Shown: in pieces, positions 1 through 35,993 of the stretch
How positions within the stretch are numbered: the first letter of the stretch is position 1
Layout of the letters: each line of letters begins with the position of its first letter
NCBI GenBank assembly: GCA_947631205.1
Contig: CANRKL010000008.1
Coordinates: 1-35,993 of the forward strand
Length of the DNA stretch: 35,993 nucleotides
Reading direction: 5' to 3'
From: an uncultured Bacilli bacterium
GTDB lineage: Bacteria; Bacillota_I; Bacilli_A; RF39; UBA660
Translations under genes and position numbers: made by a program
Notes under the pieces: model-generated
What the model saw: only the letters and a program-made list of their open reading frames with translations
Told to the model about the DNA's origin: nothing
Database searches by the model: none

Positions 1-1148
1 TTAAAGATTTTGTTGTATCTAGGCATTCCATTAAACACTCCATTTAAATACATTTTTTCTGTATTTTGAGATTCTCTTGGCATTTCATCAGAGAATCTTT
101 TTAAAACAGAACCTTTTTTTGAATCAAAGTAAACTGAATATATCTGGTCTGGTCTTATCAATGTATTATTTAAAATATTTGTTGAATGTGATGTAAAAAA
201 TAATTGGGAATTTTTGGAATAATGAAAGAAATATTTTATTATACACTCTTCTAATTCATTATGAAAACCACTACTAAATTCGTCAATAATTATCATACAT
301 TCATTATTAGTCGCGTGTAAAAATGATGGTAGTAATTCCATTAAAGTTATATTACCAGTTGATTCAAACATTTCAGGAATATAAATATCTGTCCCTTTTT
401 TATTAAAAGAAATAAATTTTTTATTATCATTTGATTTAACAAAAAATTTTTTATTTAAATCAGTTGTTTCTGTACCATATTCTATTTTTTGTTTATAATC
501 AATATCCTCCAAAAACTTATTTATTTCATCAACTGTATTATCATTTAAATATTCATGAACTAATAAACTTGTCCCTGAATAGTTATAAACAATTCTATTA
601 TAACAATTAATATATACAGATTTTTTCATATAATCAAACCATTTATTTAAAATTTCATTTCCATAAAAATTAGTATCAAAATATATTCTACGTAAAAATA
701 ATAGTTTATTAGAAATATCATTAAATGTTTTTTCATCATTTAAATTAAACCTAGCATTGTTTCCTAATCTTTCTAAAATTATTTGTTTATCAAATATTAA
801 TTTTTCGGAAACAATTTCATTTAAACCTAATTCAATTAAATAGATTATTTCTTTTTCTTCTTCTATAAATGTATATTCTATTTTATATGTTGGCTTATTA
901 GTATAAAAGCTTTTGTTAGTCATCAAATCAACTTCACTATTTCCAAATAATAAATCAAGTAATAAAGTTATACTTTTTAATATTTTTGTTTTACCAGAAG
1001 CATTTTCTCCAACAAATAAGCACCCTTTAAGTATTTTATTACTTCCAACATTTTCACTTTCTAAAAACTTATAGTTAGTAGCCGAAAAATCTATTTCTGT
1101 AGGATTAATAAATGTTGCATAATTATCTAATTTTATTTTTTTTAACAT
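1..1148 (-). CDS. AAA family ATPase, partial (C-terminus outside window)
   Basis: The frame is open from the ATG at 1148 to the window edge with no stop, so about 382 residues are seen and the C-terminus is missing. The N-terminus has the SMC/RecF-like start seen in COG1106-type ATPases: a short beta segment, then Walker A GENASGKT at residues 47-54. Near residues 287-296 lies Walker B CMIIIDEFSSGFHNE, followed by FFTSHSTNIL, which resembles the switch/H-loop. This is the OLD/ABC-type ATPase fold often found in stand-alone defence ATPases or with an RloB partner. A partner, if any, would lie beyond position 1. The SD GAAGGTG stands a few bases before the start, and two promoters precede it (separate entry). 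An antiphage role is inference from the family only. Confidence 0.8.
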   Translation of the reverse strand, partial: MLKKIKLDNYATFINPTEIDFSATNYKFLESENVGSNKILKGCLFVGENASGKTKILKSITLLLDLLFGNSEVDLMTNKSFYTNKPTYKIEYTFIEEEKEIIYLIELGLNEIVSEKLIFDKQIILERLGNNARFNLNDEKTFNDISNKLLFLRRIYFDTNFYGNEILNKWFDYMKKSVYINCYNRIVYNYSGTSLLVHEYLNDNTVDEINKFLEDIDYKQKIEYGTETTDLNKKFFVKSNDNKKFISFNKKGTDIYIPEMFESTGNITLMELLPSFLHATNNECMIIIDEFSSGFHNELEECIIKYFFHYSKNSQLFFTSHSTNILNNTLIRPDQIYSVYFDSKKGSVLKRFSDEMPRESQNTEKMYLNGVFNGMPRYNKIF

Positions 1149-1167
1149 AATTTCACCTTCTTATAAT

Positions 1168-1256
1168 ATTATACATAAAATGTAAAAAAAATACAACATT
1201 TTAAAAATGAATGTAATTTTTTTACACTATTATAAACTATAATCGATTTTTGTCAA
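1168..1256 (-). promoter_or_regulatory. Tandem promoters with two TGTA-N7-TACA operators before the AAA ATPase
   Basis: On the minus strand, distal promoter TTGACA (1256-1251), 16-base spacer, TATAAT (1234-1229). Proximal promoter TTGTAT (1196-1191), 17-base spacer, TATAAT (1173-1168). Two inverted repeats of the form TGTA-N7-TACA lie at 1212-1226 and 1181-1195, centre spacing 31 bases (about three helical turns). The first sits just downstream of the distal -10; the second covers the proximal -35 and spacer. The arrangement suggests cooperative repression by a dimeric regulator not encoded next to it. Confidence 0.6.
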
Positions 1257-1265
1257 CACTTAAGA

Positions 1266-1658
1266 CTATTTTACACTAATTTTTTGCAATTTTTGAATAA
1301 TTGACTTTAAAGCAAAATAATCATTTACAATTATTTCATCATCTTTTATTCCTACTATTAATTGGTCATACTTCTTATAATTTAATAAACAAGCTCTTTG
1401 ATAACCTTGTAATCTTAATAAAGCTAAATCATCTAAATCAATATCATATTTAGATAGTTTATACTTCTCACTAATTATATTATCTAAATTAATCTCTTTC
1501 CCTACTCTTATCTTTAATTCTTCTTTACTGGGTATTTCTATAATCGCCCCTGTAATTAAAGGAATTGATAATTTTAATTGTTTATTAATAAAATTATCAC
1601 TATATAAAGGTAACTTATTAGTAAAAGACTTTGAACCAATTTGATATTTTATATACAT
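1266..1658 (-). CDS. Hypothetical protein, 130 aa
   Basis: I do not recognise this protein. It has no signal peptide or membrane helix and is Ile/Leu/Lys-rich with a mixed alpha/beta look. The N-terminal part (MYIKYQIGSKSF, then PLITGAIIEIPS near residues 33-44) looks beta-rich, and the C-terminal third is helical. An AGGTGG SD stands five bases before the ATG. It follows the ylbD-ylbE pair after 54 bases on the same strand and may be read with them. In Bacillus the position after ylbE is held by ylbF, but this sequence does not resemble YlbF. Confidence 0.6.
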   Translation of the reverse strand: MYIKYQIGSKSFTNKLPLYSDNFINKQLKLSIPLITGAIIEIPSKEELKIRVGKEINLDNIISEKYKLSKYDIDLDDLALLRLQGYQRACLLNYKKYDQLIVGIKDDEIIVNDYFALKSIIQKLQKISVK

Positions 1659-1712
1659 TTAAACCACCTGATAAGTATGTATTTTAAAAAATAAATCTCT
1701 ATTTGTCAATTG

Positions 1713-1934
1713 TTATTTCATGGCATTTAAAAAACTTGATATTAAATCAATATTATCTAAAACCTCATCCATTTTATCAGTAGCTCTTTCTTTATATTGA
1801 CTTTTCATAGTGTCACTAAACTCTTTAAACGCTAAAGGATTTCTATTTAAAACTTTTATCCATCTACTATTTTGTTTTAAATGACTATATAATTTAGGAT
1901 TTTCTTTAATTTTTCTTTGTAATTCTAATTCCAT
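1713..1934 (-). CDS. ylbE: YlbE-like small protein
   Basis: This 73-residue, highly charged helical protein carries the YlbE-like pattern: an N-terminal 'KENPKLYSHLKQNSRWIKVL' run with repeated Asn-Pro/aromatic spacing, then RNPLAFKEF and a C-terminal helix ending in SSFLNAMK. No signal peptide or membrane segment is present. The ATG lies two bases after the stop of the ylbD-like gene with a GAGGA SD inside its end, so translation is probably coupled. The ylbD-ylbE order matches Bacillus subtilis. The molecular function of the family is unknown; the assignment rests on motif resemblance plus synteny. Confidence 0.65.
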   Translation of the reverse strand: MELELQRKIKENPKLYSHLKQNSRWIKVLNRNPLAFKEFSDTMKSQYKERATDKMDEVLDNIDLISSFLNAMK

Positions 1935-1936
1935 TT

Positions 1937-2284
1937 TTAATCCTCAAAAAATTTATTTATTGGTCTTGGTACTTTAGGAATCGGACTATCTGTACTTGCT
2001 TTACTAGCTGTAAGTTCACTAACAAGTGCTAAGGCTTTTTGGGCAGTCTTAATATGTTCTTGAATAGAATTCATATCTATATTTTTTAATTTATCTTCGA
2101 TTCCACTTGGAATAAAAGAATTAGATTTAACTGGTGTTATATATTCTTTCCAAGCATTCATATCTTCACCATATATATCATAAATTTCATAAAACTTTTG
2201 CCAAGACATTGTATTATTTTTAACATATGTAACTAATTCAGGATGATTTTTTGCAAAAGCTTTAAACATTTCTTTCTTGTTCAT
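1937..2284 (-). CDS. ylbD: YlbD-like protein (spore-coat-associated family in Bacillus)
   Basis: The 115-residue product has the YlbD signature near residues 26-43: SWQKFYEIYDIYGEDMNAW, close to the WQ-FYE-W-LGE-D--W pattern I know from B. subtilis YlbD. Its C-terminus is Pro/Ser-rich and ends in PINKFFED. I place the start at the ATG at 2284. The GTG at 2296 lies inside the AAGGTG SD and so is unlikely to be the start. Bacillus YlbD is annotated as a putative coat protein, but nothing in this window shows sporulation, so here the name marks homology only. It is paired with ylbE two bases downstream. Confidence 0.65.
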   Translation of the reverse strand: MNKKEMFKAFAKNHPELVTYVKNNTMSWQKFYEIYDIYGEDMNAWKEYITPVKSNSFIPSGIEDKLKNIDMNSIQEHIKTAQKALALVSELTASKASTDSPIPKVPRPINKFFED

Positions 2285-2285
2285 A

Positions 2286-2323
2286 ATAAAAATCACCTTA
2301 CTAATATTTTATGTAAAGTGATT
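2286..2323 (-). promoter_or_regulatory. Hairpin hiding the ylbD SD / possible terminator after parC
   Basis: On the minus strand the arms 2323-2313 (AATCACTTTAC) and 2301-2291 (GTAAGGTGATT) form an 11-bp stem with one U-G pair and an 11-base loop. The 3' arm contains the AAGGTG SD of ylbD and runs directly into a T5 tract (2292-2288) before the ATG at 2284. It can act as an intrinsic terminator between parC and ylbD, as an SD-sequestering switch, or both. Confidence 0.6.
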
Positions 2324-2330
2324 CTATTTA

Positions 2331-4784
2331 TTATAGTTTAAATGACTCTATATCAAAATTTTCTTTTTCTGTTTTTATTTCTTCTTTTTTCTCTAAAATC
2401 CATTGATTATCTATCCATAAGATATTTTTCTTAGAAATACTACTTCCTGTTGATGATATATCCATAATTGGAATTTCAGTTGCTTTTATCTCTTTAATCT
2501 CACCATCTAAATTAATTACTAAATTCTTACCTAATAACACATTTAAAACTAAATAAGGATTACTTTTCACTTTCTTTAAAATAGCATTTCCTCTTTTAGC
2601 TCTACCCGTTTCTTCTATATCACTAATCTTAATTCTTTTAGCTGTATTTTGTTTAGTAATAATATTTATATAATCTATTTCATTAAATGTATTTAATGAA
2701 ACTAAATAATCATCTTTTAAATTAATTCCTTTAACTCCAGAACCTCTTAATCCCACTAAAGGAACTTCTAATTTAGAAAAATAACAATAATAACCATTAC
2801 AACTAGTTAAAAGAACTTTATCTAATGCCCTACCTGCATATATAACTTCATCATTTTCTTTTAACTTCATTGCAACCATCGGCTTAGATATTCTAGTAGC
2901 AAAATAATCTGTTATTTTAGTTCTTTTTATCATGCCATTTTTAGTTGCTGTAATTATTTCTCCAACTTCATCATAAATACAACTTGATACAACTTTTTCT
3001 CCAATACCTAACATTACTATATTATTAATATGTTTTCCTAAATCTTTCCATTTAGCTTCTGGTATTTTATGAACTGGTAAAAATAAATAATTTCCAAAAT
3101 TAGTAAATATTAAAATATTATCTTGCGTAGTTACATCATAAATATTTTTAATGTAATCTCCTGGCTTCATCATTGGGACTTCACTATTTGCCGCAAAAGA
3201 CTTATTACTTATTCTTTTTATATATCCCTCATTAGTAATCATTACAATTACTCTTTCTTTTGGTATCATACTTTTCATATCTATTTTTAATTCCGTAACT
3301 TCATCTTTTATTTCAGTTCTTCTTGGATTGGCATATTCTTTTTTAATTAATTTTAATTCATTTTTCATGACATGTTTTAAAGCTTCTTCATTATTTAAAA
3401 TTTGTTCTAATAAATATATTTCTTTTTTTAATTTTTCCATTTCTTCTGTTATATCAACTATATCTGTATTAGTTAAACGATATAATTGTAATTCTACAAT
3501 TGCTGTTGCTTGTTCATTACTAAATTCATATTTTATACATAAATTTTTAATTGCATCAACCTTATTTTTACTTTCTCTAATTGTTTTAATAACTTCATCT
3601 AAAATACTAATAGCTTTCATTAAACCCTCTAAAATATGAAAACGACTCTTATCATGTTCTAAATCAAAACGACTTCTTCTTGTAACAACTTCTTTTTGAT
3701 GGGCTATAAAAGCATCAAGTATTTCTAAAATTCCAACTAGTTTTGGTCTACGATTAACAATTGCTACCATATTAAAATTATAATTAACTTGTAAATCTGT
3801 ATTTTTAAGTAAATAATTTAAAACTAAAGTTGGATTAGCATCTTTTTTTAAATCAATTACTATTCGAGCCATATTTTGAAAATCTGACTCATCAATAATA
3901 TCATTTATTCCCTCTATTTTCTTATCTATTTTAATATCTGTTATTTTCTTAACTAATTGTTCTTTTACTACATCATAAGGAATTGAATGAATAATAATTT
4001 GTTTTTTGTTCCCACTTGTAACTATCTCTGTTTTAGCCTTTAATATAACTTTCCCTTTACCTTTAGTATATGCTTCAATAAGTCCCTCTTTCCCTTCAAT
4101 AACTCCTCCTGTTGGAAAATCTGGTCCCCTCATAATTTCCATAATAGTCTCTAAACGACAATTAGGACTTTCAATTCTTTTAATAGTTGCATCTATTACT
4201 TCCCCTAAATTATGAGTAGGTATATTAGTAGCATATCCTGCTGATATTCCTGTTGACCCATTAACTAATAGATTTGGATAGTAAGCTGGAAGAACTGTTG
4301 GTTCTAATTCTGTATCATCAAAATTATAAGCCATTTCTACAGTATTTTTTTTAATTGATTTAAGCATTTCTTCGGCAATTTTAGAAAGCCTAGCCTCTGT
4401 ATAACGCATAGCCGCTGGTCCATCACCATCAATTGACCCATTATTTCCATGAATATCAATCAAAGGTTCTCGCATTTTCCAAGCTTGAGACATATAAATT
4501 AATGCCCCATATATTGAAGAATCTCCATGAGGATGAAAATTACCCATAATATCCCCAACTGCTTTGGCACTTTTCCGATGAGGCTTATCATGTGTAAAAT
4601 GAGATATATACATCGCATACAAAATTCTTCTTTGAACAGGCTTTAGGCCATCTCTAACATCAGGTAAGGCTCTTTCTTGAATAATTTCTTTAGAATACCT
4701 TCCAAACCCTGTTTCCATTAATTCTTCTAAACTATAATCATATATTTTCTCTACAATTGTTTTTTCTTCTTTCTTCTTTGTCAT
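2331..4784 (-). CDS. parC: DNA topoisomerase IV subunit A
   Basis: ParC is the DNA-cleaving subunit of topoisomerase IV, which decatenates daughter chromosomes with ParE. The 817-residue protein has the full N-terminal breakage-reunion domain: GFGRYSKEIIQERALPDVRD at 26-45, the winged-helix/QRDR region HPHGDSSIYG at 84-93, and catalytic Tyr128 in AMRYTEARLS. A coiled coil and a C-terminal beta-pinwheel follow. Length and start motif fit Firmicutes ParC better than GyrA, and the gene sits 11 bases after parE. The QRDR position equal to Staphylococcus aureus ParC Glu84 is Gly here (see findings). SD AAGGAAG precedes the ATG. Confidence 0.95.
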   Translation of the reverse strand: MTKKKEEKTIVEKIYDYSLEELMETGFGRYSKEIIQERALPDVRDGLKPVQRRILYAMYISHFTHDKPHRKSAKAVGDIMGNFHPHGDSSIYGALIYMSQAWKMREPLIDIHGNNGSIDGDGPAAMRYTEARLSKIAEEMLKSIKKNTVEMAYNFDDTELEPTVLPAYYPNLLVNGSTGISAGYATNIPTHNLGEVIDATIKRIESPNCRLETIMEIMRGPDFPTGGVIEGKEGLIEAYTKGKGKVILKAKTEIVTSGNKKQIIIHSIPYDVVKEQLVKKITDIKIDKKIEGINDIIDESDFQNMARIVIDLKKDANPTLVLNYLLKNTDLQVNYNFNMVAIVNRRPKLVGILEILDAFIAHQKEVVTRRSRFDLEHDKSRFHILEGLMKAISILDEVIKTIRESKNKVDAIKNLCIKYEFSNEQATAIVELQLYRLTNTDIVDITEEMEKLKKEIYLLEQILNNEEALKHVMKNELKLIKKEYANPRRTEIKDEVTELKIDMKSMIPKERVIVMITNEGYIKRISNKSFAANSEVPMMKPGDYIKNIYDVTTQDNILIFTNFGNYLFLPVHKIPEAKWKDLGKHINNIVMLGIGEKVVSSCIYDEVGEIITATKNGMIKRTKITDYFATRISKPMVAMKLKENDEVIYAGRALDKVLLTSCNGYYCYFSKLEVPLVGLRGSGVKGINLKDDYLVSLNTFNEIDYINIITKQNTAKRIKISDIEETGRAKRGNAILKKVKSNPYLVLNVLLGKNLVINLDGEIKEIKATEIPIMDISSTGSSISKKNILWIDNQWILEKKEEIKTEKENFDIESFKL

Positions 4785-4795
4785 AAAACACTTCC

Positions 4796-6709
4796 TTATT
4801 TACGAAAATCATCTTCTAAAGTAAAATCAACATTTTCATTAATCCACTCTTTTCTAGGCCCAACTTCATCACCCATCAAAACATGAATTCTTTTCTCCGC
4901 AATCGAAGCATCATTTAAAGTAACCCTAAGTAATCTTCTATTTTCTGGATTCATTGTTGTCTCATAAAGCTCAGAAGCATCCATTTCTCCTAACCCTTTA
5001 AAACGATTAACTTTAAAACTAGTCTTAGCATTCTTCTTTCTTTCTTCTAAATCTTCATCAGTAGCAATATATTCTTTACCTTTTGATGTTTCAAAAGAAT
5101 ACAAAGGAGGTGTTGCAATATAAAGCATACCCTGTTCAATTAAAGGACGCATAAAACGATAGAAAAAAGTGATTAATAATATTTGAATATGTGAGCCATC
5201 TACATCAGCATCAGTCATTATAATAACTTTCCCATAATTACTTTCTTTATAGTCAAAATCAGGCCCTAATCCTGCCCCAATCGCATATTCAATTTGCTTT
5301 AACTCAGCATTAGCTTCAATATCCTTAGTTGAAGCTTTTTCACAATTTAAAACTTTACCTCTTAAAGGCAAAATAGCTTGTGTTTCTCTGTTACGATTTG
5401 TTTTAGCAGAACCACCTGCACTATCTCCCTCGACTAAAAAAAGCTCATTAAGTGCATAATTCTTTCCTGTTGCCTTAGCTAACTTTTCACTAAGAATTCT
5501 CTCTTTATTATTCTTTCCTGCCCCTTTTCTAACTTGTTCTCTGGCTTTCCTTGCAGCTTCTCTTGCTAATTTACTCTTCTCAGCTTTCCCAAGAATACTT
5601 AAAGCTATTTCCTTATTTTCTTCTAAATAAAACTTCAATGCTTCATAAGTAGCGCTCTCTACAGCACTTCTTGCCTCTGGAGTTCCTAATTTACCTTTTG
5701 TTTGTCCCTCAAATTGTAATAATGACTCAGGAATTTTTGCTGAAATAATTGCTGATAATCCCTCTCTTAAATCAGCTCCATCTAAAGAATTAGTCCCTTT
5801 AATAATATTATTTCCTTTAGCATAATCATTAAAAGCTTTCGTAAGTCCCGTCTTAAATCCTACTTCATGAGACCCACCATCACTAGTTTTAACATTATTT
5901 ACAAAAGATAATAATTGTTCATTGTATGAATCTGTATATTGCATAGCAATTTCTATTTCAATATTATTTTTCGTACTACTAAAATGAATAACATCATGAA
6001 GTGGTGTTTTGTTTTCATTTATATATTGCACAAAAGAAACAATACCATTATCATAATGATATTTTGCACTTAAATTATCTTCTTCATCAATAATTTCAAT
6101 TGTAACATTAGAAAGTAAAAAAGCACTCTCTTGCATTCTTTCACAAATTGTTGTAAATGAAAAATTACAATTTTTAAATATTTCCTTATTTGGTAAAAAA
6201 CTAACAATCGTCCCTGTTTTCTTAGATTCACCTATTGTTTTTAAAGGACTTTCAACTAATCCCCCATCTCTAAATTTAATTTGACTAACCTTTCCATCAC
6301 GATATATTGTAACTTCCATTTTAGAAGACAAAGCATTAACAACTGAGCCACCAACTCCATGAAGTCCTCCAGAAACTTTATATCCTTCACTTTCAAATTT
6401 TCCACCAGCATGAAGTACTGTATAAATAACTTCTGGTGTACTTCTACCACTCTCGTGCATTCCAATTGGCACACCCCGACCATTATCTGCTACAGTAATT
6501 GACCCATCTTTTCTTAATAAAATTTTAATATAATTACCATACCCATTTATTATTTCATCAATTGCATTATCAACAATCTCCCATACTAAATGGTGCATTC
6601 CTCTTTTATCAGTTGACCCAATATACATTCCTGGACGTTTTCTAACAGCTTCAAGTCCCTCTAATATTTTAATTGAATGTTCATTATAAGTATTATTTTT
6701 ATTTGCCAT
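4796..6709 (-). CDS. parE: DNA topoisomerase IV subunit B
   Basis: ParE supplies the ATPase and TOPRIM domains of topoisomerase IV. Visible motifs, in order: the GHKL ATPase N box EIVDNAIDE, DNGRGVPIGMH, the lid GGLHGVGGSVVNALS, then the transducer domain. The TOPRIM residues LVEGDSAGGSA and DADVDGSHI follow, and the C-terminal VNRFKGLGEM block comes last. I prefer the ATG at 6709 (MANKNN; 637 residues), six bases after AAGGTG, over the ATG at 6718, which almost touches the SD. It is the first gene of a parE-parC operon with its own promoter. The pairing with ParC supports ParE over GyrB. Confidence 0.95.
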   Translation of the reverse strand: MANKNNTYNEHSIKILEGLEAVRKRPGMYIGSTDKRGMHHLVWEIVDNAIDEIINGYGNYIKILLRKDGSITVADNGRGVPIGMHESGRSTPEVIYTVLHAGGKFESEGYKVSGGLHGVGGSVVNALSSKMEVTIYRDGKVSQIKFRDGGLVESPLKTIGESKKTGTIVSFLPNKEIFKNCNFSFTTICERMQESAFLLSNVTIEIIDEEDNLSAKYHYDNGIVSFVQYINENKTPLHDVIHFSSTKNNIEIEIAMQYTDSYNEQLLSFVNNVKTSDGGSHEVGFKTGLTKAFNDYAKGNNIIKGTNSLDGADLREGLSAIISAKIPESLLQFEGQTKGKLGTPEARSAVESATYEALKFYLEENKEIALSILGKAEKSKLAREAARKAREQVRKGAGKNNKERILSEKLAKATGKNYALNELFLVEGDSAGGSAKTNRNRETQAILPLRGKVLNCEKASTKDIEANAELKQIEYAIGAGLGPDFDYKESNYGKVIIMTDADVDGSHIQILLITFFYRFMRPLIEQGMLYIATPPLYSFETSKGKEYIATDEDLEERKKNAKTSFKVNRFKGLGEMDASELYETTMNPENRRLLRVTLNDASIAEKRIHVLMGDEVGPRKEWINENVDFTLEDDFRK

Positions 6710-6726
6710 ATCATTCACCTTAGACT

Positions 6727-6755
6727 ATTATAGCATAAGTTTTAATAAATTCCAA
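6727..6755 (-). promoter_or_regulatory. Promoter of parE-parC
   Basis: On the minus strand, TTGGAA (6755-6750), 17-base spacer, TATAAT (6732-6727), about 18 bases before the parE start. The -10 is consensus and the -35 matches 4 of 6. It lies in the short gap after the upstream surface gene. Confidence 0.65.
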
Positions 6756-6757
6756 AG

Positions 6758-7720
6758 TTACTTGACATTAAAAATGTCTAACCATAAATTATTTACTAAT
6801 ACACAATTTCTTAAATCATACAATCCAAATATTTCAAATAACCAATTTAATAAGAAAGGTACAAAGACAATCGCAATTGTTATAACTAATCTCATTCCCA
6901 TTCTCTTATTAGTTTTTTTCATAAGTTCTGGATTACCTAAAGCTTTTAAATAATCAATAACTGTTAAAACAGAAGCAATTATAGGTGCACTAATTTCAAT
7001 AATCGTAAATAAACCCTTTAAAAACTTCTTAAATTCTTTATCAGTTCCATCTTCATTAATAAAAATTGTCTCACAAGTAACATCACCACTAGTATCCAAA
7101 AGAGGTAAATATTCTGTATAATCAACTATTGACCCTCCCCCATTTTCATCTTGAGTTCCCTTATATCTTAAAACATAATCCCAACACTCTTTATCTGAAG
7201 TAAACTTATAATACGACCTAACGTGAATTTCATTGTCATTTTGGTCCCCAGGTTGTCCATACCAACCACTTGGTCCAGAGCCTCCTTTTTCATTCATTGC
7301 TGCTTCTACTAATTGTCCATTTCCAACATACTGAGCAGTATGATTACCAGAACAAATTAAAACATCTCCTCTTTCTAATCCCGCCCCTGTTTTTAAATCA
7401 ATTTCTTGATTATTTACAACATTTACAAATCCAGCTTTTAAGTATCTATTAATCATTCGCGAATCACTTTGGTCAGTATTTTTATTTCCAATTACTTTAA
7501 CTCCAACTTGGTCCCAACAATACTCATTTAAAGTTGAACAAGCAAAGTCTCCCTCTTCACCCCATCGATGACCTGGTTGACTATTATAACCATATGCAGC
7601 ATCGCCAGCAATTTTTTCCATACAAACAGTTGCTGCCTCAATAGTTTCTTCCACACTCATAGCCTTTATCTTACAAGGTAAAATTAGTATCATTAAAATT
7701 ATTAATATTTTATATTTCAT
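6758..7720 (-). CDS. Secreted Cys/His hydrolase-like protein with two C-terminal membrane helices
   Basis: With the start at the ATG at 7720 (SD AAGGA; the TTG at 7729 is less likely) the protein has 320 residues. A signal peptide covers about 1-20. The middle resembles NlpC/P60 or phage amidase (Amidase_5-type) folds: DFACSTLNEY with Cys61, then the block ERGDVLICSGNHTAQYVGNG with His127, matching the usual 'RGDv...H-gIYvGnG' pattern. A Gly/Asp-rich linker follows. Two membrane helices (about 239-261 and 277-299) then flank a basic loop with KKTNKRMGMR. That two-helix unit looks like the short pilin/VirB2-like membrane proteins common in these bacteria. Peptidoglycan cleavage is inferred and the third catalytic residue is not certain. 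It is the last gene of the surface cluster. Confidence 0.6.
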   Translation of the reverse strand: MKYKILIILMILILPCKIKAMSVEETIEAATVCMEKIAGDAAYGYNSQPGHRWGEEGDFACSTLNEYCWDQVGVKVIGNKNTDQSDSRMINRYLKAGFVNVVNNQEIDLKTGAGLERGDVLICSGNHTAQYVGNGQLVEAAMNEKGGSGPSGWYGQPGDQNDNEIHVRSYYKFTSDKECWDYVLRYKGTQDENGGGSIVDYTEYLPLLDTSGDVTCETIFINEDGTDKEFKKFLKGLFTIIEISAPIIASVLTVIDYLKALGNPELMKKTNKRMGMRLVITIAIVFVPFLLNWLFEIFGLYDLRNCVLVNNLWLDIFNVK

Positions 7721-7762
7721 AATAATCAATTCCTTAACTAAAAATAGTTTATCATATTTTTA

Positions 7763-7816
7763 CAATAAAAAAAAGTTGAATTAAATCAATAAAAAAAAGT
7801 TGAATTAAATCAACTT
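7763..7816 (-). terminator. Duplicated intrinsic terminator after the Cys-rich surface gene
   Basis: A 27-base direct repeat occurs at 7763-7789 and 7787-7813 (24-base period). On the minus strand the first-met copy forms AAGTTGA (7816-7810), loop TTTAAT, TCAACTT (7803-7797), followed by an eight-base T run, a classical intrinsic terminator that starts at the stop codon of the upstream gene. The second copy gives only a weak 4-bp stem but keeps its own T8 run. Confidence 0.8.
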
Positions 7817-10800
7817 ATTTCCATGATGGTCCAACACCATCTTCTTTACTTAAACATTCTCCATTAGGACAATTTGTTGTATCACTCCATAAAGTCCACT
7901 CTGTACTTCTAGCATTTTCCGTAAAGAATCCTTTGCTTTCACCATCATCTAAGAATGAACTACGACACATAACACTATACTCTATACCATTAATTACAAC
8001 ATTGCTACATTTTAAAGCACTGTTTCCATTTTCATCAGTTGAATTAGTGTAAGTACCAACATTTCTATCATATTTTTTCATATTATTAATATTTGTTGGT
8101 GTAATTGTATATGACGCAATTAACTTTTCTTCACCTGAAGAAGTACTTTCTTCTATTTCTCTTTTGGTAACTGCAGCTTTAGATATTGCACTTCCAAGGT
8201 CATCCCAGTTATATCCTAATGCTCTATCATTAGGGAATAAATTAGCTTGAGATACAGTTCGATAACTAAATGTAGTATTTTCTCCATCAAACACACAGTT
8301 CTTACATCTTAATGGACAAGATGGTCCATCACATTCTTCAACTATTTCACAATTATCATCTTCACATTTAATTTCACAATCATCACAGTTATTAATGTAA
8401 TGACATACATAACTTCCGTTTGCAGTTGATGTAATACCACTTAATTTTTCTTCTTTAGATAATCCACATTTCAAATTATCATTTAATTCATTATAAGCAG
8501 TTAATACACTAGATTCACTACCATTAATTAATCTTCCTAACTCTCCATTAACATTATCTTGACCAATATTTTCAAAAGTAAATGTAAATGGGAATACTCC
8601 TTTACCTGTAGTCATTTCAACTGGTAAGGCATCACTTGGTAATCTTGAATAAATACAGTCTCCATTATTTGGACATAATTCAGAATCAACTTTTATAGTT
8701 CCATATTGAGTATATGTTGAAAAATTATTATTTGGTTTATAAGTAGCACTATAAATCTTTGTTTTTCTTATCCATTTAACATTACTTACTTTTGCATCTT
8801 TTTGACTACATCCACTAGAATCACAACTTGTATATTTAACATTTTTATATAAGTTAGCATTAATATCACTTAAATCATCTACTTGAGAAGTAATAGTTTC
8901 CCCAATACAATTATATTTACTATCAATATCACCTAAACAATAATTATTATCAATTTTCTTAGTTAAAGATGATTCTACTCTTGATAATTCACCATTTAAT
9001 AAATTTTCTTTACTATAATCTTCATCATATGTAAATAATATCTTTGGTTCAAACTTCATATCATTTGTCCACAATGTTGTACAACTATTATAATTTTTAA
9101 TTGCTGTCTCAATATCACTAGCAGCAGATTTCCAAATTTTTTCACTGTCTTCAATTAAATGTTTAACCTGACTCTTGTTTACAGTTTCATTGTAAGACAC
9201 ACTTTGTGTTGTACCACTATTATAATCATAAGCCATTGCACTCCAAGTATAAGCTTTATCCTGAGAGTCTTCATTATTTCCAGTAAAATCAGCTGTATTA
9301 GTTAGAGATAACCATTTATTCCATTCATTCCATGCACTATAAGATTTTTCTTTAAGTGTATTTAAATCAGCTAAGAATTTTTCTTCATCAATTGGTTTAT
9401 CTGGATTATCTTTACTACTTACATAACAATCTCTTTGACCACTTATTTGTGAAGATAATGTAAAGTATCCACCACTTGTTGTATATCTAGCTGTTGGTAA
9501 ATCAAAATCATATTTTTCTTTACACCATACTTGACAATATGGATTACCACCAGATATTTTATTATCTAATTCTGTAAGTGCTGCATATGACTCATTATTT
9601 TGGTCTTTACCACCTAATACACAAGTCTTTACATTATTAGCAACTTTATTACATTCACTAGATACAGTATTAATATCACTAATACTTCCTGTTATTGTAT
9701 TTTCTGGGTCAAACTCAGAGCAAGCATTTGGTACTGAAACTGTCGCATTACAATTTGGACATTTTGTATTATATTCTTGACATTCAGGACTATTATCTCC
9801 AGAACTTTCTTCACATTTTTTACGAAGAGGTTCACAAACACAATCTAAATTGTAATCTTCTTCACTACACACTCTACCACTTACATCAGGGTCAGATGAA
9901 TTACAATAATATACTGTCTTGTTATCTTCTTCTTTTTTAACACATATATTTACACATTGTTGACGATATATTTCTGGAGTTGTTACATTACCATCTTTAT
10001 CATAATATACTCCATTAACTTTCTGACATTTTCCACCATTTGGCATACATTCTGAAACATTAGGACAATCATATTTTTTAACTTTTTCTGTATCATCTGG
10101 AGAAAAAACTTCTTTTTCTTCTTTAACTTTTCCATTAGAGTCAGTAATTGTCTTTGTATTAACAAAATTACCTGTCCATTGACCACTTGACATTTCACAA
10201 GTACAAACCTCATTTTCTTTAGGTTCATTTCCACCGTCATCGTCGTCGTCATCATCATCATCATCAATATTTAATTCATATGGAATAATAGTTTCAAAAT
10301 CATCACTTACATCTTTTATTAATAAGAAGTTTTGGAATCCACCTACAGTAGGTTCTACTTCCCATAAATGACTAGCAGGAATATATATATCATTAACACC
10401 AATCTTAAATGTTAATACTTTTTTAACTTTACTTACAGTAAGACTTTGACCATTTAGTGCTTTAACAGTTATTACAACATCAGCTTTTTTACCTTTAACA
10501 TTTGTAATAGTAGTTCCACACCAATAACCATTATTATCACTTTCACAACTAGCTTTGGCATCATCCCAATAAACTTCAGATATACTATTAGCATTTAAAG
10601 TGAATCTAATTTTCATCATGTCACGATTTTCATCATCTTTAGTAATTTCAATTTCTGGTTTAGTATTAGTAATCTTCTTTGAAGCATCCCAAATATAGCC
10701 TTCTTCAACTAATTTTTGATAAGCTTTTTTATTAGTTCCTAATTGTCTCTTATATTTAGTAAATTTATTAGCTACATCTATTGCTTTTTTAGCAATTCTA

Positions 10801-11483
10801 GCTGCTTCTTTTACAGTTGCATTATTTTTATCCCAACCAGCTTTATTATCCCCTCTTGATACAAGATGTTGATTATCTTCTAACCAATCAACCTTTGTCC
10901 ATGGTCCACCTTCATCTATGAAGCCATACTTCATATATATCCATCTTACAACCATCATAATAATTTGACGTTGTCTTAAAGCATCAGCATATTGTACAGT
11001 ATTTCTTTTATTTGCCCAGCCAGCTAAAACTTTAAATGAATTATCATAAATTTTATTAGTTCTAATAAATTCTTGATAAGCCCAAACTAAGGCCATCTCA
11101 AATTCACTTCGATTTTCATTCTTACCCTTGGCATTTATAGTCGGGTCAATTACTCTCTTAACATTAAAAAATGCACGAGAATCCTTATGAGGCGATACAC
11201 AAATACCTATACCATCAAGCTCACTACCTACAATTTCATACTCTTCCATGTTGTACCATCTACCTGAGGTCTGAGTACCAATATAACCTTCCCATTTAAC
11301 ATCACTATACACATTATAACTACCATTATTATTTGCCATAGCTTCATAAGTACGAACTTTCTTTATAGATGGTAGTCCATCATTAGTTGTTAAATCCTGC
11401 GTAATTTTAGCAGAAACCGTTTTAAATGATACACCAAGTACAATAAATAAAATCAAATTAATTTTTAATAATTTTTTTAACAT
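7815..11483 (-). CDS. Large Cys-rich secreted surface protein
   Basis: I do not recognise a named family. From the ATG at 11483 (nine bases after AAGGAG; the upstream ATG at 11489 is too close) the protein has about 1223 residues. A signal peptide covers roughly 1-25 (basic MLKKLLK, hydrophobic core, then TVSA). Residues to about 400 are Cys-poor and mixed alpha/beta. An uninterrupted run of ten Asp follows near residue 407, then a long Cys-rich stretch with clustered CxC, CxxC and CxxxxC spacings (for example VCTCEMSSG, LDCVCEPLRKKC, CDDCEIKC, CPLRCKNC). No C-terminal membrane anchor, LPxTG motif or SLH repeat is seen. It lies 11-20 bases after the type I membrane protein gene and is followed by a strong terminator. 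Disulfide-stabilised extracellular modules, possibly Ca-binding at the Asp tract, are inferred. Confidence 0.6.
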   Translation of the reverse strand: MLKKLLKINLILFIVLGVSFKTVSAKITQDLTTNDGLPSIKKVRTYEAMANNNGSYNVYSDVKWEGYIGTQTSGRWYNMEEYEIVGSELDGIGICVSPHKDSRAFFNVKRVIDPTINAKGKNENRSEFEMALVWAYQEFIRTNKIYDNSFKVLAGWANKRNTVQYADALRQRQIIMMVVRWIYMKYGFIDEGGPWTKVDWLEDNQHLVSRGDNKAGWDKNNATVKEAARIAKKAIDVANKFTKYKRQLGTNKKAYQKLVEEGYIWDASKKITNTKPEIEITKDDENRDMMKIRFTLNANSISEVYWDDAKASCESDNNGYWCGTTITNVKGKKADVVITVKALNGQSLTVSKVKKVLTFKIGVNDIYIPASHLWEVEPTVGGFQNFLLIKDVSDDFETIIPYELNIDDDDDDDDDDGGNEPKENEVCTCEMSSGQWTGNFVNTKTITDSNGKVKEEKEVFSPDDTEKVKKYDCPNVSECMPNGGKCQKVNGVYYDKDGNVTTPEIYRQQCVNICVKKEEDNKTVYYCNSSDPDVSGRVCSEEDYNLDCVCEPLRKKCEESSGDNSPECQEYNTKCPNCNATVSVPNACSEFDPENTITGSISDINTVSSECNKVANNVKTCVLGGKDQNNESYAALTELDNKISGGNPYCQVWCKEKYDFDLPTARYTTSGGYFTLSSQISGQRDCYVSSKDNPDKPIDEEKFLADLNTLKEKSYSAWNEWNKWLSLTNTADFTGNNEDSQDKAYTWSAMAYDYNSGTTQSVSYNETVNKSQVKHLIEDSEKIWKSAASDIETAIKNYNSCTTLWTNDMKFEPKILFTYDEDYSKENLLNGELSRVESSLTKKIDNNYCLGDIDSKYNCIGETITSQVDDLSDINANLYKNVKYTSCDSSGCSQKDAKVSNVKWIRKTKIYSATYKPNNNFSTYTQYGTIKVDSELCPNNGDCIYSRLPSDALPVEMTTGKGVFPFTFTFENIGQDNVNGELGRLINGSESSVLTAYNELNDNLKCGLSKEEKLSGITSTANGSYVCHYINNCDDCEIKCEDDNCEIVEECDGPSCPLRCKNCVFDGENTTFSYRTVSQANLFPNDRALGYNWDDLGSAISKAAVTKREIEESTSSGEEKLIASYTITPTNINNMKKYDRNVGTYTNSTDENGNSALKCSNVVINGIEYSVMCRSSFLDDGESKGFFTENARSTEWTLWSDTTNCPNGECLSKEDGVGPSWK
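10233..10262 (-). repeat. GAT/GAC triplet repeat coding Asp10
   Basis: On the minus strand ten consecutive Asp codons read GAT x5, GAC x3, GAT, GAC inside the Cys-rich surface gene. It lies at the border between its Cys-poor N-terminal part and its Cys-rich part. Such a tract can change length by slippage in units of one residue without breaking the frame. Confidence 0.85.
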
Positions 11484-11503
11484 AATCATCAACTCCTTAA
11501 ATA

Positions 11504-12247
11504 TTATTTAATCCCCTTTTTACTTTTCTTTAAAATCATATACATAATTGCTGATACTAATCCAACAATTACTACAACTCCCCCAATAGTTAGCCAATTT
11601 TTATTTTGACTCCAAAAACTCTTTGTTTCATTTGATTCATTTTCACTTGCTTGATTTTCATTTTTCTTAGCATAATATTCATCATATATTTTATCTTCAT
11701 CAATATTCAAATCAGCTGTTACATACTGTTGTCTACAATAATAAGCATCATTATTATTACAGATTCCTAAATCATAATACTTATTATACATTGGAGTATT
11801 TACTGTAATAGTTCTTAATTCTTCATTGTAACATTCTGCTACATTAGAATAAACCTTTATTTCATACTCTCTTATTTTTTCGGTATCCAAAACGTTAATA
11901 ACAATTTTTCCATTAGTTGAATCAGAATAATCATACGTCTCTTTAATATTATCTGTTTTATTAAATACTGTTACATAAATTCTATCAGTCATATTTTGAA
12001 TAACCAAATCAACAACATCATTAACAGCATATCCATCTTCTGTATCTTCACCTTTTTCAATTGATATCTCTGGATGTACATTTCCATAAGCATCAATTAT
12101 CACTTGTCGCATTTCATAACTTGCTGTAACATTTGCTGCATTAGTTCTTGTTTCAACATCACATTCTTTAGCATTAACCTGAAAATTTAACATCGATAAA
12201 ACCATAAAAATAGTTATGCCAACTAATACTCTTCTCCTTCTTAGCAT
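11504..12247 (-). CDS. Type I membrane surface protein
   Basis: The 247-residue product has a signal peptide (RRRRVLVGITIFMVLSMLNF, ending near QVNA) and an extracellular part of about 180 residues rich in Thr, Asn and Val. That part has four Cys, two of them in LGICNNNDAYYC, and looks like a beta-sandwich. A polar Asn/Glu/Ser linker leads to one membrane helix near 217-238 and a basic tail KKSKKGIK. The family is not recognised. It opens the surface operon under its own promoter, just before the 1223-residue Cys-rich gene. The layout (signal peptide plus C-terminal anchor) resembles that of the T7SS factor EssA, but I see no EssA motif and the protein is longer, so that link stays speculative. 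Confidence 0.6.
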   Translation of the reverse strand: MLRRRRVLVGITIFMVLSMLNFQVNAKECDVETRTNAANVTASYEMRQVIIDAYGNVHPEISIEKGEDTEDGYAVNDVVDLVIQNMTDRIYVTVFNKTDNIKETYDYSDSTNGKIVINVLDTEKIREYEIKVYSNVAECYNEELRTITVNTPMYNKYYDLGICNNNDAYYCRQQYVTADLNIDEDKIYDEYYAKKNENQASENESNETKSFWSQNKNWLTIGGVVVIVGLVSAIMYMILKKSKKGIK

Positions 12248-12272
12248 TCAATCACCCGCTTTTTATGGCTCT

Positions 12273-12301
12273 ATTGTAGCAAAGAAAAGAAAATTTTTCA
12301 A
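12273..12301 (-). promoter_or_regulatory. Promoter of the surface operon
   Basis: On the minus strand, TTGAAA (12301-12296), 17-base spacer, TACAAT (12278-12273), followed 25 bases later by the start codon of the type I membrane protein gene. Both elements match 5 of 6. Confidence 0.7.
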
Positions 12302-12364
12302 GACTTTTCTTTAATAGCCAAAACTACTTATTACACGGTTAAAATTTATAAGTTATACATATAT

Positions 12365-12871
12365 TTAAAAATTATTATATTTTTTACATTTTTCTTCCAA
12401 AAGTTTAAAATTACAACATCTTTTAGCAATATTTAAATCTAATGTACCATTTAAGTATTTATCATATAACTTTTTTGATTTTTTATATATTTTATCACTA
12501 TATCGATTCAACCAATATATTTGCTGTTTTAAAAGTTTAATGTATTTTTCTTCTTCCAAAGTTAAACATTCTTTATCTAAATCCAATTTAACAATATTTT
12601 TTTCAGTAACTGGTAACATATTATTAAAATTAATAGCACCCAATTTGCCATTATTAATTTTCATAAAATCCAATTTTGTCTTAAGTTTAAGATGTTTTGG
12701 CTTAGGGCTAGATAAAGGGGCAAAATATTTACAGTTATCAACTTGAAACAATATTCCTACAAATGGTCTCAATTCTTTTTTTCCATAATTATAAGGAACT
12801 TTACTATCAAATTTTCTTAAATAATTGCAATATTTTGCATCTAACTTAACCAATATTAATTTTTTAGACAT
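12365..12871 (-). CDS. toxN: Type III toxin-antitoxin endoribonuclease toxin, ToxN/AbiQ family
   Basis: The 168-residue protein matches the ToxN pattern along its whole length: YLRKFDSKVP at 17-26, RPFVGILFQV at 35-44, KYFAPLSSPKPKH at 48-60, then LGAINFNNMLPV, a helix with YWLNRYSDKI, and the C-terminal CCNFKLLEEKCKKY. Ser55 and Lys57 in the SSPK motif correspond to the Ser/Lys of the 'LTSPK' active-site loop of Pectobacterium ToxN. Length equals that of known ToxN (about 171). ToxN cuts A-rich RNA and is held inactive by the pseudoknot repeats of ToxI. Those repeats and a terminator lie directly upstream on the same strand, the standard gene order. SD AAGGTG precedes the ATG. Known members abort phage infection; that role here is inference. 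Confidence 0.93.
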   Translation of the reverse strand: MSKKLILVKLDAKYCNYLRKFDSKVPYNYGKKELRPFVGILFQVDNCKYFAPLSSPKPKHLKLKTKLDFMKINNGKLGAINFNNMLPVTEKNIVKLDLDKECLTLEEEKYIKLLKQQIYWLNRYSDKIYKKSKKLYDKYLNGTLDLNIAKRCCNFKLLEEKCKKYNNF

Positions 12872-12910
12872 AACATCACCTTAATATTGTATTATACACT
12901 AAAACTAAAA

Positions 12911-12936
12911 TTAAAACTAGAGTGTGCTCTCTAGTT
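12911..12936 (-). terminator. Terminator between toxI and toxN
   Basis: On the minus strand AACTAGAG (12936-12929), loop AGCACA, CTCTAGTT (12922-12915), then TTAATTTT. The 8-bp stem followed by a T-rich tail lies exactly where type III loci carry the leaky terminator that sets the excess of antitoxin RNA over toxin mRNA. Confidence 0.88.
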
Positions 12937-13047
12937 CTTTTTTAAGTTCCTCTTATGGTGGGAATCACCGCTTTTTTAAGTTCCTCTTATGGTGGGAATC
13001 ACCGCTTTTTTAAGTTCCTCTTTTTAGTGGGAATCACTAGCTTTTTT
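12937..13047 (-). ncRNA. toxI: ToxI antitoxin RNA (three tandem repeats)
   Basis: Read on the minus strand, this holds three head-to-tail units starting AAAAAAGC and ending AGAGGAACTT: 13047-13012 (36 bases), 13011-12978 (34) and 12977-12944 (34), then a further AAAAAAG. Each unit holds a short inverted pair (GGTG...CACC in units 2-3; TAGTG...CACTA in unit 1) around ATTCC, which suits the hairpin part of a ToxI pseudoknot. The change in unit 1 is compensatory, so pairing is conserved. The A6 run at each border fits the A-rich sites at which ToxN processes its antitoxin. The terminator and toxN follow directly. Confidence 0.9.
12944..13047 (-). repeat. 34/36-base tandem repeats of toxI
   Basis: Units 2 and 3 are identical over 34 bases; unit 1 differs at the stem (CTA/TAG instead of CGG/CC) and is two bases longer. 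There are no spacers, which separates this from a CRISPR array. Confidence 0.9.
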
Positions 13048-13049
13048 AT

Positions 13050-13077
13050 ATTATATGCAAAAACTTGCATAGCATAA
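13050..13077 (-). promoter_or_regulatory. toxI promoter with inverted repeat
   Basis: A consensus TATAAT (13055-13050) stands just before the first toxI unit; the -35 is weak (TTATGC, 13077-13072, 16-base spacer). A perfect 7-bp inverted repeat TATGCAA-AAAC-TTGCATA (13054-13071) covers the spacer and touches the -10. Further ATGC/GCAT words follow to 13088, which may be an operator. Confidence 0.55.
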
Positions 13078-13123
13078 CTCATATGCATTAATAATATATC
13101 ATAAAATAACATCAATGTCTATC

Positions 13124-13384
13124 TTATTTTGATAGCAAAACTAATCTTGTCCCATTTCTAATATCTGTATTATATAAAAGATAATTCCAATTATAAATTT
13201 GTAATGTATCTGCATTATATAACTTACAATATTTTTCAATTGGAAAATCCCCATTACTTAACTCATTAATTCCTTTATTTAATAAATTAACAATCGTCCC
13301 AATTCTCTTACTAATAGGTAAAAACATATTAAACTTCATATTAATTTCTGGAACAATAACACAAACATTTACTTTATCATTCAT
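13124..13384 (-). CDS. esaB: YukD/EsaB-like ubiquitin-fold T7SS protein
   Basis: The 86-residue product has the size and pattern of YukD/EsaB: an N-terminal beta strand (VNVCVIVPEI), a second strand, a helix (RIGTIVNLLNKGINEL), and the closing block NTDIRNGTRLVLLSK. That block is like the 'L.d..I.nGd.L.l' ending of ubiquitin-like YukD. In T7SSb, EsaB is a cytosolic partner or regulator of the machinery. It directly follows essC with a 12-base gap containing its SD, so both are probably in one transcript. The identification rests on fold pattern plus neighbour. Confidence 0.78.
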   Translation of the reverse strand: MNDKVNVCVIVPEINMKFNMFLPISKRIGTIVNLLNKGINELSNGDFPIEKYCKLYNADTLQIYNWNYLLYNTDIRNGTRLVLLSK

Positions 13385-13396
13385 AACTAATACCTC

Positions 13397-16300
13397 CTAT
13401 AAAAATTTAATATGACTAACATTTTGATTATTTACAGCTGTAACTGTTCCATTACCATAACTCTTACTATCATAACGTATCTCTACTTCAAAAGTACTTT
13501 GTGAATCAAAATTCTTACCTAACCATAATCCTTTATTTCTCTTAAAGTAATTATCTAAATTACTATCTTCAATTTTCTTAATTCCCTCTTCATTATCATA
13601 AATTACATATTTAAAGTTATTAAGAGCTTTTGAACTTAATATTAATTCATCAATTGAAATAACACTCTCATCATCATGTTTTTTATTTACTAAATGATTT
13701 TCTAATCCCGCATATCCTAAAAAGATAATGACAAAATTAGTATCTTTAGGATTTGTTTGATATTTAATAACATTATTATATATTGTCTTAATTACATCTT
13801 CAAATCCTGTATCATAATATTTTACATCACTTAAATAATTTAATTTTAAATCATTAATAGAATTTATAACAATAACTTTCGTATTATTTATTTTACTTAA
13901 TATATGAGTTAAAACTGGAAAAAACATTTTAGCCGTTATATGATTTTCTGAACTAATAATATTAAGTAATCCATTAAAATCATAATAATTAACTTGAGCT
14001 GTTTCAACATTTACTCCTAATGGAACATTACTTAAACTATTTATCTTATCTTCTAATAATTCAAAAGTAACTTCCTCAGGAATAACAGGAACCTTCTTAG
14101 CTCTTTTTTTAATATATAAACATAACTTACTTAATACATAATTTAAATTATTTTCATAAGCATCTTTAAATAATAAGCTAACTTGAAATTCATAAGGTAC
14201 ATCATTAATTGCAATTATTCCTCTACCTGGATTTTTCTTTGGAATTATATTAGTATTAAAATATAGGCTATAATCAGTTGAATCAAGCATATTAAGCATA
14301 ATTTTCTTTGGAAAATTATTTTCTAAATTATAACCTAAAGCATTTGTTAAGCTAGATGTTAAAATAAATATTATTCCAGCTTTCGCACAGTTTCTTGTTA
14401 AAGACCCCATATCACTATCAACAATTTCTTCAAAAGCTTCTTTAAATGTTTCAAACTGATTAATAAATACTAAAATAGTTGGAAAAGGTGCCTTCCCATT
14501 TAAAATATCATTATCAAAACTACCACCATGAGTACTATAATAAGCAAAACGTCTATTTTTTTCATCTTGTAACATATAAAATAAAAACTTAATTTTATCT
14601 GGGTCATTAGAAGTCAATACTTCTCCCACTTGTGGAGCATTTTGAAATTCTTTTAATTTTTCTAATCCTAAATCAATTATATATATATTAACTTCATCAC
14701 AATTATGATTAACTATTGTTGAAAAAATAATTGTTGAAAGTAATGTACTTTTACCAGAACCACTATTTCCTACTATAAAAGTATTCCCACAATAAGACAA
14801 AGGAAGAGAAACATAACCTTGATTTTGATTTTCTGGATCATCATATTCACCTATAATTGGTTCAATTATAAATGGTCTTGGTTTCAAATTATATTTTTTA
14901 ATTAATGGTTCATAATATATTTCACTAGGAATATTTTCTTTCCACAAAGAAGAAAAATGAATATTTTCTGAAACTGCTAAATCATATAAATACTTAACAA
15001 TATTTGTAATCTGGTCTCCAAAGTTTTCTTTTTCTTCCCTCTTAACATCTTCATTGATAACTTTTAATACATTACCATTATTAGACAATACTAATAAATC
15101 ATCTTCTACTTTTCTTGATATAACATCAGCCGGACTATATTTTGCCCCAGCATAACCAGATTGACCAAGTTCAAAAAGTTCATCATTCCCAACTTGTAAA
15201 TAAAACCGTCCTGCATCAGTTAAAAAAGCCGCATCATTTCTTTTTAATAATTCATTACTATCTTCAGTAGTTTGAACTTTTAAACACACCCTAAATCTTG
15301 TATTTGACCAAATTTGTTCATTAACTACACCACTAGGCTTTTGAGTTGCTAAAATTAAATGAACCCCTAAACTTCTTCCTATTCTTGCTGCCGAAACTAA
15401 CTCATCCATAAAATCTGGTTGAGAAGCTTTTAACTCGGCAAACTCATCAGAAATAATAAACAAATGAGACATTGGTTCATCTACTTTACCTTCTCGGTAC
15501 AATCTTTGATATTTATAAATATCAATTGTACTTTCATCATTCTTCTCTCTTGCATAATTAAAAACCCTCTGTCTTCTTTGTAATTCACTTTTAATTGATG
15601 TTAAAGTACGATACATTTCACTTTTATCTAAGTTAGTAATTGTTCCAACTAAATGAGGAATCTTTACTTTGGTTTCTCTATTTTCAAAAGCTAAAGCTAA
15701 TCCCCCACCTTTATAATCTATTAAAACAAATTGAACTTCATAAGGATGATAATTAACTGCTAAAGATAAAATATAAGTCATAATAAATTCTGATTTTCCA
15801 GAACCAGTAGAACCCGCTATTAAACCATGAGGTCCATGATACTTTTCATGTAAATCTAACTCTACTAACTTATTATTCTCTTTAACTCCAATTGGTGTTT
15901 TTAAACTAATTGTTGGATTATTTGATTTCCATCTTGATAAAACATTTAACTGTTCAATTCTTCCTACATTAAATAATTCTAAAAAAGTAACATTACTAGG
16001 TATTCCATATTCACTCTTTCTTATATTAACAGGAATATTAGCAATTACTTTAGCTAAACTATTAATATCTAAATCATTAATATAAGATGTTGCAAAAACA
16101 ATTTGTTCTTCTTCTTTTATATTTTTTTCTAATATAACCCCTTTATTTTCAAATATTTGAATTAAAGTTTCAAATTTACTTGGAATATTTTTAATCGAAT
16201 TTTCAAATATCAAAAATGAAAAACCATAATTATCTTCTTCAAATATTTTATTTACTAAAGATAATTCTCTTGCTAAAGAATAATTATCCGTAACAATTAA

Positions 16301-17944
16301 ATAATATGTTTGAAAATCTAAATACTTTTTATCTTTACCATTCTTTTTTCTATTATCATATTCCTGTTCTAAATATAAAGATAATTGAGCTACTTCTTCT
16401 TCATTACTGGCAAAAAAACGAAAATCATAATTATCATTCCAACTATGAGGACAATATTTCATAAATTCCCAATTTTTTTCATTTTCTGCACTAGTAATTG
16501 TAACTATTTTTAAATCATTTCCACTATAAAAATATAATAATTGTAACATAATTGATTTAATATAATCACTACTATTCTTGCCATCAATAACGATTGGTGT
16601 AATTCTATTATTTAAAAGTGAATAAGCAATTGGGACATTTTGTAAAAGATATTTTTTATTAGAAGTTTCTAATACTAAATTAAGTAACTCATCATCATCT
16701 AAAGTAAAACCTTTCTTAGGAGCTTCTATTTTAATTTTAGCTGGAATATTTCCATATCCTAAATTAATTGTTAAAAAATCATTATCAAAGATTTCTCTAC
16801 TCCATACATCTTTACAATTATTATTAATGTTAGTAACTATTTTTTCTAAAGATAAATTATTATTTTGTAAAATATTAGTTTGCTTAATTATAATTTGTTC
16901 TATTGCTAATTCTTGTTCTTTAACATATTTAGTATATTTCTTTTTTCTAATTTTTTCTCTTTTATTAGCATTACTTTTCTGCCAAGCATCCATAAGCATT
17001 GGTAAAAATAAACCTGTTAGCAACATAACTCCAAAAATTACAAATTCCAATATCAAAGAAAAAGCGTCACTTTGCCCATTTATAAAACTTCTTATTGTAT
17101 TTATTAAAGTAATACCTGAAGTAAGTGTCAAAATAGCTGATGAACCAACTGTAAAAATTACTGGTACCTTTTCATAATGTTCCTTAGTAGGTGGTTCATC
17201 AAACTCTACAACCACTTCTTCTACTTCTTGTTTTAAGTGTGGAGTATGAACAAAAAGTTGACTATCAGTATATAACTTAACTTTCTTTTCTAAATCATTA
17301 ACTGGTGTAATAGTGGGTGGTACTTCATTTGATGTTCCATCGACACTAGAAAAACCACTTATTGATATTTTTCTATCAAATGGGTCAATAAGAACAAAAC
17401 TTTTCATAAAAATAATCTTAATACCCTTAATAAAAATTACATCTCCAGCTCTTAACTTTTCATTACTATAAACAAAAGAATTCAAATAAGAAGAAGAAAC
17501 AACTGAATCACATCTACTAACATAAAAATTATTTCCATCACTTTTAATTAATACAGATAAATTATTAGTATCTAAAATTCTAACATTACAATCACTAGCA
17601 CTACCTATTTTTATCTCTTGTAATCCTAATATACTATACTTTAAACAATCAACAAAATCTGCAACCGCATAAACTGTAACTGATTTAACCATATCTACAA
17701 ATCTAATATCAAAAGACATATTCTCTTGTAATTCTACAAATGGTCTTGCACTTCCATTATAATTTATATTTAATCTATTTTCTTTTGATACTACCCATTT
17801 TCCATTGGAAGCTAAAATATTTAAAGTTTCAGAATAAAAAGAATTATCAACATATAAATCAAAATTAATTGTAAATGTTCCAAGAACTTTACTTGGCATT
17901 GAAAAATATTTTATTTCTCTATCGTCACATACTAATAATTTCAC
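13397..17944 (-). CDS. essC: Type VII secretion FtsK/SpoIIIE ATPase EssC
   Basis: EssC is the membrane ATPase motor of type VIIb secretion. The 1515-residue protein has the full family layout: two N-terminal FHA-like domains (about 1-200), a short linker, two membrane helices (about 261-287 and 295-319), and a coiled region. Three FtsK-like domains follow. Domain 1 has Walker A GSTGSGKS at 711-718, LIDYKGGG at 741-748 and Walker B LFIISDEF at 828-835. Domain 2 has Walker A GNSGSGKST at 1059-1067, but its Walker B-like segment reads VFINQF. Domain 3 (from about 1330) keeps the fold pattern but has no P-loop, as expected for a degenerate third ATPase. The start is GTG with AGAAGGG eight bases before it. 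It has its own promoter and is followed by esaB. Confidence 0.95.
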   Translation of the reverse strand: MKLLVCDDREIKYFSMPSKVLGTFTINFDLYVDNSFYSETLNILASNGKWVVSKENRLNINYNGSARPFVELQENMSFDIRFVDMVKSVTVYAVADFVDCLKYSILGLQEIKIGSASDCNVRILDTNNLSVLIKSDGNNFYVSRCDSVVSSSYLNSFVYSNEKLRAGDVIFIKGIKIIFMKSFVLIDPFDRKISISGFSSVDGTSNEVPPTITPVNDLEKKVKLYTDSQLFVHTPHLKQEVEEVVVEFDEPPTKEHYEKVPVIFTVGSSAILTLTSGITLINTIRSFINGQSDAFSLILEFVIFGVMLLTGLFLPMLMDAWQKSNANKREKIRKKKYTKYVKEQELAIEQIIIKQTNILQNNNLSLEKIVTNINNNCKDVWSREIFDNDFLTINLGYGNIPAKIKIEAPKKGFTLDDDELLNLVLETSNKKYLLQNVPIAYSLLNNRITPIVIDGKNSSDYIKSIMLQLLYFYSGNDLKIVTITSAENEKNWEFMKYCPHSWNDNYDFRFFASNEEEVAQLSLYLEQEYDNRKKNGKDKKYLDFQTYYLIVTDNYSLARELSLVNKIFEEDNYGFSFLIFENSIKNIPSKFETLIQIFENKGVILEKNIKEEEQIVFATSYINDLDINSLAKVIANIPVNIRKSEYGIPSNVTFLELFNVGRIEQLNVLSRWKSNNPTISLKTPIGVKENNKLVELDLHEKYHGPHGLIAGSTGSGKSEFIMTYILSLAVNYHPYEVQFVLIDYKGGGLALAFENRETKVKIPHLVGTITNLDKSEMYRTLTSIKSELQRRQRVFNYAREKNDESTIDIYKYQRLYREGKVDEPMSHLFIISDEFAELKASQPDFMDELVSAARIGRSLGVHLILATQKPSGVVNEQIWSNTRFRVCLKVQTTEDSNELLKRNDAAFLTDAGRFYLQVGNDELFELGQSGYAGAKYSPADVISRKVEDDLLVLSNNGNVLKVINEDVKREEKENFGDQITNIVKYLYDLAVSENIHFSSLWKENIPSEIYYEPLIKKYNLKPRPFIIEPIIGEYDDPENQNQGYVSLPLSYCGNTFIVGNSGSGKSTLLSTIIFSTIVNHNCDEVNIYIIDLGLEKLKEFQNAPQVGEVLTSNDPDKIKFLFYMLQDEKNRRFAYYSTHGGSFDNDILNGKAPFPTILVFINQFETFKEAFEEIVDSDMGSLTRNCAKAGIIFILTSSLTNALGYNLENNFPKKIMLNMLDSTDYSLYFNTNIIPKKNPGRGIIAINDVPYEFQVSLLFKDAYENNLNYVLSKLCLYIKKRAKKVPVIPEEVTFELLEDKINSLSNVPLGVNVETAQVNYYDFNGLLNIISSENHITAKMFFPVLTHILSKINNTKVIVINSINDLKLNYLSDVKYYDTGFEDVIKTIYNNVIKYQTNPKDTNFVIIFLGYAGLENHLVNKKHDDESVISIDELILSSKALNNFKYVIYDNEEGIKKIEDSNLDNYFKRNKGLWLGKNFDSQSTFEVEIRYDSKSYGNGTVTAVNNQNVSHIKFL

Positions 17945-17975
17945 TTTTTATCCCTTCTTACTATCTCATAATTAA

Positions 17976-18004
17976 AGTATACTAAAAACCAAAAACATCG
18001 TCAA
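17976..18004 (-). promoter_or_regulatory. essC promoter
   Basis: On the minus strand, TTGACG (18004-17999), 17-base spacer, TATACT (17981-17976), about 31 bases before the GTG. Both elements match 5 of 6. It is divergent from the promoter of the structured RNA 66 bases away, so the two could share regulation. Confidence 0.75.
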
Positions 18005-18069
18005 GATTGTCTTTGGTATCTAAATCATTATATATGAAAAATTTTTTTTCAATTTTTTTTAAAATTTTG

Positions 18070-18098
18070 TTGACACCCTTATAGTTTTATGATAATAT
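18070..18098 (+). promoter_or_regulatory. Promoter of the structured RNA
   Basis: Plus-strand TTGACA (18070-18075) is a perfect -35. The -10 is either GATAAT (18091-18096, 15-base spacer) or TAATAT (18093-18098, 17-base spacer). Transcription would start near 18104 and run away from essC. No SD or ORF follows, but a run of hairpins does. Confidence 0.65.
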
Positions 18099-18103
18099 GA
18101 AGA

Positions 18104-18421
18104 TGTCATAAGATATATGATATGTTAATTTATATTAATTTATAGATTAACGATGGTTTTTGTTCTTATGATTGTTGGTTTAATACTTCGACGCCGCAAT
18201 TTTAATTGCTTTATTAGGTTCTAATCAAACTAGGTGTACACTGTTTATTTAGTCGAGGTATTAAAAGTGAGAGATGGACTCATTCGGATATTTAACAGCC
18301 TATAACTGTTATAAATCTTATAGTAAAAACTCGTAGCATTGTAAAGAATAGCTAACTTTATGAAGGCTTTAGAAAATTTAGTTTTTAGTGGAAAGCGTGA
18401 TTAACTTTCTGCTTTTTTATT
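18104..18421 (+). ncRNA. Unidentified structured RNA in the T7SS locus, about 315 nt
   Basis: No reading frame of note lies in this 600-base gap. The plus strand after the promoter holds several stems. (1) An 11-bp hairpin at 18124-18134/18141-18151 with a 6-base loop and one U-G pair. (2) A 14-bp stem at 18179-18192/18252-18265 with one G-U pair. It encloses a 6-bp hairpin GCAATT/AATTGC (18196-18209) and a second arm (18222-18251), giving a three-way junction. (3) AGTGAG/CTCATT at 18266-18284. (4) AACAG/CTGTT at 18294-18310, extended by ATTT/AAAT past a two-base bulge. (5) A weak GC-poor hairpin before a T6 run at 18413-18418. It is more GC-rich than the flanks. It shows none of the hallmark motifs of tmRNA, RNase P or SRP RNA that I know. 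Function unknown; a trans-acting RNA is likely since no plus-strand gene follows. Confidence 0.65.
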
Positions 18422-18515
18422 TGTCACAATTTAATTAATAATAAAGCTCTATATATTTAAAAACAAAGAAAGACCCAAAATAATAAATTATATAAAATCA
18501 AAAATCAAGACCTAA

Positions 18516-18546
18516 AAAAATAGATTATATCAACAAATCTATTTTT
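18516..18546. terminator. Bidirectional terminator after the T7SS substrate operon
   Basis: An 11-bp perfect stem AAAAATAGATT (18516-18526) / AATCTATTTTT (18536-18546) with a 9-base loop overlaps the stop codon of the acidic protein gene. T-rich tails exist on both strands, so it can end both the minus-strand operon and any read-through from the structured RNA. Confidence 0.75.
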
Positions 18547-18841
18547 AAAACATATCATTTAAATCATTTATTTTTTCTTCTTCTAATGTATCATCATAAT
18601 TATTTTCACTTGATACAATTTCATCATAATTAGAATCCTCAAAAGATTCATCAAAATTTTCAGTTTTTGGTAAATTAATTATATCATCAACATTAATATT
18701 CATAATATCTAAATTATTATCATTAAAATATTGAAATATTTTTTTTACTTCATCAGGTAAAGAATCATCTATAATTAATTTCCCAGAAGAATCAATATAC
18801 TTTGCTATTTCAGCTTTAGCTTTTTCATTAAGTTCAAACAT
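18545..18841 (-). CDS. Small acidic protein of the T7SS locus
   Basis: I do not recognise this 98-residue protein. It has a helical N-terminus (FELNEKAKAEIAKYI), then a strongly acidic, Asn/Asp/Glu-rich C-terminal half ending NDLNDMF. No signal or membrane segment is seen. I take the ATG at 18841; a TTG at 18856 overlapping the upstream TGA is possible but has no better SD. It is the third gene of the operon with the WXG100 protein. Its size and acidity suit a secretion chaperone or adaptor, but that is inference from context. Confidence 0.65.
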   Translation of the reverse strand: MFELNEKAKAEIAKYIDSSGKLIIDDSLPDEVKKIFQYFNDNNLDIMNINVDDIINLPKTENFDESFEDSNYDEIVSSENNYDDTLEEEKINDLNDMF

Positions 18842-18852
18842 AGTTACTTCTT

Positions 18853-19275
18853 TCAAATACTATAATCTTTATTATTTGGTTCAACCTTTGTTCTATTAGA
18901 ATCAACAGTTGATGTTGAAGATGCTGCCTTAGAAGTAGCATCAGATACTGAAGTTTTGGAACCACCAGCTTTTGCTGCTACAGCTTGAGCATTTACTCTT
19001 TCCATTTCTTCAACTGCATATGCAATTTTATCAACAGTATCTAATATTAGTCCATAATTACTTATTTCTTCATTTATATCTTTAATTGAATTAAAATAGA
19101 AATACTTAGCTTGATTTCCATTCCAATATGGACCATTCGCGTCTCCCTTCATCATTTCTTGAATATGCATACTAAAACTTTCAATTCCAGCAGCTATATT
19201 TTTTAAAGGTTCATCAGCTTGTCTTATAGAATTTTTTAATTCTTGTATTCTTGCACCTTGAGTATTTCCTGCCAT
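18853..19275 (-). CDS. WXG100-family T7SS substrate
   Basis: The 140-residue protein has an N-terminal helix, a Trp-Asn-Gly turn at 51-53 (PYWNGNQAKYF) and a second helix, the helical-hairpin layout of WXG100 proteins. A YxxxE motif (Tyr86-Glu90) follows at the end of helix 2, like the export signal known from ESX substrates. A Ser/Thr/Ala-rich tail of about 45 residues is longer than usual for the 100-residue family. It lies between another small helical protein and the acidic protein, upstream of essC, which supports a role as T7SS substrate or partner. Stop is TGA. An SD (GGAGGA) lies in the 19-base gap after the preceding gene. Confidence 0.82.
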   Translation of the reverse strand: MAGNTQGARIQELKNSIRQADEPLKNIAAGIESFSMHIQEMMKGDANGPYWNGNQAKYFYFNSIKDINEEISNYGLILDTVDKIAYAVEEMERVNAQAVAAKAGGSKTSVSDATSKAASSTSTVDSNRTKVEPNNKDYSI

Positions 19276-19294
19276 AATTTATCCTCCATTCTAA

Positions 19295-19672
19295 TTAATT
19301 TCCTAAGTTTTGGTTTAATTTTTCTATACTGTCTTTAACCATATAATATGTATCAAAACTCTTTTGAAAATCATTTCTTCTGCTACGAACAGAATCTATT
19401 TGATTTTGACATTTTCTTACTGCTCTACTACAACCATCTATTAAATTTTGACCATGAAGATGAGCTTTAGATTTACTCAAAGCAGCCTTTACATCCTTAA
19501 ATCCTTGAATTATCTTACGATAATCATTCATAATGTTATTGTAGCATTCATTAGCCTTTGCATCATTAATATCAATACTTCCTGAATTAACACTTTCAGA
19601 TACTTTACTAATTTTATATTGATTTAAACTACTAGCCTCTTTAGCTGTAATCATTTTAGAACGTTTTGCCAT
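19295..19672 (-). CDS. Helical-hairpin WXG100-like protein
   Basis: I choose the ATG at 19672 (nine bases after AAAGGAG) rather than the upstream start at 19711, giving 125 residues (MAKRSKMITAKE). The sequence is nearly all helix, Lys/Ser/Asn-rich, with a break near ALSKSKAHLHGQNLIDGC between two helices. This resembles WXG100 or T7SS adaptor helical hairpins, but the Trp of WXG is absent (LHG in its place). It heads the three-gene operon with the WXG100 and acidic proteins and could form a heterodimer with the former. It contains three Cys, unusual for the family. Confidence 0.6.
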   Translation of the reverse strand: MAKRSKMITAKEASSLNQYKISKVSESVNSGSIDINDAKANECYNNIMNDYRKIIQGFKDVKAALSKSKAHLHGQNLIDGCSRAVRKCQNQIDSVRSRRNDFQKSFDTYYMVKDSIEKLNQNLGN

Positions 19673-19711
19673 TCTTAAATTCTCCTTTCTATTATAAACC
19701 AATAATAACAT

Positions 19712-19808
19712 ATACCCACAAACTCAGTCAATTAAAACAAAATTAAAACTGTTAAAAACTGTAAAAAACTGTAAAAAAAAATTAAAAACATTTTATTATT
19801 TTTAATCT
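19712..19808. promoter_or_regulatory. Upstream region of the WXG operon with ACTGT repeats
   Basis: This short gap holds three near-identical words AACTGTWAAAA in a row (about 19747-19778) in very A-rich DNA. A minus-strand TTGACT lies at about 19732-19727, with possible -10 words closer to the gene. No single promoter is clear. The triple repeat may be a regulator site or simply low-complexity DNA. Confidence 0.3.
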
Positions 19809-20549
19809 TTAAAAATTATTTACATTATGATAAATATCTGTTACATCATCAATATCAATAAGCATATTATATAATTTATTAAATACTTCTAAATCTTCTT
19901 TTTCTAAAGTAACCTTATCTTTAGCATACATTCCCTCTTCATCTATATTATATGAAACATTAGGAATATACTTTTCAACAATATCTTTGACTTGATTATG
20001 ATAAGTTGGATTAACTCCAATAACCAGTTCATCTTCATCTTCATCAAAAACAATTGGTTCAATTCCTTGTTCTAATAATTCATTAAATATTTCTTCTTCC
20101 TTATCTTTTTTAAAACTTAGAAAAGCTAAATAATCATAATTATAAGAAACAGAATTATTTACCCCTAAACTTTTATGAACTTTATTAAATGCCGCTCTTA
20201 CCATACCAACTGTTCGATTAACATTATCAGTTAAAGTTCTAATTATTAAAGTTGAAGCTCCTGGTCCAAATCCTTCATATGTAACAACTTCATAATCTTC
20301 TCCTGAGGCTCCTTTTGCTTTATCAATAGCTCTTTTAATAATATCTGATGGCACTTGTTCTTTTTTAGCTTTTTCCACCATTCTTTTTAAATCACTATTA
20401 CTCTCTATTTCTGGAACACCCCTCTTAGCTGCTAAATAAATTTCTTTAGCATAATTACTGTATAATTTAGCTTTAATTGCTCCATTCTTTTGAATACTTG
20501 CTTTTCTAACTTCATATGCTCTACCAAATAATTGTAAATTTAATTTCAC
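19809..20549 (-). CDS. yebC: YebC/PmpR-family DNA-binding regulator / translation factor
   Basis: The 246-residue protein has the family hallmarks: GRAYEVRKASIQKNGAIKAK at the N-terminus, YAKEIYLAAKRG, then IKRAIDKAKGASGEDYEVVTYEGFGPG, followed by the two C-terminal alpha/beta domains with acidic FDEDEDELVIGV. Members bind DNA, and recent work links them to relief of ribosome stalling. The start is GTG, eight bases after a strong AAAGGAGG. The first eight residues (MKLNLQLF) precede the usual family start and are an unusual extension. The gene follows the ZIP transporter after 14 bases, so the two are probably co-transcribed. Confidence 0.92.
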   Translation of the reverse strand: MKLNLQLFGRAYEVRKASIQKNGAIKAKLYSNYAKEIYLAAKRGVPEIESNSDLKRMVEKAKKEQVPSDIIKRAIDKAKGASGEDYEVVTYEGFGPGASTLIIRTLTDNVNRTVGMVRAAFNKVHKSLGVNNSVSYNYDYLAFLSFKKDKEEEIFNELLEQGIEPIVFDEDEDELVIGVNPTYHNQVKDIVEKYIPNVSYNIDEEGMYAKDKVTLEKEDLEVFNKLYNMLIDIDDVTDIYHNVNNF

Positions 20550-20563
20550 GTTTATAACCTCCT

Positions 20564-21328
20564 TTAAGCAATAATATTCATTAATAAAACTATTATTATG
20601 CCTAATATCATACCATAAATTATCTCTTTTTGCTTACGATAATTAAATATTTCTCTTAATAATTCAAATAATGCTATATATAAAATCATTCCAAAAGATA
20701 AACACATCAAAAATAACATAACTACATTACTAATCCTAATATTAAATAAAACAATAAATAATGGAGCTATAAAACTTGATAAAACTAATAATAACATTAT
20801 TAATTTACTTTTCTTGTTATTATCTATACTACTAGCTATTTGAGTTCCTAAAGGAAAATTATGTAACCCCACTCCTATAGCCATTAAAAGTCCTCCTGTA
20901 ATACTTTCAAGTCCAATAATATATATGGAAATACCCTCTATTAAATTATGAATTAACAAAGATACTGTTGTAATAATTCCAATGTGAAATAAATGTCCTT
21001 GATGTTCTTTTATGTTCTTTTCATTTTGTTTATGATGATGATTATGATGTGGAACAAAAATATCTAATACTTTTAAGATACCTATTCCAAGAAAAGAAAC
21101 TAATATAACAAATAAGATTTTGTATCCCCGAGCCCAATCTATAACAAGAACACTTTCAATAATTTCTTGTAATAAATCTAAAAAAACAATTCCAATCATC
21201 ACAATAAAAGCCATACTTGTAGAAATAATGGCTAATTGTTTTTTGGTTTTAATATGTTCAACCAAGAAAAAAGAAGCAAGGAAAAAAAGTCCTGATATAA
21301 TTGGAAAAACAAGCGCTAAAAAACTCAT
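20564..21328 (-). CDS. ZIP-family metal transporter
   Basis: The 254-residue membrane protein has about eight helices. A His-rich cytosolic loop lies between helices 3 and 4 (residues 94-115, PHHNHHHKQNEK then EHQGHLFH). Helices 4 and 5 carry the metal site: HNLIEG at 127-132 and HNFPLG at 156-161. ZIP proteins move Zn2+, Fe2+ or Mn2+ into the cytosol. Canonical prokaryotic members read HNxPEG and HExPHE; here the helix-4 Pro is Ile and the helix-5 site is HN-P-L, so the binuclear site is altered and specificity cannot be told. SD AAAGGAG precedes the ATG. It lies 11 bases after the TasA-like gene and 14 before yebC, a tight array. Confidence 0.85.
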   Translation of the reverse strand: MSFLALVFPIISGLFFLASFFLVEHIKTKKQLAIISTSMAFIVMIGIVFLDLLQEIIESVLVIDWARGYKILFVILVSFLGIGILKVLDIFVPHHNHHHKQNEKNIKEHQGHLFHIGIITTVSLLIHNLIEGISIYIIGLESITGGLLMAIGVGLHNFPLGTQIASSIDNNKKSKLIMLLLVLSSFIAPLFIVLFNIRISNVVMLFLMCLSFGMILYIALFELLREIFNYRKQKEIIYGMILGIIIVLLMNIIA

Positions 21329-21339
21329 ACTTTTCTCCT

Positions 21340-21978
21340 TTAGTTAGATGGAGAAGCAACTATAGAAAGTTTCCCTGAAAAGTTTCCACTAGTCAAATAA
21401 ATTTGATTAACTAAAGGGTCATTTTCTAGCCACACATAAAATACTAAACTATCAGTTGCCGAAATATTTAAAGGAAGAGCACTTTTTTCATCTATTAATG
21501 TTTTTTCTAAGCCTGTTACTTGATCTCTATTAACATCTCCATCACTACTTTGCTCTGAACCAGCTACATTTGAAAAGTCTCCTGTATATTCTTTTTTATC
21601 CCCACTAGGATTTACAACTAATTTCCATTTAAAATACTTGCTTGATAAATTTTTAGTCATTGACATATTTACTAATTTAACTGTATATTTGGCATTTAAA
21701 GTAGAAGTACCATTATTAGTCACTGAAAATTCAACTTTTTGAGCTTCTGTATCAACATTTTCTTTTTCAATTAATTGCATCGAAGTTGCATTAATTATAC
21801 TAGTATTCTCCAAAGTTGATGTAACATTTAAATTACCTGCACTAGCCTCTGGCGTCTTTGCTTGTCCCTTAATTGTTAAAGTAAAATAAGCATAAGATAC
21901 ACTTGCAGCTAAAACAATTAATGATAAGACTAATAACCATGAAGTAACTAATAATTTTTTAGCATTTGTTTTTTTCAT
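21340..21978 (-). CDS. TasA/CalY-like secreted matrix protein
   Basis: The 212-residue protein starts with a signal segment LLVTSWLLVLSLIVLAASVS followed by YAYFT, the type of cleavage region used by SipW-like peptidases for TasA and camelysin. The mature part is a Thr/Asn/Ser-rich beta-sandwich with EFSVTNNGTSTLNAKYTVKL and VFYVWLENDP, typical of the TasA/CalY family. TasA-type proteins form extracellular fibres in biofilm. A SipW-like peptidase gene lies 5 kb away, in the same orientation, and a second TasA-like protein near it. An own promoter and GGAGG SD precede it. No LPxTG motif is seen. Confidence 0.7.
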   Translation of the reverse strand: MKKTNAKKLLVTSWLLVLSLIVLAASVSYAYFTLTIKGQAKTPEASAGNLNVTSTLENTSIINATSMQLIEKENVDTEAQKVEFSVTNNGTSTLNAKYTVKLVNMSMTKNLSSKYFKWKLVVNPSGDKKEYTGDFSNVAGSEQSSDGDVNRDQVTGLEKTLIDEKSALPLNISATDSLVFYVWLENDPLVNQIYLTSGNFSGKLSIVASPSN

Positions 21979-22011
21979 TTCCTACCTCCAATTTTTCAAT
22001 CACTTTTATTA

Positions 22012-22040
22012 ATTATACAAAATATTTTTCTTAATCTCAA
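22012..22040 (-). promoter_or_regulatory. Promoter of the TasA-like gene
   Basis: On the minus strand, TTGAGA (22040-22035), 17-base spacer, TATAAT (22017-22012), 33 bases before the ATG; the -35 abuts the stop of the upstream gene. Confidence 0.72.
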
Positions 22041-22042
22041 TC

Positions 22043-22675
22043 CTATTCTGGATTAAAAGCCACAACATCAAGTCTATTATCATTTTTTATAAGTGTTACA
22101 GTCCCACTATCATCATAACCTAAATTACTATCATATTGAAAACTAAGATTTACTTCATATGCTTCTACTTCACTATCATCTAACATTTTATATTTAGTCT
22201 CTCTTATATTATCAACAGTTATTTCTGATACAACAGGTAAACTTTGTTTTCTTTTATTATCCAGATTATTTTCAACTGTTTTATATATTGTATCAGTTGC
22301 CACTGATTGAAAAGACTCCCTAGCCCCTTCATAAACAAAATCTAATCCCCCAATATCATATTTACTTATCTTATTATCAATCGTATATAAATCAATAATA
22401 AACAATTTACTTACCAATTTAGCATATTCTTCTAAAGATATATCTTCACTATTTAATAATTCTTTTAATTCTTCATAATTTTCTTTATATAACTCTGTAT
22501 CTCGGTCTTTCAATTTATAGCCATACTCATCTATTTGATTAGTTATTTTAACTTCTGGTTCTAAAGAAACTTCATTATTATTTTTATTAAAAAACAAAAA
22601 ATAACTACTTATTCCACCAGCTAATAAAACAACTAATATTATTACTATAATAATAATCTTTTTCTTTTTTTTCAT
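22043..22675 (-). CDS. Single-pass membrane protein of unknown function
   Basis: The 210-residue protein has a basic start (MKKKKK), one N-terminal membrane helix (about 7-29), and an extracytoplasmic domain. That domain is helical at first (YKLKDRDTELYKENYEELKE, EYAKLVSKLFIIDLYTIDNK) and ends with beta strands (VEAYEVNLSFQYDSN, GTVTLIKNDNRLDVVAF). The layout resembles NTF2-like or lipoprotein-type domains. I recall similar unnamed proteins in related gut Bacilli but no function. It has its own promoter and precedes the TasA-like gene. Confidence 0.7.
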   Translation of the reverse strand: MKKKKKIIIIVIILVVLLAGGISSYFLFFNKNNNEVSLEPEVKITNQIDEYGYKLKDRDTELYKENYEELKELLNSEDISLEEYAKLVSKLFIIDLYTIDNKISKYDIGGLDFVYEGARESFQSVATDTIYKTVENNLDNKRKQSLPVVSEITVDNIRETKYKMLDDSEVEAYEVNLSFQYDSNLGYDDSGTVTLIKNDNRLDVVAFNPE

Positions 22676-22708
22676 ATCTTAACCGACTTTCTATTCTAAA
22701 GCAATTTA

Positions 22709-22736
22709 ATTATAACACAGCAATTAGAGTTTGCAA
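22709..22736 (-). promoter_or_regulatory. Promoter of the single-pass membrane protein gene
   Basis: On the minus strand, TTGCAA (22736-22731), 16-base spacer, TATAAT (22714-22709), about 34 bases before the ATG. Confidence 0.68.
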
Positions 22737-22752
22737 AGTCTTATTTTTTACC

Positions 22753-23271
22753 CTAAAATAAAATCTTAGCAATCATTTTTACATATATACAAATACTTTC
22801 TAAATCTTCATTAATTTCTTTCCGAAAATAACTAATTATTATATTAATAATACCATTAGTAAAAAATATAACATCTAACTCTCTAGCATTAGGTAAATCT
22901 TTAATTAATTTAGAAATAATCATCTTTTTTAAACGATTCATAAATATTAAAGGGTCATCTGATACTAATATTTGTGAATAAATTTTTTCATTAGTTTTTA
23001 AATAATCAAATATATCATCTAAATATTTCCCTGGTTCATCATTTTTACTTAAAAATAATGTTTCTAAAAGTTCATCTTCAATACTTTCAGCAACTTCATA
23101 TATATTTTCATAATGGGAATAAAAAGCCCCTCTAGTTATGCCAATTCTGTTAACTAACTCTGTTACAGTAATTTTCTTTATTTCTTTTTTTTCTTCTAAT
23201 AATTCGGCAAATGTTTTTTTTATTAAAGTTTCCGTTTTCCAAGAAGAATTATTTACACCTTTTAATTTCAT
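22753..23271 (-). CDS. TetR/AcrR-family transcriptional regulator
   Basis: The 172-residue protein has the N-terminal TetR DNA-binding domain. Helix 1 contains TLIKKTFAELLEEKK. The helix-turn-helix reads ITVTELVNRIGITRGAFYSH, followed by the conserved YENIYEVAE. The C-terminal ligand-binding half is helical with hydrophobic runs (VIFFTNGIINIIISYF). It is divergent from the MMPL transporter gene with 138 bases between them, the common layout for a TetR repressor of its own transporter. A doubled sequence in the gap may be its operator (separate entry). Confidence 0.9.
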   Translation of the reverse strand: MKLKGVNNSSWKTETLIKKTFAELLEEKKEIKKITVTELVNRIGITRGAFYSHYENIYEVAESIEDELLETLFLSKNDEPGKYLDDIFDYLKTNEKIYSQILVSDDPLIFMNRLKKMIISKLIKDLPNARELDVIFFTNGIINIIISYFRKEINEDLESICIYVKMIAKILF

Positions 23272-23288
23272 TTAATATTCACCATCAT

Positions 23289-23328
23289 AATTTTAACAAA
23301 TTTATCTAATATGTGCAAATTTTAACAA
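23289..23328. promoter_or_regulatory. Direct repeat in the TetR-MMPL gap (candidate operator)
   Basis: The word AATTTTAACAA occurs at 23289-23299 and 23318-23328, offset by 29 bases. On the minus strand it contributes TTGTTA words that could also serve as -35 elements for the tetR gene. Its place between the divergent genes makes it the best candidate binding region; it is a direct rather than an inverted repeat, so the call is tentative. Confidence 0.4.
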
Positions 23329-23409
23329 TTGCTTAATATTTGTTATTAAATATTTTTTCTTTTAGTCGTAAGATATACTAGTTGTGTTTTTAGAAAGGAT
23401 TAGATATTT

Positions 23410-26400
23410 ATGAAAAAAATAACTGATTTTATTGTTGATAAGCGCTTGTTTATTTTTATCTTAGTTTTAGGCTTAACTATTCTTTCATTTTTCTTAATTT
23501 CTAAAGTAGAAGTTAAAAGAGAGATTATCGAATATTTACCAGATAATTCTAAAGTTAAAATTGGCTATGATATTATGGAAGATGAATTTACTACTAATAC
23601 TAGTACTTTAAATATTATGTTAGAAAATTTAAATAGTGATGACAAAGCAAGAATTTATGAAGAATTAACTAAAAAGTCAAATGTTAAAGAAGTTTTATAT
23701 GATAGCAGCGAAACTTATAATAAAGATAATTATACTTTATATATTATTAATTTAAATGTTAATAAAGATTCTAATGAAGCCAAAGAATTTTATAATAATA
23801 TTATTAAAGAATATCAAGATTATAATATTAAAACTAGTGGTGAAGTCTCATCTTTATATAAAACTGTCTTACCCTTATGGATAGTTGTATTAGCTATTTG
23901 TTGTGCCTTAGTAATATTACTTATTATGTGTGATTCATATATAGAACCATTTCTTTTCTTACTAGCTATTGGAATGGGAGTATTTTTAAATAAAGGAACA
24001 AATATTATCTTTAATAATATCTCAAGTATTACAAATTCCATTACATCTATCTTACAACTTGCTCTTTCAATGGACTATTCTATCATGCTGATAAATCGTT
24101 ATAGACAAGAAAAAGAGAAAGATAAAAACAATGTAAGCGCCATGAAAAAAGCATTATATAAATCTTTTTCATCAATATCTAGTAGCTCCCTTACCACCAT
24201 TGTTGGCCTACTTGCTTTAGTATTTATGAGCTTTAAAATTGGTAAAGACTTAGGCTTAGTCTTAGCTAAAGGAGTTCTATTTAGTCTCTTTACTATCTTT
24301 ACTTGTCTTCCTTTTCTTATCTTAAGTTTTGATAAATTAATAACTAAAACCCATAAAAAAGCTCCTAATATTAAACTAAATAAATTAGGAAACTTTGCTT
24401 TTAAACATTCTAAATTAGGTATAGTATGTTTTCTAATAATTTTTATTACTAGTCTTTTTCTAAAAGGAAACTTAAATATTTTATATACTGATATAGATTC
24501 TGATGATGTTGCAAAACATTTTAATTTAAATAATCAAATGGCTATTGTTTATAAAAAAGATTATGAAGATAAGCTAGCAAAGTATAGTAAAGAATTAGAA
24601 AAAGATGAAAAAATAACTGATGTTTTAGGTTATGGAAATACGATTAATGAACCCCTTTTATATCAAAATATTAACTCTAAATTAACAAGCCTTAAAAGTG
24701 ATACCACCATTAAAGAATATCTTTTAAAAATAATCTATTATAAGTATTATAATAAGGAAATACCAAACATGACTTTTAATGATTTTCTTACCTTCCTTAA
24801 AAATGATGTTTATAACAATCCTGATTTAGAAAGTCATATAACTAATGATATTAAAGAAAATGTTTCTAAACTAGAACAATTTACTAATTTAAATAATATT
24901 TATAAATTAAGAAATGCAAGTGATATTTCTTCAATGTTAGGAATTGATATTAATAAAACCAATGAATTATTAATTTACTATAATTCTCTTACAAGTAATA
25001 ATACCTTAACTATTAAACAATTTCTTGATTTTACAAATAATTATTTATTAAAAAGTGAATATAAAAACAATCTATCAAATGACCAAATTGCTAAACTAAA
25101 TACTTTAAATAAATTTGCTAATACAAATATTTTACAAAAAGAATTATCAGTAGAAGATATGGCTAGTTTATTTAGTATGGATAAACAAAGTGTTAAAGGA
25201 ATATATGATTTAAATAAAAGCTTAAAAGCTCCAACTACTAAAATGACTATTAATACTTTTGCAAATTTTATTAATACTAAACTAATTAATAATAAAGAAT
25301 ATCAAGCCCTTATTGCCAAAGAAAAAGACAAACTAAATTTATTAAATACCTTTAGCCAAACAGACTTTATTAATCAAAAATTAAACTATGAAAAAATGAG
25401 TCAAATATTTAACTTAGATAAAGATTTAGTTTTTAAATTATATTCAGAAACTACTAACAATGAAAATATTACAATGACTATAAAAGATTTTGTAAATAAC
25501 ATAACTATTTTAAAAAATAATCATTTAATTACCGAAGATATTTCTAATTTAGAAAATATTCCACCTATTCTTTTAAATAGTGATAAAGAATTTGATTCTA
25601 AAACTCTATCTACTACCCTAAATCTTGATGAAACTCTAATTACTAACTTATATAAATTAATCTATTTTTATAACAACCAAGATAAAATTCTTCTTTCACC
25701 ATATGAATTTGTTACCAAAACTAAAGATATAGTAAATAATCCATCACTAACTTTGATATATCAAATCATGGATAGTAGCTTAAGATGTCAAGAATATTTA
25801 AGTAGTGAACTTGCCAAAATGTTAGAATTAGATGAAACTACTGTCTCTAATATCTATACTTTATATGTTATTGAAAAAGATAATACATTACTTACTCCCC
25901 TATCCTTTACTCAAGTTATTTTAAATCAACAAGAAAATCCCCTACTAAAAAATAGTCTCAATAAAGAAACATTAAAGAATGTAGAATTAATAAATACTAT
26001 TATGAAAAGTGTTATAAATAATACTTCATATACTAGTAATAGTTTAGCTAATCTCTTAGGAATAGATAAAAATAATATGCAATTATTATATTCATTAAAT
26101 AAAATCAATTATCAAGGTCAAAAAATTAATTTAACTTACCAAGATTTTATTACTTTTCTTTTAAATGATGTTGTAACTAAAGAAGAATATCAAAATGAAT
26201 TTAAAAGTGAAGAGATAACTAAAATTAAAACAATTAATAAAATTATTAACAATACTATAAACAATGTTACTTACACTAAAGATGAATTAATTGCGATTAT
26301 TAAAATCTTAGATAAAAGTATTGATGATAACTTAATTGACTTATTATATACTTATTATGGCAGTAATAATGATTATAATGAAAATTGGACCTTAACTTTA

Positions 26401-27210
26401 GAACAGTTTATTAATTATTTAAATGATGACATCTTAAAAGATTCTCGTTTTGATGATTTTATAGATGATGACATGAAAGAAAAAATAATTGATGCCAAAA
26501 CAACAATAACTGATGCTAAAAATGAATTAATTGGTAATAATTATGGAAGAATTGTTTTAAATACTAAATATGATTTAGAAAACAAAGAATCACTAGATTT
26601 CATTGATAAAATATATCAAGATTTAGATGTTTCTAATACTGATGATATATTTATTGTTGGAAATACACCTATGGCTTATAATTTAGATAAAACTTTTGAT
26701 AGTGAATTTAATTTTATAACCATTCTTACTATTATCTTTATCTTTGTTATTGTAGCTATTACTTTTAAATCTTTTATTATTCCAGCTATTCTTGTTCTAA
26801 TTATTGAAACCTCAGTTTACATTACCATGGGTATCTTATCAATTGAAAGTGGTCAAACATACTTTATTGCTATTTTAATTGTTCAAAGTATTCTAATGGG
26901 TTCAACTATTGATTATGCTATCTTATTTACTTCTTACTATTTAGAAAATCGTCAAAAAGATAATATTAAAAATGCTTTAATTAATTCTTATAATAATTCT
27001 ATTAATACAATAATTACCAGTGCTTCAATTCTTTCCATCGTTACTTTAATTATTGGTCATTTAAGTACTGATACTGCTTCTAAAATATGCCAAACAATTT
27101 CTAAAGGAACAATCTGTTCAACTATCCTAATAATTCTATTTCTTCCCGCATTTCTAACTATTTTTGATAAAATAATTACTAAAAAAGATAAGGTGTTTAA
27201 AAATCATTAA
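23410..27210 (+). CDS. MMPL/RND-family membrane transporter with internal repeats
   Basis: The 1266-residue protein has the MMPL layout. The first half has TM1 at 13-33, a small outer domain, then TM2-6 (about 153-307) with the motif LALSMDYSIMLINRY at 217-231. TM7 lies near 335-352. A very long outer region follows to about residue 1098, then the second half with TM8-12 and the matching motif GSTIDYAILFTSYY. MMPL proteins export lipids or drugs using the proton gradient; the Asp-Tyr pair in TM4 and TM10 is the proton relay. The second outer domain is about 740 residues, far larger than usual, because of about eight helical repeats (separate entry). An AGAAAGGA SD precedes the ATG, and it is probably controlled by the divergent TetR gene. 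Confidence 0.9.
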   Translation: MKKITDFIVDKRLFIFILVLGLTILSFFLISKVEVKREIIEYLPDNSKVKIGYDIMEDEFTTNTSTLNIMLENLNSDDKARIYEELTKKSNVKEVLYDSSETYNKDNYTLYIINLNVNKDSNEAKEFYNNIIKEYQDYNIKTSGEVSSLYKTVLPLWIVVLAICCALVILLIMCDSYIEPFLFLLAIGMGVFLNKGTNIIFNNISSITNSITSILQLALSMDYSIMLINRYRQEKEKDKNNVSAMKKALYKSFSSISSSSLTTIVGLLALVFMSFKIGKDLGLVLAKGVLFSLFTIFTCLPFLILSFDKLITKTHKKAPNIKLNKLGNFAFKHSKLGIVCFLIIFITSLFLKGNLNILYTDIDSDDVAKHFNLNNQMAIVYKKDYEDKLAKYSKELEKDEKITDVLGYGNTINEPLLYQNINSKLTSLKSDTTIKEYLLKIIYYKYYNKEIPNMTFNDFLTFLKNDVYNNPDLESHITNDIKENVSKLEQFTNLNNIYKLRNASDISSMLGIDINKTNELLIYYNSLTSNNTLTIKQFLDFTNNYLLKSEYKNNLSNDQIAKLNTLNKFANTNILQKELSVEDMASLFSMDKQSVKGIYDLNKSLKAPTTKMTINTFANFINTKLINNKEYQALIAKEKDKLNLLNTFSQTDFINQKLNYEKMSQIFNLDKDLVFKLYSETTNNENITMTIKDFVNNITILKNNHLITEDISNLENIPPILLNSDKEFDSKTLSTTLNLDETLITNLYKLIYFYNNQDKILLSPYEFVTKTKDIVNNPSLTLIYQIMDSSLRCQEYLSSELAKMLELDETTVSNIYTLYVIEKDNTLLTPLSFTQVILNQQENPLLKNSLNKETLKNVELINTIMKSVINNTSYTSNSLANLLGIDKNNMQLLYSLNKINYQGQKINLTYQDFITFLLNDVVTKEEYQNEFKSEEITKIKTINKIINNTINNVTYTKDELIAIIKILDKSIDDNLIDLLYTYYGSNNDYNENWTLTLEQFINYLNDDILKDSRFDDFIDDDMKEKIIDAKTTITDAKNELIGNNYGRIVLNTKYDLENKESLDFIDKIYQDLDVSNTDDIFIVGNTPMAYNLDKTFDSEFNFITILTIIFIFVIVAITFKSFIIPAILVLIIETSVYITMGILSIESGQTYFIAILIVQSILMGSTIDYAILFTSYYLENRQKDNIKNALINSYNNSINTIITSASILSIVTLIIGHLSTDTASKICQTISKGTICSTILIILFLPAFLTIFDKIITKKDKVFKNH
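24763..26520 (+). repeat. About eight 78-residue repeats inside the MMPL outer domain
   Basis: Repeat units begin near residues 453, 531, 610, 688, 760, 827, 906 and 992. Each starts with a short '(L/M)T(I/L)..F' segment (MTFNDFLTF, LTIKQFLDF, MTINTFANF, MTIKDFVNN, LSPYEFVTK, LTPLSFTQV, LTYQDFITF, LTLEQFINY). Most then have a Leu-rich helix, a segment like LSVEDMASLFSMDKQSVKGIYDL (compare LANLLGIDKNNMQLLYSLN) and a polar linker. The last unit is truncated. The DNA repeats have diverged, so this is old duplication and not an unstable array. Confidence 0.8.
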
Positions 27211-27221
27211 CCCTTATCTTT
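27184..27221. terminator. Bidirectional terminator between MMPL and signal peptidase genes
   Basis: A perfect 10-bp stem AAAGATAAGG (27184-27193) / CCTTATCTTT (27212-27221) spans both convergent stops. The minus strand continues with a T run, the plus strand with ATTTTGTGTT. Confidence 0.75.
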
Positions 27222-28074
27222 ATTTTGTGTTAGAATTTTTTTTATTTTTTCTTGTTCTTGTTTTCTTAGGCTTAGTATTTTCACTTTTTTCTTCTTTAAT
27301 CTTAGCAGGTAATTCCATTTTGCTATCCATACTTACACTTACTATTTTAACTTTTCTTTCAAATGGTGCTCCCTCATTACTTCTATTTAATTTATATTTA
27401 GCTTTTAAATTTTCTTTAATCTCTTGTTTTTTCTTTTCTTCTTCAATTTTTTGTTCTTCTTCTTTTTTATTAATCTCATTAACACTGTCATTAATATTCT
27501 TTAATTTAAATAATTTTAAAACATCTTTGATAATAATTATTAAAGCAGGAATAACAACAACAACTAACCAACCACCTTTAGTAGCTAAAAAACTTTGAAC
27601 ACGTCCTAATTGAGGAATCTTTAAAATTACTTTTCCTAAAATATTTTGATATTCAGCTGGACGAGCATCAGGACTTAAATTATTATCCCCTTTAGTATAA
27701 TATACCCGACCTTTATCTGGTGTATCTTCAATTTTTATAACTCTGTGAGTAATAGTCATTCCTTTAGACAAAGAAGATGTAGAAATAAAAGTTATTATAT
27801 CTCCCTCTTTAATATCATCAGGACTATTTACATTAGTATCAACAATTACATCATAAATCTTTAAATTAGGCTCCATACTAGGAGATACTATAGTATACAA
27901 ACCAAAAGCTGGCTTATAATTATCTCCTTTAGAAGCATATATTTTAGTTGAAATAAAATAATATAAAAGTAATCCAGCAATTATCAATAATAATACAAAA
28001 AAAGTCCACGATAACACTGTTGAAATAAATTTGCAAACTTCTTTAAATCTATTATATTTATCGTGTTTTTTCAT
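27220..28074 (-). CDS. sipW: ER-type (SipW-like) signal peptidase I
   Basis: The 284-residue protein has a cytosolic N-terminus, TM1 at about 19-41, the catalytic Ser66 in VSPSMEPNL, and His110 in ITHRVI where bacterial-type enzymes have Lys. That His marks the ER/SipW subclass (S26B). The block YYTKGDNNLSPDARP follows, then TM2 near 164-183. A Lys/Glu-rich C-terminal tail of about 95 residues with coiled-coil character is longer than in Bacillus SipW (about 190). SipW-type enzymes mature TasA and TapA for biofilm, and TasA-like genes lie on both sides. It has its own promoter. Confidence 0.88.
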   Translation of the reverse strand: MKKHDKYNRFKEVCKFISTVLSWTFFVLLLIIAGLLLYYFISTKIYASKGDNYKPAFGLYTIVSPSMEPNLKIYDVIVDTNVNSPDDIKEGDIITFISTSSLSKGMTITHRVIKIEDTPDKGRVYYTKGDNNLSPDARPAEYQNILGKVILKIPQLGRVQSFLATKGGWLVVVVIPALIIIIKDVLKLFKLKNINDSVNEINKKEEEQKIEEEKKKQEIKENLKAKYKLNRSNEGAPFERKVKIVSVSMDSKMELPAKIKEEKSENTKPKKTRTRKNKKNSNTK

Positions 28075-28105
28075 ATGAATTCCTCTCTATTCTTAATCTA
28101 AATTT

Positions 28106-28134
28106 ATTATAACCAAAATATATAAAAAATACAA
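28106..28134 (-). promoter_or_regulatory. Promoter of the sipW-like gene
   Basis: On the minus strand, TTGTAT (28134-28129), 17-base spacer, TATAAT (28111-28106), about 32 bases before the ATG; AGAGGA SD follows. Confidence 0.7.
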
Positions 28135-28425
28135 GGTAGAATACAAATTCCTAACGTAAAATTAAGTAAAATATTCTTTTTATTATTTTATATCTATTAA
28201 AATTAAACTTTATTTATTGGCAATTTTTTTATCGCAAATAAATGCTTCTGAATAATTATCATAAATTTCATGCTTTTCCAAACCTCATTTCATCTTACTA
28301 ATTAAATTATACTATATGATTAAAATTTTTTCCTATATTTTAAATGTTCATAAGGGATGTTATAAAAATTTTTACTAAAACAAGACCATTTTATTTTATA
28401 AATCATCTGTAAAATAACTGCCAAT
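28135..28425. other. Intergenic region, nothing recognised
   Basis: These 291 AT-rich bases lie between divergent promoters of the signal peptidase and TasA-like genes. I see no ORF with an SD, no clear hairpin-terminator and no known riboswitch. Confidence 0.5.
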
Positions 28426-28454
28426 TTGCATTTTTAGACATATTATGCTATAAT
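28426..28454 (+). promoter_or_regulatory. Promoter of the 168-residue secreted protein gene
   Basis: Plus-strand TTGCAT (28426-28431), 17-base spacer, TATAAT (28449-28454), with AAGGGGG SD at 28465-28471 before the ATG at 28480. Confidence 0.75.
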
Positions 28455-28479
28455 TATCCAAATCAAGGGGGTTATTTTT

Positions 28480-28986
28480 ATGGATATAATTATCCAATTT
28501 AAAAAAAGAAAAATAAGAGAAATATGCTTTTGGGCTCTTTTAGCTATTACAACATTCTTCTTTTGGAATTTTGAATCTTATGCTGCGACTGCCAACTATT
28601 ATCTTCAAAATAGTTTAATTGAAGTTGTTGAAGATAAAAATTATGTACCACTTCTCTACTCATTAAAAGATGAAGATATAAACTTAGCAGGAACTTATAA
28701 TCTAACTTTAATAAATGAAACATACCGTCAAGAAAACTATAAATTATATTTAGCTATTTCTAAAACCACTAATCAAGAACATTTAAAGATTGATTTGAAT
28801 GGTATTAAATATCTTAATAAATTATATCAATATGAAGATGATAATTATCGTTATTACTTATTAGATACTAATACATTAACTGCTGAACAAAAACTATATC
28901 AATTTAAATTATGGAACGATATAAGTGCAAGAAAAAATGAGCCTATCCTCTTCTATTTTAAAGTTGAAAAGGCAAGTTTATCTTAA
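28480..28986 (+). CDS. Secreted TasA-like beta-sandwich protein
   Basis: The 168-residue protein has a basic start, a hydrophobic segment (CFWALLAITTFFFW) and a SYA-A cleavage-like site near residue 36, then a compact beta-rich domain. The pattern GTYNLTLINETYRQENYKLY, LKIDLNGIKYL, YYLLDTNTL and FKLWND resembles TasA/CalY-like domains I know from gut Bacilli, where the strand ending in 'LW.D' is typical. It has no C-terminal anchor. It is divergent from the sipW-like gene, which may process it. The family call is by pattern only; plain secreted protein of unknown function is the alternative. Confidence 0.55.
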   Translation: MDIIIQFKKRKIREICFWALLAITTFFFWNFESYAATANYYLQNSLIEVVEDKNYVPLLYSLKDEDINLAGTYNLTLINETYRQENYKLYLAISKTTNQEHLKIDLNGIKYLNKLYQYEDDNYRYYLLDTNTLTAEQKLYQFKLWNDISARKNEPILFYFKVEKASLS

Positions 28987-28995
28987 TTTATAAAA

Positions 28996-29027
28996 GTGAA
29001 GAATATCTAAAACGTCTTCTCTTTTTT
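28996..29027 (+). terminator. Terminator after the secreted protein gene
   Basis: Plus-strand GTGAAGA (28996-29002) pairs with TCTTCTC (29015-29021) with one mismatch around a 12-base loop, followed by T6 (29022-29027). Confidence 0.65.
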
Positions 29028-29079
29028 CTTGTTTTTTTAAGTATTAAAGTTTATACTTTCATTAAGGAAGTGAAAACAT

Positions 29080-29718
29080 ATGACTTTATTCATTATTTTA
29101 TTAATACTTTTAATACCTATTATAATTCAAATTAATTTTTTTAAATGCTACAATAATTTAAAAAATTTAAATATAACTAAAGATACTATGGGACAAGAAG
29201 TAATCAAAAATATTTTAGAAAAAAATCATCTTAAAGATACATATGTTGTTATAACTAAAGGATTTATGAATAATTATTATGATTCTAAAAGAAATGTTAT
29301 AAGGTTAAGTAAAGAAATATTTGAAAGTGATAATTTAGCTTCTTTAATAATTGCTAGTTTCTTAGGATACAAAACAGTTAGTTTAGAAAAAAACAATTTA
29401 GGAAAAGTTAAAAAATCTTTCATGCCTGTTATTGGATTACTTTGTTTATTAAGTTACATCATTACTCTTTATGGTATTTTTGAACAAAGTCTAAATATTA
29501 TAGTTATTGGCCTAGGAATTTTAGTTTTTATTATTTTCTATAATTTATTAACAATTAAATTTGAAATATCTATTTGTAAAGACATTTCTCAAGATAAATT
29601 ATTTAATACTAAAGAAATAAAAGAAGCATCATCTTTAATTAATTCTTTAAAATACATATCTATAACTCTTCCACTACGACCTATAATATGGTTATTTAAA
29701 ATGTTTAAAACGCACTAA
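29080..29718 (+). CDS. YugP-family membrane protein without the zinc site (pseudoprotease)
   Basis: The 212-residue protein aligns by eye with YugP-type neutral zinc metallopeptidases (PF04298). It has an N-terminal helix, TMGQEVIKNILEKN, then FMNNYYDSKRNVIRLSKEIF, where active members read 'LTDHYDPR...VRLS'. ASLIIASFLGYK follows, where they read 'AVAAHEVGHAIQ', and then three membrane helices. The HExGH motif is replaced by SFLGY at residues 93-97 and the DHYD motif by NYYD (65-68), so zinc binding and catalysis should be lost while the fold is kept. The gene is intact, with SD AAGGAAG. Its 3' end overlaps the next convergent gene by 27 bases. Confidence 0.75.
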   Translation: MTLFIILLILLIPIIIQINFFKCYNNLKNLNITKDTMGQEVIKNILEKNHLKDTYVVITKGFMNNYYDSKRNVIRLSKEIFESDNLASLIIASFLGYKTVSLEKNNLGKVKKSFMPVIGLLCLLSYIITLYGIFEQSLNIIVIGLGILVFIIFYNLLTIKFEISICKDISQDKLFNTKEIKEASSLINSLKYISITLPLRPIIWLFKMFKTH

Positions 29719-30261
29719 AGACTTTTTCTTTTTCGATATTAAATCATTAAATATTGTATCTATATAATCATTATCTAACGGTATTTTAACAGGTAGAATA
29801 CCGCTTTTATTTTTCATAAAATCATATTCTAAAAAATAACCAGCATTGTGATGAATAATACTTATAAAAGAATATCCCCTAGAATAAATTAAAGAATCAT
29901 CTACCAATTCTTCATATTTATAGTAATCCATATTAGTTGAATATTTTTTAACTAAATTATTTTCTTCATATATTAGATTAGTAAACTTATTATTTTGAAA
30001 AATAAATTTAATTAACAAATTAGTCATATCATTTTGATATATTAAAATATTATCATAGCCAATTTTTAAATAATACTTATCTTTCAATGTATCAATAAGT
30101 ACTCCATCTTCCATTGTTAAATAATCATAACTACCACTTAATATTTTAGACAAATTAAGTTGCAAAAAATATTTATAAAAATTCTCATTAAACTTATCTA
30201 CAACATTTTTTTTCTTAAGCAAATACATTAAACTATTTATTATATCATCATAATTTTTCAT
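29692..30261 (-). CDS. Hypothetical protein, 189 aa
   Basis: I do not recognise this protein. It is soluble, Tyr/Asn/Lys-rich, helical at the N-terminus (YDDIINSLMYLLKKK) and beta-rich in the middle (DGVLIDTLKDKYYLKIGYDN), with a basic end SKKKKSLVRFKHFK. It overlaps the YugP-like gene tail to tail by 27 bases and precedes uvrB on the other side by 34 bases. No SD of note; a normal length and clean frame support it as real. Confidence 0.6.
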   Translation of the reverse strand: MKNYDDIINSLMYLLKKKNVVDKFNENFYKYFLQLNLSKILSGSYDYLTMEDGVLIDTLKDKYYLKIGYDNILIYQNDMTNLLIKFIFQNNKFTNLIYEENNLVKKYSTNMDYYKYEELVDDSLIYSRGYSFISIIHHNAGYFLEYDFMKNKSGILPVKIPLDNDYIDTIFNDLISKKKKSLVRFKHFK

Positions 30262-30295
30262 AATAAATTATATGAAATATTTAATTTAATTATGA

Positions 30296-32245
30296 CTAAT
30301 CTTCACTTTCCATTTCAAATAAAATATCACGTAATTCCATAGCTCTTTCAAAATCTAAATTTTTAGCAGCTAACTTCATTTCTTCTTCAATATTTAATTT
30401 TAATTTTTCTTTATCTTTCTTAGATATTTTAGTCTTTTCTTTCTTATCTTTAACTTCATTTGTTACAACATCATGAATATCTTTAATAATAGTCATTGGT
30501 TCAATATGATGGACTAAATTATATTCTTCTTGGATTTTTCTTCTTCTTTTTGTCTCTTTAATAGCTTCTTCCATTGCTTCACTTATATCATCGGCATACA
30601 TAATAACATGCCCATTTTTATTTCTAGCACACCTTCCAATTGTTTGAATTAAACTACGACTACTTCTTAAAAATCCTTGTTTATCGGCATCTAAAATACA
30701 AATCAAACTAACTTCTGGAATATCAATTCCCTCTCTTAATAAATTAATTCCCACTACTACATCATATATACCTACTCGTAAATCATGTATAATCTTTAAT
30801 CTTTCTAAAGTTTTTATTTCATTATGAAGATAAGCAACTTTAATATTTACTTCTTTTAAATAATTAGTAAGTTCTTCACTCATTCTAATTGTTAAAGTAG
30901 TTATTAACACTCTTTCATTTTTAGCTTTTCTTTTTCTTATTTCTTCAATAATATCATCTATTTGTCCTTCGGTATTTTTAACTTCAATAGTTGGGTCTAA
31001 TAATCCAGTTGGCCTGATAATTTGTTCAATATAATGATTATTAGTATGTTCTAATTCATAATCTCCAGGTGTAGCTGAAACATAAATTACTTGATTAATT
31101 TTTTCTTCAAATTCACTAAATTTTAAAGGACGATTATCTAAAGCACTTGGAAGTCTAAAACCATAATCAACTAAAGTAGTCTTACGCATTCTATCTCCAT
31201 TATACATTCCTCTTATTTGTGGAAGAGTAACATGAGATTCATCAATAACTAATAAAAAATCTTTAGGAAAAAAATCAATAAGACAAGTTGGTGTTTCTCC
31301 CTCACCTCTTAAAGCTAAATGACGTGAATAATTTTCAATTCCACTACAAAAACCCGTTTCCCGAAGCATTTCTAAATCATAATTAGTTCTTTCTCTTAAA
31401 CGTTGTTCTTCTAGTAATTTATTGTTATCTTTTAATTCTTTTAAACGATTTTCTAATTCTTCTTCTATTCTTTTAATAGCTTCTTTTAACTTAGCTTCAC
31501 TAGTAACAAAATGACTAGCTGGAAATATTGTAATATTTTTAATACTTTTACTAATTGCTCCTGTCACTGGGTCAAATAAACAAATTTGTTCAATTTCATC
31601 ACCAAAAAGAGAAACTCTTATTCCACTAGCATGTTCATTAACTGGTATAACATCAATAATATCTCCTCTACTCCTAAAAGTTCCTCGATGAAAATCTAAA
31701 TCATTACGTTCATAAGTCATATCAATTAATTTATTAATAATTGTATTTCTTTTTATATTTTGCCCTACTGTTAAAATTAACATATTATTTATATATTCTT
31801 CTTTTTCACCAATTCCATAAATACAAGAAACTGATGCAACCACAATGGTATCAGGATTATTTATTAAAGATGAAGTTGCACTATGTCTTAATTCATCTAT
31901 TTCATCATTAATAGAAGAATCTTTTTCAATGTAAGTATCAGTTGATGGAACATAAGCTTCTGGTTGATAATAATCATAATATGATACAAAATATTCGACA
32001 TGATTATTGGGAAATAACTCTTTAAACTCAGCATATAGTTGTCCTGCAAGTGTTTTATTATGAGCTAAAACTAGTGTCGGTTTATTAACACTCGCGATAA
32101 CATTTGCTATTGTAAAAGTTTTACCAGTACCTGTTGCACCAAGTAAAACTTGTTCTTTTTTACCTTCTTTAATACCCTCAACTAATTTTTCAATTGCTTC
32201 TGGTTGGTCCCCATTAGGCTTGTACTTTGAAACTAAATCAAACAT
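30296..32245 (-). CDS. uvrB: Excinuclease ABC subunit B
   Basis: UvrB is the damage-verifying helicase of nucleotide excision repair; it works with UvrA and UvrC. From the ATG at 32245 (AAGGAGG seven bases before it; the TTG at 32248 is not needed) it has 649 residues. Motifs: Walker A GATGTGKT at about 36-43, the beta-hairpin [21 protein letters not shown], Walker B with DESH, the helicase C-terminal [18 protein letters not shown] block, and the C-terminal UVR coiled coil [21 protein letters not shown]. Length is normal. I see no clear LexA box in the 200 bases upstream. Confidence 0.97.
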
Positions 32246-32371
32246 CAAAATTCCTCCTTACTATTATCTTGTTCAATCTTTTCTATAATATCATAATTTA
32301 CAAATTTTTTAAATTATATCAGTGCATAAGTGTCGTATATTATATTAATAAAATTACTTATAACTATTAAA

Positions 32372-32396
32372 AATACCAGAATTATCTGCTGGTATT
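32372..32396 (-). terminator. Terminator after the 204-residue protein gene
   Basis: An 8-bp stem AATACCAG/CTGGTATT (32372-32379, 32389-32396) with a 9-base loop; on the minus strand it is followed by TTTAATAG. It lies about 60 bases after the stop at 32458 and ahead of uvrB. Confidence 0.65.
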
Positions 32397-32457
32397 CAAA
32401 CTTATATCAATCAATTTAATTGTATAAAAGAAAATAAGCTAGTTTTAGAATAATAAA

Positions 32458-33072
32458 TTATTCTTTTATATGAGGATTAGCGGCATAATATAAACTTTTT
32501 CGCAACATAATATCATTTTCTGCTAAGCGGGCTTTTATTTTACTATCAAGTTCTGCCATACTTCTTGCATAGTCAATTCTTGATATTATATGTAAAATAT
32601 AAGAATCAACCATAGATAAATTTTTATAATTATCTTCTTTCTGTTCCTCTTCTACTTTTTTTCTTAATTCTTTACTTGAAACGTAACTAAAATATTGTAT
32701 TTGTTCTTTGGCAAATTTAAGTTCTTCAGTGGATAACTTGTTTAACATTAATTTATCTATTGATTGCTTTTCCATAAAATCAAAGACTTCCATGTATTCT
32801 TCTTTAGAAATTTTATCTGTTCCATATATTTTAAATAGTCCTAACATTCTAATTTGACTTTTATATGCTCTTATCTCATCTAATTCGTCTAAACTCAACT
32901 CTTCTACTGTTTTAGAACTTAATTCCTGTATTCTTGTTTTTTGAAATTTTGGTACATATGACAACCATTTTATCCATTCTATATATGGGTCAACATTTCC
33001 CATAACTTCTCCATGAATTACTTTAACACCACTACCAGCCATAACAATAGCCATCTCTCTATTAAAATTCAT
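32458..33072 (-). CDS. Hypothetical protein downstream of the KilA-N gene
   Basis: I do not recognise this 204-residue, mostly helical, soluble protein. The N-terminus MNFNREMAIVMAGSGVKVIH is followed by a Trp-rich stretch IEWIKWL, several charged helices with Leu/Glu-rich spacing, and a basic C-terminus ending NPHIKE. It starts 22 bases after the stop of the KilA-N gene and is followed by a terminator, so the two form one unit. Accessory or phage-derived context is suggested by the KilA-N neighbour. Its AGGCGAGATTAT leader is shared with the DUF4143 gene 2.3 kb upstream. Confidence 0.6.
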   Translation of the reverse strand: MNFNREMAIVMAGSGVKVIHGEVMGNVDPYIEWIKWLSYVPKFQKTRIQELSSKTVEELSLDELDEIRAYKSQIRMLGLFKIYGTDKISKEEYMEVFDFMEKQSIDKLMLNKLSTEELKFAKEQIQYFSYVSSKELRKKVEEEQKEDNYKNLSMVDSYILHIISRIDYARSMAELDSKIKARLAENDIMLRKSLYYAANPHIKE

Positions 33073-33094
33073 ATAATCTCGCCTTTTTGCCTTT

Positions 33095-33972
33095 CTATTT
33101 TTCTAAATTATCATAACTATTTAGTATTATTAATTTTTTATTTAAATCTTCTAATTCTTTTATAGATTTATCATTTGCTAATATTTTCATTTGCCTAATA
33201 GCTGAATTATTAAGCTTTAAAAGTCTTTCTTTTTGTGGTACACCATCATTAATAAGTTCAGCATTTGTATTTTCTAAATTACATAAAATAAGCAAATGTT
33301 TTAAATCTGTATAATCTCGAATATTTCCTTCAATATTAGGATTTTTACCACGCCATTCTTTTGCAGTCATTCCAAATAAGGCAACATTTAAAACGTCAGC
33401 TTCTTCAGCATACACATATTGCTTTTGTTTTTCAGTTAATTTAGGAATAATATTTTCTTTAATTGAATGAGTATGAATATGATAATTAGATTTAGCAAGC
33501 ATTCTACTAGCTGTCCAATCAACTTTATATTGATATGCTTCATTCCTTTTTAATCTTTCAAATTCTTGAATAACATACAATTTAAATTCTAGAGATGACC
33601 AACTTGCAAATTCTAAAGCTATATCACTACAAGCATACATTCCACCATTATTACCTGATTTAGATATTATTCCAATTGCATTAGTTTCCTTAATCCATTT
33701 TTGTGGCGATATAAACTTATTACTACCAGCCATACTTTCAAAGGTGTCGAATTCGACACTTTTGAAATTCTCGTTATTTAATTTTTCCCACAATCCTAAA
33801 TAAGCTATGACATCTTTATTACGCATCCAGTTTTGAATAGGGTATCTTGGGTCGTCTTCATCAGCATACCTAGCCAAATCAGTAAGAGAAATATATTCTT
33901 TATTTCCTAACTCATAACACTAATTTTATTGTTATTCACATTCATTTCTGATTTTATTATTTCTTTATTCAT
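33095..33972 (-). pseudogene. KilA-N domain protein, frameshifted near the N-terminus
   Basis: The main frame (to 33877 and further back to 33913) encodes the KilA-N DNA-binding domain: YISLTDLARYADEDDPRYP, IQNWMRNKDVIAYLGLWEKL, SPQKWIKETNAIGIISKSG, MYACSDIALEFASWSSLEF, then a helical C-terminal domain. The true start is the ATG at 33972, five bases after AAAGGAGGG. That frame encodes MNKEIIKSE...KISVM and then hits TAG at 33907-33909. One missing base near 33910-33913 would join KISVM to LGNKEYISLTDLA, the normal family layout. The gene is thus broken by a single-base deletion, or read by frameshifting, or the base is an assembly error. No good SD exists for the TTG at 33877. KilA-N proteins are common in phages and accessory loci. 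Confidence 0.8.
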
Positions 33973-34112
33973 ACAAACCCTCCTTTAGAATACATTAAAA
34001 TTGTATATAAATAATTCTAACACAAATAAAAACATTTTAAAACCAGAACTATAAAATCTATTAATCCTTTTTTAAAATGTCAGTTTTAATTTACTAGAAT
34101 ATATCTTTGAAA

Positions 34113-34160
34113 AGGAGGCATAAATCATGTCTAAAATTATATTAATAATAATTCAATAAC
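34113..34160 (+). other. Orphan SD and start codon with a 10-codon ORF
   Basis: Plus-strand AAAGGAGG (34113-34120), then ATG at 34128 reading MSKIILIIIQ and a stop at 34158-34160. The SD is as good as any in the window but the frame is only ten codons and runs into the 3' end of the oppositely oriented DUF4143 gene (which ends at 34142). It looks like the cut-off start of a former gene, or a leader peptide. Confidence 0.45.
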
Positions 34161-35344
34161 CATTCTAAAACGTTATAAATTTTAATTCCTTCTTCATTAG
34201 CTGATGGTATTTTATCAAGAGTTAAAATTATTTTTTCATAATTATCGTTAATTTTTTGTAAAGGTCTTAGTTCTCTTAATAATGTTTTATTATCTGAAGA
34301 TTTTAATGTTTCAGCTACTTGAATATATAGTTTTCCTTTATTATTTATAGCAACAAAATCTATTTCATATTCTCCCATTTTTCCAATATAAACATCATAT
34401 TCTCGTCTTTTAAGTTCTAAATATACAACATTTTCAAGAATATGACCAAAATCGCCAATTTTTCTTCCTAAAATAAAATATCTTAATCCTAAATCAGAAA
34501 CATAATATTTTTCTCCAGTTTTTAAGTAATTTTTCCCTTTTATATCATATCTCGTAGCTTTATATAGAAAAAAAGATTCAATAAAACTATTAAGATATTT
34601 TTCTACTGTTCTAACATTTATTTTTTTACCATCTGATGTCATTGTATTAGCAATATTACTTGTAGATAACAAGTTTCCAATGTTATCCATAGCAAAGTTT
34701 GAAATTTTTTTAAGACTATTTTCGTCAGTTATATTTTTTCTTTTCATTACATCTTTTATTATGATGTCATTATAAATATTACTTAAATACATTCCCACAT
34801 CATCTTCTGTTTCTAATTGTAAAGTATACGGAAATGAACCCAAAGAAATATATTTCTGATATAATTCGTCATTAGTTATATTTTCATTACTTGCAGATTT
34901 ATATTCTTTAAAAGATAATGGTAACATTTTAATCTCTATGTATCTTCCTGATAAAAGAGTAGACAGTTCACTAGATAGTAAAAAAGCATTGGAACCAGTT
35001 ATGTATAAATCAACATTCTTATTGATATATAAACTATCTATTGCTTTTTGAAAATCTGTTATTAATTGTACCTCGTCAATAAAAACATAATTTTTTTTCT
35101 TTTTATTTAATTTATTATTAATGTAGTCATATAATGACATATAGTCAGTTATAAAATTGTATTTTAAATCCTCAAGATTTATACTTATAATTTGGTCAGT
35201 GGATATCTTATTTTGAATTAAATATTTTTTATAAATATCTAATAAAGTAGATTTACCACATCTTCTAATTCCTGTAACAACTTTAATTAAATCCTTATCT
35301 TTAAATCTTTTTAAGATATCTAAATATTCATTTCTTTCTATCAT
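34142..35344 (-). CDS. AAA ATPase with DUF4143 domain (COG1373)
   Basis: From the ATG at 35344 (after AGAGGCGAG; the upstream TTG-like extension to 35398 overlaps the promoter) it has 400 residues. Walker A GIRRCGKST lies at 25-33, and Walker B YVFIDEVQ follows. TGSNAFLLSSELSTLLSGRY is the sensor/arginine region. The DUF4143 C-terminal domain ends with an EIDFVA...LYIQVAETL block of PD-(D/E)XK-nuclease type. The family is widespread, often horizontally moved and of uncertain function; roles in defence have been suggested. It has its own promoter. Its end overlaps an orphan SD-ATG on the other strand. Confidence 0.9.
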   Translation of the reverse strand: MIERNEYLDILKRFKDKDLIKVVTGIRRCGKSTLLDIYKKYLIQNKISTDQIISINLEDLKYNFITDYMSLYDYINNKLNKKKKNYVFIDEVQLITDFQKAIDSLYINKNVDLYITGSNAFLLSSELSTLLSGRYIEIKMLPLSFKEYKSASNENITNDELYQKYISLGSFPYTLQLETEDDVGMYLSNIYNDIIIKDVMKRKNITDENSLKKISNFAMDNIGNLLSTSNIANTMTSDGKKINVRTVEKYLNSFIESFFLYKATRYDIKGKNYLKTGEKYYVSDLGLRYFILGRKIGDFGHILENVVYLELKRREYDVYIGKMGEYEIDFVAINNKGKLYIQVAETLKSSDNKTLLRELRPLQKINDNYEKIILTLDKIPSANEEGIKIYNVLEWLLNYY

Positions 35345-35369
35345 AATCTCGCCTCTTTTCAATAAATAC

Positions 35370-35398
35370 ATTATACAAAAAATATATATTTTTTGCAA
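35370..35398 (-). promoter_or_regulatory. Promoter of the DUF4143 gene
   Basis: On the minus strand, TTGCAA (35398-35393), 17-base spacer, TATAAT (35375-35370), 26 bases before the ATG. Confidence 0.72.
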
Positions 35399-35696
35399 GT
35401 TTTTGTATCAGCAATACAATAACTTTTTATAAGTTTAATAAATATTAAATTACAAAACAAAAAAACATTACTTTTTAGTTTATGTAACATTTCAGAAATA
35501 ACAATACATGAATTTAGGCATAGTTAAGTTTGTTAATTAATAAGGCAGTTAAAAATAATTCGTTTTACATTATTACGTCTAAAAGAATGAGAACTACATT
35601 TAAACAATAGTTAAAAGTCATATAAAAACCCTTTAAATAAAGGAATAAATTCAATTCTTTGGAGCTGACTAATTTTAAAACAAACTATTATATTTT
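35399..35696. other. Intergenic region, nothing recognised
   Basis: About 300 AT-rich bases between the DUF4143 gene and the Txe remnant. I see no ORF with an SD, no tRNA-like fold and no clear terminator. Confidence 0.5.
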
Positions 35697-35733
35697 TTAT
35701 CTATAGCTTTTTATGTGTTTTACTACTAAATAA

Positions 35734-35954
35734 CTAAATATTATCATAATGAGTCCACATTCTAATAATATGAATTTCTTTTTTTCTTCATCTACTTCAT
35801 AAACAATTCGATGTTGTCTATTAATTCTTCTAGAATAAAGTCCTGATAATTCACCAGTTAATTTTTCATATGATGGTGGATAACAAAAAAGATTTTCCAT
35901 CATTAGATTTAATATATTTTTGCTGTGTATTAGATTTGAGGTGATGGAGTAAAA
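35734..35954 (-). pseudogene. Txe/YoeB-family toxin remnant with frameshift at A7
   Basis: The frame from the ATG at 35903 reads MMENLFCYPPSYEKLTGELS, then GLYSRRINRQHRIVYEVDEE, the core of Txe/YoeB ribosome-dependent mRNA interferases. It then leaves the family pattern. In the -1 frame the DNA continues EIHIIRMWTHYDNI and stops at 35734-35736, the normal Txe ending with the catalytic HY. The switch lies at the heptamer A AAA AAG (35784-35778), in phase with the zero frame. Upstream of the ATG the same frame encodes homologous residues (SNLIHSKNILNL) back to 35948, but the first 25 or so residues of the family and any start codon are missing. With two lesions, decay is the simplest reading. 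No antitoxin gene is seen downstream. Confidence 0.75.
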
Positions 35955-35993
35955 TTATAGTCGGAATAAACATCATATATATTAACTGGAAAG
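35930..35993 (-). other. C-terminal 20 codons of an upstream frame, possibly the Txe N-terminus
   Basis: An open frame enters from the window edge and ends at TAA 35930-35932 with YDVYSDYNFTPSPQI. It may be the end of another gene or the displaced start of the toxin remnant (YNFTP resembles the 'FTxxA' start of Txe proteins). Too short to decide. Confidence 0.2.

Follow-up and report, generated by a model that had tools for sequence, protein, structure and literature searches.

A covarying stand-alone RNA that accompanies one type VII secretion clade, and its candidate self-pairing palindrome

In a 35,993-nucleotide stretch of DNA from an uncultured Bacilli bacterium (hereafter, the window), we identified a structured RNA of about 315 nucleotides that lies among the genes of a type VII secretion system (T7SS) and almost certainly represents a new family of stand-alone structured RNAs linked to one T7SS clade. 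As judged by sequence comparison, the RNA is a stand-alone unit with a covarying structure, is linked to a single clade of the ATPase EssC and carries a palindrome in which base changes are compensated. The best explanation, to which we assign a probability of roughly 50%, is that it is a self-associating RNA that acts in trans as a partner of the T7SS. No RNA component of a T7SS is known to us, and our search of the literature for RNA as part of this system, mostly without subscription journals, found none, a result that argues only weakly for a true absence. Should the link prove functional, an RNA aspect would be added to a secretion machine that is studied for its part in competition between bacteria. 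The few RNAs that are thought to self-assemble would also gain a tractable example of small size (~315 nt), and the compensated changes at adjacent bases of the palindrome yield a prediction that can be tested directly.

The RNA gene has a promoter and a terminator of its own. The promoter consists of TTGACA (18070-18075), a 17-nt spacer and TAATAT (18093-18098) with an extended TG, and is the joint best promoter of the region. TTGAC- promoters occupy the equivalent place in seven of the nine other homologues scanned (the remaining two stretches began too late), and one likewise lies upstream of the RNA in G028 and G282; all members whose upstream region was covered have both their own promoter and their own terminator. 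The initial annotation had described a TTGACA promoter, an 11-bp hairpin, a 14-bp stem with one G-U pair, further hairpins and a T6 run, all of which are present. Its extent of 18070-18421 holds with the promoter counted in; the transcribed unit is approximately 18105-18418, and the ~315 bases that it had called free of open reading frames contain none longer than 23 amino acids. The elements are as follows.

18070-18098, + strand: sigma-A type promoter of the RNA (TTGACA, 17 nt, TAATAT)
18105-18418, + strand: RNA gene; start inferred 7 nt past the -10 box, end at the T-run
18105-18172, + strand: 5' hairpin P0 (arms 18105-18113/18164-18172; inner 11-bp hairpin 18124-18134/18141-18151)
18179-18265, + strand: multibranch junction closed by the 14-bp helix P1 (arms 18179-18192/18252-18265; one G-U pair; arm swaps as good, 0/20,000)
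18196-18209, + strand: small hairpin inside the P1 junction
18217-18231, + strand: hairpin P2 with conserved loop CUAAUCA (18221-18227); stem covaries, loop UAAUC in 10 of 11 members
18234-18241, + strand: palindrome GUGUACAC, proposed RNA-RNA dimerisation site
18268-18282, + strand: hairpin UGAG-AGAUGGA-CUCA, the most conserved element
18287-18317, + strand: hairpin of variable length between members
18327-18375, + strand: AAACUCG and hairpin P6 with the 9-nt loop AAUAGCUAA, then AGAAAA (arm swaps as good, 0/20,000)
18349-18354, + strand: hexamer palindrome UAGCUA in the P6 loop
18387-18418, + strand: intrinsic terminator (hairpin 18387-18413) with loop CGUGAUUAA and T6 tail; conserved GAUU(A) loop (arm swaps as good, 0/20,000)

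By these comparisons the RNA belongs to no known RNA family, in line with its first description as unidentified. No family in Rfam 15 reached its gathering threshold in the window, including tmRNA, RNase P, 6S, SRP, raiA, OLE, ROOL, GOLLD, riboswitches and ToxI. With E values of up to 10 allowed, the best match was psRNA6 at 0.18, which is non-significant and far below the psRNA6 threshold, and Rfam searches over the RNA in the homologues gave no match. ARAGORN found neither a tRNA nor a tmRNA in the window. Because just 5 of the 37 congeneric genomes carry the RNA, it is not a housekeeping RNA. The raiA motif RNA, or ModT (RF03072), is known from more than 2,500 species and is not linked to secretion (PMC11706538). 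Both are mid-sized, conserved, stand-alone structured RNAs of Bacillota, whereas the RNA described here is linked to a T7SS clade and lacks an Rfam match even at E values of up to 10.

The family comprises 11 members (the query and 10 homologues) from six genera in one family of uncultured gut Bacilli, in records titled uncultured Bacilli, Clostridia or Tenericutes, and the RNA is ~310-450 nt in length across them. BLAST against relatives recovered clear copies in two genomes of the same genus (G009 and G003) and then in G028 and G001. Covariance models R1 (the core) and R2 added G169, G366, G153 and G361, then G517; G282 was reached through a search for a neighbouring acidic protein. A scan of a class-wide sample for the RNA returned no member besides the query, BLAST against plasmids and phages gave nothing convincing, and a pattern scan of viral contigs gave no true member.

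Several candidate matches were rejected as homologues. BLAST matches in G042 and G002 are chance similarities, and covariance-model matches in G220, G444, G303, G434, G226 and G443, together with most of those in L126 and L153-L155, fall inside coding genes. The viral pattern matches, including L115, are also due to chance: the P6 loop is absent, the context is coding or the match was selected by the pattern itself.

Folding of the single sequence is modestly unusual (minimum free energy -67, z -2.2; none of 100 shuffles as good). With the fold score only mild, the case that the RNA is real rests on comparison, that is, on its homologues and their strongly covarying stems. From the 5' end, the members share P0 (a 5' hairpin likewise appears when further members of the genus are folded), the P1 junction holding a variable hairpin, P2 and the palindrome, and the GAG-AGAUGGA-CUC hairpin; there follow a variable hairpin, AAACUCG with P6 and AGAAAA, a second variable hairpin and the terminator with loop GUGAUUA. 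The conserved bases are those of loops and junctions, and the stems vary between members. The covariation check proposed with the first description was carried out on the homologues, and four helices covary: in P1, P2, P6 and the terminator, the arms of each member pair far better than swapped arms, with none of 20,000 swaps as good in the set of 11 members and 0-2 of 20,000 in a set of 10. These tests ignore phylogeny, and G153 and G366 are near sisters; read in that way, the result for the four helices is evidence of covariation. No one register of the terminator alignment suits all loop lengths.

Two of the conserved loops probably pair with each other. The terminator loop (U)GAUUA could pair with the P2 loop UAAUC(A) in every member, mostly through invariant bases, and the swap test is not significant as a whole (p = 0.086). 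In G282 the two loops have changed together, to AUCGGU and ACCGAU, and are still complementary over 6 bp. A kissing contact between the P2 and terminator loops would make the RNA fold compactly.

The T7SS genes around the RNA in the window are listed below.

13124-13384, - strand: YukD/EsaB-like small protein, by its position after essC and its size
13397-17944, - strand: EssC ATPase of the linked T7SS (TIGR03928 T7_EssCb_Firm, 7.6e-264; clade assigned from the tree)
18545-18856, - strand: small acidic protein, marker of the T7SS clade, convergent with the RNA (alignment of homologues)
18853-19275, - strand: WXG100-like small protein (WxG-type motif, size, synteny)
19295-19711, - strand: second WXG100-like small protein (same basis)

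From motif, size and synteny we infer that the products of 18853-19711 are WXG100-like; Pfam does not call either of them. At a homologous locus, the protein that takes the place of the YukD-like one (L299:1740-1988) matches YukD weakly, with an E value of 0.005 that does not reach the curated cut-off. The acidic protein, which has no match in Pfam or NCBIfam, is recognizable by the motif LPeDlKxafxYfN and a C-terminal LNDLF-like end, and every copy found belongs to a T7SS locus of a single EssC clade.

T7SS genes (EssC, YukD-like or WXG100-like and, usually, the acidic protein) adjoin the RNA in 10 of its 11 members, and EssC is present somewhere in all 10 RNA-bearing genomes checked. When 43 EssC proteins were placed in a tree, the 10 that are RNA-linked grouped with four rows with the acidic protein in a single clade (support 99); the 29 EssCs that fall elsewhere include none linked to the RNA. 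The exception in the neighbourhood count, G361, has the RNA between the rplL region and rpoB together with a UPF0236 (ISLre2-type) transposase (L100 3682-6890). The same rplL-rpoB site in G282 holds the trio of WXG-like and acidic genes, essC, YukD and the RNA in that order. As G282 has a T7SS at this shared site and G361 a transposase instead, G361 appears to have lost its T7SS there and kept the RNA. That loss bears on the view that the RNA is part of a selfish or mobile element that sits in T7SS loci by chance. Such an element would fit the patchy spread (5 of 37 congeners) and the transposase beside the G361 copy; however, the loss accounts for G361, no transposase was noticed beside other copies, plasmids, phages and viral contigs gave no convincing match and the linkage tracks one EssC clade, so that we consider this origin very improbable.

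Some of the loci have further peculiarities. G153 (L190 3448-12974) carries two adjacent T7SS loci of two clade subtypes, with the reading frame of the first essC interrupted, and the trio of WXG-like and acidic genes is tandemly duplicated in G009 (L031 1972-4230). In the window, a protein of 1225 amino acids near the T7SS genes (7815-11492) has no match in Pfam or NCBIfam.

The element that points to self-association is the palindrome directly after P2. The 8-mer is GUGUACAC in five members, GUGCGCAC in two and AUGUACAU, AUGAUCAU and GUGUGCAC in one each, all of them self-complementary; the remaining member has a palindrome of six bases, GUGCAC. Taken as a 10-mer, 51 of 55 cells are paired, compared with 38.9 when halves are swapped, and none of 50,000 swaps was as good. 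The two central bases are complementary in all 11 members, with five pair types (shuffle p = 0.0007). These statistics ignore phylogeny, and the register in G361 was set by eye. The central bases are adjacent and so cannot pair in cis, yet they are complementary in every member, which points to homodimerisation. The hexamer in the P6 loop is a second candidate contact: it is UAGCUA in 10 of the 11 members and UAGCUG in G517, which is self-complementary through U-G wobbles. Because UAGCUA is almost invariant, covariation is uninformative about self-pairing of this loop. We place self-association of the RNA at even odds. It would proceed through the palindrome and perhaps also through the UAGCUA hairpin loop, and would give a homodimer or a larger assembly.

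A symmetric sequence could also be kept by proteins. The RNA might be a monomer that binds a protein, either of the T7SS or regulatory, and thereby sequesters or assembles it; the palindrome would then serve as a symmetric binding element for protein or, within the gene, as a DNA operator. The conserved AGAUGGA and AAACUCG loops look like protein or tertiary contacts, and a dimeric DNA-binding protein would likewise preserve a palindrome. The site, however, is fairly constant, directly after P2 and inside the RNA junction in every member and away from the promoter, and five pair types at its centre are more than is usual for an operator core. We regard this account as somewhat unlikely.

Adjacent-base covariation in symmetric loops has been argued to reflect intermolecular kissing in OLE (L9.3) and GOLLD (L21a) by Kretsch et al. 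(2025), who describe OLE, GOLLD and ROOL as ornate homo-oligomeric RNAs (PMC12286853). Like these, the RNA studied here is a stand-alone structured bacterial RNA that has a self-complementary element with adjacent-base covariation and candidate kissing loops. Unlike them, it is clearly smaller, matches nothing in Rfam and is linked to a T7SS clade, and its oligomerisation is a prediction. The P6 loop AAUAGCUAA also has the loop design of the HIV-1 dimerisation initiation site, a likeness of mechanism and not of descent. That site is a 9-nt hairpin loop with a 6-nt palindrome.

The arrangement of the RNA relative to the T7SS genes bears on its mode of action. In genus g1 the acidic gene and essC flank it, and it is read from the strand opposite to theirs. 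In G001 its neighbour is again the acidic gene, with essC located on a different contig. The RNA comes after YukD in G169 and G282, in the same orientation, and has the trio on one side and YukD on the other in G153; in G517 a gene for a HerA-like ATPase separates it from the WXG pair. Such variation in strand and position argues against a fixed cis element or an antisense RNA and for action in trans, and the trans-acting reading proposed at the outset is supported by this and by the gene's own promoter and terminator.

Many small RNAs (sRNAs) of Bacillota act as base-pairing regulators of translation, and a stand-alone RNA with exposed, conserved loops next to genes that it might control invites the same interpretation, namely pairing with T7SS mRNAs to regulate their translation. 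In a test of T7SS translation starts against other genes, however, complementarity to the former was not above that to the latter (p = 0.28), C-rich seeds complementary to the Shine–Dalgarno sequence are nearly absent, and typical sRNAs have much less structure and fewer conserved loops than this RNA. We consider antisense regulation distinctly unlikely. The suggestion that the RNA possibly regulates or accompanies the T7SS divides: that it accompanies the system is supported, and the regulatory half found no backing in this one test, with no excess complementarity and almost no seeds.

Under our preferred explanation, that of a self-associating partner RNA, the assembly would act in trans as a scaffold, a ribonucleoprotein partner or a dosage regulator of the T7SS, and not as an antisense regulator. 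For a direct role in or on the secretion system, we would put the probability a little below an even chance. A more far-reaching version, which we think unlikely, is that this T7SS subtype includes the self-assembling RNA among its components, in a structural or a regulatory capacity: two palindromic contacts per molecule would join copies into dimers or polymers, on which EssC or the small substrates would be scaffolded, and this branch of the T7SS would be a ribonucleoprotein machine.

The T7SS locus of the window also contains a type III toxin–antitoxin module (12365-13048) with ToxN (PF13958, 2e-49). A 34-nt tandem repeat of 3.2 copies precedes toxN and is ToxI-like, although no Rfam ToxI model matches it. 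ToxI consists of ~35-nt units that are repeated in tandem upstream of toxN. The presence of this ToxIN-like module in the same window raises the idea that the RNA is itself an antitoxin, a toxin-linked RNA or an exported RNA cargo of the T7SS locus, and a structured RNA with a protein partner would resemble ToxI. The RNA, in contrast to ToxI, is one long multibranched molecule, and 18105-18418 contains no ToxI-type tandem repeats; toxN was not noticed in the neighbourhoods of other members in an unsystematic look, and a function as exported cargo is without support. We give this idea hardly any weight.

Four members of the EssC clade (G040, G420, G279 and G229) have no recognizable copy of the RNA and carry only other structured RNAs, which are promoter-driven and lie in large intergenic gaps of their T7SS loci (L151 4870-5675 and 10380-10574; L296 6431-6899 and 7947-8336; L297 1189-1845; L298 1-780). 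Several contain a GAG-[purine-rich]-CUC hairpin, AAACUCG or UUAGCUA. AAACUCG occurs in three of them and is rare in the background, at 0.034 per kb per strand, and two structured RNAs in G040 resemble each other. The RNAs of these four genomes may be distant relatives within a wider superfamily.
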